DNA from: Streptomyces lincolnensis
Lineage (GTDB): Bacteria > Actinomycetota > Actinomycetes > Streptomycetales > Streptomycetaceae
Reading direction: 5' to 3'
Length of the DNA: 64,000 bases
Assembly (NCBI RefSeq): GCF_001685355.1
Contig: NZ_CP016438.1
Coordinates: 868,001 to 932,000, forward strand
The position numbers and the translations under genes are program-made. Positions 1 to 64,000 of this stretch are shown piece by piece. How positions within the stretch are numbered: position 1 is the stretch's first letter; each line of letters starts with the position of its first letter. The notes under the pieces are model-generated. The model was not told where the DNA came from. It ran no database searches and saw nothing but the letters and a program-made list of their open reading frames with translations.

Positions 1-49
1 CTTCCTTGGTGCGGAGGTGACTCCCGGGACCGGTGTGACGTAGGACACG

Positions 50-72
50 GGAACTCGCTCGCACTCGCAGTC
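50..72 (+). promoter_or_regulatory. possible ECF-type promoter of the sigma operon
   Basis: A GGAAC element (50-54) is followed after 15 bases by GTC (70-72), which resembles ECF promoters. The GTG start of the sigma gene lies only about 10 bases further, so the transcript would have a very short leader. Autoregulation by the encoded sigma factor is an inference. The first 49 bases hold nothing else that I recognise. Confidence 0.3.
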
Positions 73-82
73 AGTTCAAGAC

Positions 83-727
83 GTGACCACAGATATGCGA
101 ACCCGGGTGCGAACTGGAGATCCGGACGCCTTCGCGGAACTTTTCGACGCATACGCCCGTGCGGTGTACAACCATGCTTTCCGGCTGACCGCCGACTGGT
201 CCGCGGCCGAGGACGTCATGTCGACCACGTTCATGGAGGCGTGGCGGCGTCGTGCGTCGGTCGAGGCCGACGGAGGCTCGCTGCGGCCGTGGCTGCTGGG
301 CATCGCGACCAACGTCGCCCGCTCCCAGTACCGCAGCAATCGGCGCTACCGGAACGCGGCCGAGGCGGCGGCAGCCGCGGGCGCCGCCGAGGAGCAGGTT
401 GAGGACCACGCCGAGGAGACAGCCGCACGGCTTGATGACCGGCGTCGGATCGCTGCCACGCTCACCGCGCTCAGCCTGCTCAAGCGCCCCGAACGCGAGG
501 TCCTGACGTTGTGTCTGTGGGAAGGCATGGAGTATTCCGAGGCCGCCCGCGCCCTCGGCGTCCCCGTCGGCACCGTCCGTTCCCGGCTCTCCCGCGCCCG
601 CGGCAAGCTCCGCAAGCTCGCCAACGCGGAACTGCTCAGAAGAAAACGGGAACCCACCACCGCCAACCGGCAGATAACAGGTGATCGCGGATACGTGATC
701 CGGTCCGCACAGGAAGGAAACCGATGA
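83..727 (+). CDS. ECF-type RNA polymerase sigma factor
   Basis: This 214-residue protein directs RNA polymerase to a specific promoter set. Region 2 runs over about residues 10-75 (FAELFDAYARAVYNHAFRL, then the SAAEDVMSTTFMEAWRR -10-recognition helix). Region 4 covers about residues 125-180, with LKRPEREVLTLCLWEGMEYSEAA and the helix-turn-helix ALGVPVGTVRSRLSRAR. No regions 1.1 or 3 are present, as expected for an ECF factor. The start is GTG at 83; ATG at 95 is a possible alternative, and neither has a strong ribosome binding site. The gene overlaps the next one by the four bases ATGA, so the two are translationally coupled. The downstream membrane-linked protein and secreted protease suggest a cell-envelope role, which is inference. 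Confidence 0.9.
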   Translation: MTTDMRTRVRTGDPDAFAELFDAYARAVYNHAFRLTADWSAAEDVMSTTFMEAWRRRASVEADGGSLRPWLLGIATNVARSQYRSNRRYRNAAEAAAAAGAAEEQVEDHAEETAARLDDRRRIAATLTALSLLKRPEREVLTLCLWEGMEYSEAARALGVPVGTVRSRLSRARGKLRKLANAELLRRKREPTTANRQITGDRGYVIRSAQEGNR

Positions 728-1800
728 ACGCCAGCCCCTCCCAGCCACGCCCGGCTGAGTGGACGGAGACCCAGGGACTCCTGCCCTCCGTCGAGCGGGA
801 TCTGCCGGCGGGCCGCCACCAGTTCCACAAGGAGCAGATGATGGCCCAGATCCACGAAGACCTCCGCACCGACCGCACCCCCACCCGCCCGGCCCTCGCC
901 CCGCGGCGCCGCAACCCGTTCCTGCGCCGTGCGATCGTGCTGCCCGCCGCGGCCTTCGCCCTGGCCGGCGCGGTGGTGGCCGGCGTCGCTCTGTCCGGCG
1001 GCAACGGGGGCGGCGGTAGGGCCTCTCTGACCACCGGCCCCGCGCTGACCACCCAGATCGGCGCCGCCGACGCCAAGGGCGCCCCCCAGCTGCTCGACCG
1101 CATCTCCCTGGCCGCCGCCGAGGTCTCCATGCCCACCCCGCACGCCGGCCAGTTCGTCTACATCGCCTCGAAGGTGGCTAGCACCTACCCCCGGACCATC
1201 GACAACAAGACCACGGTGGTCAGCCAGGAGCTGCACTCCCGCCAGGTCTGGAACTCCCTCGACGGCAAGAACGGCTGGCTGATCGAAGCGGGCGAGACGA
1301 GCGACAAGGGCATGACCCTGTCCAGCGGCACCCCGATCGACTCGGCCTACGACGCCTTGGTGAAGCTGCCCACCGACCCTGCCCAGCTGTTGCAGCGGAT
1401 CTACCGGGACTCGGACGCGCACCGGGACCCCGAAGTGCCCCGCGACCAGGCGGCCTTCGTCGCCATCGGTGATCTGCTGACCGAGAGCTACCCGCCGGCC
1501 GACCTCACCGCCGCCCTCTACAAGGCCGCGGCCAAGATCCCCGGGGTCGTGGCGGTGGACGACGCGGTCGACGCCGTGGGCCGTCACGGGGTGGGGATCG
1601 CCCGGCAGAACGACGCCGCCGGGGAGCGCACCGAGTGGATCTTCGACAAGAAGACCCTGCAGTTCCTCGGCGAGCGCAACGTCGTGGTCAAGAAGGTGGC
1701 GGACAGCCCGTTCAAGGTCGGCACCGTCACGTTCACCAGCGCGATCACACAGCGCGCCATCGTCGACGCCAGCAAGCAGGTTCCGGGGCAGGCCGGCTGA
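724..1800 (+). CDS. CU044_5270-type membrane-anchored protein, sigma-factor partner
   Basis: This 358-residue protein has a cytoplasmic N-terminal part of about 60 residues, then one membrane segment (about residues 61-82, AIVLPAAAFALAGAVVAGVA), and a C-terminal extracytoplasmic domain. The domain resembles the CU044_5270 family found beside ECF sigma genes in actinomycetes. No ZAS anti-sigma zinc motif (HxxxCxxC) is visible, so it may not be a classical anti-sigma factor, although its position suits a regulator or sensor of the sigma factor. It is coupled at both ends: its ATG overlaps the sigma stop, and its TGA shares one base with the next ATG. Confidence 0.75.
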   Translation: MNASPSQPRPAEWTETQGLLPSVERDLPAGRHQFHKEQMMAQIHEDLRTDRTPTRPALAPRRRNPFLRRAIVLPAAAFALAGAVVAGVALSGGNGGGGRASLTTGPALTTQIGAADAKGAPQLLDRISLAAAEVSMPTPHAGQFVYIASKVASTYPRTIDNKTTVVSQELHSRQVWNSLDGKNGWLIEAGETSDKGMTLSSGTPIDSAYDALVKLPTDPAQLLQRIYRDSDAHRDPEVPRDQAAFVAIGDLLTESYPPADLTAALYKAAAKIPGVVAVDDAVDAVGRHGVGIARQNDAAGERTEWIFDKKTLQFLGERNVVVKKVADSPFKVGTVTFTSAITQRAIVDASKQVPGQAG

Positions 1801-4800
1801 TGCGTATCGGAAACTCATCGGCGGCGCTGGCTGCCTTGCTGGTCGCGGGAGTGATGACGGGCGTCTCAGTGACGGACACCGGCACGGGGCTCGGGTCGCG
1901 GACCACGGACGCGGGCTCCGCGCCTGCCGCCGGCACGGGGTGGGGTATGCGGGCCGTCGGAGCGGCCACCGCCGCAGGCGCGGGTGCCGGACCACCGGCC
2001 AGGTTCGTCACCCTGGTCACCGGAGACCGGGTCCGACTGGACTCCCGGGACCGGGTGACCGGCGTGCAGCAGGCGCCGGGACGCGAGGACGTCCCGGTGT
2101 CCGTACGGCGCCTCGGCGGCGAGCAGTACGTCGTGCCGGCCGACGCCGCCGCCCGCATCGGCCAAGGCACCCTGGACAAGCGGCTGTTCGACGTCAGCGC
2201 CCTGATACGCGCCGGATACGACGACGCCCGGCGCGGCACGCTCCCGCTGATCGTGACGTACGACGGGACGGGCGCCCGGCGCAGAGACACGCAGAAGTCG
2301 CTGGTGGCGGACGCGGACGTCACCGTACGCCGGAACCTGCCCAGCGTGGGCGGCGCCGCGCTCACCGTGCCCAAGTCCGAGGCCGACGACGCCTGGAAGA
2401 CCCTTACCACCGCCTCGGGAGTCGCCCGGGTCTGGCTGGACGGCCGGTTCACGGCACGGGCGGTGCAGGGGGAGACCAGCGGCAACGTCACACAGATCGG
2501 CGCGCCCGGCGCCTGGGCCGCCGGGTACGACGGCAAGGGCGTCAAGGTCGCCGTCCTGGACACAGGCATCGACACCACACACCCGGACCTCGCCTCGCTG
2601 GTCACGGAATCGAAGGACTTCAGCGGCACCGGCAGCACGGACGACCGCAGGGGCCACGGCACGCATGTCGCGGCGACCGTGGCCGGTTCGGGGGCCAGAT
2701 CCGGCGGTCTGTACAGGGGGGTCGCGCCCGGCGCCGAGATCCTCAACGCCAAGGTGCTCGACGACAGCGGCGAGGGCAGCGATTCCAGCGTCATCGCCGG
2801 CCTGGAGTGGGCCGCCGCGCGGGGCGCGAAGGTGGCCAACCTCAGCCTCGGCCAGACCGACACCCCGGGCGACGACCCGGTCGAGACGGCTGTGAACGCC
2901 CTCTCCAGGAGCACCGGCATGCTCACCGTCGCCGCGGCGGGCAACGACGGTCCCAGGCCCGGGACTCTCAGCTCCCCGGGCACGGCCAAGTCGGCGCTCG
3001 CGGTGGGCGCGGTCGACGGCAAGGACCGTATCGCCGGCTTCTCCAGCACCGGCCCGACCGCCGACAGCGCGCTGAAGCCTGACCTCACCGCGCCGGGCGT
3101 GGACATCGTCTCGGCGAAGGCGGCACACGGCGAACTGGGCGACCCGGCTGCTGACGGCTACGTCTCCATGTCCGGTACGTCGATGGCGACGCCGCATGTC
3201 GCGGGGGCCGCCGCGATCCTGGCACAGCGGCACCCCGACTGGACGGGACAGCGGATCAAGCAGGCACTGACCGCCTCCGCCGTCCCGACGGCCGGCCTGA
3301 CCGGCTACCAGCAGGGAACCGGGCGGATCTCCGTGGCGCCGGCGCTCACCCAGACCGTGGTGAGCGAGGAGACCTCGGTGTCCTTCGGCGAGCAGCGGTG
3401 GCCCCACTCCGACGACCAGCCGCTCACCCGGCGCGTCACCTACCGCAACGACGGCGACGGTCCGGTCACCCTGGACCTCGCCACCACCGCGACCGGCCCG
3501 TCCGGGCAGACCGCGCCCGAGGGCATGTTCAGCCTCAGCGCCCCACGACTCACCGTCCCCGCAGGCGGCACCGCGAGCGTCGACCTCACCGCGGACACCC
3601 GCACCGAGGCGGCGGACGGCGCGTACGCGGGCGCGGTCATCGCCACCGGACAGAGCGCCGACACGACCGTACGGACAGCTTTCGGCGTCGTACGCGAGGC
3701 CGAGGCACACGATCTGACCCTGAAGTTCCTGGACCGCGGCGGAAAACCCGTCAGCTCGCCGCTGACCGAGATCTTCGGCCACTCGGGCGACTACTGGACC
3801 CCGACCCTGGACGACTCGCAGCAGATCGCCAAGGGCGTCTACAAGGTGCGCGTCCCACGTGGTGACTTTGTCGTCGACACGGTGATGTCCGCAGCCGAAG
3901 GCGGAACCGGAGCCGAGGGCACCACGGCCCTCGTCCGGCCGAAGCTCTCGATCACCAGGAAAACGACGGTCACCTTCGACGCCCGCAAGGCCAGACCGGT
4001 CGACATCACCTCGCCGGGCGGCGGGAAGATGCTGGACGGCTTCCTCAACTTCGGTGTGGGCGCCGGAAGCGAGGCGCACAACACGACTCTGTTCTGGGGC
4101 CCGTTCACGAATCTGCGCACCGCGACCCTGGGGCCGGCCGCCGCGCCCGGGAAGCTCAGCACGCAGCTCAGCGGCCTGTGGCAGAAGGGCAGCACCACCT
4201 ACAATCTCCTCTACAACCTGCCCGACCGCTTCCCCACCGGCTATCGGCACACCGCGCGGATGAGCGAACTCGCCCTGTTGAAGCGGCACTTCGGCTCCTC
4301 CGTCGCCCACCGCAAGGGCATCGTCAACGCCATGTGGCACGGACCCTCCCTGTCGCTGGGCACGGTGAGCGACCCGTTCCCGCTTCCGGCGACGGTGAAG
4401 ACGTACGTCACCACGCCGGAGGGCTTTCGCTGGACGGTCGGCCTCGGCCAGCAGAACGCCTCCGAGGACGACACCGACGTGTTCTACGGCAAGGAGAGCC
4501 CGGTGTCCTACCGGGCGGGACGGACGTACGAGTCGACGTACAACGTGGGCGTCTTCAGCCCGCTCGTCGGCGGCGCGTACGGCGCGTGGCGCAGCGGTGA
4601 CACGCTCGACCTGTGCGTCCCCGACCTGGCCGACGGCGCCGGCCACCCGGCGTCCTCCGTGGCCGCACGGCACACGACGGTCACGGCGGGCGGCAGCACT
4701 CTCCTCGACAACGACGGAGACCTCTGCCAGACGGTCGACGACCTTCCGGCCGGCTCGACCCGGTACACGATCCGCACGGACCTGACCCGCCCGACCACGG

Positions 4801-5195
4801 TGGCCGCAACCACCAGCCGCCTCACCGCGGCCTGGACCTTCACCTCGAAGCACACGCCACAGCAACCGAGCGCCTCCACCCCCCTCCCTCTCTCCACCGT
4901 CCGCTTCCATCCCACCCTCACCCCCACCGGCACGGCCGCCTCCGGCCGCCGCACCACGGTCCCGCTCTCCATCGCGGGCCCGGCCGCCAAGCACCTGAAG
5001 TCCCTGGTGGTGAAGATCTCCTACGACGCCGGAGCAACCTGGTCCGCCGTCGGCGTGACCACTGACCACGGTAAGAAGACCCTTGCCATCACCCATCCGG
5101 CCAAGGCCCGCTCCGTCTCCTTCAAGACGACCCTGACCGACACCGAGGGCAACACCTACTCGGCGACGATCCTGAGGGCGTACCTTCTCACCTGA
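1800..5195 (+). CDS. large secreted subtilisin-like serine protease (S8)
   Basis: This 1131-residue protein is far longer than a simple subtilisin. The start is the ATG at 1800, which shares its A with the preceding stop codon; an open frame upstream of it is not coding. A hydrophobic N-terminus (ALAALLVAGVMTG) suggests export. The catalytic triad is visible: Asp254 in VAVLDTGID, His286 in GHGTHVAATVAG and Ser461 in SGTSMATPHVAGAA. About 190 residues of prodomain precede the catalytic domain. Some 600 residues follow it with beta-sandwich character (for example VTYRNDGDGPVTLDL) and probably bind substrate or cell wall. Coupling to the sigma/partner pair suggests that it is the effector of that regulon. 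Confidence 0.9.
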   Translation: MRIGNSSAALAALLVAGVMTGVSVTDTGTGLGSRTTDAGSAPAAGTGWGMRAVGAATAAGAGAGPPARFVTLVTGDRVRLDSRDRVTGVQQAPGREDVPVSVRRLGGEQYVVPADAAARIGQGTLDKRLFDVSALIRAGYDDARRGTLPLIVTYDGTGARRRDTQKSLVADADVTVRRNLPSVGGAALTVPKSEADDAWKTLTTASGVARVWLDGRFTARAVQGETSGNVTQIGAPGAWAAGYDGKGVKVAVLDTGIDTTHPDLASLVTESKDFSGTGSTDDRRGHGTHVAATVAGSGARSGGLYRGVAPGAEILNAKVLDDSGEGSDSSVIAGLEWAAARGAKVANLSLGQTDTPGDDPVETAVNALSRSTGMLTVAAAGNDGPRPGTLSSPGTAKSALAVGAVDGKDRIAGFSSTGPTADSALKPDLTAPGVDIVSAKAAHGELGDPAADGYVSMSGTSMATPHVAGAAAILAQRHPDWTGQRIKQALTASAVPTAGLTGYQQGTGRISVAPALTQTVVSEETSVSFGEQRWPHSDDQPLTRRVTYRNDGDGPVTLDLATTATGPSGQTAPEGMFSLSAPRLTVPAGGTASVDLTADTRTEAADGAYAGAVIATGQSADTTVRTAFGVVREAEAHDLTLKFLDRGGKPVSSPLTEIFGHSGDYWTPTLDDSQQIAKGVYKVRVPRGDFVVDTVMSAAEGGTGAEGTTALVRPKLSITRKTTVTFDARKARPVDITSPGGGKMLDGFLNFGVGAGSEAHNTTLFWGPFTNLRTATLGPAAAPGKLSTQLSGLWQKGSTTYNLLYNLPDRFPTGYRHTARMSELALLKRHFGSSVAHRKGIVNAMWHGPSLSLGTVSDPFPLPATVKTYVTTPEGFRWTVGLGQQNASEDDTDVFYGKESPVSYRAGRTYESTYNVGVFSPLVGGAYGAWRSGDTLDLCVPDLADGAGHPASSVAARHTTVTAGGSTLLDNDGDLCQTVDDLPAGSTRYTIRTDLTRPTTVAATTSRLTAAWTFTSKHTPQQPSASTPLPLSTVRFHPTLTPTGTAASGRRTTVPLSIAGPAAKHLKSLVVKISYDAGATWSAVGVTTDHGKKTLAITHPAKARSVSFKTTLTDTEGNTYSATILRAYLLT

Positions 5196-5396
5196 CCCAC
5201 CGGGTGCAACCCGCGAAATGCTCGCCAGCTCCCTGCAACTCACGTGCGGGGAGCCGGTTCATGCCGGTCGCCTCCGTGGCCGCCGGTCCGCGGGAGCGGC
5301 CCCCGGACTGGTCGTCACGTCACTGGCCGGCAGGCACCCCGCTCCCTGAACCGCGGCTTCACGCCCGGAGAAGAACAGACCGAAGGAGAGACGGAC

Positions 5397-5573
5397 ATGG
5401 ACGAACGAGCGGAAGCTCCGGGCGAGGAGACCGAACCGGACGAGCCGGAGGAGGCGGTCAGGACCGCCCTTTGGGTGGCCCGGACGGCAGGAGGGCCGGC
5501 AGAAGGGACGGACAGGAAGCGGGGTCCCCGTCGCGTCCTCCGCCATGGGTCGTCGTGCCGTCTCGCCGAGTAG
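5397..5573 (+). CDS. small acidic ORF with a strong ribosome binding site
   Basis: This ORF would encode 58 residues with a very acidic first third (MDERAEAPGEETEPDEPEEA) and a basic tail. Its ATG is preceded at an ideal distance by GAAGGAGA, the best translation signal in the region. I recognise no domain. It ends 38 bases before the probable start of the ATPase, so it could be a leader ORF for that gene or an independent small protein. The 200 bases upstream (5196-5396) hold no other gene and probably carry the promoter. Confidence 0.4.
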   Translation: MDERAEAPGEETEPDEPEEAVRTALWVARTAGGPAEGTDRKRGPRRVLRHGSSCRLAE

Positions 5574-5611
5574 GGCTGGGCTCCCGGCTCCGGGGCCGCG
5601 AGGAGCCCGGA

Positions 5612-7669
5612 TTGGGTGCGAGGGGCCTGACGGACCGGCTGGCGGAGGCTCGAGCCGGAGCGCTGGTGGGCAGGGAGCAGGAGCGGGCGGTGCTCGACCT
5701 GATGCTGTCGGGCGCGGCGCAAGCGCCGTTTGTGGCGTACCTGCACGGCCCCGGCGGCATCGGCAAGTCCTCGCTCGTGCGCTACGCCGCCCGGCAGGCG
5801 GAACTCGCCGGCCGCCGCGTGGTGCATGTGGACGGACGATTCCTCGAAACCGATCCGCGCCGACTCGAGGAGGCCGCCGCCCCGGCATGCTCCGAACCCG
5901 GCACGGTGCTGCTCATCGACACCTTCGAACAGTGCCAGCCCCTCGAGACGTGGCTGCGCGAGACCTTCCTGCCTCGGCTCGCCGACCAGGCGATCGTGGT
6001 GGTGGCCGGCAGGACCGCCCCCGACGCCGAATGGTCGCTGGACCCCGGGTGGGCGCAACTGTTCACCGCACTGCCCATACGGCCGCTCGATCCCGCCGAG
6101 TCCGACGCCCTGCTCGCCGCCCGGGGGGTCCCCGCCGAGCAGCGCGGCGCCTTCGTCGCCTTCGCCGGAGGCAGCCCGCTCGCCCTCTCACTGGCCGCCT
6201 CCGTGCCCCCGGCCGCACCCGGCGCGCCGTGGTACCCCACCGGCGACATTCTGACGACCCTGGTCGAGCGGCTGGTCGGCGACCTGCCCGGCGCCCTCCA
6301 TCGACGCGCCCTCGAAGTCGTCGCACAGGCCTATGTCACCCGCGAGCCCCTGCTGCGCGCGGTACTGGGTGACGAGGACACCAATACGGTGTTCCCCTGG
6401 CTGCGCCAGCTGCCCTACATCGAGGTCACACCCGAAGGGCTGCACCCGCACGACGCGGTGCGGGCGACCCTCGAGGCCGACCTGCGCTGGCGGGACCCCG
6501 AGCGCTGCGACGACATCCGCGCCCGCATCTCCCTCGCCGGCCTGCAGGCCGTACGCTCCGCCACCGCCGACGACGCGCTCTTACGAGTCGCGGAATGGAT
6601 GTTCCTCTTCCGCGACCACGACCGCCCGGACAACCTGTACGACCACCGGAAGCACCCCCACATCGAGGACACTCCGCTCCGGCCCGAAGACGTGCCCGCC
6701 GTGCTGCGCATGGCCGAGGAGGCCGAGGGCCCGGCATCGGCAGCCGCGGTCGCGCACTGGCTGCGCCGCCGGCCGGACGCCTTCCGCGTCCACCGCTACA
6801 CCGGCTCCACCACACCTGTTTCGTTCATGGCCATCCTGCGACTGGACGCACCGCTGCCCGAGGACCGCGCCGAAGACCCGGTCATCGCAGCGGTCTGGGA
6901 CCTCGTGGAGACGGCCGCTCCCCTGGGACCGGGCGAGCACCTGGGCATCCGCCGCTTCGCGGTGCAACCCGGCGGGCATCAGCAGCCCTCACCCCTGATG
7001 GAACTCATCAGCCGGCGCACCATCGCCGAGGAGATGAGGACCCAGCAACGCGCGGTGACCTTCACCGTCTTCGAAGACGCCGACCGGTGGGGACGCTACC
7101 TCGCCGAGGCCGGAATGCCGGAAGTCGCGGCCGTGGACGTCGGCGGCCTGCGACAGCACGTCTTCGGCCGGGACTGGCGACGGCAGACAATGGAACAGTG
7201 GGTGCAACACCGGGCTCGCACGGCGGCCACGCCCCTGGCGACATGGCCTGCAACCGCCCCCTCGAGCGGCCCGGGCGACCAGCTGCCGCGCGCCGCGTTC
7301 GAGGAAGGCGTACTCGAGGCGCTGCGCACCTGGCACACCCCACGCGCATTCGCGACCAGCGCCCTGCTGCACTCCCATCTCGTGACACCGGGCTCACCCG
7401 ACCCGGCCGCGGACCTGCGCGGCGCCATCACCACCGCCCTCGACGCGATACAGACCGACCCGGCGGGCGTCAAAGCCCACGAGGCCCTCACCGCCACGTA
7501 CATCACGGCCCCCCGTACCCACAGGGCCGCCGCCCGACGGCTCGGGGTGCCCTACGGCACCTACCGGCGCCACCTCGCCCTGGCCAAGGAACGCCTCACC
7601 GAACAACTGCTGCGACAACCGGCCACGCCACCCACACCGGCCCCGCCACACCAGTTGCCGAGGGAGTGA
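5612..7669 (+). CDS. P-loop ATPase with C-terminal HTH-like segment (regulator-like)
   Basis: This protein of about 685 residues has a Walker A motif (GPGGIGKSSLVRYA) near residue 45 and a Walker B-like strand (VLLIDTFEQ) near residue 100, as in AAA_16/STAND ATPases. The C-terminus carries AARRLGVPYGTYRRHLALA, which resembles a sigma-region-4 or HTH recognition unit. I chose the TTG start at 5612 because AGGAG lies six bases upstream; GTG at 5555 is an alternative, and the open frame extends further without coding character. A rare TTA leucine codon at 6581-6583 makes translation likely to depend on the bldA tRNA. The role is inferred to be regulatory or sensory; no ligand domain was recognised. 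Confidence 0.65.
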   Translation: MGARGLTDRLAEARAGALVGREQERAVLDLMLSGAAQAPFVAYLHGPGGIGKSSLVRYAARQAELAGRRVVHVDGRFLETDPRRLEEAAAPACSEPGTVLLIDTFEQCQPLETWLRETFLPRLADQAIVVVAGRTAPDAEWSLDPGWAQLFTALPIRPLDPAESDALLAARGVPAEQRGAFVAFAGGSPLALSLAASVPPAAPGAPWYPTGDILTTLVERLVGDLPGALHRRALEVVAQAYVTREPLLRAVLGDEDTNTVFPWLRQLPYIEVTPEGLHPHDAVRATLEADLRWRDPERCDDIRARISLAGLQAVRSATADDALLRVAEWMFLFRDHDRPDNLYDHRKHPHIEDTPLRPEDVPAVLRMAEEAEGPASAAAVAHWLRRRPDAFRVHRYTGSTTPVSFMAILRLDAPLPEDRAEDPVIAAVWDLVETAAPLGPGEHLGIRRFAVQPGGHQQPSPLMELISRRTIAEEMRTQQRAVTFTVFEDADRWGRYLAEAGMPEVAAVDVGGLRQHVFGRDWRRQTMEQWVQHRARTAATPLATWPATAPSSGPGDQLPRAAFEEGVLEALRTWHTPRAFATSALLHSHLVTPGSPDPAADLRGAITTALDAIQTDPAGVKAHEALTATYITAPRTHRAAARRLGVPYGTYRRHLALAKERLTEQLLRQPATPPTPAPPHQLPRE

Positions 7670-7745
7670 CCTGTGGGCAGCGCTGAGCACGGTTGAGCAG
7701 CACAGGTGTCTGCCTCGGGCAGGCGCTGGCCGCGATGCTCGTGGC

Positions 7746-8243
7746 ATGACCAAAACGAGTGTCCCGATCACCGTCTTCGCCCGTACGACGTCCAGCCCCG
7801 CCCACACCTACCAGGTCATCGTGCCGATCGACCTCGCCCAGGTGTTCAAGCCGTGGGGACCGCTCCCCGGCGTCGCGGAAGTCCGCGACCAGACCGGCAC
7901 CTGGAACCGGCCGGGGACATCGCGCCAGACCTGGTTCACCGACGGCTCCAAGGCCGACGAGCGGCTTACCGAGATCGCGGAGGGGCACGGGTTCGCCTAC
8001 GAGCTGAGTGGCTTCACCAACGTGCTGGCCAAGCTGACCTCCGGGGTGCGCGGCGAGTGGTCGTTCCTGCCCGATGGCACCGGCACGTCGATCCGGTGGA
8101 CCTACGACTTCCGGCCGCTGCCAGGCCGCCGCTGGATCGTCGCGGGGCCGTTCAAGCAGCTCTGGATCCGCTACATGCGCGCTGCACTCACCAGGATGGT
8201 GACCGTGGTGCAGGAAACGCCCAAGGGCATCATGGAGGAGTGA
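7746..8243 (+). CDS. SRPBCC (START-like) family protein
   Basis: This 165-residue protein has the length and pattern of polyketide-cyclase/dehydrase-like SRPBCC proteins, which form a hydrophobic ligand-binding cavity. It shows the N-terminal strand plus helix (TYQVIVPIDLAQVF), the central antiparallel strands (GEWSFLPDGTGTSIRWTYDF) and a long C-terminal helix starting at FKQLWIRYMRAALTRMV. It stands alone between the ATPase and a transposon remnant. The substrate cannot be told from the sequence. Confidence 0.75.
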   Translation: MTKTSVPITVFARTTSSPAHTYQVIVPIDLAQVFKPWGPLPGVAEVRDQTGTWNRPGTSRQTWFTDGSKADERLTEIAEGHGFAYELSGFTNVLAKLTSGVRGEWSFLPDGTGTSIRWTYDFRPLPGRRWIVAGPFKQLWIRYMRAALTRMVTVVQETPKGIMEE

Positions 8244-8308
8244 GCGACCTGAGCTTCGGCACCCTGGTAGGGCTTGGTCAGGTCGGTGTTGGGCTGGGTA
8301 TGTCGCGG

Positions 8309-9125
8309 TTACAGGTGGGTCAGGCGCCGGTCCAGGTCGCGGACGACTTGGTAGAGGCTCAGGCCGACGCCGTGTCTTTTGGGGCCCCGGGCCAGTCGTT
8401 GCAGGGTGCAGAAGGTGTGGGCGACGGAGACGAGGGTGACGTGGTGGTGCCAGCCGCCCCAGGTGCGGCCCTCGAAGTGGCCCAGGCCCAGGGCCTGTTT
8501 CATCTCCCGGTAATCGTGCTCGATGCGCCGGCGGAGTTTGGCCGGCCGGACCAGGGCGGTCAGCGTGGTGTCGGCGGGCAGGTCGTACAGCCAGAACTGG
8601 ACCGGCTCGCTCGTGCTTGCGGGCCATTCGGCCAGCAGCCGGCACACGGGCAGCTCCGGGCCGTCGGTGGCCTGTCGGATCTCGCGTCCGGCGAGCCGGA
8701 TCCGCAAGGCCACGAAGCGGGAGTACATCCGCTTGGCCCCGGAGCGGCCGGTGCCCGGCCGGGAGCCCTCCCGCCACTGCACCGGCCGTGCGGTCTTCCG
8801 GCCCGCCGCGATGACCAGCTCTTTCACCGACCGGGCAGGGTCGGGGTACTTCGGCACCGGCGGGCGTCCGTTGCCCGAGTACGGCTCGCACCCCGGGACC
8901 GCGTCTGCGGGCTGTGCCAACAGAGTGGTGGAGATCCCCACCACGTAATTCAGGCCGCGCACCTGCAGCCCGTGCCGGAAGGACGCGGCGTCACCGTATC
9001 CAGCGTCCGCGATGGCCAGCGGCACGTCGACCCCCCGGAGTTGGGCGTGCTCCTCCAGTGTGCCGAGCCTGCGCAGGGCCTGCACGTGGTGGGGTGCCAG
9101 GGTCCTGTCGGCGGACTGGCAGAAA
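8309..9125 (-). pseudogene. C-terminal remnant of an IS701-family transposase
   Basis: The minus strand encodes about 270 residues that match the C-terminal two thirds of IS701-type DDE transposases. Recognisable parts are VPLAIADAGYG (second catalytic Asp region), LNYVVGIS, IEHDYREMKQALGLGHFEGRTWGGWHHH (catalytic Glu region) and the terminal helix. The N-terminal third, with the first catalytic Asp, is absent and no start codon fits, so the gene cannot be functional. The upstream boundary near 9125 is approximate. I could not identify terminal inverted repeats. Confidence 0.8.
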
Positions 9126-9444
9126 CGGGTGGTTGTACGCAGCACGGTGTGTGACAGGATCCTGGGGCTGATCTCGTGGTCACCGATGCGGATGGGCGAT
9201 CTGATGCCGAGGGCCTGCCCGGTCCGCCCGCAAGGTGGCGGCGCCGCCCCCAGCCAGGCACGCGCCTTGGTGACCGAGCCGGTCCGGTCCGGGCGCGTCC
9301 ACTTCTCATCCGCCCGACGCGGGATGATCTCCAGAAGCGCACCAGCTCCCTGCATCCGCCCGAATGTGTTGCATCCAGCAACTCGACCTGGTGGTCGCCA
9401 ACCATCCCTGCTTTTATGCCACCTAAAATCCTCGTCACACGACG
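9126..9444. other. gene-free stretch behind the transposase remnant
   Basis: This stretch of about 320 bases lies between the transposase remnant and the acyl-CoA dehydrogenase stop. No reading frame in it has convincing protein similarity, and no clean inverted repeat was seen. It may be decayed insertion-sequence or flanking DNA. Confidence 0.4.
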
Positions 9445-10623
9445 TCAGCGCCGCACCCGAGGCATCCCCAGCCCGATCCACGAGATGATCTCCCGCTGGA
9501 TCTCGTTGTTGCCGCCGCCGAAGGTGAAGATGACCGCGGAGCGGTAGCCGCGTTCCAGTTCGCCGTGGAGGACGGCGCCCGCCGAGCCCTCCTTGAGTGC
9601 GCCCGCGGTGGCGACGATCTCCATCAGCCAGGCGTAGGCGTCGCGGCGGGCCTCGGAGCCGTAGACCTTGACCGCTGAGGCGTCCTGCGGGGTGAGGGTG
9701 CCGTCCTGGACGGCGTTGACCATCCGCCAGTTGAGGAGTTTCAGCGCGTCCAGCCTGGTGTGGGTGCGGGCGAGGAGGCGGCGTACCCAGGGCAGGTCGA
9801 CGACGCGGCGGCCGTCGGCGAGCTTGGTCTCCATGGCCCAGCGCTGCACGTCGTGCAGGGCGCGGATGGCCATGGTGCCGTGGGCGGCGAGGGTGACGCG
9901 TTCGTGGTTGAGCTGGTTGGTGATCAGCCGCCAGCCGTGGTTCTCCTCGCCGACCCGGTGGGCGACGGGGACGCGGACGTTCTCGTAGTAGCTGGCCGTG
10001 GTGTCGTGCGAGGCGAGGGTGTTGATGACGGTGCAGGAGTAGCCGGGGTCGGTGGTCGGCATCAGGAGCATGGTGATGCCCTTGTGCGGGGGCGCGTCGG
10101 GGTCGGTGCGGACGGCGAGCCAGACCCAGTCGGCGGTGTCGCCGTTGGTGGTCCAGATCTTCTGGCCGTTGACGACGTACTCGTCGCCGTCCCGTACCGC
10201 GCGGGTCTTGAGGGAGGCCAGGTCGGTGCCGGCGTCGGGCTCGCTGTAGCCGATGGCGAAGTCGATCTCGCCGGAGAGGATCCTCGGCAGGAAGTACGTC
10301 TTCTGCTCGTCCGTGCCGTACCGCATGATCGTCGGGCCGACGGTGTTGAGCGCCATCAGAGGCAGCGGCACACCGGCCTGGGCGGCCTCGTCGAAGAAGA
10401 TGAACTGCTCCATCGCCGTCAGGCCGCGGCCGCCGTACTCCTTCGGCCAGCCCACGCCGAGCCAGCCGTCCGTGCCCAGGCGGCGGATGGTGTCGCGGTA
10501 GAACCGCTTCTGGGCCGCCCGGTCGGTGAACCGGGCGTGGGCGTTGTCCGGCACCAGGTCGGCGAAGTAGACGCGCAGTTCGGTACGCAGCCGCAACTGC
10601 TCGGGCGTATGGGCGAGATGCAC
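9445..10623 (-). CDS. acyl-CoA dehydrogenase
   Basis: This 392-residue flavoprotein should oxidise an acyl-CoA thioester at the alpha-beta bond. It has the normal family length. It carries the N-terminal helical domain (GWPKEYGGRGLTAMEQ), the FAD-binding beta domain (IGYSEPDAGTDLASL, YVVNGQKIWTTNGDTADW) and the C-terminal helical domain (GGGNNEIQREIISWIGLGMPR). The start is GTG at 10623 with GGAGG four bases upstream; the frame remains open beyond it without coding character. The acyl substrate is unknown. No partner ligase or thiolase is adjacent. Confidence 0.9.
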   Translation of the reverse strand: MHLAHTPEQLRLRTELRVYFADLVPDNAHARFTDRAAQKRFYRDTIRRLGTDGWLGVGWPKEYGGRGLTAMEQFIFFDEAAQAGVPLPLMALNTVGPTIMRYGTDEQKTYFLPRILSGEIDFAIGYSEPDAGTDLASLKTRAVRDGDEYVVNGQKIWTTNGDTADWVWLAVRTDPDAPPHKGITMLLMPTTDPGYSCTVINTLASHDTTASYYENVRVPVAHRVGEENHGWRLITNQLNHERVTLAAHGTMAIRALHDVQRWAMETKLADGRRVVDLPWVRRLLARTHTRLDALKLLNWRMVNAVQDGTLTPQDASAVKVYGSEARRDAYAWLMEIVATAGALKEGSAGAVLHGELERGYRSAVIFTFGGGNNEIQREIISWIGLGMPRVRR

Positions 10624-10720
10624 GGCGCCTCCAGGCTCCCCAGGGCCGGTCCTGACGGCGCACACGGTAGAACGTGTTCCAGTAATTGGGAATGGGTGTG
10701 CGGGCACGCCCTGCGGGGCG

Positions 10721-11095
10721 TCAGACCAGCGTCGCGATGAAGTCCGAGCACGCCTGCGCGCACTCCCGGCACGCCTTCGCGCTGTCCTCGGCGCCCGGAT
10801 GGCGGTCGAAGACGTGCGCGCACTCCAGGCAGACCGACCGGCACCACTCCAGCTGCACCCTGATGCCGTGCTCGTCGAGGCCGTTCTGCTCGGAGAGCAC
10901 ACGACAGGTCGCGTCGCAGACCTCCGCGCACATGATGCCCTTGCGTCGTACGAGTTCCTGCTCCTCGGTCCCGTCCGGATCCACGAGGCTCGCGCGCAGC
11001 GCACACGCCCGTGCGCACTCGGTACATGCCTGGGCACACGCGAACCTGTCCTCCAGGAACTGGAAGAGCTCCTGCTGGGATGTCGTCTGTGTCAC
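10721..11095 (-). CDS. Cys-rich four-helix bundle protein (copper-storage-like)
   Basis: This 124-residue protein has regularly spaced cysteines in CAQACTECARACA, CAEVCDATC, CRSVCLECAHVF and CRECAQACS. That is the pattern of the DUF326/Csp four-helix bundle proteins, in which cysteines line the core and bind copper(I). The absence of a signal peptide points to a cytosolic form. The start is GTG at 11095 with a weak ribosome binding site. No copper exporter or metalloregulator is adjacent, so metal storage is inferred from family knowledge only. Confidence 0.8.
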   Translation of the reverse strand: MTQTTSQQELFQFLEDRFACAQACTECARACALRASLVDPDGTEEQELVRRKGIMCAEVCDATCRVLSEQNGLDEHGIRVQLEWCRSVCLECAHVFDRHPGAEDSAKACRECAQACSDFIATLV

Positions 11096-11211
11096 ACCGC
11101 GCGGGTAGCCCCGGTCCCACGGGTCAAACCCGCCGTTCCGCCCGAGGACGCGGTGCCGGGCCCCGGTGGGGGGGTCGGTTCACCGGCCGGGGGTGGGGGT
11201 ACTCGCGTGCC

Positions 11212-11577
11212 ATGAATAGCTCATGGATGGACATCGCCGCAGGCCGGGGCGCTCTCGGCATCGGCCTGATCGTGGCGGGTGTGGTGGTCGTGGCGGTGCT
11301 GATCGGCGCCTTCTGGCTGGGTGTCCGGATCAAGCGCCGTGAGCTGCCCCCGCCGACCCCCGACGAGCAGCCGCGCCTGCCGGAGGACGGCCCGGTCCGT
11401 GAGGTCCGGGAACAACGGGAGCCCCACGAGGTGCCCAAGGGCCGTCACCGACTGACCCCGCACGAGATCCCGGGCCACGGCAACACCGGAACCCGGACCA
11501 GCGCCTCGAAGGACCGGCCGCGCTGGGACGAGGGCAACAGCGGGTCGTTCGGGAGCGGCGGTCCGGGCGGCCGCTGA
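11212..11577 (+). CDS. small single-pass membrane protein (DUF6479-like)
   Basis: This 121-residue protein has a short N-terminus, one strong membrane helix (about residues 14-36, LGIGLIVAGVVVVAVLIGAF) and a hydrophilic cytoplasmic tail rich in Pro, Arg and Gly. It resembles the small actinobacterial DUF6479 proteins, for which no function is known. The ATG at 11212 begins just before the membrane segment. The upstream in-frame extension is not coding. Confidence 0.65.
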   Translation: MNSSWMDIAAGRGALGIGLIVAGVVVVAVLIGAFWLGVRIKRRELPPPTPDEQPRLPEDGPVREVREQREPHEVPKGRHRLTPHEIPGHGNTGTRTSASKDRPRWDEGNSGSFGSGGPGGR

Positions 11578-11746
11578 GTCGCAGAGCCGCTGAGGCGCTA
11601 AAGGCGCAGAGTCAGTCGCTGACTCCGGACGCCGGACTCCGCACACCCGCAGAGCCTCCGGCGCCGCCCGGCTGCCCCTGCCCCGATACCCGCCCGGCTG
11701 CCGCAACGCGTTCGTGCGGACCATCGCAGAGAGGGACGTGAGATTC

Positions 11747-12097
11747 ATGACCGCCCCCGGTCGCAGCACCCTGCCGCTGCCCGACTACGACCATCTGCCG
11801 ATCGGCGGCCTGGAGAGCCGCGTGCGGTCGCTGGCCGCCGAAGAGGTGGAGGAACTGCTCGCCTACGAGCGGACCCACGCCGACCGGCTGCCCGTGACCG
11901 AACTGCTGACGGCACGCCTGGAGCAGCTGGAGGCGGGTGCCGAGCCCACGTCCGGCGACCCCGGTGCTTTCCGTCCCGAGCAGGGCGGTGGCCGCACCGG
12001 CTCCCCGGTCTCCCCCGCGACCTCCCCGCAGCCCTTCAGCCCGCCGCCGCACGGTACTCCCGACCAGCGCGGCAAGCCGAAGGGCGATCGCACCTAG
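11747..12097 (+). CDS. conserved actinobacterial protein of unknown function
   Basis: This 116-residue protein contains LPLPDYDHLPIGGLESRVRSL followed by EELLAYERTHADRLPVTELL and RLEQLEAGAEP. The pattern recurs in actinobacterial proteins, some of which are annotated as lipid-droplet associated, but no activity is established. The C-terminal half is Pro/Gly-rich and probably disordered. I chose the ATG at 11747; a GTG at 11714 is in frame but adds little. Confidence 0.6.
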   Translation: MTAPGRSTLPLPDYDHLPIGGLESRVRSLAAEEVEELLAYERTHADRLPVTELLTARLEQLEAGAEPTSGDPGAFRPEQGGGRTGSPVSPATSPQPFSPPPHGTPDQRGKPKGDRT

Positions 12098-12130
12098 ATC
12101 GCGCTTGGGGACTGCGGAGCCCGGTCCACC

Positions 12131-12155
12131 GAGGGGCGCCTTCCGGGCGCCCCTC
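12131..12155. terminator. bidirectional hairpin terminator
   Basis: A perfect 10-base-pair stem (12131-12140 with 12146-12155) closes a 5-base loop. It sits between the convergent ends of the small conserved protein and the GH15 gene, so it probably ends both transcripts. Confidence 0.7.
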
Positions 12156-12170
12156 AGCCGTGCCGCACGG

Positions 12171-13904
12171 TCACTCACCGAGGCGGGCGGACGTCTCCAG
12201 GATCAGGGCGTGGACGAAGGCCTGCGGGAGGTTGCCGCGCAGCCGGCGCTGGGCGATGTCGAACTCCTCGGCGTACAGGCCCGACGCCCCGCAGGCGCCG
12301 CGGTTGCGTTCGAACCAGCGGTACGCCTCGACGGTACGGCCCTGTTGGTGCTCGGCGAGCGCCGTCGCGAACCCGCACAGCAGGAAGGCGCCCTCGGCCT
12401 CCTCCAGCGGGCGGTCGTCGTGCCGGAAGCGGTAGATGAGGTGGTCCTGGGCCAGGTCCCGGCGGCAGGCGTCGAGGGTGGCGCGCGTGCGCACGTCGGC
12501 GGCGGGCAGAGCGCCTCGTACGGCGGGCAGCAACAGGGCGGCGTCCACCGACGGGTCGTCGGGGGCGCGTTGCCAGTGCCCGTCGGGGTGCACGCAGGTC
12601 CGGGCGGTGGCGTCGAGGACGGTGTCGGCCAGGCGTACGCAGGTCTCGGCCAGCGGGTGGCCGGGGGCCGCGTCGGCCATGGCCCGCAGTCCGGCGACGC
12701 AGATCAGCCGGCTGTGGGTCCACAGCCGGTTCCCCAACTCCCAGATGCCGGCGTCCGGTTCGCGCCGGCGCTCGGCGATCGCCTGGACGGCGACGGTGGC
12801 GGCCCTGGCGTGGTCGGCGTCGAGACGGCCGCGCCGCTCGGCGGCGGCGAACAGCAGCAGGGCCTCGCCGAAGCAGTCCAGCTGGAACTGCGCGCGCACC
12901 TGGTTGCCGACGCGGTCGAACCCGCCCGGATAGCCAGGCAGTTCGAGGTCGCGTTGATCGGGGACGGGGCTGCCGTGCACGGTGTAGGCGGGGGCCAGCC
13001 GCGGCCCGTCGGTGTTCAGCCGGGCGGCGACGAAGCCGACGGCGGCGTCGAGGAGGTCATCGGCGCCCGCTGCGGCGGCGGCCTGGCCAGCAAGGCTCTG
13101 GTCGCGGATCCACACGTACCGGTAGTCGTAGTTGCGGCCTTCTTCGGCACGTTCGGGCAGGCTGGTGGTGGCGGCCGCGACCATGCCGCCGCCCCGGGTG
13201 GTCAGGCCGCGCAGCACGGCGTACGCGCGGCGCGCGTCGGTGACGGCCACGGTGTGGTCGAGGGCGGGTACGGCCCCGTGCCAGGCGGTCTCGGTGGCCG
13301 CCCAGGCCTCGTCGGCCCTCGGCAGGTCGTGCGGCAGCGGGGCGGCGGCGCACTCCAGGACCAGGTCGTGCCGTTCCCCGGGCTTGAGCGTGATCTCGGC
13401 GCTCAGCCCCTGTTCGCCGGGCACGGCGTGGGCGGCGCCCTGCCAGCGCAGGCGGTGGGTGCCGGTGCGCAGTTCCCACACCTCGTCGTCGTCCCGCCGC
13501 ACGGACGCGATCGCCTCCGTGCCGTAGGCGCCGTGCGGGTCCAGGACGACACCGACGCGGGCTGGGCCCTCGACGGCCCGCACCTGCCGCAGCAGCACCA
13601 GGCGGTCCGGGTCGCCGGGGAAGGCCAGGGCCTCGCGGCACTCCACGATGCCGTCGTCGGTGACCCACCGGCTGCGCCAGATCAGCGTGCCCTCTTCGTA
13701 GTACCCGCCGAAGACGTGGCGGCCCTCCGGGGTGACGGCGTAGACACCCCGGCCGCCGACGAGGGCGGCGAGCACCGCCTCGTCGTGCCAGGACGGGGCG
13801 CACAGCCAGGAGATGGCCCCGTCCGGCCCGATCAGCGCGCCGCGTTCCCCGTCGGCCAGTAGCGCGTAGTCGTGCAGCGCGTGGGGCGGGAACGCGGTGC
13901 GCAT
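12171..13904 (-). CDS. glycoside hydrolase family 15 protein
   Basis: This 577-residue cytosolic protein belongs to the glucoamylase/trehalase-like GH15 family. It has an N-terminal beta-sandwich domain (DYALLADGERGALIGPDGAISWLCAP) and an (alpha/alpha)6 catalytic domain. NYDYRYVWIRDQSL, the general-acid region DAGIWELGNRLWTHS and the second carboxylate region EEFDIAQRRLRGNLPQAF are all visible. The ATG at 13904 has AGGAGG eight bases upstream. There is no signal peptide, so an intracellular alpha-glucan or trehalose substrate is likely. It is probably not part of the neighbouring NRPS operon, although it has the same orientation. Confidence 0.85.
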   Translation of the reverse strand: MRTAFPPHALHDYALLADGERGALIGPDGAISWLCAPSWHDEAVLAALVGGRGVYAVTPEGRHVFGGYYEEGTLIWRSRWVTDDGIVECREALAFPGDPDRLVLLRQVRAVEGPARVGVVLDPHGAYGTEAIASVRRDDDEVWELRTGTHRLRWQGAAHAVPGEQGLSAEITLKPGERHDLVLECAAAPLPHDLPRADEAWAATETAWHGAVPALDHTVAVTDARRAYAVLRGLTTRGGGMVAAATTSLPERAEEGRNYDYRYVWIRDQSLAGQAAAAAGADDLLDAAVGFVAARLNTDGPRLAPAYTVHGSPVPDQRDLELPGYPGGFDRVGNQVRAQFQLDCFGEALLLFAAAERRGRLDADHARAATVAVQAIAERRREPDAGIWELGNRLWTHSRLICVAGLRAMADAAPGHPLAETCVRLADTVLDATARTCVHPDGHWQRAPDDPSVDAALLLPAVRGALPAADVRTRATLDACRRDLAQDHLIYRFRHDDRPLEEAEGAFLLCGFATALAEHQQGRTVEAYRWFERNRGACGASGLYAEEFDIAQRRLRGNLPQAFVHALILETSARLGE

Positions 13905-13982
13905 GGATACGGCCTCCTGTCGCCGGTGTCGGTGACGGTCAGGAGGTCCGAGTACCCAGGGAACGTGGTCGATGGGTGCTGC

Positions 13983-15209
13983 CTACGCGCCCTTCAGCAT
14001 CAGGGGAAGCGAGCCGAGGCCGCTGAGGAAGTTGGAGTAGACGGGGCCGGCCGGGCCGGTCTGTTCCATGGCCGCCACCTGGTCGCGCAGTCCGGCGAGC
14101 ACGGCTCCGATCTCGGCGCGGGCCAGATAGGCGCCGAGGCAGAAGTGGGGGCCGTAGGCGAAGGTGACGTGCTTGTTGGGCGTGCGGTTCAGGAGCAGTC
14201 GTTCGGGGGCCTCGAAGATCCGCTCGTCCTGGTTGGCGGAGGCGTTCCACACGGTGACGATGTCTCCTGTCCTGATGGCCCGGCCGCCGACCTCGGTGTC
14301 CGTGGTGGCGGTGCGGCCGGAGTGCAGGGCGGGGGTCGTCCAGCGCAGGATCTCCTCCACGGCGGTGTCGATTCCGGCGTCGCCGTTCCTGAGCGCCTGC
14401 CACTGATCGGGGTGCTCCAGGAGGGCGAGGGCGGCGCCGACCATGGACAGCCGGGCGGTCTCGTCGCCGCCGAGGATGAGGCTGTAGCAGTTGAGCATGA
14501 TCTCGTCGTCGTCCAGCGGCAGCCCCTCGACCTCGCTGCCCGCCAGGAGCGCGATGACGTCGGCATGGCCGCCCTCGCGCCGGTCCCGGGCCAGGCCCGC
14601 GAAGTAGAGCAGGATCTCGCTCTTGGCGATCCACGCGTCGGCGGCCGTGCTGTCCGCGTCGTGCGAGCCGAGCGCCGAGGAGGTCAGGCTGAGCACATGG
14701 GCGCGGTCTGCGTCGGGCACGCCGAGCAGGTCGCAGATGGCGCCGAGCGGGATGCCCGCCGCGACATCGGCGGCGAAGTCGCAGGAGCCCTTGTCGATGG
14801 CGTCCCGCAGCAGCCTCTCCACCGTGCGCCGCACACTGGCGACGATCGGTTCCAGGGCGCGCGGCGAGAACGCGGACAGCAGGATGCGGCGCAGCGCGGC
14901 GTGCCGGGGGCCGTCGGTGATGGCGAGCATGCGGCCGGCCGCCGAGTCGCCGCCGGCGAGCAGGGTCTCCAGGACGTTGCCGCCCTCGGAGGTGAAGCGG
15001 GTGCTGTCCCGGTAGACGGCGGTGACGTCGGCGTGCCGGGTCACCGCCCAGAAGCCGGGGGCGGAGTCGGTGGCCGGGTTCCAGTGGACCGGCTCGTGCT
15101 CCCTGAGGTGGCGCCACACGGCGGACAGGTCGCTCTCGGCGTGCAGCCGGGGATCGGCCAGGTTCAGCGTGTCGAGCTCGTCCGGTGCGATGGTCCGCCG
15201 TGTGGTCAT
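13983..15209 (-). CDS. cytochrome P450, NRPS tailoring oxygenase
   Basis: This 408-residue P450 has the I-helix GGDETARLS with the acid-alcohol pair, the K-helix ExxR (EEILRW) and the haem loop FAYGPHFCLGAYLARAE with Cys357 as ligand. It begins 22 bases after the MbtH stop, with GGAGGAG upstream of the chosen ATG; an ATG ten codons earlier (15239) would overlap the MbtH gene. As the last gene of the NRPS operon it probably hydroxylates a residue while it is carrier-bound or after release. P450s that beta-hydroxylate carrier-bound amino acids occur in this setting, but the substrate here is not known. Electrons must come from a ferredoxin encoded elsewhere. Confidence 0.88.
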   Translation of the reverse strand: MTTRRTIAPDELDTLNLADPRLHAESDLSAVWRHLREHEPVHWNPATDSAPGFWAVTRHADVTAVYRDSTRFTSEGGNVLETLLAGGDSAAGRMLAITDGPRHAALRRILLSAFSPRALEPIVASVRRTVERLLRDAIDKGSCDFAADVAAGIPLGAICDLLGVPDADRAHVLSLTSSALGSHDADSTAADAWIAKSEILLYFAGLARDRREGGHADVIALLAGSEVEGLPLDDDEIMLNCYSLILGGDETARLSMVGAALALLEHPDQWQALRNGDAGIDTAVEEILRWTTPALHSGRTATTDTEVGGRAIRTGDIVTVWNASANQDERIFEAPERLLLNRTPNKHVTFAYGPHFCLGAYLARAEIGAVLAGLRDQVAAMEQTGPAGPVYSNFLSGLGSLPLMLKGA

Positions 15210-15231
15210 GAGGTTCTCCTCCACCGTCTCG

Positions 15232-15444
15232 TCATTCACCCATGGCCCGGATCAGGCTCTTCGGTCGCATGTCGGTCCAGTGCTCCTCGACGTACTCCAC
15301 GCACGACTGGCGGCTCGCGCGGCCGTGGACGACGGTCCAGCCGGCCGGGACCTCGGAGAAGGCCGGCCACAGGGAGTGCTGGCCCTCGTCGTTGACGAGG
15401 ACGTAGTGCTCAAGGGTGTCGTCGTCGAAGGGGTTGGTGGTCAT
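15232..15444 (-). CDS. MbtH-like NRPS chaperone
   Basis: This 70-residue protein shows the MbtH family signature: NPFDD at the start, then LVNDEGQHSLWPAFSEVPAGW and WTDMRPKSLI. MbtH proteins bind adenylation domains and are often needed for their solubility and activity. The ATG overlaps the NRPS3 stop as ATGA (15441-15444), so it is translated with the NRPS. It is the only MbtH gene in the window and presumably serves all five A domains. Confidence 0.95.
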   Translation of the reverse strand: MTTNPFDDDTLEHYVLVNDEGQHSLWPAFSEVPAGWTVVHGRASRQSCVEYVEEHWTDMRPKSLIRAMGE

Positions 15445-18400
15445 CGGGAGTCGCTCCTGTCGGTTCGGGGCGTGAGGGCGCGCAACCGGCGGTCGAGCAC
15501 GGGCCCGATCCGGTCCAGCGCCTCGGGCCGGGTCATCTCGCCGTGGGCACACGGGATGTCGTGGTTGTCGACGCCGCCCCGGACGTACGGCAGCCAGGTG
15601 CCGTGGCGTCCGGGGTGTGCGTCCGGATCTTGTGCGGCGGTGAAGAACAGCAGGTCACCGTCGTACGACGTGGGGGCGAACTCCTCCAGGAGGCGCCGGT
15701 TGTTGGCCGTCACCTCGACCAGGGCGGCGAGTTCGGCGTCGTCGAGGCTGCCGGGCAGGTCGGGGACGTGGCGCACCAGTTCCGCGAACCGGGCGTCGGT
15801 CAGCGTCTCGTCCGGGGGTGGTGCCGGGCGTCCCAGGATGCTGAGGAGGCTGCGCAGCACGGCGTCCCGGTCGGAGGGGCGGGGGCCCTGGCTGGTCCAG
15901 GAGCCGGGGAAGGAGTCGAGCATCGCCAGCAGCGCCACCCGCTCCCCCGCCGCCCGCAGGGTGGCGGCCACACCGTGGGCGACGATGCCGCCCATGGAGT
16001 ATCCGAGCAGGTGGTAGGGGCCGTGCGGCTGGATCTCGCGGATCTGTGCCGTGTGCCGGGCCACCGCCTCGGCCAGGCTGCCCGACCGGGCGGCTCCGGG
16101 GACCAGCCCGCGGGACTGGAGTCCGTACAGGGGGCGTTCGGTGTCGAGGTGCCGGGTGAGTCCGGCGAAGCCCCAGGCCAGTCCGGAGGCCGGAGGGAGG
16201 CAGAACAGGGGTTCGCGCTCGCCTCGGGCGCGCAGGGGGAGGAGGACGTCCAGCGCCGTCGCCTGGGAGGGCGCGGCGATCCTTCCCGACGCCGACGCCG
16301 ACGCCGAGACCGAGGCCGGGTCCGCGACGGCGATCGCGCCGGTGCCGGTCACGCGCCGCGCGAGCCCCGCCACGGTCGGTGTCTCGAACAGCGCCCGCAC
16401 CGGCAGCGCGGTGTCGAGGTCGGTGCGGACCCGCGTGGTCAGCCGGGGAACCAGCAGGGAGTGTCCGCCGAGGTCGAAGAAACTGTCGTCGACGCCGATG
16501 CGCAGGGGATCGAGGCCGAGGACGTCGGCGAAGAGATCCCGCAGCTTGTGTTCCGTCCCGGTGCGTGGGGCGACGCGTGCCGTGGCCGCGGGCGCTCCGG
16601 GTGCGGGCAGGGCCTTGCGGTCCAGCTTGCCGCTGGCGGTCAGCGGCAGGGCGTCGAGGACGACGATCGTGGCGGGGACCATGTGAGCGGGCAGGGTCCG
16701 GGCGAGGTGGGCGCGGAGAGCACCAGCGTCGGCATCGGCATCTGTCGTGCGTCCGCCGGTGGGCACGGCGTAGGCGACCAGCTGAGGCTCGCCCCGCGTG
16801 TCCTCGCGCACGGCGGCGGCCGCCTTCGCCACGGCGGGGTGGTCCGCCAACACGGCCTCGATCTCGCCGAGTTCGACGCGGAAGCCGCGGATCTTCACCT
16901 GGTGGTCGGCGCGGCCGAGGAAGCGCAGGTGTCCGTCGGGGCCGCGCACCGCGAGGTCGCCGGTGCGGTACATCCGCTCCCCCGGCGCGCCGAACGGGTC
17001 GGCGACGAAGCACTGCCCGGTGAGCGCGGGCCGTCCGAGGTAGCCGCGGGCGGGTCCGCCGCCGGAGAGGTAGACCTCCCCGGGGACTCCGTCGGGCACG
17101 GGGTGGAGGGCCTGGTCGAGGAGGTGGAGGCGGTTGCGGGCGAGGGGGCGGCCGAGGGGCGGCGGGCCGTCCTCGCGGTACGGGTCGAGGTCGGACTGCC
17201 AGGCGGTGGCGTAGATCGTCGCCTCGGTGGGCCCGTAGAAGTTGATGATCCGTGCCCCGGGGAAGGCGTCTTCGAGGTCGGTGAGCAGGTGTACGGGGAT
17301 AGGCTCGCCGCCCAGGGCGACCACCCGGGGAGCGACGGCCGGGCGGTCCGCGACGACCGTCGCCATGACGGACGGTACTCCGCTGATGAGGCTCGCGTCC
17401 CAGCGGTCGCGGTCCTGCGCGGTGAGGGCGAGCAGGTTCTCGACGATCTCGATGCGGCCGCCGCACAGCAGCGGTGAGAAGATCTCGAAGACGGAGACGT
17501 CGAAGTTGAGCGAGGTCGAGAACAGCACCTTCGCCAGCCGCTCGGGCCCGAGTTCGGTATGGGTCCACGCGACGAACTCGGCCACGCTCCGGTGGGTGGC
17601 CGCGACGCCTTTGGGTCGGCCGGTGGAGCCGGACGTGTAGGTGATGCAGGCGAGGTTGTCCGGCACCAGGTCCACGACCGCCAAGTCCCCCTGCACCGCC
17701 CCCTCGTGATCACCCGTCAGGTCGTCGAGAAGCAGCAGTCCGGTCCCCTCGGGCAGCGCTCCCGCCGTCTCGGCCGTGGCGAGGACCACGACCGGCCGGG
17801 CGTCGCCGACGATGTGGGCGAGGCGGTCCGGCGGATAGGCGGGGTCGAGGGGCAGATAGGCGGCCCCGGACTTCAGGACGGCCAGGACGGCGGCGACCAG
17901 GTCCGCGGTACGCGGCAGCGCGATGCCCACGATCCGCTCGGGACCGGCGCCCAGCGCGGCGAGTCGGCCCGCCAACTGCTCGGCCCGCACGTCCAGTTGG
18001 CGGTACGTCAGCGAGCGACCGTGGTCCAACAGGGCCTCGGCGTCCGGGGTTGCCGCCACCTGGGCGGCCCACAGTTCGGTGACAGTACGGGCGGCCGGGG
18101 GCGCGGCGGGGGCCGCGGCCGCGTCACGTGCCGCGAGTCCGAGCCGGCCGAGGGGCAGGTCCGGGTCGGCCGCCATGCGCTCCAGGAGCCGTACCAGTCG
18201 GGCCAGGGTGTCGTCGGCCCACGCGGCGTCGAAGAGGTCGGGCCGGTAGGCCAGTCGGAAGCGCGGGCGGGGGCCGGGGAGCGCCACGAGGGTCACCGGA
18301 TAGTGGGTGGCGTCGCGCCCGCCCGTGCCGATGACCCGCAGGCCGTCGCCGGGGTCGGTGGCCCGCTCGTCGACCGGGTAGTTCTCGAACACGACGAGCG

Positions 18401-19557
18401 TGTCGAAGAGTTCGGGGACTCCGGCCGCCCGCTGGATGTCGGCGAGCCCGAGATGGTGGTGGTCCAGGAGTCGGACGTAACTCTCCTGGACGCGGCGCAG
18501 CAGGCCGCTCAGGGGCTCGTCGGGGCGCAGCCGGACACGGGTGGGGAGGGTGTTGATGAACAGGCCCACCATGGACTCGACGCCGGGCAGGTCGGCCGGA
18601 CGCCCGGAGACGGTGGCGCCGAAGACAATGTCGTCGCGCCCCGTGGTGCGGCTGAGCAGGATGGCCCAGGCGGCCTGGACGAGGGTGTTGACAGTGACGC
18701 CGAGGTTCCGCGCCAGGACGGTCAGGGCGGTGCCGGTCTCGGTGGGCAACTCGGTCCGGGCCTGGGCGAGTTCGCCCGAGCCGAGGCCGTCGGAGGCGTG
18801 CGGGGCGAGGCGGGTGGGGTCCGTCACTCCGGCCAGTGCCTCCCGCCAGGCGGACTCGGCGACGGTGCGGTCCCGGCGGCCGAGCCACTCCAGGAAGGTG
18901 CGGTAGGGCGGCGCGGGCGGCAGGGAGGCCGGGTCGCCGCCGGAGTCGTAGAGGGCGAGGAGTTCGCGCAGCAGGACGGAGACGGACCAGCCGTCGAGCA
19001 GGATGTGGTGGTGGGTGATCAGCAGCCGGTGCCGGTCCTCGCCGGTGCGGGCCAGGGTGCACCGCAGCAGCGGCGGCGTGGCCGGGTCGAAGCCGCGGTC
19101 CCGGTCCGCGTCGAGCAGCCGGGTCCACGCCTCCTCGACATCGACATCGGCATCGGTCGGGGCGCTCAGGTCCGTCTCGGTCCACGGCAGGACGGCCCGG
19201 CGCGGGACGACCTGGACCGGCTGTCCGCCGCGGCGGCGCCGGAAGGCGGCCCGGAGGGTGGGGTGGCGGTCCAGCAGGGCCTGGGCGGCGGCGCGCAGCC
19301 GGGCGGCGTCGACGGTGCCGCCGAGTTCGAAGACGAGTTGGACGAGGTAGACGTCCGGGGCGTCGCGCTCCTGTTCGTACAGGGCGTGGAAGAGGAGCCC
19401 CTCCTGGAGCGGGGTCAGGGGCAGGATCTCCACCTGCGCGGACTGGCCGGACTGGGCAGGCTGGGCGGACTGTATGGACCGCGTCGGTTGCGTGTGCTGC
19501 GCGGGCGGGGTCGTCATGAGGTGTCTCACCGGCTCCTTCGGGCTCTTCCGGTCGCGG

Positions 19558-19565
<8 letters not shown>
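15441..19565 (-). CDS. NRPS3: C-A-T-TE termination module
   Basis: This synthetase of about 1374 residues adds the fifth residue and releases the peptide. The C domain starts [14 protein letters not shown] and has HHILLDGWS near residue 187, a type that usually accepts a D-configured donor, consistent with the upstream E domain. The A domain ([10 protein letters not shown] near residue 648) gives the code DVFSAGFIYK by eye, which I cannot assign. The T domain has DLGGHSLLV near residue 1033. A type I thioesterase follows, with nucleophile motif GYSMGG near residue 1190. The start at 19565 overlaps the NRPS2 stop by eight bases; ATG 19517 is an alternative. The N-terminus is a low-complexity Gln/Ser/Pro-rich linker. 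Release by hydrolysis or cyclisation cannot be told. Confidence 0.9.
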
Positions 19566-27291
<7,726 letters not shown>

Positions 27292-27297
27292 CTTGGG

Positions 27298-30200
27298 TTA
27301 CCTCCACTCACTTCCGAACTCGGCTTCGAGTTCGTCGATCTCCGATTGGGACAGGGCCACCAGGGGCAGGTCGGACGGTGTGTGCCCGCCCTCGGGGGTG
27401 CCGGCGGCCTGGGCGGCCAGCTCCTCGCACCACAGGTCGGCCAGGGCGCGTACCTCGCTCTCGGACCAGATGCCGGGCGCCCAGGACCAGGTGGCCGACA
27501 GCCGGCCGTCGGCGGTGGTCACGGCGGTGATCTCCAGGCCGTGCGCCACGGGCATGCCGGGGTCGTGGGCGGCCCCCAGGTGGGACAGGCCGGGAAGCGC
27601 CTCCGGAGCCGCCGACCAGTCGGCCACAGGTTCCTTGGGCGTGCGGCCCAGGTAGTTGAAGCCGATCTGCGGGGCCGGGAGCGCGGCGAGTGCCGGTCCC
27701 GTCCCGGGGTTGAGGTGACGGAGCAGACCGTGGCCGATGCCGTGGTCGGGAACGGCCCGCAGCTGCTCCTTGACACGCTTGAGCACATCGGCCGGGTCAC
27801 CCGGGTCGGCTCCGGTCAGGTCCAGTCGCGCCGGGACGACACTCGTGAACCAGCCGACCGTGCGCGACAGGTCGACGCCATCGTCGATGTCCTCACGCCC
27901 GTGCCGCTCGATGTCGACCAGGAGCGCCTGGTGTCCGTCCTTCGTCCGCCGGTGGCGCATGAAGGCGGCCGTCAGCGCGGCGAGCAGCACGTCGTCGGGG
28001 CCGGCGTGGAAGGCGGCGGGCACGGTGGTGAGGAGTTCCGTGGTGGTGTCGGCCGGAAGGTCCCGGGTGAGGTGCCGCATCGCACCGGCGACGTCTCGGC
28101 CCGGGTCCAGGTGCCGGGCGCCGAGCAGTGGGTCGGGGGCGTCCAACAGCCTTTTCCATACGTCGAGTTCGGCCGCCCTGTGCGGAGCGCGGGCCTCTCG
28201 CTCCAACAGGTGCGCCCAGTGCCGGAAGGGCGTGCCCGGTTCGGACAGCGGCTCCTCGCGCCAGGCGGCGGCCAGGTCGGAGCGGAGGGTGCTCCAGGAG
28301 ACGCCGTCCACGGCGAGGTGGTGGATCGTCAGCAGGAGGCGACCGGACCGGACCGGGCCGCCGTCGAACCACACGGCGTGCACCAACTGACCCTTTTCCG
28401 GGTGCAGTTCGACGGCGGTCGTGGTCAGGGCGGTCGCGAAGTCACCGTCCGGCACGCCGACCCGCTCCAGCAGTTGTCCCGCGTCCACGCTCCCGGCCGG
28501 CGGCACCACTGCCGTCCGCTCCTCGGCCATGATCCGCATGCGCAGCACGTCGTGCCGGTCCACCAGCGCTTGAAGGACGGCCGTCAGCCGCTTCTCGTCG
28601 GTCCCGGCAGGGGCGACGAGCAAGGCCGACTGGCTGAACGACCCGATCGGGCCGCCACGGTCGACGAGCCGGTGCATGGCCGGGGTGAACGGCAGCTCGC
28701 CCACCGCCGGTTCCTGCTCCTGGGCCCGGCCGGCGGCCGGACGCCCGGCCGCCACGGCGGCGAGCGCGGCGATCGTCCGGTGCTCGAAGACGTCCCGTGG
28801 GGTCAGCCGCAGTCCCGCCGCCGTCGCGCGGCTCACGAGGTGGATCGAGGTGATGCTGTCGCCGCCGAGGTCGAAGAACCCGTCGTCGACGTCCACCTCC
28901 TCGACGGATGTCCCGAGCACCTCGGCGAAGAGGTTCCTCAGGGTCTCCTCCTGCGGGGTCCTCGGAGTCCCCGGCGTTCCCGTGGTGCGGCGAGCCGCGC
29001 CCACCGATGCAGGTGCCTCACGGTCGAGGACGGGGGCGGGCAGCGCGGCCCGGTCCAGCTTGCCGTTAGGCGTCATCGGCAGGGCGTCCAGCAGCACCAG
29101 CGCCTCGGGAACCATGTGGGTCGGCAGCTGCCGGGCGGCGTGCCCCAGGAGCGCGGCGCGGTCGGTGTCGGCCGGCGCGACGACGTACGCGACGAGCCGC
29201 CGGACCCCGGCCCCGTCCTCCCGTACGACCACGGCGGCCTGGGCGACCGAGGGATGGGCGGTGAGTACCCCCTCCACCTCACCGGGCTCGATCCGCAGCC
29301 CCCGGATCTTGAGCTGGCCGTCGGCCCGCCCGCGCAGCTCCAGGGTGCCGTCGGCGCGGCGCACGGCCAGGTCTCCGGTGCGGTACATGCGCTCACCGGG
29401 CGGCCCGAAGGGATCGGCGACGAACCGCTCGCCGGTCAGCCCGGGCCGCCTCCAGTAGCCGCGGGCCACATGGTCCCCGGCCACATACAGCTCGCCCTCG
29501 ACCCCGACGGGCACCGGGTTCAGCCGGGCGTCCAGCACATAGGCCCGGGTGTTCCACATGGGGCGGCCGATGGGCACGGGACCGGTGGGCAGTTCCTCCC
29601 CGGGTTCGATGCGGTGGTCGGTGCAGCCGACGGTGAGTTCGGTGGGGCCGTAGTGGTTGATCAGGCGGACGTGCGGACGGTCCCGGCGCCAGGCGCGCAG
29701 GGCCTCGCCGACCAGGGCCTCGCCGCCGAGCATGAACTCCTCGGTGGGCGACAGGTCGTGCGGCAGGACGGGCAGCAGCGGGAGGTGGCTCGGGGTCGCC
29801 TTGAGGAAGGTGTAGCCCTCGGGCAGCGGGGCGGCACCGGCCTCGTGGAAGGCGGCGATGTGCACCTGGCCGCCGGCGGCGAGCGCCCCGTGCAGGGTCG
29901 TGACGGTGGCGTCGAAGGACAGGGTGGCGTGCAGCAGCGAGGTGCCGCGCAGGCTGGGGTAGGCCTCGACGCACCGGGCCACGTAGGTGGTGAGGTTGCG
30001 GTGCTCGACGACGACGCCCTTGGGGCGCCCGGTGGTGCCGGAGGTGTAGATCAGGTAGGCGGGGTCGGCGGGCCGTGCCACGGCGAGCGGCACGTCGGGG
30101 CCGGCCGGTGCCTGGTCGGGGTGGACGACCGGGACTCCGTCGGGGAACCGGTCCCGGCTGATCACGCACACGGGATCCGCGTCCGACAGCAGATAGTTCG

Positions 30201-33200
30201 TGCGCTCGGCCGGATGCTCCGGGTCGAGCGGCAGATAGGCCGCGCCCGCCTTGAGGACGGCCAGCACGGCGACCGCGAGGTCCACCGACCGGGGCAGCGA
30301 GACGGCGACGACACGGCCCGGTCCGGCGCCGTACCTGGTGAGGGTGTGCGCCAACCGCGCCGCACGGGTGTCGAGTTGGCGGTAGGTGAGGGAGGTTTCC
30401 GCGTCCGAGACCGCCACGGCGTCCGGCGTCCGGTCCGCACGCGCCTCGAAGAGCCGGGGGAACGTGGTGTCCGGGATCTCCCGTGCCGTGTCGTTGAACT
30501 CGGCCAGCAGCCGGTGGCGTTCTTCCGGGGCGAGGATGTCGAGCGCGCCGATCGCGCGGTCCGGATCGTCGACGGCGGCGCGCAGCAGCCGTTCCAGGCG
30601 GGCGGCCAACTCCACCGCCGTGCCTCGGTCGAAGAGGTCGGCACTGTACTGGAGGACGCCTTCGATGCCGTCCGGGGTGCCGTCGGGCGCGTGGAGCTCG
30701 CCGAGGTTGAACGTGAGGTCGATCTTCGTGGCACCGGTCTCCACCGGCAGGGTCCGCGTGCGCAGGCCGGGCAGGTCGAGCCGGGGTCCGGCGGTGGGCC
30801 GGAAGGCGAGCATCACCTGGAAGAGCGGGTGACGGGCCAGGGACCGGGGCGGGTTGAGGGCCTCGACCAGGTGCTCGAAGGGCAGGTCCTGGTGCGCGTA
30901 GGCGGCCAGATCGGTCTCCCGGACCCGGTCCAGGAGGTCCCGGAAGGCGGGGTCGCCGGAGGTGTCGGTGCGCAGGACGAGGGTGTTGACGAAGCAGCCG
31001 ACCAGGTCGTCGAGCCTCTCGTCGGCGCGGCCGGCGACCGGGGTTCCGAGGGGGATGTCGGTGCCGGCGCCCAGCCGGGTGAGCAGGGCGGCGAGGCCGG
31101 CCTGCACGACCATGAACACCGTGGTCCCGTTCGTGTGGGCCAGTGCGCGCAGCCGCCGGTGCAGGGCCGCGTCCCACCGCACGGCGACATCGCCGCCCCG
31201 GTGGGTGGCGACGGCCGGCCGGGGCCGGTCGGCGGGGAGGGCGAGTTCGTCGGGCAGTCCGGCGAGCGCCTCGCGCCAATGGGCGAGTTGAGGCTCCTGC
31301 ACGGCGGCGATCACCTCGTCCTGCCAGAGGCCGTAGTCGGCGTACTGGAGGGGCAGCGGCCGCTGGTGCGGCTCCTGTCCGGCGAGCCGGGCCCGGTAGG
31401 CGGTCGCGAGATCGCGCAGGAGGGGGTCCAGGGACCAGCCGTCGGCGGCGATGTGGTGCAGGGCCAGCAGGAGGACGTGGTCCTCCGTGCCGACGGCCAG
31501 CACATGGGCGCGCACCGGGATGTCGTCGGTGAGGCGGAACTCCTCGGCCGCCACCTCGGCCAGCCGCCCGGGCAGTTCGGCCTCCACGACGTCCTCGACG
31601 GTCACCCGGGGCCGCACGGACTCCAGCAGCCGCTGACGAGGGCGGCCGTCCGCGTCCGGATAGACCGTCCGCAGGATCTCGTGCCGGGCGACGACGTCAC
31701 CGAGCGCGGCACGCAGGGCGTCCACGTCGAGGGGGCCACCGGTCAGCCGTACGGCGAGCGGGACGGTGTAGGCGGCCCCTGCTCCCTCCAGCCGGTGCAG
31801 GAACCACAGCCGTCGCTGGGCGGAGGACAGCGGCACCGCCCCGACCGGGACGGCACGCGGGGCCGGCCGCCCGGCAGCGGGTCCTACGACCGTCCCGCCG
31901 GCGGTCAGACGGGCCAGTCCCGCCGGGGTGGGTGCCCCGAAGACCTCACGCAGGGTCAGTTCGACGCTAAGAGTGTTCCGGATCCGGCCGATCAGCCGCA
32001 GGGCGAGCAGCGAGTGGCCGCCGAGGGCGAAGAGGCTCTCGTCCGGGCCGACGTCCGGCAGGCCCAGGACGTCGGCGAACAGGGCGCACAGCACCTCTTC
32101 GCGCGGGGTGCGCGCGGACCCCGCGTGTGACGCCACGGCACGCGCCGGTCCGGCCGCGGGGGCGGGCAGCGCGGCGCGGTCGAGCTTGCCGTTGGCGGTC
32201 AGCGGGAGGCTGTCCAGGACGACGACGGCGGAGGGCACCATGGCCTCGGGCAGCAGCCCGGCGAAGTGGTCGCGCAGGGCGTCGGGCTCGGCCTTCTCCC
32301 CCACCACGTAGGCCACCAGGCGCCGGTCGCCGGGGCGGTCCTCGCGGACGACGGCGACCGCCCGGGCGACCTCGGGACGGTCGGCGAGGGCCGCCTCGAT
32401 CTCGCCCGGTTCGATGCGGAACCCGCGCAGTTTGACCTGGCCGTCGACGCGGCCGTGGTACTCCAGCTCGGCGTCGGGGGTGACCTGGACGCGGTCGCCG
32501 GTGCGGTACATCCGGGCGCCCGGCGGGCCGTAGGGATCGGCGACGAAGCGCTCGGCGGTGGCGGCGGGGCGGCCCAGGTAGCCGCGGGCCACACCGGGGC
32601 CGGCGAGGTACAACTCGCCGACCGTGCCCGGCGGGACGGGCCGGAGGGCGCCGTCGAGCACGTACGCGCGCACGCCGTCCAGGGGGCGGCCGATGGGCAG
32701 CGGGTCCGGTACGGGCCGGTCCGAGGGGCACGGGCGGAAGGTGGCGAACGTCGTCGTCTCCGTCGGCCCGTACCCGTCGGTGACGGTCAGTCCCGGACAC
32801 GCCTCCAGGACCCGGCGCACCGCGGCGGCCGGGACGGCCTCGCCTCCGGTCCACACCCGGCGCAGTCCGGCGAAGCACTCCGGGTCCTGTTCGGCGACGA
32901 GCGCGAACAGCCCCGCGGTCAGCCACAGCGCGGTGAGCCGGTGCCGTGCCGTCAGCCGGGCGACGGCCGCCGCGTCCACGTCCTCGTCGGCTCCCGCGAC
33001 CACGGCGGTGCCGCCGTTGAGCAGTGGCACCCACATCTCATAGGTGGAGGCGTCGAACGCGGTCGGCGAGTGCACCAGGACGCGCGCGTGCGCCCCGTCG
33101 GCGAACGCCGAGTCGGCCGCCAGCGCGGTGATGTCGCGGTGGGTGACAGCGACGCCCTTGGGTGTGCCGGTGGAGCCCGACGTGAAGCTGAAGTACGCCA

Positions 33201-34947
33201 GTTGGTCCGGGTGCAGGGGGACGCGGGGGTCGGTGTCCGGTTCGGCGGCGAGGGTCGGATCGTCGACGGCGACCGGCGTGATGCCCTCGTAGGCCTGTGT
33301 GAGATCCGTCAGCAGGACGGCCGCTCCGGTCTCGGCGAGGATGCGCCGCGTGCGGGCGGCCGGGGCACGCGGGTCGAGCCCGACGTAGGCGCCGCCCGCC
33401 TTGAGGACGGCCAGCAGGGCGACGATCAGGTCGTCGGAGCGGGACACGAGGACCGCGACCCGGTCCTCGGGGCGGACCCCGAGGCTCAGCAGCCGGTGGG
33501 CAAGTCTGTTGGCTCGGCGGCTCAACTCCCGGTAGCTGATGCTCCGTTCACCGTGCACTACGGCTGTGGCGTCCGGGCCGGCGGCGGCTATCAGCTCCGG
33601 CACGGTCGCCTCTCCCCCGCGCGCGGGAGCGCCGTCGAGGCGGGCGGACGTCCTCTCCCGCGGCAGGGTGAGCTCCAGCGTGCCCACACAGGCCGCCGGT
33701 TCGGCGGCGAACCGCTCCACGAAGTGGATCAACCGCCGGTGGTGGGCGGTGAGTTCGGCGTCCGTGTAGTGCGCCGGGCTCGCGTCGAGGTCGATGCGGA
33801 TGCCGTCCGTGTCGGCGCGGTCGTACACGTTGACGGCGAGGTCCTCCACCGGGCCGGTGGAGAGGTTGTGGCGGGTGGTGGGGTGTCCGGCGAAACGCAG
33901 TTCCGGCCCGAAGGCCATGATGTTGACGACGGGGCCGAAGAAGCGGCGCCCGTCCTGCGGCCAGTCCAGTTCCCGGCGCAGGTCCTCGCCCCGGTAGCGC
34001 TGGTGCGCCAGCAGGTCGCGGGTGGCGCTCGCGGTCTGCCGTACGAGGTCGTGGACGGTGGTGTCGGGGCGGACGGTCAGGCGCAGCGGCAGGACGTTGG
34101 ACGCCATGCCCGGGGTCGCGCGTTCGGTCTCGCTCTCGCGGCCGGTGACGGCGAGGCCGAGCACGATCTCCCGGGCTCCGGTGAGGCGGTGCAGGTAGGC
34201 GGCGGTGGCCGCGAGGACGACGCGCGACCAGCGGGTGCCGGCCCCGGCGGCGCAGGCGTGCACCAAGTCGCCCGCGGCCTGCGGGAGATGACCGGTGCGG
34301 CGCTCGAACCGCCCGGCGACCCGCGAAGGCCGCGTCGACAGGCTGACCGACTCGGGGCGGTCGGCGAGGGCCTCGGTCCAGTACGTGCGGTCCGACGCGT
34401 GCCGTTCGCCCGCCTGGTAGGCCGCGTCCTCGGCGACGAGCGCGGCGAGGGGCGCGGGCGGCGGAGCGGGGGCCGTACCGGCGGCGAGGGCGGTGTAGGC
34501 GTCGGCCACGCGGGCCGCGACGAGGGAGCAGCTGTAGCCGTCGACGGCGATGTGGTGGTAGCGCTGGTACCAGATCCAGTGGTCGTCGGCGAACTTGAGC
34601 AGCGCGTACCGGAAGAGCGGGGCCCGGTCCAGGGCGAAGGGCGTGGTGAAGTCGGCGGCCCGCCAGGTCTCGGCGGCGGTACGGGGGTCGTCCTCGCCGG
34701 TGAGGTCGACGACGGGAAGATCCCAGTGGGGGGCGGCCTCGACGATCCGGCGGACGGTGTCGTCGTCGGCCACGAAGCGGACCCGGAGCGTCTCGGTGGC
34801 GTCCACCACCGCCCGTATCGCCGCCCGCAGGAGAGCGGGGTCGACGGGCCCGTGGATCTCGGTGTACTCGCCCACGTTGTAGGCGGGCCCGGCGGGGTCG
34901 AGGCGCTGCCCGAACCACATCGAGCGCTGCGCGGCGGACAGGGTCAC
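27298..34947 (-). CDS. NRPS1: C-A-T-C-A-T-E, modules 1 and 2
   Basis: This synthetase of 2549 residues starts at GTG 34947, with GGAGG four bases upstream and a GTGA overlap with the gene before it. The first domain is a C domain ([32 protein letters not shown] near residue 135). It resembles starter C domains of the EntF/DhbF kind, so the first amino acid may be N-acylated. A1 reads DAYWWGGTFK, close to Val codes. T1 has LGGHSLLAL near residue 979. C2 has HHIAADGWS near residue 1168. A2 reads DATKMGHVGK, related to Asp/Asn codes but with Ala and Met at positions 236 and 299. T2 has LGGDSITS near residue 2031. The E domain has [10 protein letters not shown] near residue 2212. The tail [13 protein letters not shown] looks like a docking helix. 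Confidence 0.92.
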
Positions 34948-36248
34948 CGGGCCTCCCCGACGACGGCCCCGGCGCCGGTGCCCGTCAGCAGCCGTTCCAC
35001 CTTCTCGGCGACCAGACGTGGTCCCTCCTCGCGGCCGGGCCACAGGACGCGCAGCCACGGGCGGGCGGGGACGAGCGGGAGATCGCGGGCCTGGCGGGCG
35101 CGGCCGCCGCCGGTGATGTTGAGGAGCACCAGTTCGTCCCTGCGGACCTGCCCGGCCAGGACGGCTTCGGCCAGGGCGGCCAGGGCGACCCCGGCACCGG
35201 GCTCGATGTCGATGCCCTCGACCTCCTCGAAGAGGGCCAGGGCGGCGAGCGCGGCCTCGTTGTCGGTACATCGGATGTCGCCGCCGCTCTCGGCCAGCAC
35301 GTCCCGCACGCCGCCGCGCACGGTGAACGGCGGGCGGCGGTTGGTCAGTTCACGAGCCAGCGGCTCGTGCTCGCGGTGCGCGGGGGCCTGGCCGGTGGCC
35401 CGCCAGGCCTCGTGCAGGGGCGCGAAGGGCGCGTTCTGACACATCAGCAGGCGCGGCAGGCGCTCGCCCTCCTCGCGGACGCGGCGCGCGGCCTCGTGGG
35501 CGCCGATCGCTCCGGTCCCGCTGCCGACGGCCTGTACATAGGTCTCCGGGAGACGGCCGAGGACCTCGGCGGCGGCCAGCATGACGGTGCCCAGGCCGTC
35601 GCGCCGTCCGACGTTGCGCGCCCCGCCCTCGGCGTGGTGGCCGGGCAGCGCGGCCAGCAGGTCGGCGCAGGCGATGGCGTCGCTGTAGGTGGCGGCGCCG
35701 TCGAGGACGACGATCCGCACGCACGGGTCGAGCGGGGCGGGGAACCGCATCCGTTCCATCGCCGGGGCGGGCACGACGAGCAGGCAGGGCACCCGGTGCA
35801 AGGTGGCCGCCCAGGCGAAGGCGGCGGCGGTGTTGCCCGCCGAGGGGATGACGAGGACGGGCGGCGCGGCGGGCAGCCGGCCGAGCACCGTGTACGCCTC
35901 CAGGTCCTTGAAGGTGCAGGTCGGCAACTGCGCCCCGCGTTCGGGCCAGTAGCCGTTGAAGGCGACCCAGAGCCGGTCGAGGCCGATCCGGCGGCCGAGG
36001 CGTTCGGCGTGGTGCACGACCGGTCCGGGCACGTCCGGGAAGGTCCGTGCCACCGGCAGCAGCGGGGCGTGCCGGAACAGCCCGGTGTCCGTACCGGCAC
36101 CGGCCGGGATGCCGGCGTACTCGGTGCGCAGGAATGCCGGTTCGTGCCGACGGGAGCAGTCGAGTATGAGGCCGTCGTCCTCGTAGCGGGTTCCGCATGA
36201 GGAACAGACAACTGTGTAGTGCCGTGTTCCCGGGCGTCCTCGGGACAT
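34944..36248 (-). CDS. cysteate synthase-like PLP enzyme (threonine synthase fold)
   Basis: This 434-residue protein matches archaeal cysteate synthase (TIGR03844 type) along its length. Shared features are an N-terminal zinc-ribbon-like CSSCG with a later Cys, [10 protein letters not shown], the PLP-lysine region [39 protein letters not shown] and [17 protein letters not shown]. Cysteate synthase replaces the phosphate of O-phosphoserine with sulfite to give L-cysteate. The start is the ATG at 36248 after GGAAGGCAAGGGAAG. It overlaps NRPS1 by GTGA, so it belongs to the biosynthetic operon and probably makes an unusual building block. Another beta-replacement product is possible, since relatives in antibiotic clusters use other nucleophiles. 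Confidence 0.8.
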
Positions 36249-36496
36249 CTTCCCTTGCCTTCCGCAGTGCCGCGTATCGCTGATCAATTGGAACCGGCTC
36301 CGCGGTACGGGAAGGAGACCCACGAATTACTTCTTGCTGAACGCCAGTTGACACATCGCCCGCACCGGCGCCGCTCACCTGCGCATTGTTCAGGCCCTCT
36401 TCATCTGCCCGTACCGGTGCGGTGGTGGGGAAAGAAACCGCTCCTGTAGATCATCCGAGACGCGTACACCGTTCACGAAAGGTTGACGGGAAAATG
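36249..36496. promoter_or_regulatory. divergent promoter region, NRPS operon / dehydrogenase genes
   Basis: These 248 bases separate the two divergent operons and must carry both promoters. The stretch is more AT-rich than the surrounding genes (for example around 36322-36356). A TTGACA hexamer at 36348-36353 has no good -10 partner at 17-18 bases. No operator palindrome was convincing. A shared regulatory region suggests co-regulation of peptide assembly and acyl-CoA supply. Confidence 0.5.
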
Positions 36497-37666
36497 ATGG
36501 ATTCGCCGACGCTTACGGATGACGAGGCCAGGGAAGACCCTTCCGCTTGGCTTCCTTCCGCGGTTCCGGTTTCCTTTTTGCCGGCGCCGCCAGCGCCACT
36601 GTCGTCGAATTCGTCATCGAATGGCAAAGTCCGGGAATTCGCTCCGGCTGCACGGGCGGAGCACCGGTCGTACGCCGAGCCGCCGCCCGGCGCTCTGCTG
36701 GCGGCGTACCGACGGATGGTCGTCGGGCGCCGCTTCGACGAGCAGGCCACGGCGCTCGCCCGGCAGGGCCGGCTGGCGGTCCATCCGTCCAGCCTCGGCC
36801 AGGAGGCCTGCCAGGTCGGTGCCGCCCTCGCCCTGCGCGCCACGGACTGGCTGTTCCCCACCTACCGCGACTGCGTCGCCCTGGTCAGCCGGGACATCGA
36901 CCCGGTCGAGGCGTTGACGCTGCTGCGCGGTGACGCCCACTGCGGCTACGACCCCGTGCGGCACCGCACCGCCCCCCAGTGCACCCCGCTGGCCACCCAC
37001 ACCGCCCACGCCACCGGGCTCGCCCACGCCGAGCGGCTCAAGGGCACCGACACGGTCGCGCTGGCGCTCCTGGGCGACGGCGCGACCAGCGAGGGCGACT
37101 TCCACGAGGCGCTGAACCTGGCGGGTGTGCTGCGGGCACCCGTGGTGTTCCTGGTGCAGAACAACGGGTACGCCATCTCCGTCCCGCTGTCCGAGCAGTG
37201 CGCGGCACCGAGCCTGGCGTACAAGGGCGTCGGGTACGGCGTCCGCTCGGAGCAGGTGGACGGCAACGACGCCGCCGCGGTCCTCGCCGTACTGACCACC
37301 GCCGTCGAGGACGCGCGAGCCGGCGGCGGGCCCTGGCTGGTCGAGGCGCACACCTACCGCATGGCCCCGCACACCAGCGCCGACGACCCCTCCCGCTACC
37401 GCACGGCCGAGGAGACCGAGCGCTGGCGGGCCCGCGATCCGATCGCCCGGCTGGAATCCGCCCTGGTCGAGCGCGGGTTGCTGACCGACGACGACGTGCG
37501 GGCGGTGGCGGCCGAGGCGGCGCGGTACGCCGTCGGTGTCCGCGAACGCCTCGCGGCGGACCCCGAGTTGGATCCGCTCGGCCTCCTCGACCACGTCTTC
37601 GGCGCGCCGACCCCGCAGCTCGCCGCTCAACGCGACGCTCTGCGGGCCGAAGGGGAGGGCTGCTGA
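36497..37666 (+). CDS. 2-oxo acid dehydrogenase E1 alpha subunit
   Basis: This 389-residue thiamine-diphosphate subunit resembles branched-chain 2-oxo acid and pyruvate dehydrogenase E1 alpha. It shows GRRFDEQATALARQGRLAVHPSSLGQEA, the ThDP signature GDGATSEGDFHEALNLAG ending in QNNGYAIS, and HTYRMAPHTSADDPSRYR. The first 55 residues form a Ser/Pro-rich extension with lower GC than the rest. The ATG at 36497 is used, with ATG 36494 directly before it; GACGGG lies upstream. The next gene begins one base after the stop and encodes the partner subunit. The complex decarboxylates a 2-oxo acid to an acyl-CoA; which acid is not visible. Confidence 0.88.
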   Translation: MDSPTLTDDEAREDPSAWLPSAVPVSFLPAPPAPLSSNSSSNGKVREFAPAARAEHRSYAEPPPGALLAAYRRMVVGRRFDEQATALARQGRLAVHPSSLGQEACQVGAALALRATDWLFPTYRDCVALVSRDIDPVEALTLLRGDAHCGYDPVRHRTAPQCTPLATHTAHATGLAHAERLKGTDTVALALLGDGATSEGDFHEALNLAGVLRAPVVFLVQNNGYAISVPLSEQCAAPSLAYKGVGYGVRSEQVDGNDAAAVLAVLTTAVEDARAGGGPWLVEAHTYRMAPHTSADDPSRYRTAEETERWRARDPIARLESALVERGLLTDDDVRAVAAEAARYAVGVRERLAADPELDPLGLLDHVFGAPTPQLAAQRDALRAEGEGC

Positions 37667-37667
37667 C

Positions 37668-39680
37668 ATGGCGGATGGAACGACGATGGCGCAGGCCCTC
37701 AATCACGCACTGCGGGACGCGCTCGACGCGGACGAGCGGGTCGTCGTCCTCGGTGAGGACGTCGGCCGCCTCGGTGGCGTCTTCCGGGTGACCGACGGCC
37801 TCACCGAAACGTTCGGCACCCGGCGCTGCTTCGACACGCCGGTGTCCGAGGCGGGTATCGCCGGTCTCGCGCTCGGCATGGCGATGGGCGGGTTCCGGCC
37901 CGTGGTGGAGATGCAGTTCGACGCGTTCGCCTATCCCGCGTTCGAGCAGATCGCCTCGCACATCGCCAAGATGCGCAACCGGACCCGGGGCGCCCTGCCG
38001 CTGCCCCTGGTCGTCCGGATCCCCTACGGCGGCGGTATCGGCGGGGTCGAGCACCACAGCGACTCCAGCGAGGCCTACTACGCCCACACCGCGGGCCTGA
38101 AGGTGGTGACCCCGGCGACGGCGGCGGACGCCTACTCCCTGCTCCGCGAGGCGATCGACGACCCCGACCCGGTGGTCTTCCTGGAACCCAAGCGCCACTA
38201 CTGGACCCGCGAACGGCTCGAACTGCCCGTCCGTACCGAGCCGTTCGGCACCGCCGCGATCCGCCGCACCGGGGGCGACGCCACCCTCGTGGCGTACGGC
38301 CCGTCACTCGCGGTGGTCCTTGAGGCGGCCGAGCGGGCCGCGGGCGAGGGCCTGGAGGTGGAGGTGCTGGACCTGCGCACCCTGGTCCCGCTGGACGACC
38401 GTACGCTGACCGACTCGGTGCGGCGCACCGGCCGGTGCCTGGTGGTGCACGAGGCGCAGGGCTTCGCCGGGGTGGGTGCCGAGATCGCGGCACGCGTGCA
38501 GGAGCGCTGTTTCGACGCCCTGCGCGCACCGGTGCTGCGGGTCACCGGCTTCGACATCCCTTATCCGCCTCCGCTGTTGGAGGGCGCCCATCTGCCGGGC
38601 GTCGAGCGGGTGCTCGACGGCCTGCGCCGGCTGCTGCCCGCCGGCGCCGGACTCCGCCCCGCCCGCGACGGTTCGGCGCACACCGAGTCGGCGGCCGCCG
38701 CCCGGACCTTCCACCTCCCCGACCTGGGCGAGGGGCTCACGGAGGCCGAGGTGCTGGAGTGGAAGGTCGCCGTGGGCGACGTCGTGGAGCACGATCAGGT
38801 CGTCGTCGAGGTGGAGACGGCCAAGTCCGTGGTGACGCTGCCGAGTCCGTATGCCGGGACGGTGTCGGCCCTGCACCACGGGACCGGTGAGGTCGTGCCG
38901 GTGGGGGCTCCGCTGTTCACGGTCGCGCCGGAGGCCGACGCCGGTGCCGATTCGGGTGCCGTGCTCACCGGTTACGGGACGGGCGCGGCGAAGGGGTGGT
39001 CGCGGGCCGGGAGTTCCTCCGCGGACACGGGCACCCGCGTTCCCTTGGACGCCTCCGCCGACAAGTTCGTCCGCGGTCACCGCGACACGCCTTCCGTGAC
39101 GATCTGGGCCGACGCCGACGCCACCGGCCTGCTCGCCGCCCGCGACGTTCTCGGAACGGGCCTGCTGCCCCTGCTCGCGCGGGCCTGTCTCGCCGGGCTG
39201 GCCGCCTTCCCCGAGCTCAACGCCCGCGTCGACGCCGAACGCGGCGAGATCGTCCGCCCGCCCCGGGTGCACCTGGGCATCGCCGCGCAGACCGCGCACG
39301 GTCTGCTCGTGCCGGTCGTCCGCGACGCCGACCGCCTGTCCCCGGACGACCTCGCGGCCGAACTGCGGCGCCTGACCGCCCTGGCCCGGCGGGGCACGCT
39401 CCCGGTGGAGCATCGCACCGGCGGCACGTTCACCCTCAACAACTACGGCGTCCTCGGCGTCGACGGCGCCACTCCGATCCTCAATCATCCGCAGGCCGCG
39501 ATGCTCGGCGTGGGCCGCGTCGTCGAGCGTCCTTGGGCGGTGGACGGCCGGGTGGAGGTGCGCAAGGTGGTCCACGTGTCGCTGACGTTCGACCACCGGG
39601 TGTGCGACGGCGGCACCGCGGCGGGGTTCCTGCGTCAGGTCGTCGACGGCATCATCACCCCTGAGGGAGCGGCCCCCTGA
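37668..39680 (+). CDS. fused 2-oxo acid dehydrogenase E1 beta - lipoyl - E2 acyltransferase
   Basis: This 670-residue protein joins two normally separate subunits. Residues 1-330 are E1 beta (MAQALNHALRDAL, RCFDTPVSEAGIAGLALGMAM, GGGIGGVEHHSDSSEAYYAHTAGLK in pieces). Residues 346-420 are a lipoyl domain (LPDLGEGLTEAEVLEWKVAVGD) with Lys386 in VETAKSVV as the lipoylation site. After a linker of about 45 residues comes a short E2 catalytic domain (NARVDAERGEIVRPPRVHLGIAA, TFTLNNYGVLGVDGATPILN) with His643 and Asp647 in DHRVCDGG. The peripheral-subunit-binding domain usual between lipoyl and catalytic domains is not detectable. GGGGAGGG precedes the ATG. No E3 gene is in the window. The architecture looks genuine because the frame is uninterrupted. 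Confidence 0.9.
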   Translation: MADGTTMAQALNHALRDALDADERVVVLGEDVGRLGGVFRVTDGLTETFGTRRCFDTPVSEAGIAGLALGMAMGGFRPVVEMQFDAFAYPAFEQIASHIAKMRNRTRGALPLPLVVRIPYGGGIGGVEHHSDSSEAYYAHTAGLKVVTPATAADAYSLLREAIDDPDPVVFLEPKRHYWTRERLELPVRTEPFGTAAIRRTGGDATLVAYGPSLAVVLEAAERAAGEGLEVEVLDLRTLVPLDDRTLTDSVRRTGRCLVVHEAQGFAGVGAEIAARVQERCFDALRAPVLRVTGFDIPYPPPLLEGAHLPGVERVLDGLRRLLPAGAGLRPARDGSAHTESAAAARTFHLPDLGEGLTEAEVLEWKVAVGDVVEHDQVVVEVETAKSVVTLPSPYAGTVSALHHGTGEVVPVGAPLFTVAPEADAGADSGAVLTGYGTGAAKGWSRAGSSSADTGTRVPLDASADKFVRGHRDTPSVTIWADADATGLLAARDVLGTGLLPLLARACLAGLAAFPELNARVDAERGEIVRPPRVHLGIAAQTAHGLLVPVVRDADRLSPDDLAAELRRLTALARRGTLPVEHRTGGTFTLNNYGVLGVDGATPILNHPQAAMLGVGRVVERPWAVDGRVEVRKVVHVSLTFDHRVCDGGTAAGFLRQVVDGIITPEGAAP

Positions 39681-39683
39681 CGG

Positions 39684-41312
39684 TCAGCAGCCGCCGGGCG
39701 GCGAGGAGGGCGCCGCATATCCGGAGCCGATCCGGTACACGCCCGGCCCGCCCACCGACAGCAGGGTGAACTCGCCCTCCCGCCGCAGACAACCGCCCGC
39801 CACCCGCAGCCACGGCGAGTAGGCGACCCGCACGCGCACCGAGCCGGGCGCCGGCATCCACACGTCCAGTTCGTCCGCCGTGGCGCGCATCACGCGCGCG
39901 GGCGCCGTCACCAGGGGTACGGCGTCCCGCACCCGGTAGACCCGCCAGTGCGCGTCGCTCCACACCGGTTCCAGCCACGCGGGCCCGCTGCGCACCAGCC
40001 GGGCCTCGGCCGCACCGTAGCGGTCGGGCACGGCGTCGGGCAGCACCACGAAGCCGACGGCCCACCGGTCCAGCCAGGCACGGTAGGCCGACGGCGAGAA
40101 CGTGCCGTCGTAGAAGAGCCGGCCGCGCTCCATGTCCAGCTGGGTGTTGAAGCCGCGGGCCAGATTGACGTACGGGGAGAGGACGGCGGCCTCCCGGTGG
40201 TCGTCGGCCGGGACCACCTCCACCCGCGTGCCCCGCGCGCCGAGCCGGTCCAGGGCCCGGACGACCCCGTGGGCGTCGGCCGCCCAGGCCGGGACCCGGT
40301 CCGTGCCGCGCAGGAAGGTCACAGGCGTTCCCGATCCCAGCCATGCCAGGGACGCGACGAGCGCACAGGCCAGGGCGCCCCGCAGGTGCCGCGCGCCCCG
40401 CTCCGTGGAGAGCAGGGCGGCGAGCAGCACGGCGGGCGCGAACAGCAGCGCGAGGCGCTCGACGTTGGTGCCGATCGGCGAGGGGATCAGATACGTCAGC
40501 AGGACACCCGCCACGTAGACCGCGGCTCCCCGCCGCACCAGCCGCCATCCGCGCGGTGCCAGGAGCGCGACCGCCAGGCCCAGCAGGGCGGGCCACAGGA
40601 TGCGTGCCGCCGGCATCGGCTGCCGGCCGTGGAAGGGGAACAGCACCGTGGTCGTCCCCACGACCACGAACGGGGGCACGATCAGGGCCGCGGCCCGTGG
40701 CCAGTCCCGCGACAGTGCGTAGGCCGCGCCCGCCACCACCAGGAACAGTCCGGCCACCGGGCTCGCCGCCGTAGCGAGCAGCCCGTACCCGGCGCTCAGC
40801 GCCGGCCGCCGCTCCCCCACCAGCAGCACACAGGCCGCGAGGGCGAAGGCGACACCGAGCGCGAAGGTCACCCGGCCCGCCGCGACATCCGCCCACAGGC
40901 CGAACGCGGCGAGCAGGGCGGGCGCGAGCGGGCGCCGGATCCCCGACCGTACGCACAGGACCGCCGCCGGCCAGCCGGCGGCGAGACCCGCGGCGACGGC
41001 CACCGTCCGGACGCCGAAGAAGCCCATCAGATACGGCGAGAGGAGGCTGTAGTTGGCCATGTGCGCCCCGCCGAACCAGAACAGCCCGTACGCCGAGCCG
41101 CCGTGCTCGGCGGCGAAACGCGCCCAGGTCTCCTGGGCGGCCAGGTCACCGCCGCCGTTGGCGCGGAACAACGCCCACACCGCGTACAGCGGGAGCATGG
41201 TCACCGTGGCCAGCAGCGGGACACGGTGACGGCGGACGAACGTCCGGGAGGCACCGGTGGGCGGGGGCGCGCCGCGCGTGGGGGCAGGCTTCAGCTCGAC
41301 GGCAGCTGTCAT
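39684..41312 (-). CDS. polytopic membrane protein of unknown function
   Basis: This 542-residue protein has about ten membrane helices in its first 350 residues (for example VPLLATVTMLPLYAVWALF and FALGVAFALAACVLLVG) followed by a soluble C-terminal domain of about 190 residues. The layout, a helix bundle with an extracytoplasmic tail, resembles actinobacterial GT-C-like or MFS-annotated membrane proteins, but I see no catalytic DD or DE motif I would trust in the first loop. It converges on the dehydrogenase operon with three bases between them. A role in exporting the peptide is possible but unsupported. Confidence 0.7.
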   Translation of the reverse strand: MTAAVELKPAPTRGAPPPTGASRTFVRRHRVPLLATVTMLPLYAVWALFRANGGGDLAAQETWARFAAEHGGSAYGLFWFGGAHMANYSLLSPYLMGFFGVRTVAVAAGLAAGWPAAVLCVRSGIRRPLAPALLAAFGLWADVAAGRVTFALGVAFALAACVLLVGERRPALSAGYGLLATAASPVAGLFLVVAGAAYALSRDWPRAAALIVPPFVVVGTTTVLFPFHGRQPMPAARILWPALLGLAVALLAPRGWRLVRRGAAVYVAGVLLTYLIPSPIGTNVERLALLFAPAVLLAALLSTERGARHLRGALACALVASLAWLGSGTPVTFLRGTDRVPAWAADAHGVVRALDRLGARGTRVEVVPADDHREAAVLSPYVNLARGFNTQLDMERGRLFYDGTFSPSAYRAWLDRWAVGFVVLPDAVPDRYGAAEARLVRSGPAWLEPVWSDAHWRVYRVRDAVPLVTAPARVMRATADELDVWMPAPGSVRVRVAYSPWLRVAGGCLRREGEFTLLSVGGPGVYRIGSGYAAPSSPPGGC

Positions 41313-41554
41313 GAAGGGCCACGTCTCCGATCGGGGATGTCCGCAGCCGGGTCGGGCGGTGCACGGGCACGCGAAGGGGCACGCGCCGAGGCCGTCAGGA
41401 CGGCGCCGACTGCCCTTTCAGTCTTGATCGCGACGATCCGCACGACATCAGCCGTTCGACCGAGGGCCCGGCGCCGCATTCCTCGTGGATCGGCTTTATG
41501 GCACGAGGCCGGAGGTCCGCCGGCGCCCCGCCGGGAAGTGTGACCGAACCCCCC

Positions 41555-43036
<1,482 letters not shown>

Positions 43037-43057
43037 CCCTCCGAGGACACGCACACA

Positions 43058-43095
43058 AAGGTCGGCCCGGCGCTCCCGCGCACCGGGCCGGCCTT
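43058..43095 (+). terminator. rho-independent-type hairpin after argG
   Basis: A 13-base-pair stem with one G-T pair (43058-43070 with 43083-43095) encloses a 12-base loop 22 bases after the argG stop. No long T-run follows, as is usual in streptomycetes. Confidence 0.7.
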
Positions 43096-43150
43096 GTGAC
43101 GTCGGTCGACGGTTGTCCAAGCGGGTCTGGCGAAGTCGGCCGCGGTTCGG

Positions 43151-43213
43151 CCGCGCCCTGATGGGGCGCGGGGAACTGCGCGACCAGCCACGTCGGTGCC
43201 GCAGACGATCGAC
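43151..43213. repeat. common Streptomyces intergenic repeat
   Basis: The sequence GGGGCGCGGGGAACTGCGCG followed by ACCAGCCACG is a motif that recurs between genes in many Streptomyces genomes. It contains short palindromic parts and no reading frame. I recognise it from general knowledge; the copy number in this genome cannot be judged from one window. Confidence 0.6.
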
Positions 43214-43242
43214 GGCATGTCACCGCACCTCCAGCGGAGCGC

Positions 43243-43794
43243 CTAGCGGCGCCCGCCGAACTCCCACGCATACACCTCGATGTCCGCGTAACGGCCCGCG
43301 GTCAGGACGGCGCGCGCCGCGTCCGCGTCCGGCGCCCGCACCAGCGCCGCCGTACCCAGCCAGGCCGCACCGTCGTCGGACAGCAGCGGCCCGTACGCGA
43401 TCAACTCGTCCTGCCGACCGGACGGCACGTCGAGATCGACGGCCTCCCCGGCGCCGAGACCGATCACCAGGTACCGGTCGCCACCGGTGCGGCCCCCGGG
43501 AAAGTCCCACATGGTGCGCCCCAGCACGTTCCGCCACCGGCGCAACAGCACGTCCCGGTACGCGCCCGCCTGGTAGTTGGGCTCGTCGAAGGCGAACGCG
43601 CGGGCCGCCGCGGGATCCGGCAGATCGACGATGTGCACACTGCCCAGGAGCGTCTCGCCGTCCTCACTGAAGGCCGGACCGCGGGCGATGAGTTCCTTGG
43701 CGTACCGGTCCATGTACGACCAGTGCGCTTCCAGCAACTCCTCACGCAGGGGCAGGGAGCCGGGCCGGTCACGGTGGTAACAGAAGAACTCCAT
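43243..43794 (-). CDS. tandem YCII-domain protein
   Basis: This 183-residue protein appears to contain two YCII/YciI-like domains. The first runs over about residues 1-95 (FFCYHRDRPGSLPLREELLEAHWSYMDRY, GSVHIVDLPDPAAARAFAFDEPNYQAGAY). The second, about residues 105-183, is shorter and repeats the DAARAVLTAGRYADIEVYAWEFG ending. YciI-like domains are small ferredoxin-fold units, some with hydrolase or dehalogenase roles, but no activity is known for this architecture. ATG 43794 was chosen for GGGGAGGG eight bases upstream. It stands alone between argG and the STAS-ANTAR gene. Confidence 0.75.
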   Translation of the reverse strand: MEFFCYHRDRPGSLPLREELLEAHWSYMDRYAKELIARGPAFSEDGETLLGSVHIVDLPDPAAARAFAFDEPNYQAGAYRDVLLRRWRNVLGRTMWDFPGGRTGGDRYLVIGLGAGEAVDLDVPSGRQDELIAYGPLLSDDGAAWLGTAALVRAPDADAARAVLTAGRYADIEVYAWEFGGRR

Positions 43795-43843
43795 GCCACA
43801 GACCCTCCCCGAGGCAGGACGGCATCTCAACCGGCTTTCGCCG

Positions 43844-44578
43844 TCACCGCGATGGGCAGGCGTGCCCCTCCCCCGCGCCGGAGGCGTCGAGTTCCTTGAC
43901 CGCCGCCGCGAGATGTCCGGCGAGGGGCTCGGGCAGGGCCCGGTCTTCGACGGTGCCCAGGACCGCTTCGGCGATCAGGTGCAGTTTGATGTTGCTGCGC
44001 TGGGAGGCGGCCACCAGCACCTGCCAGGACTGCTGGACGGTGAGATGGAACGAGGCCATGAGGATGCCGCGGGCCATGTCGATCGCCGGGCGCGTCTCCA
44101 TGGCCCGGCGCAGTTGGACGACCTCGGCCGTCATGGAGTCCTCGGCCTCTTCCGCCGTCCATGCCACCGGCTGCTCAGCCGCCGCGTCCGCTCCGGCGGT
44201 GAACAGCGGACCGGTGCCGGTCAGGCCGAGCAGGCGTTCCACGGCCGGGCTGGTGGCACACAGTACGAGGCTCTTGGACGACCGCAGGGCACGGTGGCGC
44301 ACCCGCAGCAGGACGTTGAGGGCGGAGCAGTCGCAGAACTCGACTCCCGCGAGATCCAGGTCCACACCGCCTTCGGCATGATCCAGCGCGTCGTTGAGCG
44401 ACTGGTACAGCACGTGGTCGCTCTCCAGGTCGAGCTCGCCGGACACGGTCACGACCAGCCGGTCGCCTTCAGTGCCGACACTCAACTTCAGCGGTACCGG
44501 CGTCCGCGTCTGCTGGAACGCGGTGCCGCACTCCGTGCACGACTCCTCGTCTCGGGGACGAACCGCGTGATGGGACAT
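43844..44578 (-). CDS. STAS-ANTAR two-domain regulator
   Basis: This 244-residue protein has an N-terminal CxxC (CTECG), a STAS domain over about residues 30-115 (LVVTVSGELDLESDHVLYQSL, VDLDLAGVEFCDCSALNVLL) and a C-terminal ANTAR domain (about 160-220, RPAIDMARGILMASFHLTVQQ, QRSNIKLHLIAEAVLG). STAS domains of this kind are anti-sigma-factor antagonists, with the conserved phosphorylatable Ser in DCSAL. ANTAR domains bind paired RNA hairpins and prevent termination. The protein could thus link a partner-switching signal to RNA antitermination. It is divergent from a small winged-helix regulator. Confidence 0.85.
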   Translation of the reverse strand: MSHHAVRPRDEESCTECGTAFQQTRTPVPLKLSVGTEGDRLVVTVSGELDLESDHVLYQSLNDALDHAEGGVDLDLAGVEFCDCSALNVLLRVRHRALRSSKSLVLCATSPAVERLLGLTGTGPLFTAGADAAAEQPVAWTAEEAEDSMTAEVVQLRRAMETRPAIDMARGILMASFHLTVQQSWQVLVAASQRSNIKLHLIAEAVLGTVEDRALPEPLAGHLAAAVKELDASGAGEGHACPSR

Positions 44579-44635
44579 GAGAGCTCCCGGCGCCGACCTT
44601 GATTCTCTGCTCCTCCAGCATCACCCCACTCCAGT

Positions 44636-44685
44636 TTCACGTCAACCGTTACACGAAATGCGATTCGCCTTTTTGAATACGTGAA
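44636..44685. promoter_or_regulatory. inverted repeat between divergent regulators
   Basis: TTCACGT (44636-44642) and ACGTGAA (44679-44685) form a perfect seven-base inverted repeat 36 bases apart in an AT-rich gap between the STAS-ANTAR gene and the winged-helix regulator. It could be an operator for either protein; the wide spacing makes this tentative. Confidence 0.3.
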
Positions 44686-44707
44686 CGAGACGTCGTATCG
44701 TGGGTCC

Positions 44708-45046
44708 ATGGACCGAGCGTTGGAATCGCATGCGGGATGGACGTTCCTGACCAATCACGCCCGCGTACTGGCCGCGATCTTCGAGGACCACACGATGCGG
44801 GTCCGCGACATCGCCGCCCGCTGCCAGCTCACCGAGCGCGCCGTGCAGAAGATCATCTCCGACCTCGAAGAGGGCGGATACCTCGCCCACGAGCGCCAAG
44901 GCCGTTCGAACGTCTACCGCATCGCGCCGGGGACGTTTCTGCGTCATCCCGCCGACGCGGGCGCCACCGTCGCGGAGCTGCTGTCCCTCCTGGTCCATCA
45001 GGACAACACGCGTACCGCCGCCGTCGAGGCGCAGGAAGCGCACTGA
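44708..45046 (+). CDS. small winged-helix transcription regulator
   Basis: This 112-residue protein is a single winged-helix domain: FLTNHARVLAAIFEDHTMRVRDIAARCQLTERAVQKIISDLEEGGYLAHERQGRSNVYRI in consecutive parts, with the recognition helix at ERAVQKIISDLEEGG and the wing HERQGRSNVYRI. It belongs to the MarR/ArsR-like group. The ATG at 44708 is preferred; GTG at 44681 is an in-frame alternative, and neither has a clear Shine-Dalgarno sequence. It may regulate itself and the divergent STAS-ANTAR gene. Confidence 0.75.
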   Translation: MDRALESHAGWTFLTNHARVLAAIFEDHTMRVRDIAARCQLTERAVQKIISDLEEGGYLAHERQGRSNVYRIAPGTFLRHPADAGATVAELLSLLVHQDNTRTAAVEAQEAH

Positions 45047-45061
45047 CGGCGGCGGCTCGCG

Positions 45062-45556
45062 TCAGCGCAGTCGGCTCGTCAGGCGGTACGAGGCCACACC
45101 GCCCGAGTGTCCGAGGAAGCGCACACCGTCCACGCGGGCCAGCGGAGCGCGCCCCTCACGGACGGTGTCGGCCGAGACGGCCGGAAGGCGCAAGGTGGCC
45201 TTCCACGAGCCGTCCGGCCGGGTGACGACGGACTGGGTGGTCCCGTCGGCGTAGCGGATCAGCAGCTTGGCCTTGAGGGCGAGGGCGTTGCCGTTCTCGG
45301 AGTAGTAGGTGCTGCCGTCGGATATCCGACCGTTGTACCAGCCGTTGCCCAGGACGGCCGCCAGGGTGACGGCCGGTTCGCGGGCCACCAGGTGGGTGAC
45401 GTCGTAGGTGAGGTAGTCGACGCGGGCGTCGTAGACCCCGAGGGCGGAGACGTAGAGCCGCGCCTCGCGGTCAGACTCTCCCCACGCTGGTGACACGCCG
45501 CAGCACGGCCGCGCCCCGCGGGCAGGCGGTTCCACCTCCACCGGGAGCACGCGCAC
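45062..45556 (-). pseudogene. internally deleted alpha-L-rhamnosidase remnant
   Basis: The minus strand encodes about 160 residues. The first part resembles the N-terminal beta domain of GH78 rhamnosidases (ARLYVSALGVYDA, YLTYDVTHLV, VLGNGWYNGR, PDGSWKAT). The final part (REGRAPLARVDGVRFLGHSGG) resembles their C-terminal end. The loop normally found after GVYDA and the whole catalytic alpha-barrel are missing. A full enzyme has 900 or more residues, so this is a decayed remnant, probably after recombination or deletion. Confidence 0.6.
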
Positions 45557-45706
45557 GTGACCTGCGGTGCCACAAGGTCGATACTGCCGGGAGCACTGCT
45601 CGGCCGACCCTGTCCGACACCGCCGGGATCTGGCGACCCGTCACCGGAGCCGGCACAGGGAAACCACCGGTCGGGCGCCCGTTTACAGGCTCACCAGGAG
45701 GTACCC

Positions 45707-46699
45707 GTGAAGATGCTCATCAACGTCCCGGAGACCGTCGTCGCCGACGCGCTGCGCGGTATGGCGGCCGCCCACCCCGAGTTGACGGTGGATGTGGAGA
45801 ACCGGGTGATCGTGCGGCGGGACGCGCCCGTGGCCGGGAAGGTCGGGCTGGTCTCCGGTGGTGGGTCGGGGCACGAGCCGCTGCACGGCGGCTTCGTGGG
45901 TCCGGGGATGCTGTCGGCGGCCTGCCCCGGCGAGGTGTTCACCTCTCCCGTGCCGGATCAGATGGTGCGGGCCGCGGCGGCCGTGAACAGCGGGGCCGGG
46001 GTGCTGTTCATCGTGAAGAACTACACCGGTGACGTGCTCAACTTCGACATGGCGGCCGAACTCGCCGAGGACGAGGGCATCCGGATCGCCAAGGTCCTGG
46101 TCGACGACGACGTGGCGGTCACCGACAGCCTCTACACGGCCGGGCGGCGCGGCACCGGCGCCACGCTGTTCGTGGAGAAGATCGCGGGAGCCGCGGCGGA
46201 CGAGGGGCAGCCGCTGGAGCGGGTGGAGGCGGTGGCCCGTCAGGTCAATGAGAACTCCCGCAGCTTCGGTGTCGCCCTGAGCGCCTGCTCCACGCCCGCG
46301 AAGGGCAGCCCCACCTTCGATCTGCCTCCCGGCGAGCTGGAGTTGGGCGTCGGCATCCACGGCGAGCCGGGCCGGGAGCGGCGGGCGATGATGACCTCGC
46401 GGGAGATCGCCGACTTCGCGGTCGGCGCGATCCTGGACGACTTCACTCCGGGCGATCCCGTCCTCGTCCTGGTCAACGGCATGGGCGCCACACCGCTGTT
46501 GGAGCTGTACGGCTTCAACGCCGAGGTGCAGCGGGTGCTCGCGGAGCGCGGTGTCGCCGTGGCCCGCACGCTCGTCGGCAACTACGTCACCTCGCTCGAC
46601 ATGGCCGGCGCCTCGGTCACGCTGTGCCGGATCGACGAGGAACTGCTGCGCCTGTGGGACGCCCCGGTGCGGACGCCGGGACTGCGCTGGGGCATTTGA
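45707..46699 (+). CDS. dhaK: dihydroxyacetone kinase subunit DhaK
   Basis: This 330-residue substrate-binding subunit covalently holds dihydroxyacetone through a histidine; GGGSGHEPLHGGFVG carries the characteristic region. Also visible are GVLFIVKNYTGDVLNFDMA and GVGIHGEPGR. It works with DhaL (ADP binding) and DhaM (phosphoryl transfer from the PTS). GTG 45707 was chosen because AGGAGG lies six bases upstream; the frame is open further upstream without coding character. The C-terminus TPGLRWGI is complete, but the stop codon lies at the very edge of the inserted TnpB element, which separates it from dhaL by about 1.6 kb. Confidence 0.95.
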   Translation: MKMLINVPETVVADALRGMAAAHPELTVDVENRVIVRRDAPVAGKVGLVSGGGSGHEPLHGGFVGPGMLSAACPGEVFTSPVPDQMVRAAAAVNSGAGVLFIVKNYTGDVLNFDMAAELAEDEGIRIAKVLVDDDVAVTDSLYTAGRRGTGATLFVEKIAGAAADEGQPLERVEAVARQVNENSRSFGVALSACSTPAKGSPTFDLPPGELELGVGIHGEPGRERRAMMTSREIADFAVGAILDDFTPGDPVLVLVNGMGATPLLELYGFNAEVQRVLAERGVAVARTLVGNYVTSLDMAGASVTLCRIDEELLRLWDAPVRTPGLRWGI

Positions 46700-46733
46700 A
46701 ACCTCCCCCGCCTTGAGGCGCGTGATTCCTGGC
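46696..46733 (-). mobile_element. right end of the TnpB element with hairpin
   Basis: Read on the minus strand, the region after the tnpB stop has GGAATCACGCG, then the small hairpin CGCC-TTGA-GGCG (46709-46720 on the plus strand), GGGGGAGG and TTTCAA. This resembles the right ends of IS200/IS605-type elements, which end in a TCAA-like cleavage site and also form the 3' end of the guide (omega) RNA. The TCAA corresponds to TTGA at 46696-46699, which includes the dhaK stop codon. Confidence 0.55.
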
Positions 46734-47978
46734 TCAGGCCGCCTCCTGGAGCAGCGCTCCAGGAGGTCTTACGCCCTCGGCACCAGCCGGGTTGAGACCA
46801 GCCCGGACCAGCATCAGACGGGCGGAGTTCTTGTCCCTGGGGGACACAGTTCCGCACGCTGTGCAGGTGTAGGTACGTTCCGAAAGGGGAAGTGCGTGCT
46901 TGGTTCTCGCTCCGCGCTGCGCGCAGTCGGTGGTGGTGTGCGCGGGGTGGACCAGGTGCACGATCCGGCCGTGCTTGCGTGCCATCTCGATCAGGGCCCG
47001 CTTGGTGGCACCGATCGCGGCGTCCGCTGCCTTCCTTGCCATGGTCGACTTGGCGAGGAACTTCGGGCGGAAGTCCTCGACCGCCAGGACGTCATGGTCG
47101 CTCACCACGCGCTTGGCCCACTTGCGGCCGGTGTCCTGGCGCTGCCTGGCGATCCTCGCGTAGGTCTTCGCCCGCCGCTTCTTCGCCTCGCGGTAGCCCT
47201 TCGATGCAGCCTGCCCCTTGGCGGGGCTGCGGCGGGCCATCATCCGGTCGTAGTGCGACAGCTTCGCCTGGGCCTTCTTGCCGTGCCGGACGTGGGGCAG
47301 GTCGTCTGCGTCGGACGTGGTGGTCGCGGTCTCCTTGACGCCCCAGTCGATGCCGATCACCGCGCCCGTCCCGGGCAGCGGCCGGACCTCGGCCGGGACG
47401 ACGAAGGAGGCGTACCAGTGGCCGAGGCTGTCCTGGTAGATCCGTACCGAGGACGGGTCGACGGTCAGCCGTCGCGACCACACCACGCTCAGCACGATGT
47501 TCCCGGCGAGGTGCAGGCGCCCGTCCTTGATGCGGAAGCCGCGCCGGGTGTAGTTCAGCGTGGGCGGTGCTTCGCGCTTCTTCTTGTGCCTCGGCATCCC
47601 GGCGCGCTGCCGCTGCGGCAGGCGTTCCCTGATGTCCTTGTGTGCCTTGGTGCGGGATATGCCGAAGTCGCGGATGATCTGCTGCTGCGGTACCGAGCTG
47701 CCCTCGCGCAGCCACGGGGTCACCCGCCGAGCCTGGGTCGGCATTCTGTCGAGCTGGGCCGGGCCGCAGGTCCGCTGGTCCCCGGAATGGTCTTTGTTGT
47801 GCGCGTGGACGGCCTGGGACCTGGCCACCGACTCGTTCCACACCCACCGGCAGCGGCCCCACTCGGCGAGCAGTTGCGTGCGGGCGGTCGAGGACACCCG
47901 CAGCCGGAAGGCGTACCGGGCGTGCCCGTCCTTCCCGCCCTCCTGCACCTTCACCCCCGGCACGACATCACCACCCAT
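46734..47978 (-). CDS. tnpB: TnpB, RNA-guided nuclease of an IS605/IS1341-type element
   Basis: This protein of 414 residues has the TnpB layout: N-terminal RNA-recognition part (RLRVSSTARTQLLAEWGRCRWVWNE), a RuvC-like nuclease with Asp211 (GIDWGVKETA), Glu301 (VLAVEDFRPKFL) and Asp382 (SPRDKNSA), and a zinc finger. The second Cys of the first zinc pair is replaced: the motif reads CAQRG instead of CxxCG (Arg355), while the second pair CTACG is intact. ATG 47978 is the preferred start; GTG 48032 is in frame. No TnpA gene is present, so the element is non-autonomous for transposition. It is inserted antisense between dhaK and dhaL. Confidence 0.9.
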   Translation of the reverse strand: MGGDVVPGVKVQEGGKDGHARYAFRLRVSSTARTQLLAEWGRCRWVWNESVARSQAVHAHNKDHSGDQRTCGPAQLDRMPTQARRVTPWLREGSSVPQQQIIRDFGISRTKAHKDIRERLPQRQRAGMPRHKKKREAPPTLNYTRRGFRIKDGRLHLAGNIVLSVVWSRRLTVDPSSVRIYQDSLGHWYASFVVPAEVRPLPGTGAVIGIDWGVKETATTTSDADDLPHVRHGKKAQAKLSHYDRMMARRSPAKGQAASKGYREAKKRRAKTYARIARQRQDTGRKWAKRVVSDHDVLAVEDFRPKFLAKSTMARKAADAAIGATKRALIEMARKHGRIVHLVHPAHTTTDCAQRGARTKHALPLSERTYTCTACGTVSPRDKNSARLMLVRAGLNPAGAEGVRPPGALLQEAA

Positions 47979-48284
47979 CCCGCGTCCCGCCCGCTGCTCT
48001 CGGCTTCCATGACGAGACCATACGTACGACACCCGTACGCCCGTGTCAGGATTGCGCCCTCGTCACCACAACCAGCTAACAGGGGCACGGGCGTTCGCTC
48101 CCTGGGGCTCGGCCGGTGGTCTCGCTGGCCTGCGCGCTCCAGGAGACCGGACACGGCGCCGCTCCGCGTCGCCGTCACGCGATGCGAGTCCTCCCCGGCG
48201 TGAACGCGCCGGGGGCTCCTCGCGAGAATCAGGTGAACGGGCGGGACAGCCCATCACGACGTACCGACCACGCAAGGAGATCCA
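47979..48284. other. left flank of the TnpB element and dhaL leader
   Basis: These 306 bases hold no convincing gene. They should contain the left end of the TnpB element, which I could not place exactly, a strong hairpin at 48193-48214, and the leader of dhaL with AAGGAGA just before its GTG start. Confidence 0.5.
48193..48214 (-). repeat. hairpin resembling a second TnpB-element right end
   Basis: A perfect 8-base-pair stem (48193-48200 with 48207-48214) has a 6-base loop. On the minus strand it is followed by GGGGAGGA and preceded by a GATTC-containing stretch, the same order as at the tnpB right end (46696-46733). It may be an orphan omega-RNA-like scaffold from a lost element, or simply a terminator. 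Confidence 0.4.
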
Positions 48285-48893
48285 GTGTTCGACGCCGACT
48301 TCTTCCGCCGTTGGATGACGGCGACCGCCGCGTCCGTCGCTCGTGAGGCGGAACGGCTCACCGCCCTCGACTCACCGATCGGGGACGCCGACCACGGCAG
48401 CAATCTTCAGCGCGGGTTCACCGCGGTGACCGCGACGCTGGAGAAGGAGGCGCCGGACACTCCGGGCGCGGTCCTCACGCTCGCCGGACGACAGCTCATC
48501 TCGACCGTCGGCGGCGCCTCCGGCCCGTTGTACGGGACGTTGCTGCGCCGCACCGGCAAGGCGCTCGGGGAGGCGGCCGAGGTCAGTGCGGAGCAGCTCG
48601 CGGAGGCGCTGCGCGCCGGGGTGGACGCGGTGCGCACACTCGGGGGTGCCGCGCCGGGCGACAAGACCATGATCGACGCCCTGGTGCCCGCGGTGGACGC
48701 GCTCGGTGACGGGTTCGCCGCCGCGCGGGCCGCCGCCGAGGAGGGTGCCGTCGCCACCACGCCGTTGCAGGCCCGCAAGGGCCGGGCGAGCTATCTCGGC
48801 GAGCGAAGCATCGGGCACCAGGATCCGGGCGCCACATCGGCCTCGCTGCTGATCGCCGCGCTCGCCGAGGCTTCGGAGGCGGCCGATGAGTGA
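48285..48893 (+). CDS. dhaL: dihydroxyacetone kinase subunit DhaL
   Basis: This 202-residue ADP-binding subunit phosphorylates the dihydroxyacetone held by DhaK. It shows the magnesium-binding aspartates in DSPIGDADHGSNLQRGF, then GGASGPLYGTLLRR and PGDKTMIDALVPA, and ends with ARKGRASYLGERSIGHQDPGA in part. The start is GTG 48285 with AAGGAGA seven bases upstream. It overlaps dhaM by eight bases. It is separated from dhaK by the TnpB insertion, so its expression may now depend on read-through or a new promoter. Confidence 0.95.
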   Translation: MFDADFFRRWMTATAASVAREAERLTALDSPIGDADHGSNLQRGFTAVTATLEKEAPDTPGAVLTLAGRQLISTVGGASGPLYGTLLRRTGKALGEAAEVSAEQLAEALRAGVDAVRTLGGAAPGDKTMIDALVPAVDALGDGFAAARAAAEEGAVATTPLQARKGRASYLGERSIGHQDPGATSASLLIAALAEASEAADE

Positions 48894-49296
48894 CGAGAAG
48901 CTGGTCGGGATCGTCCTGGTGTCGCACAGCGCGCAGGTCGCCGCGTCGGTGGCGGAGCTGGCGCTGGGACTCACCGGCGGCGGCGCGGCGGTGCCCGTGG
49001 CCCCCGCGGGCGGTACCGAGGACGGCGGGCTCGGCACCAGCGCGGAGCTGATCTCCGCCGCGGCCGCCTCCGTGGACCGGGGAGCCGGTGTCGCCGTGCT
49101 CACCGACCTCGGCAGCGCGGTGCTCACCGTGAAGACGCTGCTCGCCGAGGGCGACGAGCTCCCCGACGGCACACGGCTGGTGGACGCGCCGTTCGTCGAG
49201 GGCGCGGTGGCCGCGGTCGTCACGGCGGCCACGGGCGCTGACCTCACGGCGGTGGAGGCGGCGGCCGCGGAGGCGTACACCTACCGCAAGGTCTGA
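48886..49296 (+). CDS. dhaM: PTS-dependent dihydroxyacetone kinase phosphotransferase DhaM
   Basis: This 136-residue protein is an EIIA(mannose)-type domain. The phosphorylated His is in GIVLVSHSAQVA; GGLGTSAELISAA and DLGSAVLTVKTLL are also typical. It passes phosphate from HPr to ADP on DhaL. It is the short form, without the HPr and EI domains found in enterobacterial DhaM. It overlaps dhaL by eight bases. Confidence 0.93.
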   Translation: MSDEKLVGIVLVSHSAQVAASVAELALGLTGGGAAVPVAPAGGTEDGGLGTSAELISAAAASVDRGAGVAVLTDLGSAVLTVKTLLAEGDELPDGTRLVDAPFVEGAVAAVVTAATGADLTAVEAAAAEAYTYRKV

Positions 49297-49315
49297 CGCC
49301 CGGAAGGTCTGACAC

Positions 49316-49384
49316 CGCGCGGACCGGGGGCACCGGTCGGGGCGTGCCCGAGGTCCCGCGTCCCGGAGGGGTCCGGTCCGCGCG
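49316..49384 (+). terminator. long inverted repeat after dhaM
   Basis: CGCGCGGACCGG (49316-49327) and its exact complement (49373-49384) flank 45 bases shortly after the dhaM stop. It may form a terminator with internal substructure between the convergent dha and MBL genes. The rest of 49297-49506 holds no gene. Confidence 0.45.
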
Positions 49385-49506
49385 TGTCCGGCCGGCCGTC
49401 TGTCCCGGAGCGGGCGGTGAACTCGCGACCGCGCTCACGCTGCCCGTCGTGCGGCGTGGTGGCGGGTCCTGGACCTCCCGGCTCACCGTCCGGGGCGTGT
49501 TGTCGG

Positions 49507-50298
49507 TCAGGTGCTGATGTCCGTGAGGGTTCCGGCGGGAAGCCAGCGGAAGCGGTTGCGGATGTCGGCCGGGGCGCGGGCGAGTTCGTCCTCGATGGCG
49601 TCGCGCCCTTCACGGAAGTGGTGCCATCCCTCGTAGTGGACGGGGATGGCGGTCAGCGGCAGCAGCAGACGGCACAGTTCGACGGCGTGGGCGGCCGTCA
49701 TGGTGTAGCGGATCGGGCCGGTGACGGGGAACCGTACACCGCCGAGGTGCAGCAGCGCGGTGCCCACGTGCAGGCGCCGGGCCACCTGCCGGACGCCGTC
49801 GTACAGGACGGTGTCCCCGGAGATCCACAGCGCGCCGTGCCGCTGGCCTTCCCATGTCAGTGCGAACCCTGTCACCTGGCCGGTCAACAGTCGTGACAGC
49901 GGTGGGCCGTGGCGGGCGGGTGTGGCGGTGATGTCGATCGTCGGGCGGTCCGGGGCGTGGAGGCGGGTCGTCTGCCAGGGGGTGAGGCCACGGGTGTTTC
50001 CGCCGAGGCGCCGGGCCGCGGCGGGGGTGGTGATGACGGTGCCGGCGGTCTGGAGCAGGGTGCGTCCGGTGGTGTCGAGGTTGTCGCCGTGGTGGTCGTG
50101 GCTGAGCAGGATGGCGTCGATCGGGGGCAGGTCGGTGGCGGCGAGGGCGGGACCGGTGAGCTTGCGGGAGGATGTGCCCCAGCCGAAGGGGTAGGTGCGG
50201 CCGGGGGGATCGAACGTGGGGTCGGTCAGCAGCCGCCAGGCGCCGATTTCGATCAGGGTGGTCGGGCCGCCGATGTGGGCGATGCGGACATCGCTCAT
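49507..50298 (-). CDS. UlaG-like MBL-fold metallohydrolase
   Basis: This 263-residue cytosolic protein has the metallo-beta-lactamase fold of the UlaG-like group: THIGGPT-type start (VRIAHIGGPTTLIEI), LLTDPTF, the metal motif LSHDHHGDNLD, GDTVLYDGV and a late His in IPVHYEGW. The metal motif is HxHxxDN rather than HxHxDH, as in other members of this group. ATG 50298 has GGAAGGA seven bases upstream. It is the last gene of a same-strand run headed by the LuxR regulator. The substrate may be a lactone or phosphodiester, which is not resolvable here. Confidence 0.85.
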   Translation of the reverse strand: MSDVRIAHIGGPTTLIEIGAWRLLTDPTFDPPGRTYPFGWGTSSRKLTGPALAATDLPPIDAILLSHDHHGDNLDTTGRTLLQTAGTVITTPAAARRLGGNTRGLTPWQTTRLHAPDRPTIDITATPARHGPPLSRLLTGQVTGFALTWEGQRHGALWISGDTVLYDGVRQVARRLHVGTALLHLGGVRFPVTGPIRYTMTAAHAVELCRLLLPLTAIPVHYEGWHHFREGRDAIEDELARAPADIRNRFRWLPAGTLTDIST

Positions 50299-50363
50299 GC
50301 GGGATTCCTTCCGGGGCCCGGGACGGGCGGTTCTGTCCCGGGCCCGCAACTGGCGGGTGTGGG

Positions 50364-51155
50364 TCAGGAGTGGCCGAGCGCCCATTCGAGGGCGTGGTCG
50401 GCGACTTCCTCCCAGCCGTCCTGGGCCGGCATCAGGTGGGAGCGTCCTGGGTATTCGACGATCTCGGTCACGGTGTTCGACTTGTAGTGCTTGGCGTTGG
50501 ACCGCTGGATCTTCGGCGGCATCAGGTGGTCGTTCTCGCCGGCGATGAACAGCAACGGCGCGCGGTCGTCGTTGTGGTAGTCGACGTAGGAGTCGGCGTG
50601 GCCGGGGTGGATGTTGGCCAGCGCGCTGCCCCAGAAGACGTGGCCGGAGGCGGGAACGTGGTAGCGCTCGTAGGTCGCCTTCGCCTGGTCTTCGGGGAAG
50701 GTGTTGGTGAAGGCGTAGCGCCACTGGTCGTAGGTGAATCCGACGGCCTTGTGCCGGTTGGCGGGGTTCTTCAGTACCGGGAACGTCGCTTTGACCTGTG
50801 ACAAGGGTACGCCGGCGACGCCTTCGGTGGGAGCGGAGTTCATCGCGACTCCGCAGGCGCCGTAGCCGTGGTCCAGGAGGATCTGGGTGAACACCCCGCC
50901 CGCGGAGTGCCCCATGAGGATCGGCGGGCCGTCGAGACCGTCGATCAGCTTCTCCAGCGACGAGATGATCGCGGGGACGGTGAGCCGCTCGATGGGTGTG
51001 GGGTCGGCGTTGAGGGCCTCCACCTCCGCCTCGAAGCCGGGATAGGCGGGTGCGAGGACCCGGAAGCCCTTGGCCTGGTAGTGGGCGGTCCACTGCTCCC
51101 AGCTGCGGGGCGTGACCCAGAAGCCGTGGATGAGGACGATCGTGTCGGGTTTCAC
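50364..51155 (-). CDS. alpha/beta hydrolase (first of three)
   Basis: This 263-residue protein has the oxyanion-hole motif LIHGFWVTPRSWEQW, the nucleophile elbow ILMGHSAGG and a C-terminal His in GRSHLMPAQ. GTG 51155 was chosen for GAAGGG at the right distance; a TTG at 51170 overlapping the previous stop is an alternative. It follows the Tat-exported hydrolase by 11 bases. The substrate is unknown. Confidence 0.85.
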   Translation of the reverse strand: MKPDTIVLIHGFWVTPRSWEQWTAHYQAKGFRVLAPAYPGFEAEVEALNADPTPIERLTVPAIISSLEKLIDGLDGPPILMGHSAGGVFTQILLDHGYGACGVAMNSAPTEGVAGVPLSQVKATFPVLKNPANRHKAVGFTYDQWRYAFTNTFPEDQAKATYERYHVPASGHVFWGSALANIHPGHADSYVDYHNDDRAPLLFIAGENDHLMPPKIQRSNAKHYKSNTVTEIVEYPGRSHLMPAQDGWEEVADHALEWALGHS

Positions 51156-51166
51156 GGGTGTGCCCT

Positions 51167-52003
51167 TCAACGGGTGGCGGTGTGGGCGGCCTTGATGACG
51201 CCGGCGGCGGCTTTCGGGTGGGAGATCATGACAACGTGCGAGGAGCGGATCTCGGTCACCTTGCTGCCGGCCCGCTTGGCCATGAACCGTTGGGCGGCGG
51301 GCGGGATGACCTTGTCCTGGGTCGGGATCAGATACCAGGAGGGGATGGTTTTCCAGGCGGGCGCGCCGCTCGGGCCGCTGAGCCCCTCGACCGAGCCGGG
51401 GCGCTGGGTGGCGGCCATGAGACGCGTCTCGGCGGCGGGCAGATCGGCCGCGAACACCGCCCGGAACTTCTCCGGCGCGATGTAGCCGTCGGTGCCCGGG
51501 CCACCGGGCAGCGGATAGGGGCGCGGGATGAGCGCGGTACCCAGTTCGCTGCCGGGGAACTGCTGCGCCAGTTGCAGCGCGCTCTCGCCCTCGTCGGGTG
51601 CGAACGCCCCCAGGTACACCAGGGCCTTGACGCCTGCGTGGCCGCGGGCGGCGTTGGTGATGACGATGCCGCCGTAGGAGTGGGCGGCCAGGATCACGGG
51701 GCCGGTGATGGTGTCCAGCACGCTGGAGATGTACGCGGCGTCGCCCGCGGTGTCCCGCAGCGGGTTGGCCGGCGCGATCACCGGAAATCCGCTCTGCTGC
51801 AACAACCCGATGGTGGCGTTGAAGCCGGAGGCGTCGGCGAACGCGCCGTGCACGAGGACGACCGTCGGTTTGCCTCCGCCGCCCGAACGGGCGGTGTCGG
51901 CGGAGGCGGCCGACGCGGGGGTGGGGGCGCCGATGAGAGTGGCGGCGCCGGCCGCGAGCGCCCCGCCGAGGACGCGGCGGCGCGGATGATGACCGGGATT
52001 CAT
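51167..52003 (-). CDS. exported alpha/beta hydrolase with Tat-like signal
   Basis: This 278-residue protein starts with a twin-arginine-like signal (PRRRVLGGALAAGAATLIG, cleavage near PASAASA), so it is probably exported folded. The mature part has VLVHGAFADASGFN, the nucleophile elbow AAHSYGG and a late His (SSHVVMISHP). This resembles secreted esterases or lipases common in streptomycetes. ATG 52003 has AAGGAG eight bases upstream. Confidence 0.88.
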   Translation of the reverse strand: MNPGHHPRRRVLGGALAAGAATLIGAPTPASAASADTARSGGGGKPTVVLVHGAFADASGFNATIGLLQQSGFPVIAPANPLRDTAGDAAYISSVLDTITGPVILAAHSYGGIVITNAARGHAGVKALVYLGAFAPDEGESALQLAQQFPGSELGTALIPRPYPLPGGPGTDGYIAPEKFRAVFAADLPAAETRLMAATQRPGSVEGLSGPSGAPAWKTIPSWYLIPTQDKVIPPAAQRFMAKRAGSKVTEIRSSHVVMISHPKAAAGVIKAAHTATR

Positions 52004-52082
52004 GACGAGGCTCCTTCTGAGGCGGGCATGGCTGTGCAGGGCCGTGCGGGAACCGCGTGCCGGGACTCGGTGCGGCGCCGGC

Positions 52083-52907
52083 TCAGGAGTTGAGGAATTC
52101 CAGCAGGTCGGCGCCGAGTTGGTCCTTGTGGGTGTCGGTGATGCCGTGCGGGGCGCCCGGGTACACCTTCAGCGTCGCGTTCTTGATGCGGGCGGCCGAC
52201 GCCTTGCCGCCGACGTCGAAGGGCACGACCTGGTCGTCGTCGCCGTGGATGACCAGCGTGGGCACGTCGATGGCGTCCAGGTCGGTGCGGAAGTCGGTGG
52301 CGGAGAAGGCCGCGATGCACTCGTAGGCGCCTCGGTGCCCGGCCTGCATGCTCTGGAGCCAGAAGGCATCCCGGACGCCCGGGGAGACATCGGCGCCGGG
52401 CCGGTTGTTGCCGAAGAACGGCCCGTCGGCCAAGTCGTGGTAGAGCTGCGAGCGGTCGGCGAGCGATCCGGCCCGGATCGCGTCGAACGTCTCGATCGGG
52501 ACGCCGCCGGGGTTGTCGTCGGTCCTGAGCATGAACGGCGGTACGGCGGAGACGAGTACGACCTGGGCGAGCCGGGCGGTGCCGTGCCGGCCGACATAGC
52601 GGGCGACCTCGCCGCCGCCGGTGGAGAAGCCGACCAGGGTGGCGTCACGCAGATCCAGGGTGTCGATGAGCGTGGCCAGGTCGTCGGCGTAGGTGTTCAT
52701 CTCGTTGCCGTTCCACGTCTGGGTGGAGCGGCCGTGGCCGCGCCGGTCGTGCGCGATGACGCGGTGGCCGTGGGTGGCCAGGAACAGCTGCTGGGCCTCC
52801 CAGCTGTCGGAGTTCAGCGGCCAGCCGTGGCTGAGGACGACGGGGCGGCCCGTCCCCCAGTCCTTGTAGTGGATCTGGGCACCGTCGGACGCGGTGACGA
52901 AAGGCAT
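52083..52907 (-). CDS. alpha/beta hydrolase, cofactor-free haloperoxidase/esterase type
   Basis: This 274-residue protein has [34 protein letters not shown], the nucleophile elbow [18 protein letters not shown] and the acid/base pair region [12 protein letters not shown] and PGAPHGI. That is the pattern of non-haem chloroperoxidase-like hydrolases, most of which act as esterases in vivo. ATG 52907 follows GGGAGAAGACC. It is 93 bases downstream of the LuxR regulator and may be its target. Confidence 0.9.
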
Positions 52908-53000
52908 GGTCTTCTCCCGACCGAGGGGATCGTTGCGACCGTCTGATGGTTCGCCGGCCCGGCGGGCCCCCGCACCACGTGCGGCACGTAGCGGGCGCGG

Positions 53001-55745
53001 TCACGCTCGTAGGGCCCGGGCGAGCCGGCGCCGGGAGGGCACGTCGAGTTTCCGGAACACCTTGCGCAGGTGGTAGTCGACGGTGCTGGCGCTGATGATC
53101 AGCTGGGTGGCGATCTCGGCGTTGGTCGCGCCCTCCGCCGCCAGGTGGGCGATCTTCAGCTCCTGGGAGGTCAGTGGCTCCCGTGTTCCTTCGGGAGCCT
53201 GGGACAGGTGCTCGCCGGTTGCGGCCAGTTCCCGGGCGGCACGCGAGGCGAAGGCGTCGGCGCGCATGGCGTGGAACATGCCCAGAGACGTCCGCAGCGG
53301 CGCCCGTGCGTCCTTGCGGCGCCTTCGCCGGCGCAGCCATTCGCCGTACAGCAGGTGGGCGATGGCCAGATCGGCCTCGGCGCTCGTGCCGGACAGCAGA
53401 TCGATGGCCCGCCGGTACAGCGGCTCGGCCTCACTCGCCCCGGCGAGCAGGGCCTGGGAGCGGGCGAGCAGACCCAGAGCCCACGGCGTGCCCGCGGCCG
53501 TCGCCCGGGCGGCCAGGATGTGTAAGGCCGCGGTGGCCAGAGTGCGGTCACCGCAGCGGATGCCCACTTCGATGATCGAGGGCAGGTGCCGGGAGTGCAG
53601 GCCCAGCACGTCCTGCCGCATGAGCTCCTGCGCCACCGGGTGGGCCATGGTGTAGGTGCCGCTTCCCAGGGCCAGGACCAGCACGCCGCTGTGCGCGATG
53701 GACTCCATCGCTCCGTTGCCGAGAGCCTGTGCGTCCTTGAGCGCCTGGTGCAGCGCCTCTCGCACGCCGTCGTCGGCTGCGTGCCAGGCCAGCAACTCGG
53801 CGTTCTGGTAACGCTGCCACTGGGTGGTGGGGGTCCCCAGCGCCACCCGGAGCTGCTGGTCGTCGGCCTCCAGGGCGTCGGCCTTCGCCAGGTGTCCCAG
53901 TGTGGTCTCGGCCATGGCGGCGCAGAAGAGGATCGCGTTGAGATGTCGCAGGGCTCCGCACCGCCGGGCGATGCGATCGGCACGCTCCAGCAGGGCGGTA
54001 CGGGCTTCCTGGTCCCACAACAGGGTGGAGAACCAGGCGCCCAGCTGATAGCCGCCCATGACCACGTCGTCGGGTGTACCCGGGTCGAGCAGCGCCTTCA
54101 GGGCCTTGTGCAGGTAGGGAGCGGCCTGTTCATAGCCGTCGGCGGCCAGGACGGCGAAGGCGCGCAGCAGTTCGTCGATGGCGGTCGGCGGCCCGGATGC
54201 CGTAAGGGAGTCCCACGCGTGCGCGATCTCGGCAGCCGTAGTGGCCGGGGCCCGGTGTCGTGCGGTGAACGCCCACTGGGCGGCGTGCAGCAGTGCCTGG
54301 CGCCGGAGACCGGGCTCCTGTTCCCCGAACGCCGCCGCGGCGGCCAGGCACAGGGCCGACGCCCGCGCGTGGGAATCGGGCTCGCCCAGGCCGTCGAGGA
54401 CACCGGCCTGCACCAGCAGCGCCCGGGCTTGCGCCACGTCGCTCAGGAGGCCGGTGTCGACGGCCTCCAGCAGCAGCTCGGCCCGCAGCGGGGCTCCGGC
54501 GGTGACGGCGGCCTCGGCCGCGGCGAGGAGCCGCCCGGCACGGACAGCGCCGTCCGGTGACAGCTCCGCCGCCCGGGTCAGGAAGGTCGCCCGCGCCGCA
54601 TGTCCCCCGCGGGTCGCGGCCCGGTCGGCCGCACGCTCCACCTCGTCCGCCACCGCAGCATCACACCCTGGCACGGCGGCAGCGAGATGCCAGGCACGCA
54701 GATCACGGTCGGCCGGCCGGTCCGTGACCTCGGCCAACGCCCAGTGCGCACGGCGCTGTTCCACGCTGGTGGCGCCCCCGTAGACGGCCGAGCGCACCAG
54801 CGGATGCCGGAACTCCACGACGGTGCGCACCCCCACCAGCCCCTCGGCTTCAGCCGGGCCCGACGCGTCCGCCCCGATCTCCAGCAGGTGCGCCGCACGC
54901 GCGAGGTAGCCGAGGTCACCGCTCGGTTCGGCGGCGGCGAGCACCAACCACGCACGCGTCGCATCGGGCAGTCCGCGAACCCGCTGGAGGTAGCGCTCCT
55001 CCAGCCGGCTGCCCACCGGCAGGGGCTCGGGCAGGGCCAGCGAACCGGCGAGGTGCTCGGCCGAGAGCTCCCGGCCGAGGTCGTTCAGCGCCAGGGGGTT
55101 GCCGCCTGTCGCCGCAACGATGCGGGCTCCGACCACGGGGTCGAGCGGGCCGGCCGCCACCGACCGCAGCAACTCCAGCGCGTCCGTCTCCGCCAGGCCG
55201 ACGACCGGCATGACGGGCAGGCCGGGCGGGACGTCGAAACCGGCACGGGCGGCGAAGACGAAGCCGACTCCCTCGGCATGCAGCCGGCGGCCCACGAAGG
55301 CCAGTACCTCCAGGGAGTCCCGGTCGAGCCGGCAGGCATCGTCGACACAGCACAGCAGCGGACGCCGCTTGGCCTTCTCCGCGAGAAAGGCCAACAGGGC
55401 AAGCCCCACCGGAAAACGGTCCGCGGGAGGTCCGTCCGCCAGACCGCAGGCAACCTGAAGCGCCTCACGCTGGAGCGGAGACAGCGCATCCCCTTCCTTC
55501 AACTCGTCCTGGAACGGGATGAGCAGCCGCTGGAGGGCGGCGAACGCGAACCCCGCTTCTGCCTCGACTCCGGCCACCCGCAGGACCCGGAGGTCCGCCG
55601 CCTCGGCGATCGCGTAGTCGATCAGTGCGCTCTTGCCGATCCCCGCGTCGCCTTGCAGAAGGACGACGCCACTCAGTCCCTGACGCAGGTCCGCGATCAG
55701 GAGATCCAGTTGTCTGCGCTCATCGGACCGGCCTTGGAAGGCCAT
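53001..55745 (-). CDS. large ATP-binding LuxR-family (LAL) regulator with TTA codon
   Basis: This 914-residue regulator has an N-terminal STAND ATPase with Walker A ([16 protein letters not shown]) near residue 30 and Walker B ([12 protein letters not shown]) near residue 125. A long helical repeat region follows. The C-terminal LuxR-type HTH ([27 protein letters not shown], then [16 protein letters not shown]) ends the protein. ATG 55745 was chosen, with GAGGGG eight bases upstream. Codon 741 is TTA (53523-53525), so full translation needs the bldA tRNA and is probably limited to late growth. LAL regulators often control secondary metabolism or degradation genes; the hydrolase run downstream is the nearest candidate. 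Confidence 0.92.
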
Positions 55746-56061
55746 ACCCAGCACCCCTCGCCGCGCGTCGAGTAGCCGGGGCACCGCACAGGCCCGTCCT
55801 CCCTGCCGCACCCCGTAGTTGTGAAGGACCTGTGTGGGAGCGTGGCACGGGCGCCATAGGTCGGCTTGACCCTGCCCGCCAGGGCATGTCCCCTGTGCGC
55901 CACGGCCCCGACCGCACACGACCCGTGCACCTGCCGCATCGCGAGCCACAGGAGACGTGTACGCATGCCCGTGTTGTGTGCATGCATCTTTGCCCGGAGA
56001 GCTTCACACGGCGGACACTTGCGCCCTGGGCGGCGACCTGGCGCTGCCCGGCAGGGGAGGC
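55746..56061. promoter_or_regulatory. divergent region between LuxR and AraC regulators
   Basis: These 316 bases separate two divergent regulator genes and should hold both promoters. I see no convincing gene. A short palindromic stretch TGTGCATGCAT near 55976 could be an operator core, but nothing fixes it. Confidence 0.4.
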
Positions 56062-57045
56062 ATGGTGCTCGTCCTCGACACAGGCGATCTCCCGGTCGGT
56101 GACCGGATCGCGGCATTCGAAGCGGTGGCCGCGGGTGAGGGCGGCGTCTCCTCCGTCCAGGAGGAGGAGCCCGGGGGCACGGTCTGGAAACGACTCGAAC
56201 TCTGGCACCTCGGCCCGCTGACGCTCTTCCACACCCAGGGCACAGGGATGCGCATCTCCCGCTCGCTCCGGCAGGCGCGGCGCGATGCGATGGACACCGT
56301 CGCGATCAATATTCATCGTCAGGGAGCCGGCGGTTTCGCCTGGACCGACCATCGGCAGCGCATCGGCCCGAACAGCGCGACCATGCAGCACATGCCCGCC
56401 GGGTACGAGTACTGGTGGTCCGGCCTCGGCAGCACGCTGGCCCTGATGTTCGACACCGAACGCCTCAGCCTGCCCGAAGAGACGATCCGCGCCTCGATCC
56501 CGACGCTCGAACACAGCCCCATCGGACGGCTGTTGATCCATCACGTGCACGGCCTGCACGGCATCGCCGACCGGATCAACACGGGTCCCGAAGCCGACGC
56601 CCTCGCCTCCGCCACCGTGGAACTCGCCCGGGCCTGGGTGGTGTCCGTCGCCGGCGACGACCCCACCCGCCGGGCAGTCGCCAGGGAAACCCTCCTCACC
56701 CGGGTCCTGGCCTACGCCCGCGCCCACCTGAGGGAACCCGACCTCACCCCTCAAAGGATCGCCTGGGCGCACAACACGTCCGTGAGGACGCTGTACCGGC
56801 TGTGCGAGGACGGCGGGCTCAGCCTCGAAAAGTGGATCATCCGCCGCCGGTTGGAAGGCGCCCGCAGCGACCTAGCGGCCCCCGGGCATGCGCACCGCAC
56901 GATCGACGCCGTCGCCCGCAGCTGGGGCTTCACCAACCCCACGTTCTTCTCCCGCCGTTTCCGCCAGACCTACGGCACCACTCCCAGCCAATGGCGAAGA
57001 CTCTCCCAGCAGGGCCGAGTCCTGTCCCCGCAAGACGATCCGTGA
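56062..57045 (+). CDS. AraC-family transcription regulator
   Basis: This 327-residue protein has an N-terminal AraC-binding-like (NdhR/AraC_binding_2 type) domain of about 200 residues (VLDTGDLPVGDRIAAFEAV) and a C-terminal AraC double HTH. The latter shows LTPQRIAWAHNTSVRTLYRLCED and TIDAVARSWGFTNPTFFSRRFRQTYG in consecutive parts. ATG 56062 was chosen because the conserved N-terminus begins there; GGGGAGG is only one base away, so a GTG at 55957 remains possible. It is divergent from the LAL regulator. The inducer is unknown. Confidence 0.88.
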   Translation: MVLVLDTGDLPVGDRIAAFEAVAAGEGGVSSVQEEEPGGTVWKRLELWHLGPLTLFHTQGTGMRISRSLRQARRDAMDTVAINIHRQGAGGFAWTDHRQRIGPNSATMQHMPAGYEYWWSGLGSTLALMFDTERLSLPEETIRASIPTLEHSPIGRLLIHHVHGLHGIADRINTGPEADALASATVELARAWVVSVAGDDPTRRAVARETLLTRVLAYARAHLREPDLTPQRIAWAHNTSVRTLYRLCEDGGLSLEKWIIRRRLEGARSDLAAPGHAHRTIDAVARSWGFTNPTFFSRRFRQTYGTTPSQWRRLSQQGRVLSPQDDP

Positions 57046-57107
57046 CCGAACTCCCCGGCCCGAGCACGGCTCCGAGGCCGTCGTCACGTGAGTCGCCACC
57101 TGAGTCG

Positions 57108-57734
57108 TCACGTGAGTCCTTCCGCCGCGACGGCCAGTGCCGAGCGCAGAGTTCCCGTCAGTTCGGCCTCCGCCGTCGCGGTGTCGCCGGGCGCTTCGGC
57201 GGTGCGCCAGGCGTGGTGCTCCACGGCCGCGCGCAGGGCGGCATTGAGCATGGCCGCCCGGACGGTCGGCCCGAGGTCGTCGGCGGGGAGCCCGGACCGT
57301 TCGGCCAGGGCGCGGGCGAACACCGGCTCGGCCTCGTCGTAGGTCTGGAGCCAGACGGAGCGCAGGCCGGGCTCGGTGCGGGTCAGCCGGACCAGGTCCC
57401 CGATCGTGGCCCGGTCGAACAGGCCCTCGTGCGCGAACCCCCCGTCGAAGAGCTCCTCCAGGGGCTGCCCGGGGAGCCAGGCGCGCAGGAGGGCGGCGAT
57501 CGCGTCGATGCCCTCGGAGAACAGCGGTCGTACGCAGCTCTCCTTGCTCGGGAAGTACCGCCACACGGTCCGCGCGGAGACGCCGGCCGCCTCTCCGATC
57601 TGCTCACCGGTGGTCGCCGTGACGCCCTGGGCCACGAACAGGTCCACGGCGGCCCGGGCGATCTCCAGCCGTATCTCGGCCTTGCGCTCCTCGGTGAGGG
57701 GCGGTCGCCCCGTGCGTCCGCGCGCTGCGGTCAT
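57108..57734 (-). CDS. TetR-family repressor
   Basis: This 208-residue protein has the N-terminal TetR HTH (AAVDLFVAQGVTATTGEQIGEAAGVSARTVWRYFPSKESCV in pieces) and a C-terminal helical ligand domain with VRLTRTEPGLRSVWLQTYDEAEP, typical of a TetR_C group in actinomycetes. ATG 57734 has GGAGG five bases upstream. It is divergent from an SDR gene, and a palindrome lies between them, so it probably represses both genes until a ligand binds. Confidence 0.92.
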   Translation of the reverse strand: MTAARGRTGRPPLTEERKAEIRLEIARAAVDLFVAQGVTATTGEQIGEAAGVSARTVWRYFPSKESCVRPLFSEGIDAIAALLRAWLPGQPLEELFDGGFAHEGLFDRATIGDLVRLTRTEPGLRSVWLQTYDEAEPVFARALAERSGLPADDLGPTVRAAMLNAALRAAVEHHAWRTAEAPGDTATAEAELTGTLRSALAVAAEGLT

Positions 57735-57782
57735 CGGTTCCTCCGGCTGGCTGGCCTGCGCTCCCGGAATTCTCCCCCACCA

Positions 57783-57807
57783 CTTTATGTCACTGAGCGA
57801 CATTAAG
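57783..57807. promoter_or_regulatory. TetR-type operator palindrome
   Basis: CTTTATGTC (57783-57791) and GACATTAAG (57799-57807) form a nine-base inverted repeat with one mismatch around a seven-base centre. It lies 49 bases upstream of the TetR start and 60 upstream of the SDR start, exactly where a shared operator is expected. Confidence 0.7.
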
Positions 57808-57867
57808 TCGTAGGGTGGGCGCACACACCGGGCAGGGAGCCCGTGGAACGACGGACGGGAGCACCTC

Positions 57868-58629
57868 ATGGCCGGCGGAGCAGAAGGACGCAGTGTCATC
57901 GTCACGGGGGCGGGCTCGGGCATCGGCCGCTCCACCGCCCTCGCCTTCGCGGCCCAGGGCGACAGAGTCGTGGTGGCCGACCTGAACGCGGAGGGCGCCC
58001 GGAAGGTCGTCGAGGAGATCGAGGCGGCGGGCGGCACCGCCGTGGCCGTCACCGGGGACCTCAGCGAGCAGGCGGTCGTCGACGAGGTGACCAGGACCGC
58101 CGTGGAGCGTTTCGGCGGAGTGGACGTCCTGGTCAACAACGCCGGGATCATGGACCGTATGTCGGCGCTGGCGGACGTGAGCGACGCGGAGTGGGAGCGG
58201 GTCCTCCGGGTCAATCTCACCGCGCCGTTCCTGCTCACCCGGGCGGTGCTGCCGCACATGCTGGCGGCGGGCGGGGGCGCCATCGTGAGCACCGCGTCCG
58301 AGGCCGGACTGCGCGGCAGCGCGGCGGGTGCCGCGTACACGGCCTCCAAGCACGGGCTCGTGGGGCTGACCAAGAACCTCGCGGTGATGTACCGCAAGCA
58401 GGGCATCCGCGCGAACGCCGTCGCCCCCGGCGGCACGGCGACCGCCATCGCCGTGGACGCCGACCGGGAGGCGCACGGCCCGGCCGCGCTCGGCCCGCAC
58501 TTCGTCAACCTCGGCCGGCTGGCCCAGCCCGAGGAGCAGGCCGCCGCGATCGTGTTCCTCGCCTCGGAGGCGGCGAGCAACATCAACGGCGTGATCCTGC
58601 CGGTGGACGACGGCTGGGCGGCGGTCTGA
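57868..58629 (+). CDS. short-chain dehydrogenase/reductase (SDR)
   Basis: This 253-residue classical SDR has the cofactor motif VTGAGSGIGRST, Asp in VVVADLN (which favours NAD), NNAG at LVNNAGIMD, the catalytic Ser in STASEAG and the YxxxK in AAYTASKHGLVG. The C-terminus NINGVILPVDDGWAAV is typical. It should oxidise or reduce an alcohol or ketone whose identity is unknown. The divergent TetR gene and the operator between them suggest induction by its substrate. Confidence 0.93.
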   Translation: MAGGAEGRSVIVTGAGSGIGRSTALAFAAQGDRVVVADLNAEGARKVVEEIEAAGGTAVAVTGDLSEQAVVDEVTRTAVERFGGVDVLVNNAGIMDRMSALADVSDAEWERVLRVNLTAPFLLTRAVLPHMLAAGGGAIVSTASEAGLRGSAAGAAYTASKHGLVGLTKNLAVMYRKQGIRANAVAPGGTATAIAVDADREAHGPAALGPHFVNLGRLAQPEEQAAAIVFLASEAASNINGVILPVDDGWAAV

Positions 58630-58668
58630 CCCGCCCGCGGGCCGCTCCCGCACTCCCTCGCCCCGGGT

Positions 58669-59370
58669 TCACCCGCCGCGTACGAACCTGCGGGCCAGCC
58701 GCTCCCCCATCGTCACCGCACCCTCGCGGTCCTCGATGGGGGTGACCCGGGTGTCCTTGAAGACGATGTAGGTGACACCGGAGGCGGTGCCGCCGCCGCG
58801 CGGGTCGGGACGGATGCCGAGGGCCTTGGCGGCGGCGTAGGACGCCTCGCCGATGATGGCGCGGGGGCCGACGTCGCCGACGACCGCGTACCGGACCCGG
58901 TCGCGGTGGACGACGGCCACGACCGAGCCGCCCCGGACGCCGCTCGCGCGGTAGTCCCAGCGGCGACTCGGGGCGGGCACCACGACGTAGGGGAGCCGTT
59001 CGGCGGCCAAGTAGCGGCCGTCGGACTGCTGGAAGGCCGTGGCGCCGGTGAAGAGCGGGTCGGTGCGGCGGTTGCAGTGGCGTCCGGGCCGGCCGTCGCA
59101 GTCGATGTCCATGTCGGCCTTCCAGAACACCGCGTCCCGGGTGCCGCAGACCGGGATCGTGGCGGGCCTGCCGCTGTCGCTGCGGTAGCGGCCGCGCGAG
59201 ACGGGGGCGCAGTCACGCACCTTGGCCAGCAGGTCGGCGGCCCGCACCGGGCCCGTGTGCCGCACGACCGGGTCCCCGTGGGCCAGTTGCCCGGCGCCGG
59301 GGGCGGGCAGCGTGGTCGGGGCGAGCAGCGCGACTCCTGCCGCGGCCAGCGTCAGGGACTGAACACGCAC
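58669..59370 (-). CDS. secreted GH75 chitosanase
   Basis: This 233-residue protein has an N-terminal signal (SLTLAAAGVALLAPTTLPAPGAG) and a mature domain of the family GH75 type. It shows FWKADMDIDCDGRPGRHCN, the catalytic-region Asp and Glu in MDIDCDG and IIGEASYAAAKALGI, and VRYAVVGDVGP. It should hydrolyse chitosan outside the cell. GTG 59370 was chosen for GAGAGGG nine bases upstream; the frame is open further upstream without a signal-like sequence. Confidence 0.85.
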   Translation of the reverse strand: MRVQSLTLAAAGVALLAPTTLPAPGAGQLAHGDPVVRHTGPVRAADLLAKVRDCAPVSRGRYRSDSGRPATIPVCGTRDAVFWKADMDIDCDGRPGRHCNRRTDPLFTGATAFQQSDGRYLAAERLPYVVVPAPSRRWDYRASGVRGGSVVAVVHRDRVRYAVVGDVGPRAIIGEASYAAAKALGIRPDPRGGGTASGVTYIVFKDTRVTPIEDREGAVTMGERLARRFVRGG

Positions 59371-59663
59371 GATAAGAGACCCTCTCCTGGGCGGCACTGA
59401 CGGACACTCAGCCCAATCTGGTGCCACCGGGATCACGCGGCCACCGTTAGGGGGCCGGACGGTGCACGCCCAGGAACTCCCGACGGGGGCCGGGAGCCTG
59501 AGTCCGTATCAGATCCAGGCTCCCGGCCACTCGCGACGGCGCGGCGACAGCGACGACAGCGGTCCGCGCCCACGGCTCGAACTCCCCAGCCCTCCAGGAG
59601 AGTTCGGCCGCGAAGAGCTTCAGCATACGTAACCCGGGCCACCGGTTCGCAACGACCGCCCTC

Positions 59664-59693
59664 TTGATGTGATCGCACCCACCGCGCCATATT
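59664..59693 (+). promoter_or_regulatory. candidate sigma-70-like promoter of the FnIII lipoprotein gene
   Basis: TTGATG (59664-59669) and CATATT (59688-59693) are 18 bases apart, about 48 bases upstream of the lipoprotein start. The 370-base gap 59371-59740 holds no gene; this is its clearest signal. Confidence 0.4.
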
Positions 59694-59740
59694 GGTCCGG
59701 ACCTTTACCGTGTGCCGTCCGCCTTCGGGAAGACAGAACC

Positions 59741-60742
59741 GTGCGACACGTCCCCCCTCCCGTCCCCCCACTCCCCCTACGGCGCCACCTCGCGCTCTGC
59801 GGCGTGCTCGTCCTCGTCGCCTCCTGCGGCTGGAGCGCCGCCGACGAGGGCGGGAGCGGTGGAGCGCCCGGCGCACCCCTGGGCGTCACCGCCACCGCGG
59901 GCAGCGCGACCAGCGTGCACGTCATGTGGAACGCGGTCACCGCGAGCGCGGGCATCGATGTCTACGAGGTGTATCGCGGCACCACGAAAGTGGAGGAAGT
60001 GCCCGGTTCGCGGCACATGGCGGACGTCATCGGGCTCAGGCCGTCCACCCCGTACGTCTTCAGCGTGCGGGCCCGTGACACCGACGGCCGCCTCGGCCCC
60101 GGCAGCCGGGAGGTCCGGGCGACCACTCCGGCGGCCGGCACCGCGGACGCCTCCGCGCCGACGCGCCCGGCAGGGCTGCGGGCCAGGGCCGTCGGGAGCC
60201 GGGCGGTCCAGCTGTCCTGGTCCGCGTCCTCGGACGACCGGGGTGTGGTGTCGTACGACATCCACCAGGCCGGGACGAAGATCCACAGTGTGGGCGGGGC
60301 TCAGCGGGCGGCCGTGGTGACCGGGCTGCGGCCCGGTACCCGGTACTCCTTCACCGTGCGCGCCCGCGACGCCGCCGACAACGTCTCGCCCGCGAGCGCA
60401 CCGGCCCCTGTGACCACCCCCGGCGCGGACGACGGACGGGACACCGCCCCCACCGGCTTCCGGGCGACGACCCACCGCGCCGACGGCGCCTTCCACATGG
60501 ACCTCTCCTGGGTGCCGCCCCGCACGGACGGCGTGGTCGCGGAGTACCAGATCCACCTCGACGGCCGCCCGGCCACCTCGCTCGTCTACGGCGGATCCGC
60601 GCCGGGCGGCCGGGAGGCGACCCACAGCTTCCATCTGGGGCCGGACACCGGAGTCACCCACCGGGTGCGGATCCGGGCGAGGCTGCCCGACGGCACCTGG
60701 GGCGGGTTCTCGGCCGAGCGGACGGTGACGACCGGGCCGTAG
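59741..60742 (+). CDS. lipoprotein with fibronectin type III domains
   Basis: This 333-residue protein starts with a lipoprotein signal (LALCGVLVLVASC, lipobox Cys near residue 28). Two clear fibronectin type III domains follow (LGVTATAGSATSVHVMWNAVT... to EVRATTP, and GLRARAVGSRAVQLSWSAS to APVTTP), and a third divergent one (FRATTHRADGAFHMDLSWVPP to ERTVTTGP). It is probably attached to the outer face of the membrane and binds a polymer or protein; no catalytic domain is present. GTG 59741 follows GGGAAGA. Confidence 0.8.
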   Translation: MRHVPPPVPPLPLRRHLALCGVLVLVASCGWSAADEGGSGGAPGAPLGVTATAGSATSVHVMWNAVTASAGIDVYEVYRGTTKVEEVPGSRHMADVIGLRPSTPYVFSVRARDTDGRLGPGSREVRATTPAAGTADASAPTRPAGLRARAVGSRAVQLSWSASSDDRGVVSYDIHQAGTKIHSVGGAQRAAVVTGLRPGTRYSFTVRARDAADNVSPASAPAPVTTPGADDGRDTAPTGFRATTHRADGAFHMDLSWVPPRTDGVVAEYQIHLDGRPATSLVYGGSAPGGREATHSFHLGPDTGVTHRVRIRARLPDGTWGGFSAERTVTTGP

Positions 60743-60924
60743 GAGACGGCCGCAGGAGAGGGGGCCGGTGTGCGCCGGACGTGGGGCCCGTCACCTGCAC
60801 GGGTGCGGTCCGCATGCGGTCCGGGCTCCGGGCACGTTGGCTTTGCCTGAGGCAGCACGGGCGTTCCCCGACCTTCGGCGGCGCAAGGGATGTACCGCCA
60901 ACCGTGCCGCCGGAGGGCACCCCG

Positions 60925-61464
60925 ATGCACACTTTCCAGCCACTCTTCCGCTCCTGCCTGACCGTGGCCGCCGCCGCGCTTCCGCTGACCCTGACCGCCG
61001 GGCAGGCCGCGGCCGCTTCGGGGATCTCCGTCAGCACCAACGGGAGCACGGTCTCGGTCACGACCAGCGCGTGCACGAGCAACAACAACGGCTTCGGCAG
61101 GGCCTCGCTGCTCACCAGCAGTCAGGCGAACTTCGCGCAAGGGCGCCAGGCCGATCTGGCGGGCACCAACAGCACGCAGACGGCCCTGTGGTCCAACGTG
61201 AGTCCCGGGACGTACACCGTGATCGTGGTCTGCACCAGCACCGGGCAGACCGCGGGCACCCAGTCCGTCATCGTCTCCGGGGCCGCGACCCCCACGATCT
61301 CCGCCACGGCCTCGCCCTCGCGCGGTGTCATGGGCGGATTCGGCGGCGGCACGAAGGACTACGGCACGCTCACGATGGCGGCCGGCGGCGGCCTGGTGGC
61401 GGCGGGCGCCCTGGCGACCGTGATGGTCCTGCGCCGCCGACGCACCAAGCCCTACCGGCTCTGA
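60925..61464 (+). CDS. small secreted or membrane-anchored protein
   Basis: This 179-residue protein has a signal peptide (cleavage near AGQAAAAS), a Ser/Thr/Asn-rich domain with two cysteines (CTSNNNGFGRAS and VVCTST), and near the C-terminus a membrane helix (AAGGGLVAAGALATVMVL) followed by the basic tail RRRRTKPYRL. It is thus probably anchored with its domain outside. There is no LPxTG motif before the helix, so sortase attachment is unlikely. GGAGGG precedes the ATG. I do not recognise the family. Confidence 0.7.
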   Translation: MHTFQPLFRSCLTVAAAALPLTLTAGQAAAASGISVSTNGSTVSVTTSACTSNNNGFGRASLLTSSQANFAQGRQADLAGTNSTQTALWSNVSPGTYTVIVVCTSTGQTAGTQSVIVSGAATPTISATASPSRGVMGGFGGGTKDYGTLTMAAGGGLVAAGALATVMVLRRRRTKPYRL

Positions 61465-61531
61465 CGCGGGCGCGTCCCGACGGGCCCGGCGCCGCCCTGT
61501 CCCAGGGCGTGGATGTGGTCGGGCGGCACTC

Positions 61532-61852
61532 CTACCGCTCGGGGCGCGGCATCCGTACGACCGCCGTTCCCGAAGTCAGGTCCACCGTCGTCCGGTTCGG
61601 CGGGGCCCCGTCGTCCTCGTTGTCCGGCATGACCAGCGACGACTGCCGTTCCTTCAACTCGTGCTGCTTACCCGGCGAGAGGCTCGCATGGAGTTGTTCG
61701 AAGCCGGTCGCTGATATCTGCCCCTGACGTGCGCTGTTCCGCCACGGCAGCGCTCCGGCCCGCCCCGCGCGCAACAGCAACTGGTCGACGAAGGCCAGCA
61801 GGGTCAGCGCGATGACCAGCCCGGGCAGGGTCATGAAGAAGACGAACTGCAT
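61532..61852 (-). CDS. small membrane protein (DUF6191-like)
   Basis: This 106-residue protein has one membrane helix near the N-terminus (FFMTLPGLVIALTLLAFVDQLLL) and a soluble tail with ISATGFEQLHASLSPGKQHELKE. The pattern fits the DUF6191 family of small actinobacterial proteins. No function is known. It stands between the small secreted protein and the PadR gene. Confidence 0.6.
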   Translation of the reverse strand: MQFVFFMTLPGLVIALTLLAFVDQLLLRAGRAGALPWRNSARQGQISATGFEQLHASLSPGKQHELKERQSSLVMPDNEDDGAPPNRTTVDLTSGTAVVRMPRPER

Positions 61853-61892
61853 GGCGCCAGTATTGGGGCCGCGGCCTGCGGACGTACATGCC

Positions 61893-62444
61893 CTAGCGGC
61901 GCGGGTCCGTGGGCAGGTCGGCGAACTCCTCCAGCGCGCGGGTCAGCCACTGGGTCCAGAAGGTCTCCAGGTCGATGCCGGCCTGGAGTACGAGGTGCCG
62001 CAGACGGTCCTCGGGGCTGTCCTTGCCGGGCGGGAAGTCGCGCTTCTCGATCTCCTCGTACTCGGCCAACTGCTGCCGGTGCAGGTCGAGATGGCGGCGC
62101 AGATCGGCCTCGATGCCGTCGGTGCCCACCACGGCCGCCGCCCGCAGCCGCAGCAGCATCACGTCCCGCAGCGGCTTGGGGTCCTGGGAGGCGGCGCTCC
62201 AGCGGGCCAGTTCGGCGCGGCCCGCGGGCAGGACCTCGTAGCTCTTCTTCTGCCCGCGGGTCGGCTGCTCCGCTGCAAGGGTGCGGATAAAGCCCTCCGC
62301 CTCCAGTTTTCCCAGCTCGCGATAGATCTGCTGATGCGTCGCCGACCAGAAGTAGCCGATCGACCGGTCGAACCGGCGAGTCAGCTCCAGTCCCGAGGAC
62401 GGCTTCTCCAGGAGGGCGGTGAGGATCGCGTGCGGGAGTGACAT
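61893..62444 (-). CDS. PadR-family transcription regulator
   Basis: This 183-residue protein has the PadR winged helix (HAILTALLEKPSSGLELTRRFDRSIGYFWSATHQQIYRELGKLEAEGFI in consecutive pieces) and a C-terminal dimerisation helix region (QQLAEYEEIEKRDFPPG). The family represses stress or phenolic-acid genes. It starts 39 bases downstream of the dienoyl-CoA reductase stop on the same strand, so it may be cotranscribed with it. Confidence 0.9.
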   Translation of the reverse strand: MSLPHAILTALLEKPSSGLELTRRFDRSIGYFWSATHQQIYRELGKLEAEGFIRTLAAEQPTRGQKKSYEVLPAGRAELARWSAASQDPKPLRDVMLLRLRAAAVVGTDGIEADLRRHLDLHRQQLAEYEEIEKRDFPPGKDSPEDRLRHLVLQAGIDLETFWTQWLTRALEEFADLPTDPRR

Positions 62445-62483
62445 GAAGTCATCCTAGGGACGGGGCAGAAGCCCCCAATGGCC

Positions 62484-64000
62484 CTAGAGGGCGGCCGCGA
62501 CCTCGGTGCCCTGCTTGATGGCACGCTTGGCGTCCAGTTCGGCGGCGACGTCGGCGCCCCCGATCAGGTGCGCGCTCACGCCTGCGGCCACCAGCTCCTC
62601 GTACAGGTCACGGCGCGGCTCCTGTCCCGTGCACAGCACGACGGTGTCGACCTCCAGGACGGTGCTGTCGTCGCCGACGGTGACGTGCAGGCCGGCGTCG
62701 TCGATGCGGTCGTAGCGCACGCCCGGGACCATGGCCACGCCGCGGTGCTTGAGCTCGGCGCGGTGGATCCAGCCGGTGGTCTTGCCGAGGCCCGCGCCGA
62801 CCTTGGTGGTCTTGCGCTGGAGCAGGTGCACGGTACGCGGCGGGGCGGGCCGCTCGGGGGCGGTGAGGCCGCCGGACGCGGTGTAGTCCATGTCGACGCC
62901 CCACTGACGGAAGTACGTCTCGGGGTCCTCGCTCGCCTTGTCGCCGCCGTCCGTCAGGAACTCGGCGACGTCGAACCCGATGCCGCCCGCGCCGAGGACG
63001 GCGACGCGGTCCCCGACGGGGGCGCCGTCGCGCAGGACGTCGAGGTATCCGACGACGCTCGGGTGGTCGACGCCGGGGATGTCGGGGGTGCGCGGGGTGA
63101 CGCCGGTGGCGACGACCACCTCGTCGTAGCCGGACAGGTCCGCGGCGGCCACCCAGGTGTTCAGGCGGACGTCCACGCCATGGGTGTCGAGCTGGTGGCG
63201 GAAGTAGCGCAGGGTCTCGTCGAACTCCTGCTTGCCGGGGACCTTGCGGGCGACGTTGAGCTGTCCGCCGACCTCGCTCGCGGCGTCGAACAGGGTCACC
63301 TCGTGGCCGCGCTCGGCGGCCGACACCGCACAGGCAAGGCCCGCCGGGCCCGCGCCCACGACCGCCACGCGCTTGCGCCGCCGGGTCGGGGAGAGCACCA
63401 GCTCGGTCTCGTGGCAGGCGCGCGGGTTGACCAGGCAGGAGGTGATCTTCCCGGAGAACGTGTGGTCCAGGCAGGCCTGGTTGCAGCCGATGCAGGTGTT
63501 GATCGCCTCGGGCGTGCCGGCGGCGGCCTTGGCGACGAAGTCGGGGTCGGCGAGCATCGGGCGGGCCATCGACACCATGTCCGCGCAGCCGTCGGCGAGC
63601 AACTCCTCAGCGATGTCCGGGGTGTTGATGCGGTTGGTGGTGACCAGCGGGAGGGACACCTCGCCCATCAGCTTCTTGGTGACCCAGGTGTAGGCGCCGC
63701 GCGGCACGGAGGTGGCGATGGTGGGGATCCGGGCCTCGTGCCAGCCGATGCCGGTGTTGATGATCGTCGCCCCGGCGGCCTCGACGGCCTTGGCGAGCGT
63801 GATCACCTCGTCGAGCGTGGAGCCGCCCGGGACGAGGTCCAGCATGGACAGCCGGTAGACGATGATGAAGTCCTCGCCCACGGCCTCGCGCACCCGGCGG
63901 ACGATCTCGACGGGGAAGCGCATGCGGTTCTCGTAGGAGCCGCCCCAGCGGTCGGTGCGCCGGTTGGTCTGGAGAGCGATGAACTCGTTGATCAGGTAGC
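62484..64000 (-). CDS. 2,4-dienoyl-CoA reductase-type flavoenzyme (N-terminus beyond window)
   Basis: The visible 505 residues are the C-terminal three quarters of an OYE-like reductase. They include the end of the FMN barrel (RTDRWGGSYENRMRFPVEIVRRV, then YRLSMLDLVPGG), the iron-sulfur motif CIGCNQACLDHTFSG with CLVNPRAC, and the FAD/NADPH domains (VAVVGAGPAGLACAVSAAERGH, VAVLGAGGIGFDVAEFL). This is the FadH/2,4-dienoyl-CoA reductase architecture, used to degrade unsaturated fatty acids. The gene runs off the right edge, so the start is not seen. It is alone apart from the PadR gene. Confidence 0.9.
   Translation of the reverse strand, partial: YLINEFIALQTNRRTDRWGGSYENRMRFPVEIVRRVREAVGEDFIIVYRLSMLDLVPGGSTLDEVITLAKAVEAAGATIINTGIGWHEARIPTIATSVPRGAYTWVTKKLMGEVSLPLVTTNRINTPDIAEELLADGCADMVSMARPMLADPDFVAKAAAGTPEAINTCIGCNQACLDHTFSGKITSCLVNPRACHETELVLSPTRRRKRVAVVGAGPAGLACAVSAAERGHEVTLFDAASEVGGQLNVARKVPGKQEFDETLRYFRHQLDTHGVDVRLNTWVAAADLSGYDEVVVATGVTPRTPDIPGVDHPSVVGYLDVLRDGAPVGDRVAVLGAGGIGFDVAEFLTDGGDKASEDPETYFRQWGVDMDYTASGGLTAPERPAPPRTVHLLQRKTTKVGAGLGKTTGWIHRAELKHRGVAMVPGVRYDRIDDAGLHVTVGDDSTVLEVDTVVLCTGQEPRRDLYEELVAAGVSAHLIGGADVAAELDAKRAIKQGTEVAAAL

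Follow-up and report, generated by a model that had tools for sequence, protein, structure and literature searches.

The window, the whole 64,000-nucleotide stretch of Streptomyces lincolnensis DNA analysed here, carries an NRPS operon on its minus strand, and the first gene of this operon (34944..36248, minus strand) encodes a cysteate (cysteic acid) synthase homolog, a PLP enzyme. The first-pass annotation had given these coordinates without a strand. The gene is real and starts at an ATG; a plus-strand gene at 34944-36248 was rejected, as frame 1 contains a stop and no such protein exists. The longest minus-strand ORF spans 34944-36323, and the end at 36248 is the ATG at residue 26 of this frame, a start shared with the relative P0002 and matching the place where P0004 begins. 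All five motifs that had been quoted as the cysteate synthase series are found in the minus-strand translation. The proposed four-base overlap with NRPS1 reads GTGA, with the GTG start of NRPS1 lying on the TGA stop of the cysteate synthase gene, and through this overlap the two genes are translationally coupled. A scan of genome contigs with cysteate synthase yielded 27 loci, and the 17 at no less than 75% identity are referred to as close relatives. In all 17, NRPS1 follows the cysteate synthase gene.

What does this enzyme make? The protein scores 371.2 bits (E 5.4e-111) against the cysteate synthase model TIGR03844, which has a cut-off of 324.9, and its residues 36-425 align with positions 1-397 of the 398-position profile, a family match far beyond chance. 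The nearest solved structure, 9k3c (303.5 bits), is named 'Cysteate synthase', and the nearest named enzyme, at 70% identity, is P0063, the 'Cysteic acid synthase' of Kibdelosporangium sp. AK-AA56, the producer of JBIR-78/95. Members of the family convert O-phosphoserine and sulfite to L-cysteate. Might the enzyme instead make another beta-substituted alanine, or be threonine-synthase-like? The protein matches PF00291, a fold family common with threonine synthase, and its TIGR03844 score lies below that of a methanogen member (371 vs 591 bits). However, it passes the TIGR03844 cut-off while falling below the cut-offs of all threonine synthase models listed, the best of which reached 73.5 bits vs 303; for TIGR00260 it scores 29.1 bits against a cut-off of 167.1. 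The first-pass annotation had suggested a tree of TIGR03844 members and threonine synthases as a check. In a tree of 31 rows of our own choosing, the 29 family rows, the window enzyme among them, split from two threonine-synthase-like proteins of the host with support of 100/100, and 17 of the 48 residues invariant in the family rows are unlike both host proteins. A threonine synthase was rejected on these scores, this split and these residues; moreover, another frame in the host genome, of 354 residues, is of the threonine synthase type. We consider a product other than cysteate extremely unlikely.

Within the tree, the window enzyme pairs with that of S. lincolnensis L4 (100/99), and both it and P0063 belong to a clade of 11 rows (100/99). 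The archaeal cysteate synthase of the coenzyme M pathway and the Bacteroidota members belong to the same NCBIfam family, and both are over its cut-off; the window enzyme is 41% identical to that of Methanolobus and 41-43% identical to those of Bacteroidales loci. These enzymes are expected to catalyze the same reaction as the window enzyme. Their roles lie in coenzyme M or sulfonolipids, whereas the window enzyme serves a peptide; the product of 34944..36248 very probably makes cysteate for a bacterial peptide. The archaeal and Bacteroidota sequences fall among the actinobacterial ones in the tree, although the deciding forks are weak (86/55 and 91/88) and some branches are long.

The assembly line was delineated from Pfam matches and motif positions. 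NRPS1 (27298..34947, minus strand), which starts within the GTGA, has the organization C-A-T-C-A-T with a C-terminal condensation-type domain (three Condensation, two AMP-binding and two PP-binding matches). NRPS2 (19558..27291, minus strand) holds two modules and again a C-terminal condensation-type domain (three condensation-type, two adenylation and two carrier domains), while NRPS3 (15441..19625, minus strand) comprises module 5 as C-A-T-thioesterase. We infer that the third condensation-type domain, C-terminal in NRPS1 and NRPS2, would act as an epimerase. Adenylation codes were read by motif or by eye from the pocket segments. In NRPS1, module 1 has the Val-like code DAYWWGGTFK, to be compared with the Val yardstick DAFWIGGTFK, and module 2 has the Asp-type code DATKMGHVGK. 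In NRPS2, module 3 has the Thr-like code DFWNVGMVHK and module 4 the code DAMLIGAVCK, and the code of module 5 in NRPS3 is DVFSAGFIYK. Modules 4 and 5 are taken as putative beta-hydroxyleucine and beta-alanine modules, respectively, by position only, as neither code alone says so.

The available text of PMC10391617 gives DLTKVGHVGK as a code for Asp or OH-Asp and DATKIGEVGK as an Asn/Asp code, and that of PMC12283262 gives DLTKVGHVGK as Asp/Asn and includes DFWNIGMVHK among Thr-type domains. Module 2 differs from DLTKVGHVGK at two of ten positions, and it is because of this resemblance to published yardsticks that we call it Asp-type. Such a code cannot separate Asp from cysteate. In discodermin, according to the part of PMC12858407 (section 9) available to us, a module predicted to use Asp gave a residue found to be cysteic acid, and module 2 has this same look of a cysteate module. 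We take its adenylation domain as the one that would load cysteate. Alternatively, module 2 would normally load aspartate, the cysteate synthase would be a side supplier and the sulfonated peptide a minor variant. Aspartate should fit a pocket so close to the published Asp code, and JBIR-78/95, which reportedly shares an Asp-type second residue with the window, offers a precedent, with Asp in JBIR-78 and cysteate in JBIR-95 said to occupy the same position. Yet translation of NRPS1 is coupled to that of the cysteate synthase, all 17 close relatives retain the enzyme (as they must, the loci having been found through it), and the available portion of PMC13260306 presents the published product as one that contains cysteate. 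Aspartate as the normal substrate is thus very unlikely, and cysteate is preferred for module 2.

Divergent from the operon, on the plus strand, lies a gene for a 2-oxoacid dehydrogenase E1 alpha (36386..37666; PF00676, 243.9 bits), which scores just below the cut-off of TIGR03181 (399.4 vs 411.35 bits). Its partner is a fused E1 beta-lipoyl-E2 acyltransferase (37536..39680, plus strand; PF02779, PF02780, PF00364 and PF00198), and both proteins are below the cut-offs of the standard pyruvate dehydrogenase models. This two-gene enzyme probably supplies phenylacetyl-CoA from phenylpyruvate. In the JBIR-78 work, Orf1 and Orf2 reportedly made phenylacetyl-CoA from phenylpyruvate, and Orf3 is said to be the cysteic acid synthase. 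Sixteen of the 17 close relatives likewise carry both E1 genes upstream, and the contig of the seventeenth (L014) begins inside the cysteate synthase. Beside them in the window is a 542-residue frame (39684-41312, minus strand) with no Pfam or NCBIfam match; a copy 90% identical is present in S. lincolnensis L4, and none was seen in the other close loci.

At the other end of the operon are genes for an MbtH-like protein, a helper of adenylation domains (15232..15552, minus strand; PF03621, 95.5 bits), and for a cytochrome P450 (13983..15239, minus strand; PF00067) for which no NCBIfam model was over its cut-off. Copies of the P450 adjoining NRPS3 are 96% identical in S. lincolnensis L4 and 88% identical in S. 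cyaneus. The P450 is probably the beta-hydroxylase of the module-4 residue.

Does the locus correspond to a known product? A 'cysteate-containing nonribosomal peptide' from Streptomyces lincolnensis was described by Wang et al. (2018, J Org Chem), listed as reference 80 in the available text of PMC12858407. The monomers of the lactone cysteoamide, as given in the accessible portion of PMC13260306, which cites the 2018 work, are phenylacetate, Val, cysteate, Thr, beta-OH-Leu and beta-Ala, and cysteoamide is named as a reference cluster in a table of a genome paper (PMC10940327, as far as its text was available). The same excerpt of PMC12858407 cites Takeda et al. (2017, ACS Chem Biol) for JBIR-78/JBIR-95 of Kibdelosporangium sp. 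AK-AA56. The available part of PMC11546977 describes a starter C domain that joins phenylacetyl-CoA to L-Val in the JBIR-78/95 producer, and that of PMC9321520 places beta-hydroxyleucine in JBIR-78. To judge from these excerpts, JBIR-78/95 resembles the window in having a cysteic acid synthase homolog, a phenylacetyl starter on Val and beta-hydroxyleucine; unlike the five modules of the window, JBIR-78/95 is a heptapeptide, and its enzyme is 70% identical. The cysteoamide monomer list, as it stands in the available text, fits the starter genes and five modules of the window in order, and no difference was found in this module-to-monomer comparison.

The window thus has a cysteate synthase gene beside NRPS genes, pyruvate-dehydrogenase-like genes for putative phenylacetyl supply, and a Val-type first and an Asp-type second adenylation domain with a putative epimerase; a Thr-like code and a thioesterase are also present, and for modules 4 and 5 the fit is one of position alone. 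The first-pass annotation had proposed that cysteate, or a related beta-substituted alanine, is built into the peptide. Because of family membership, a tree position beside the enzyme of the JBIR-78/95 producer, co-conservation with the NRPS, the Asp-type module 2 and the match to published product monomers, cysteate is well supported as the probable peptide unit. We are highly confident that the window holds a cysteoamide-type biosynthetic cluster, and, judging by how the modules match the monomers, it is probably the published one. In the proposed pathway, the PLP enzyme would form L-cysteate from O-phosphoserine and sulfite, and the dedicated two-gene 2-oxoacid dehydrogenase would provide phenylacetyl-CoA, with the first C domain of NRPS1 coupling phenylacetyl to Val. 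Module 2 would then load cysteate through its Asp-type pocket, to be converted to the D form by the epimerase-like domain, followed by Thr, a residue taken as beta-hydroxyleucine (P450) and one taken as beta-alanine. The thioesterase would free the peptide, perhaps as a lactone.

How constant is this assembly line among the close relatives? DATKMGHVGK occurs in module 2 of 16 of the 17, as in the window, and the L014 contig ends before module 2; the count used a pattern with fixed pocket letters, which scores presence and cannot list variants. Module 1 of one relative (L009) has a Thr-type pocket, unlike the Val-like module 1 of the window. In L009 (9940-19089), this pocket nearly matches that of module 3 in the same relative, a pattern that gene conversion could have produced. 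The fourth module lacks an adenylation domain in Streptomyces sp. NRRL S-646, S. pseudovenezuelae and S. acidiscabies, and no P450 like that of the window was found in the stretch read of these three. Their sister clusters read C-A-T-C-T-E (L033-L034, L041-L042 and L037-L038, respectively). Downstream in NRRL S-646 lie a stand-alone A-T protein and a short-chain dehydrogenase, similar-sized frames are present in S. pseudovenezuelae and S. acidiscabies, and loading in trans may provide the missing residue in sister clusters of this type.

In 24 of 392 sampled Streptomyces genomes the enzyme was found with an E value of 1e-60 or better; in 12 of these it is close (at least 79% identity, window included) and in 12 it is at 45-56%. 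Some genomes of this sample are also among those of the 27-locus scan. The genome labelled S. lincolnensis L4 carries the cluster at about 92% DNA identity to the window. Elsewhere in the host genome, a stretch contains an LmbU-family gene together with an Erm and an ABC-F gene, these two over their cut-offs. The same stretch has talC-, amino-sugar-transaminase-, GalE- and F420-oxidoreductase-like genes under their cut-offs, and four of its ten proteins are without a match. This stretch resembles the lincomycin cluster, from which the host is probably S. lincolnensis, the species of the published cysteoamide cluster. LmbU is a weak species marker, because the family is over its cut-off in 18 of 101 Streptomyces genomes and the same search found no match in S. 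lincolnensis L4.

Twelve divergent cysteate synthase loci were fetched and read for neighbours. NRPS modules lie within the stretch at seven, of which four have other adenylation codes only; a fatty-acyl-ligase-like AMP-binding protein occurs at two, and neither NRPS nor ligase at three. The Asp-type lysine is found in an adenylation domain at three of the twelve (L046, L052 and L056), and adjacency of cysteate synthase to an Asp-type domain, tried as a general rule for divergent relatives, is therefore only partly borne out. In these three and in L016 (1-3746), divergent cysteate synthases (about 45-53% identical) lie beside an NRPS with a lysine-278 Asp-type adenylation domain, the code in L016 being DITKIGHIGK; these four loci possibly encode further sulfonated peptides. 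L019 (8165-11317) is a cluster of a different kind, in which 48 bases separate the end of a gene for a CmlA-type diiron beta-hydroxylase from the cysteate synthase gene that follows it, with acyl-CoA dehydrogenases and an AMP-binding protein nearby. In L047 and L050 the cysteate synthase is near a fatty-acyl-ligase-like protein, and no NRPS was seen in the 20 kb read.

Both the sulfonated peptide and its gene cluster appear to have been published already, the present reading being a correct one of a known thing. A sulfonated peptide pathway was inferred correctly from raw sequence, and the published chemistry backs that inference. Tentatively, and with slightly less than even confidence, we suggest that the cysteate synthases of actinobacteria extend beyond this published cluster, are for the most part unassigned and work with assembly lines of other types (terminal Asp-type modules, hybrid NRPS, or a fatty-acyl ligase with a CmlA-type hydroxylase), that several unseen sulfonated products may exist, and that the enzymes of coenzyme M synthesis and of Bacteroidota may have arisen within this actinobacterial diversity. 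For finding sulfonated peptides where predictors would assign Asp, the code DATKMGHVGK next to a cysteate synthase gene is a practical search key, together with DITKIGHIGK and related forms from the divergent loci.
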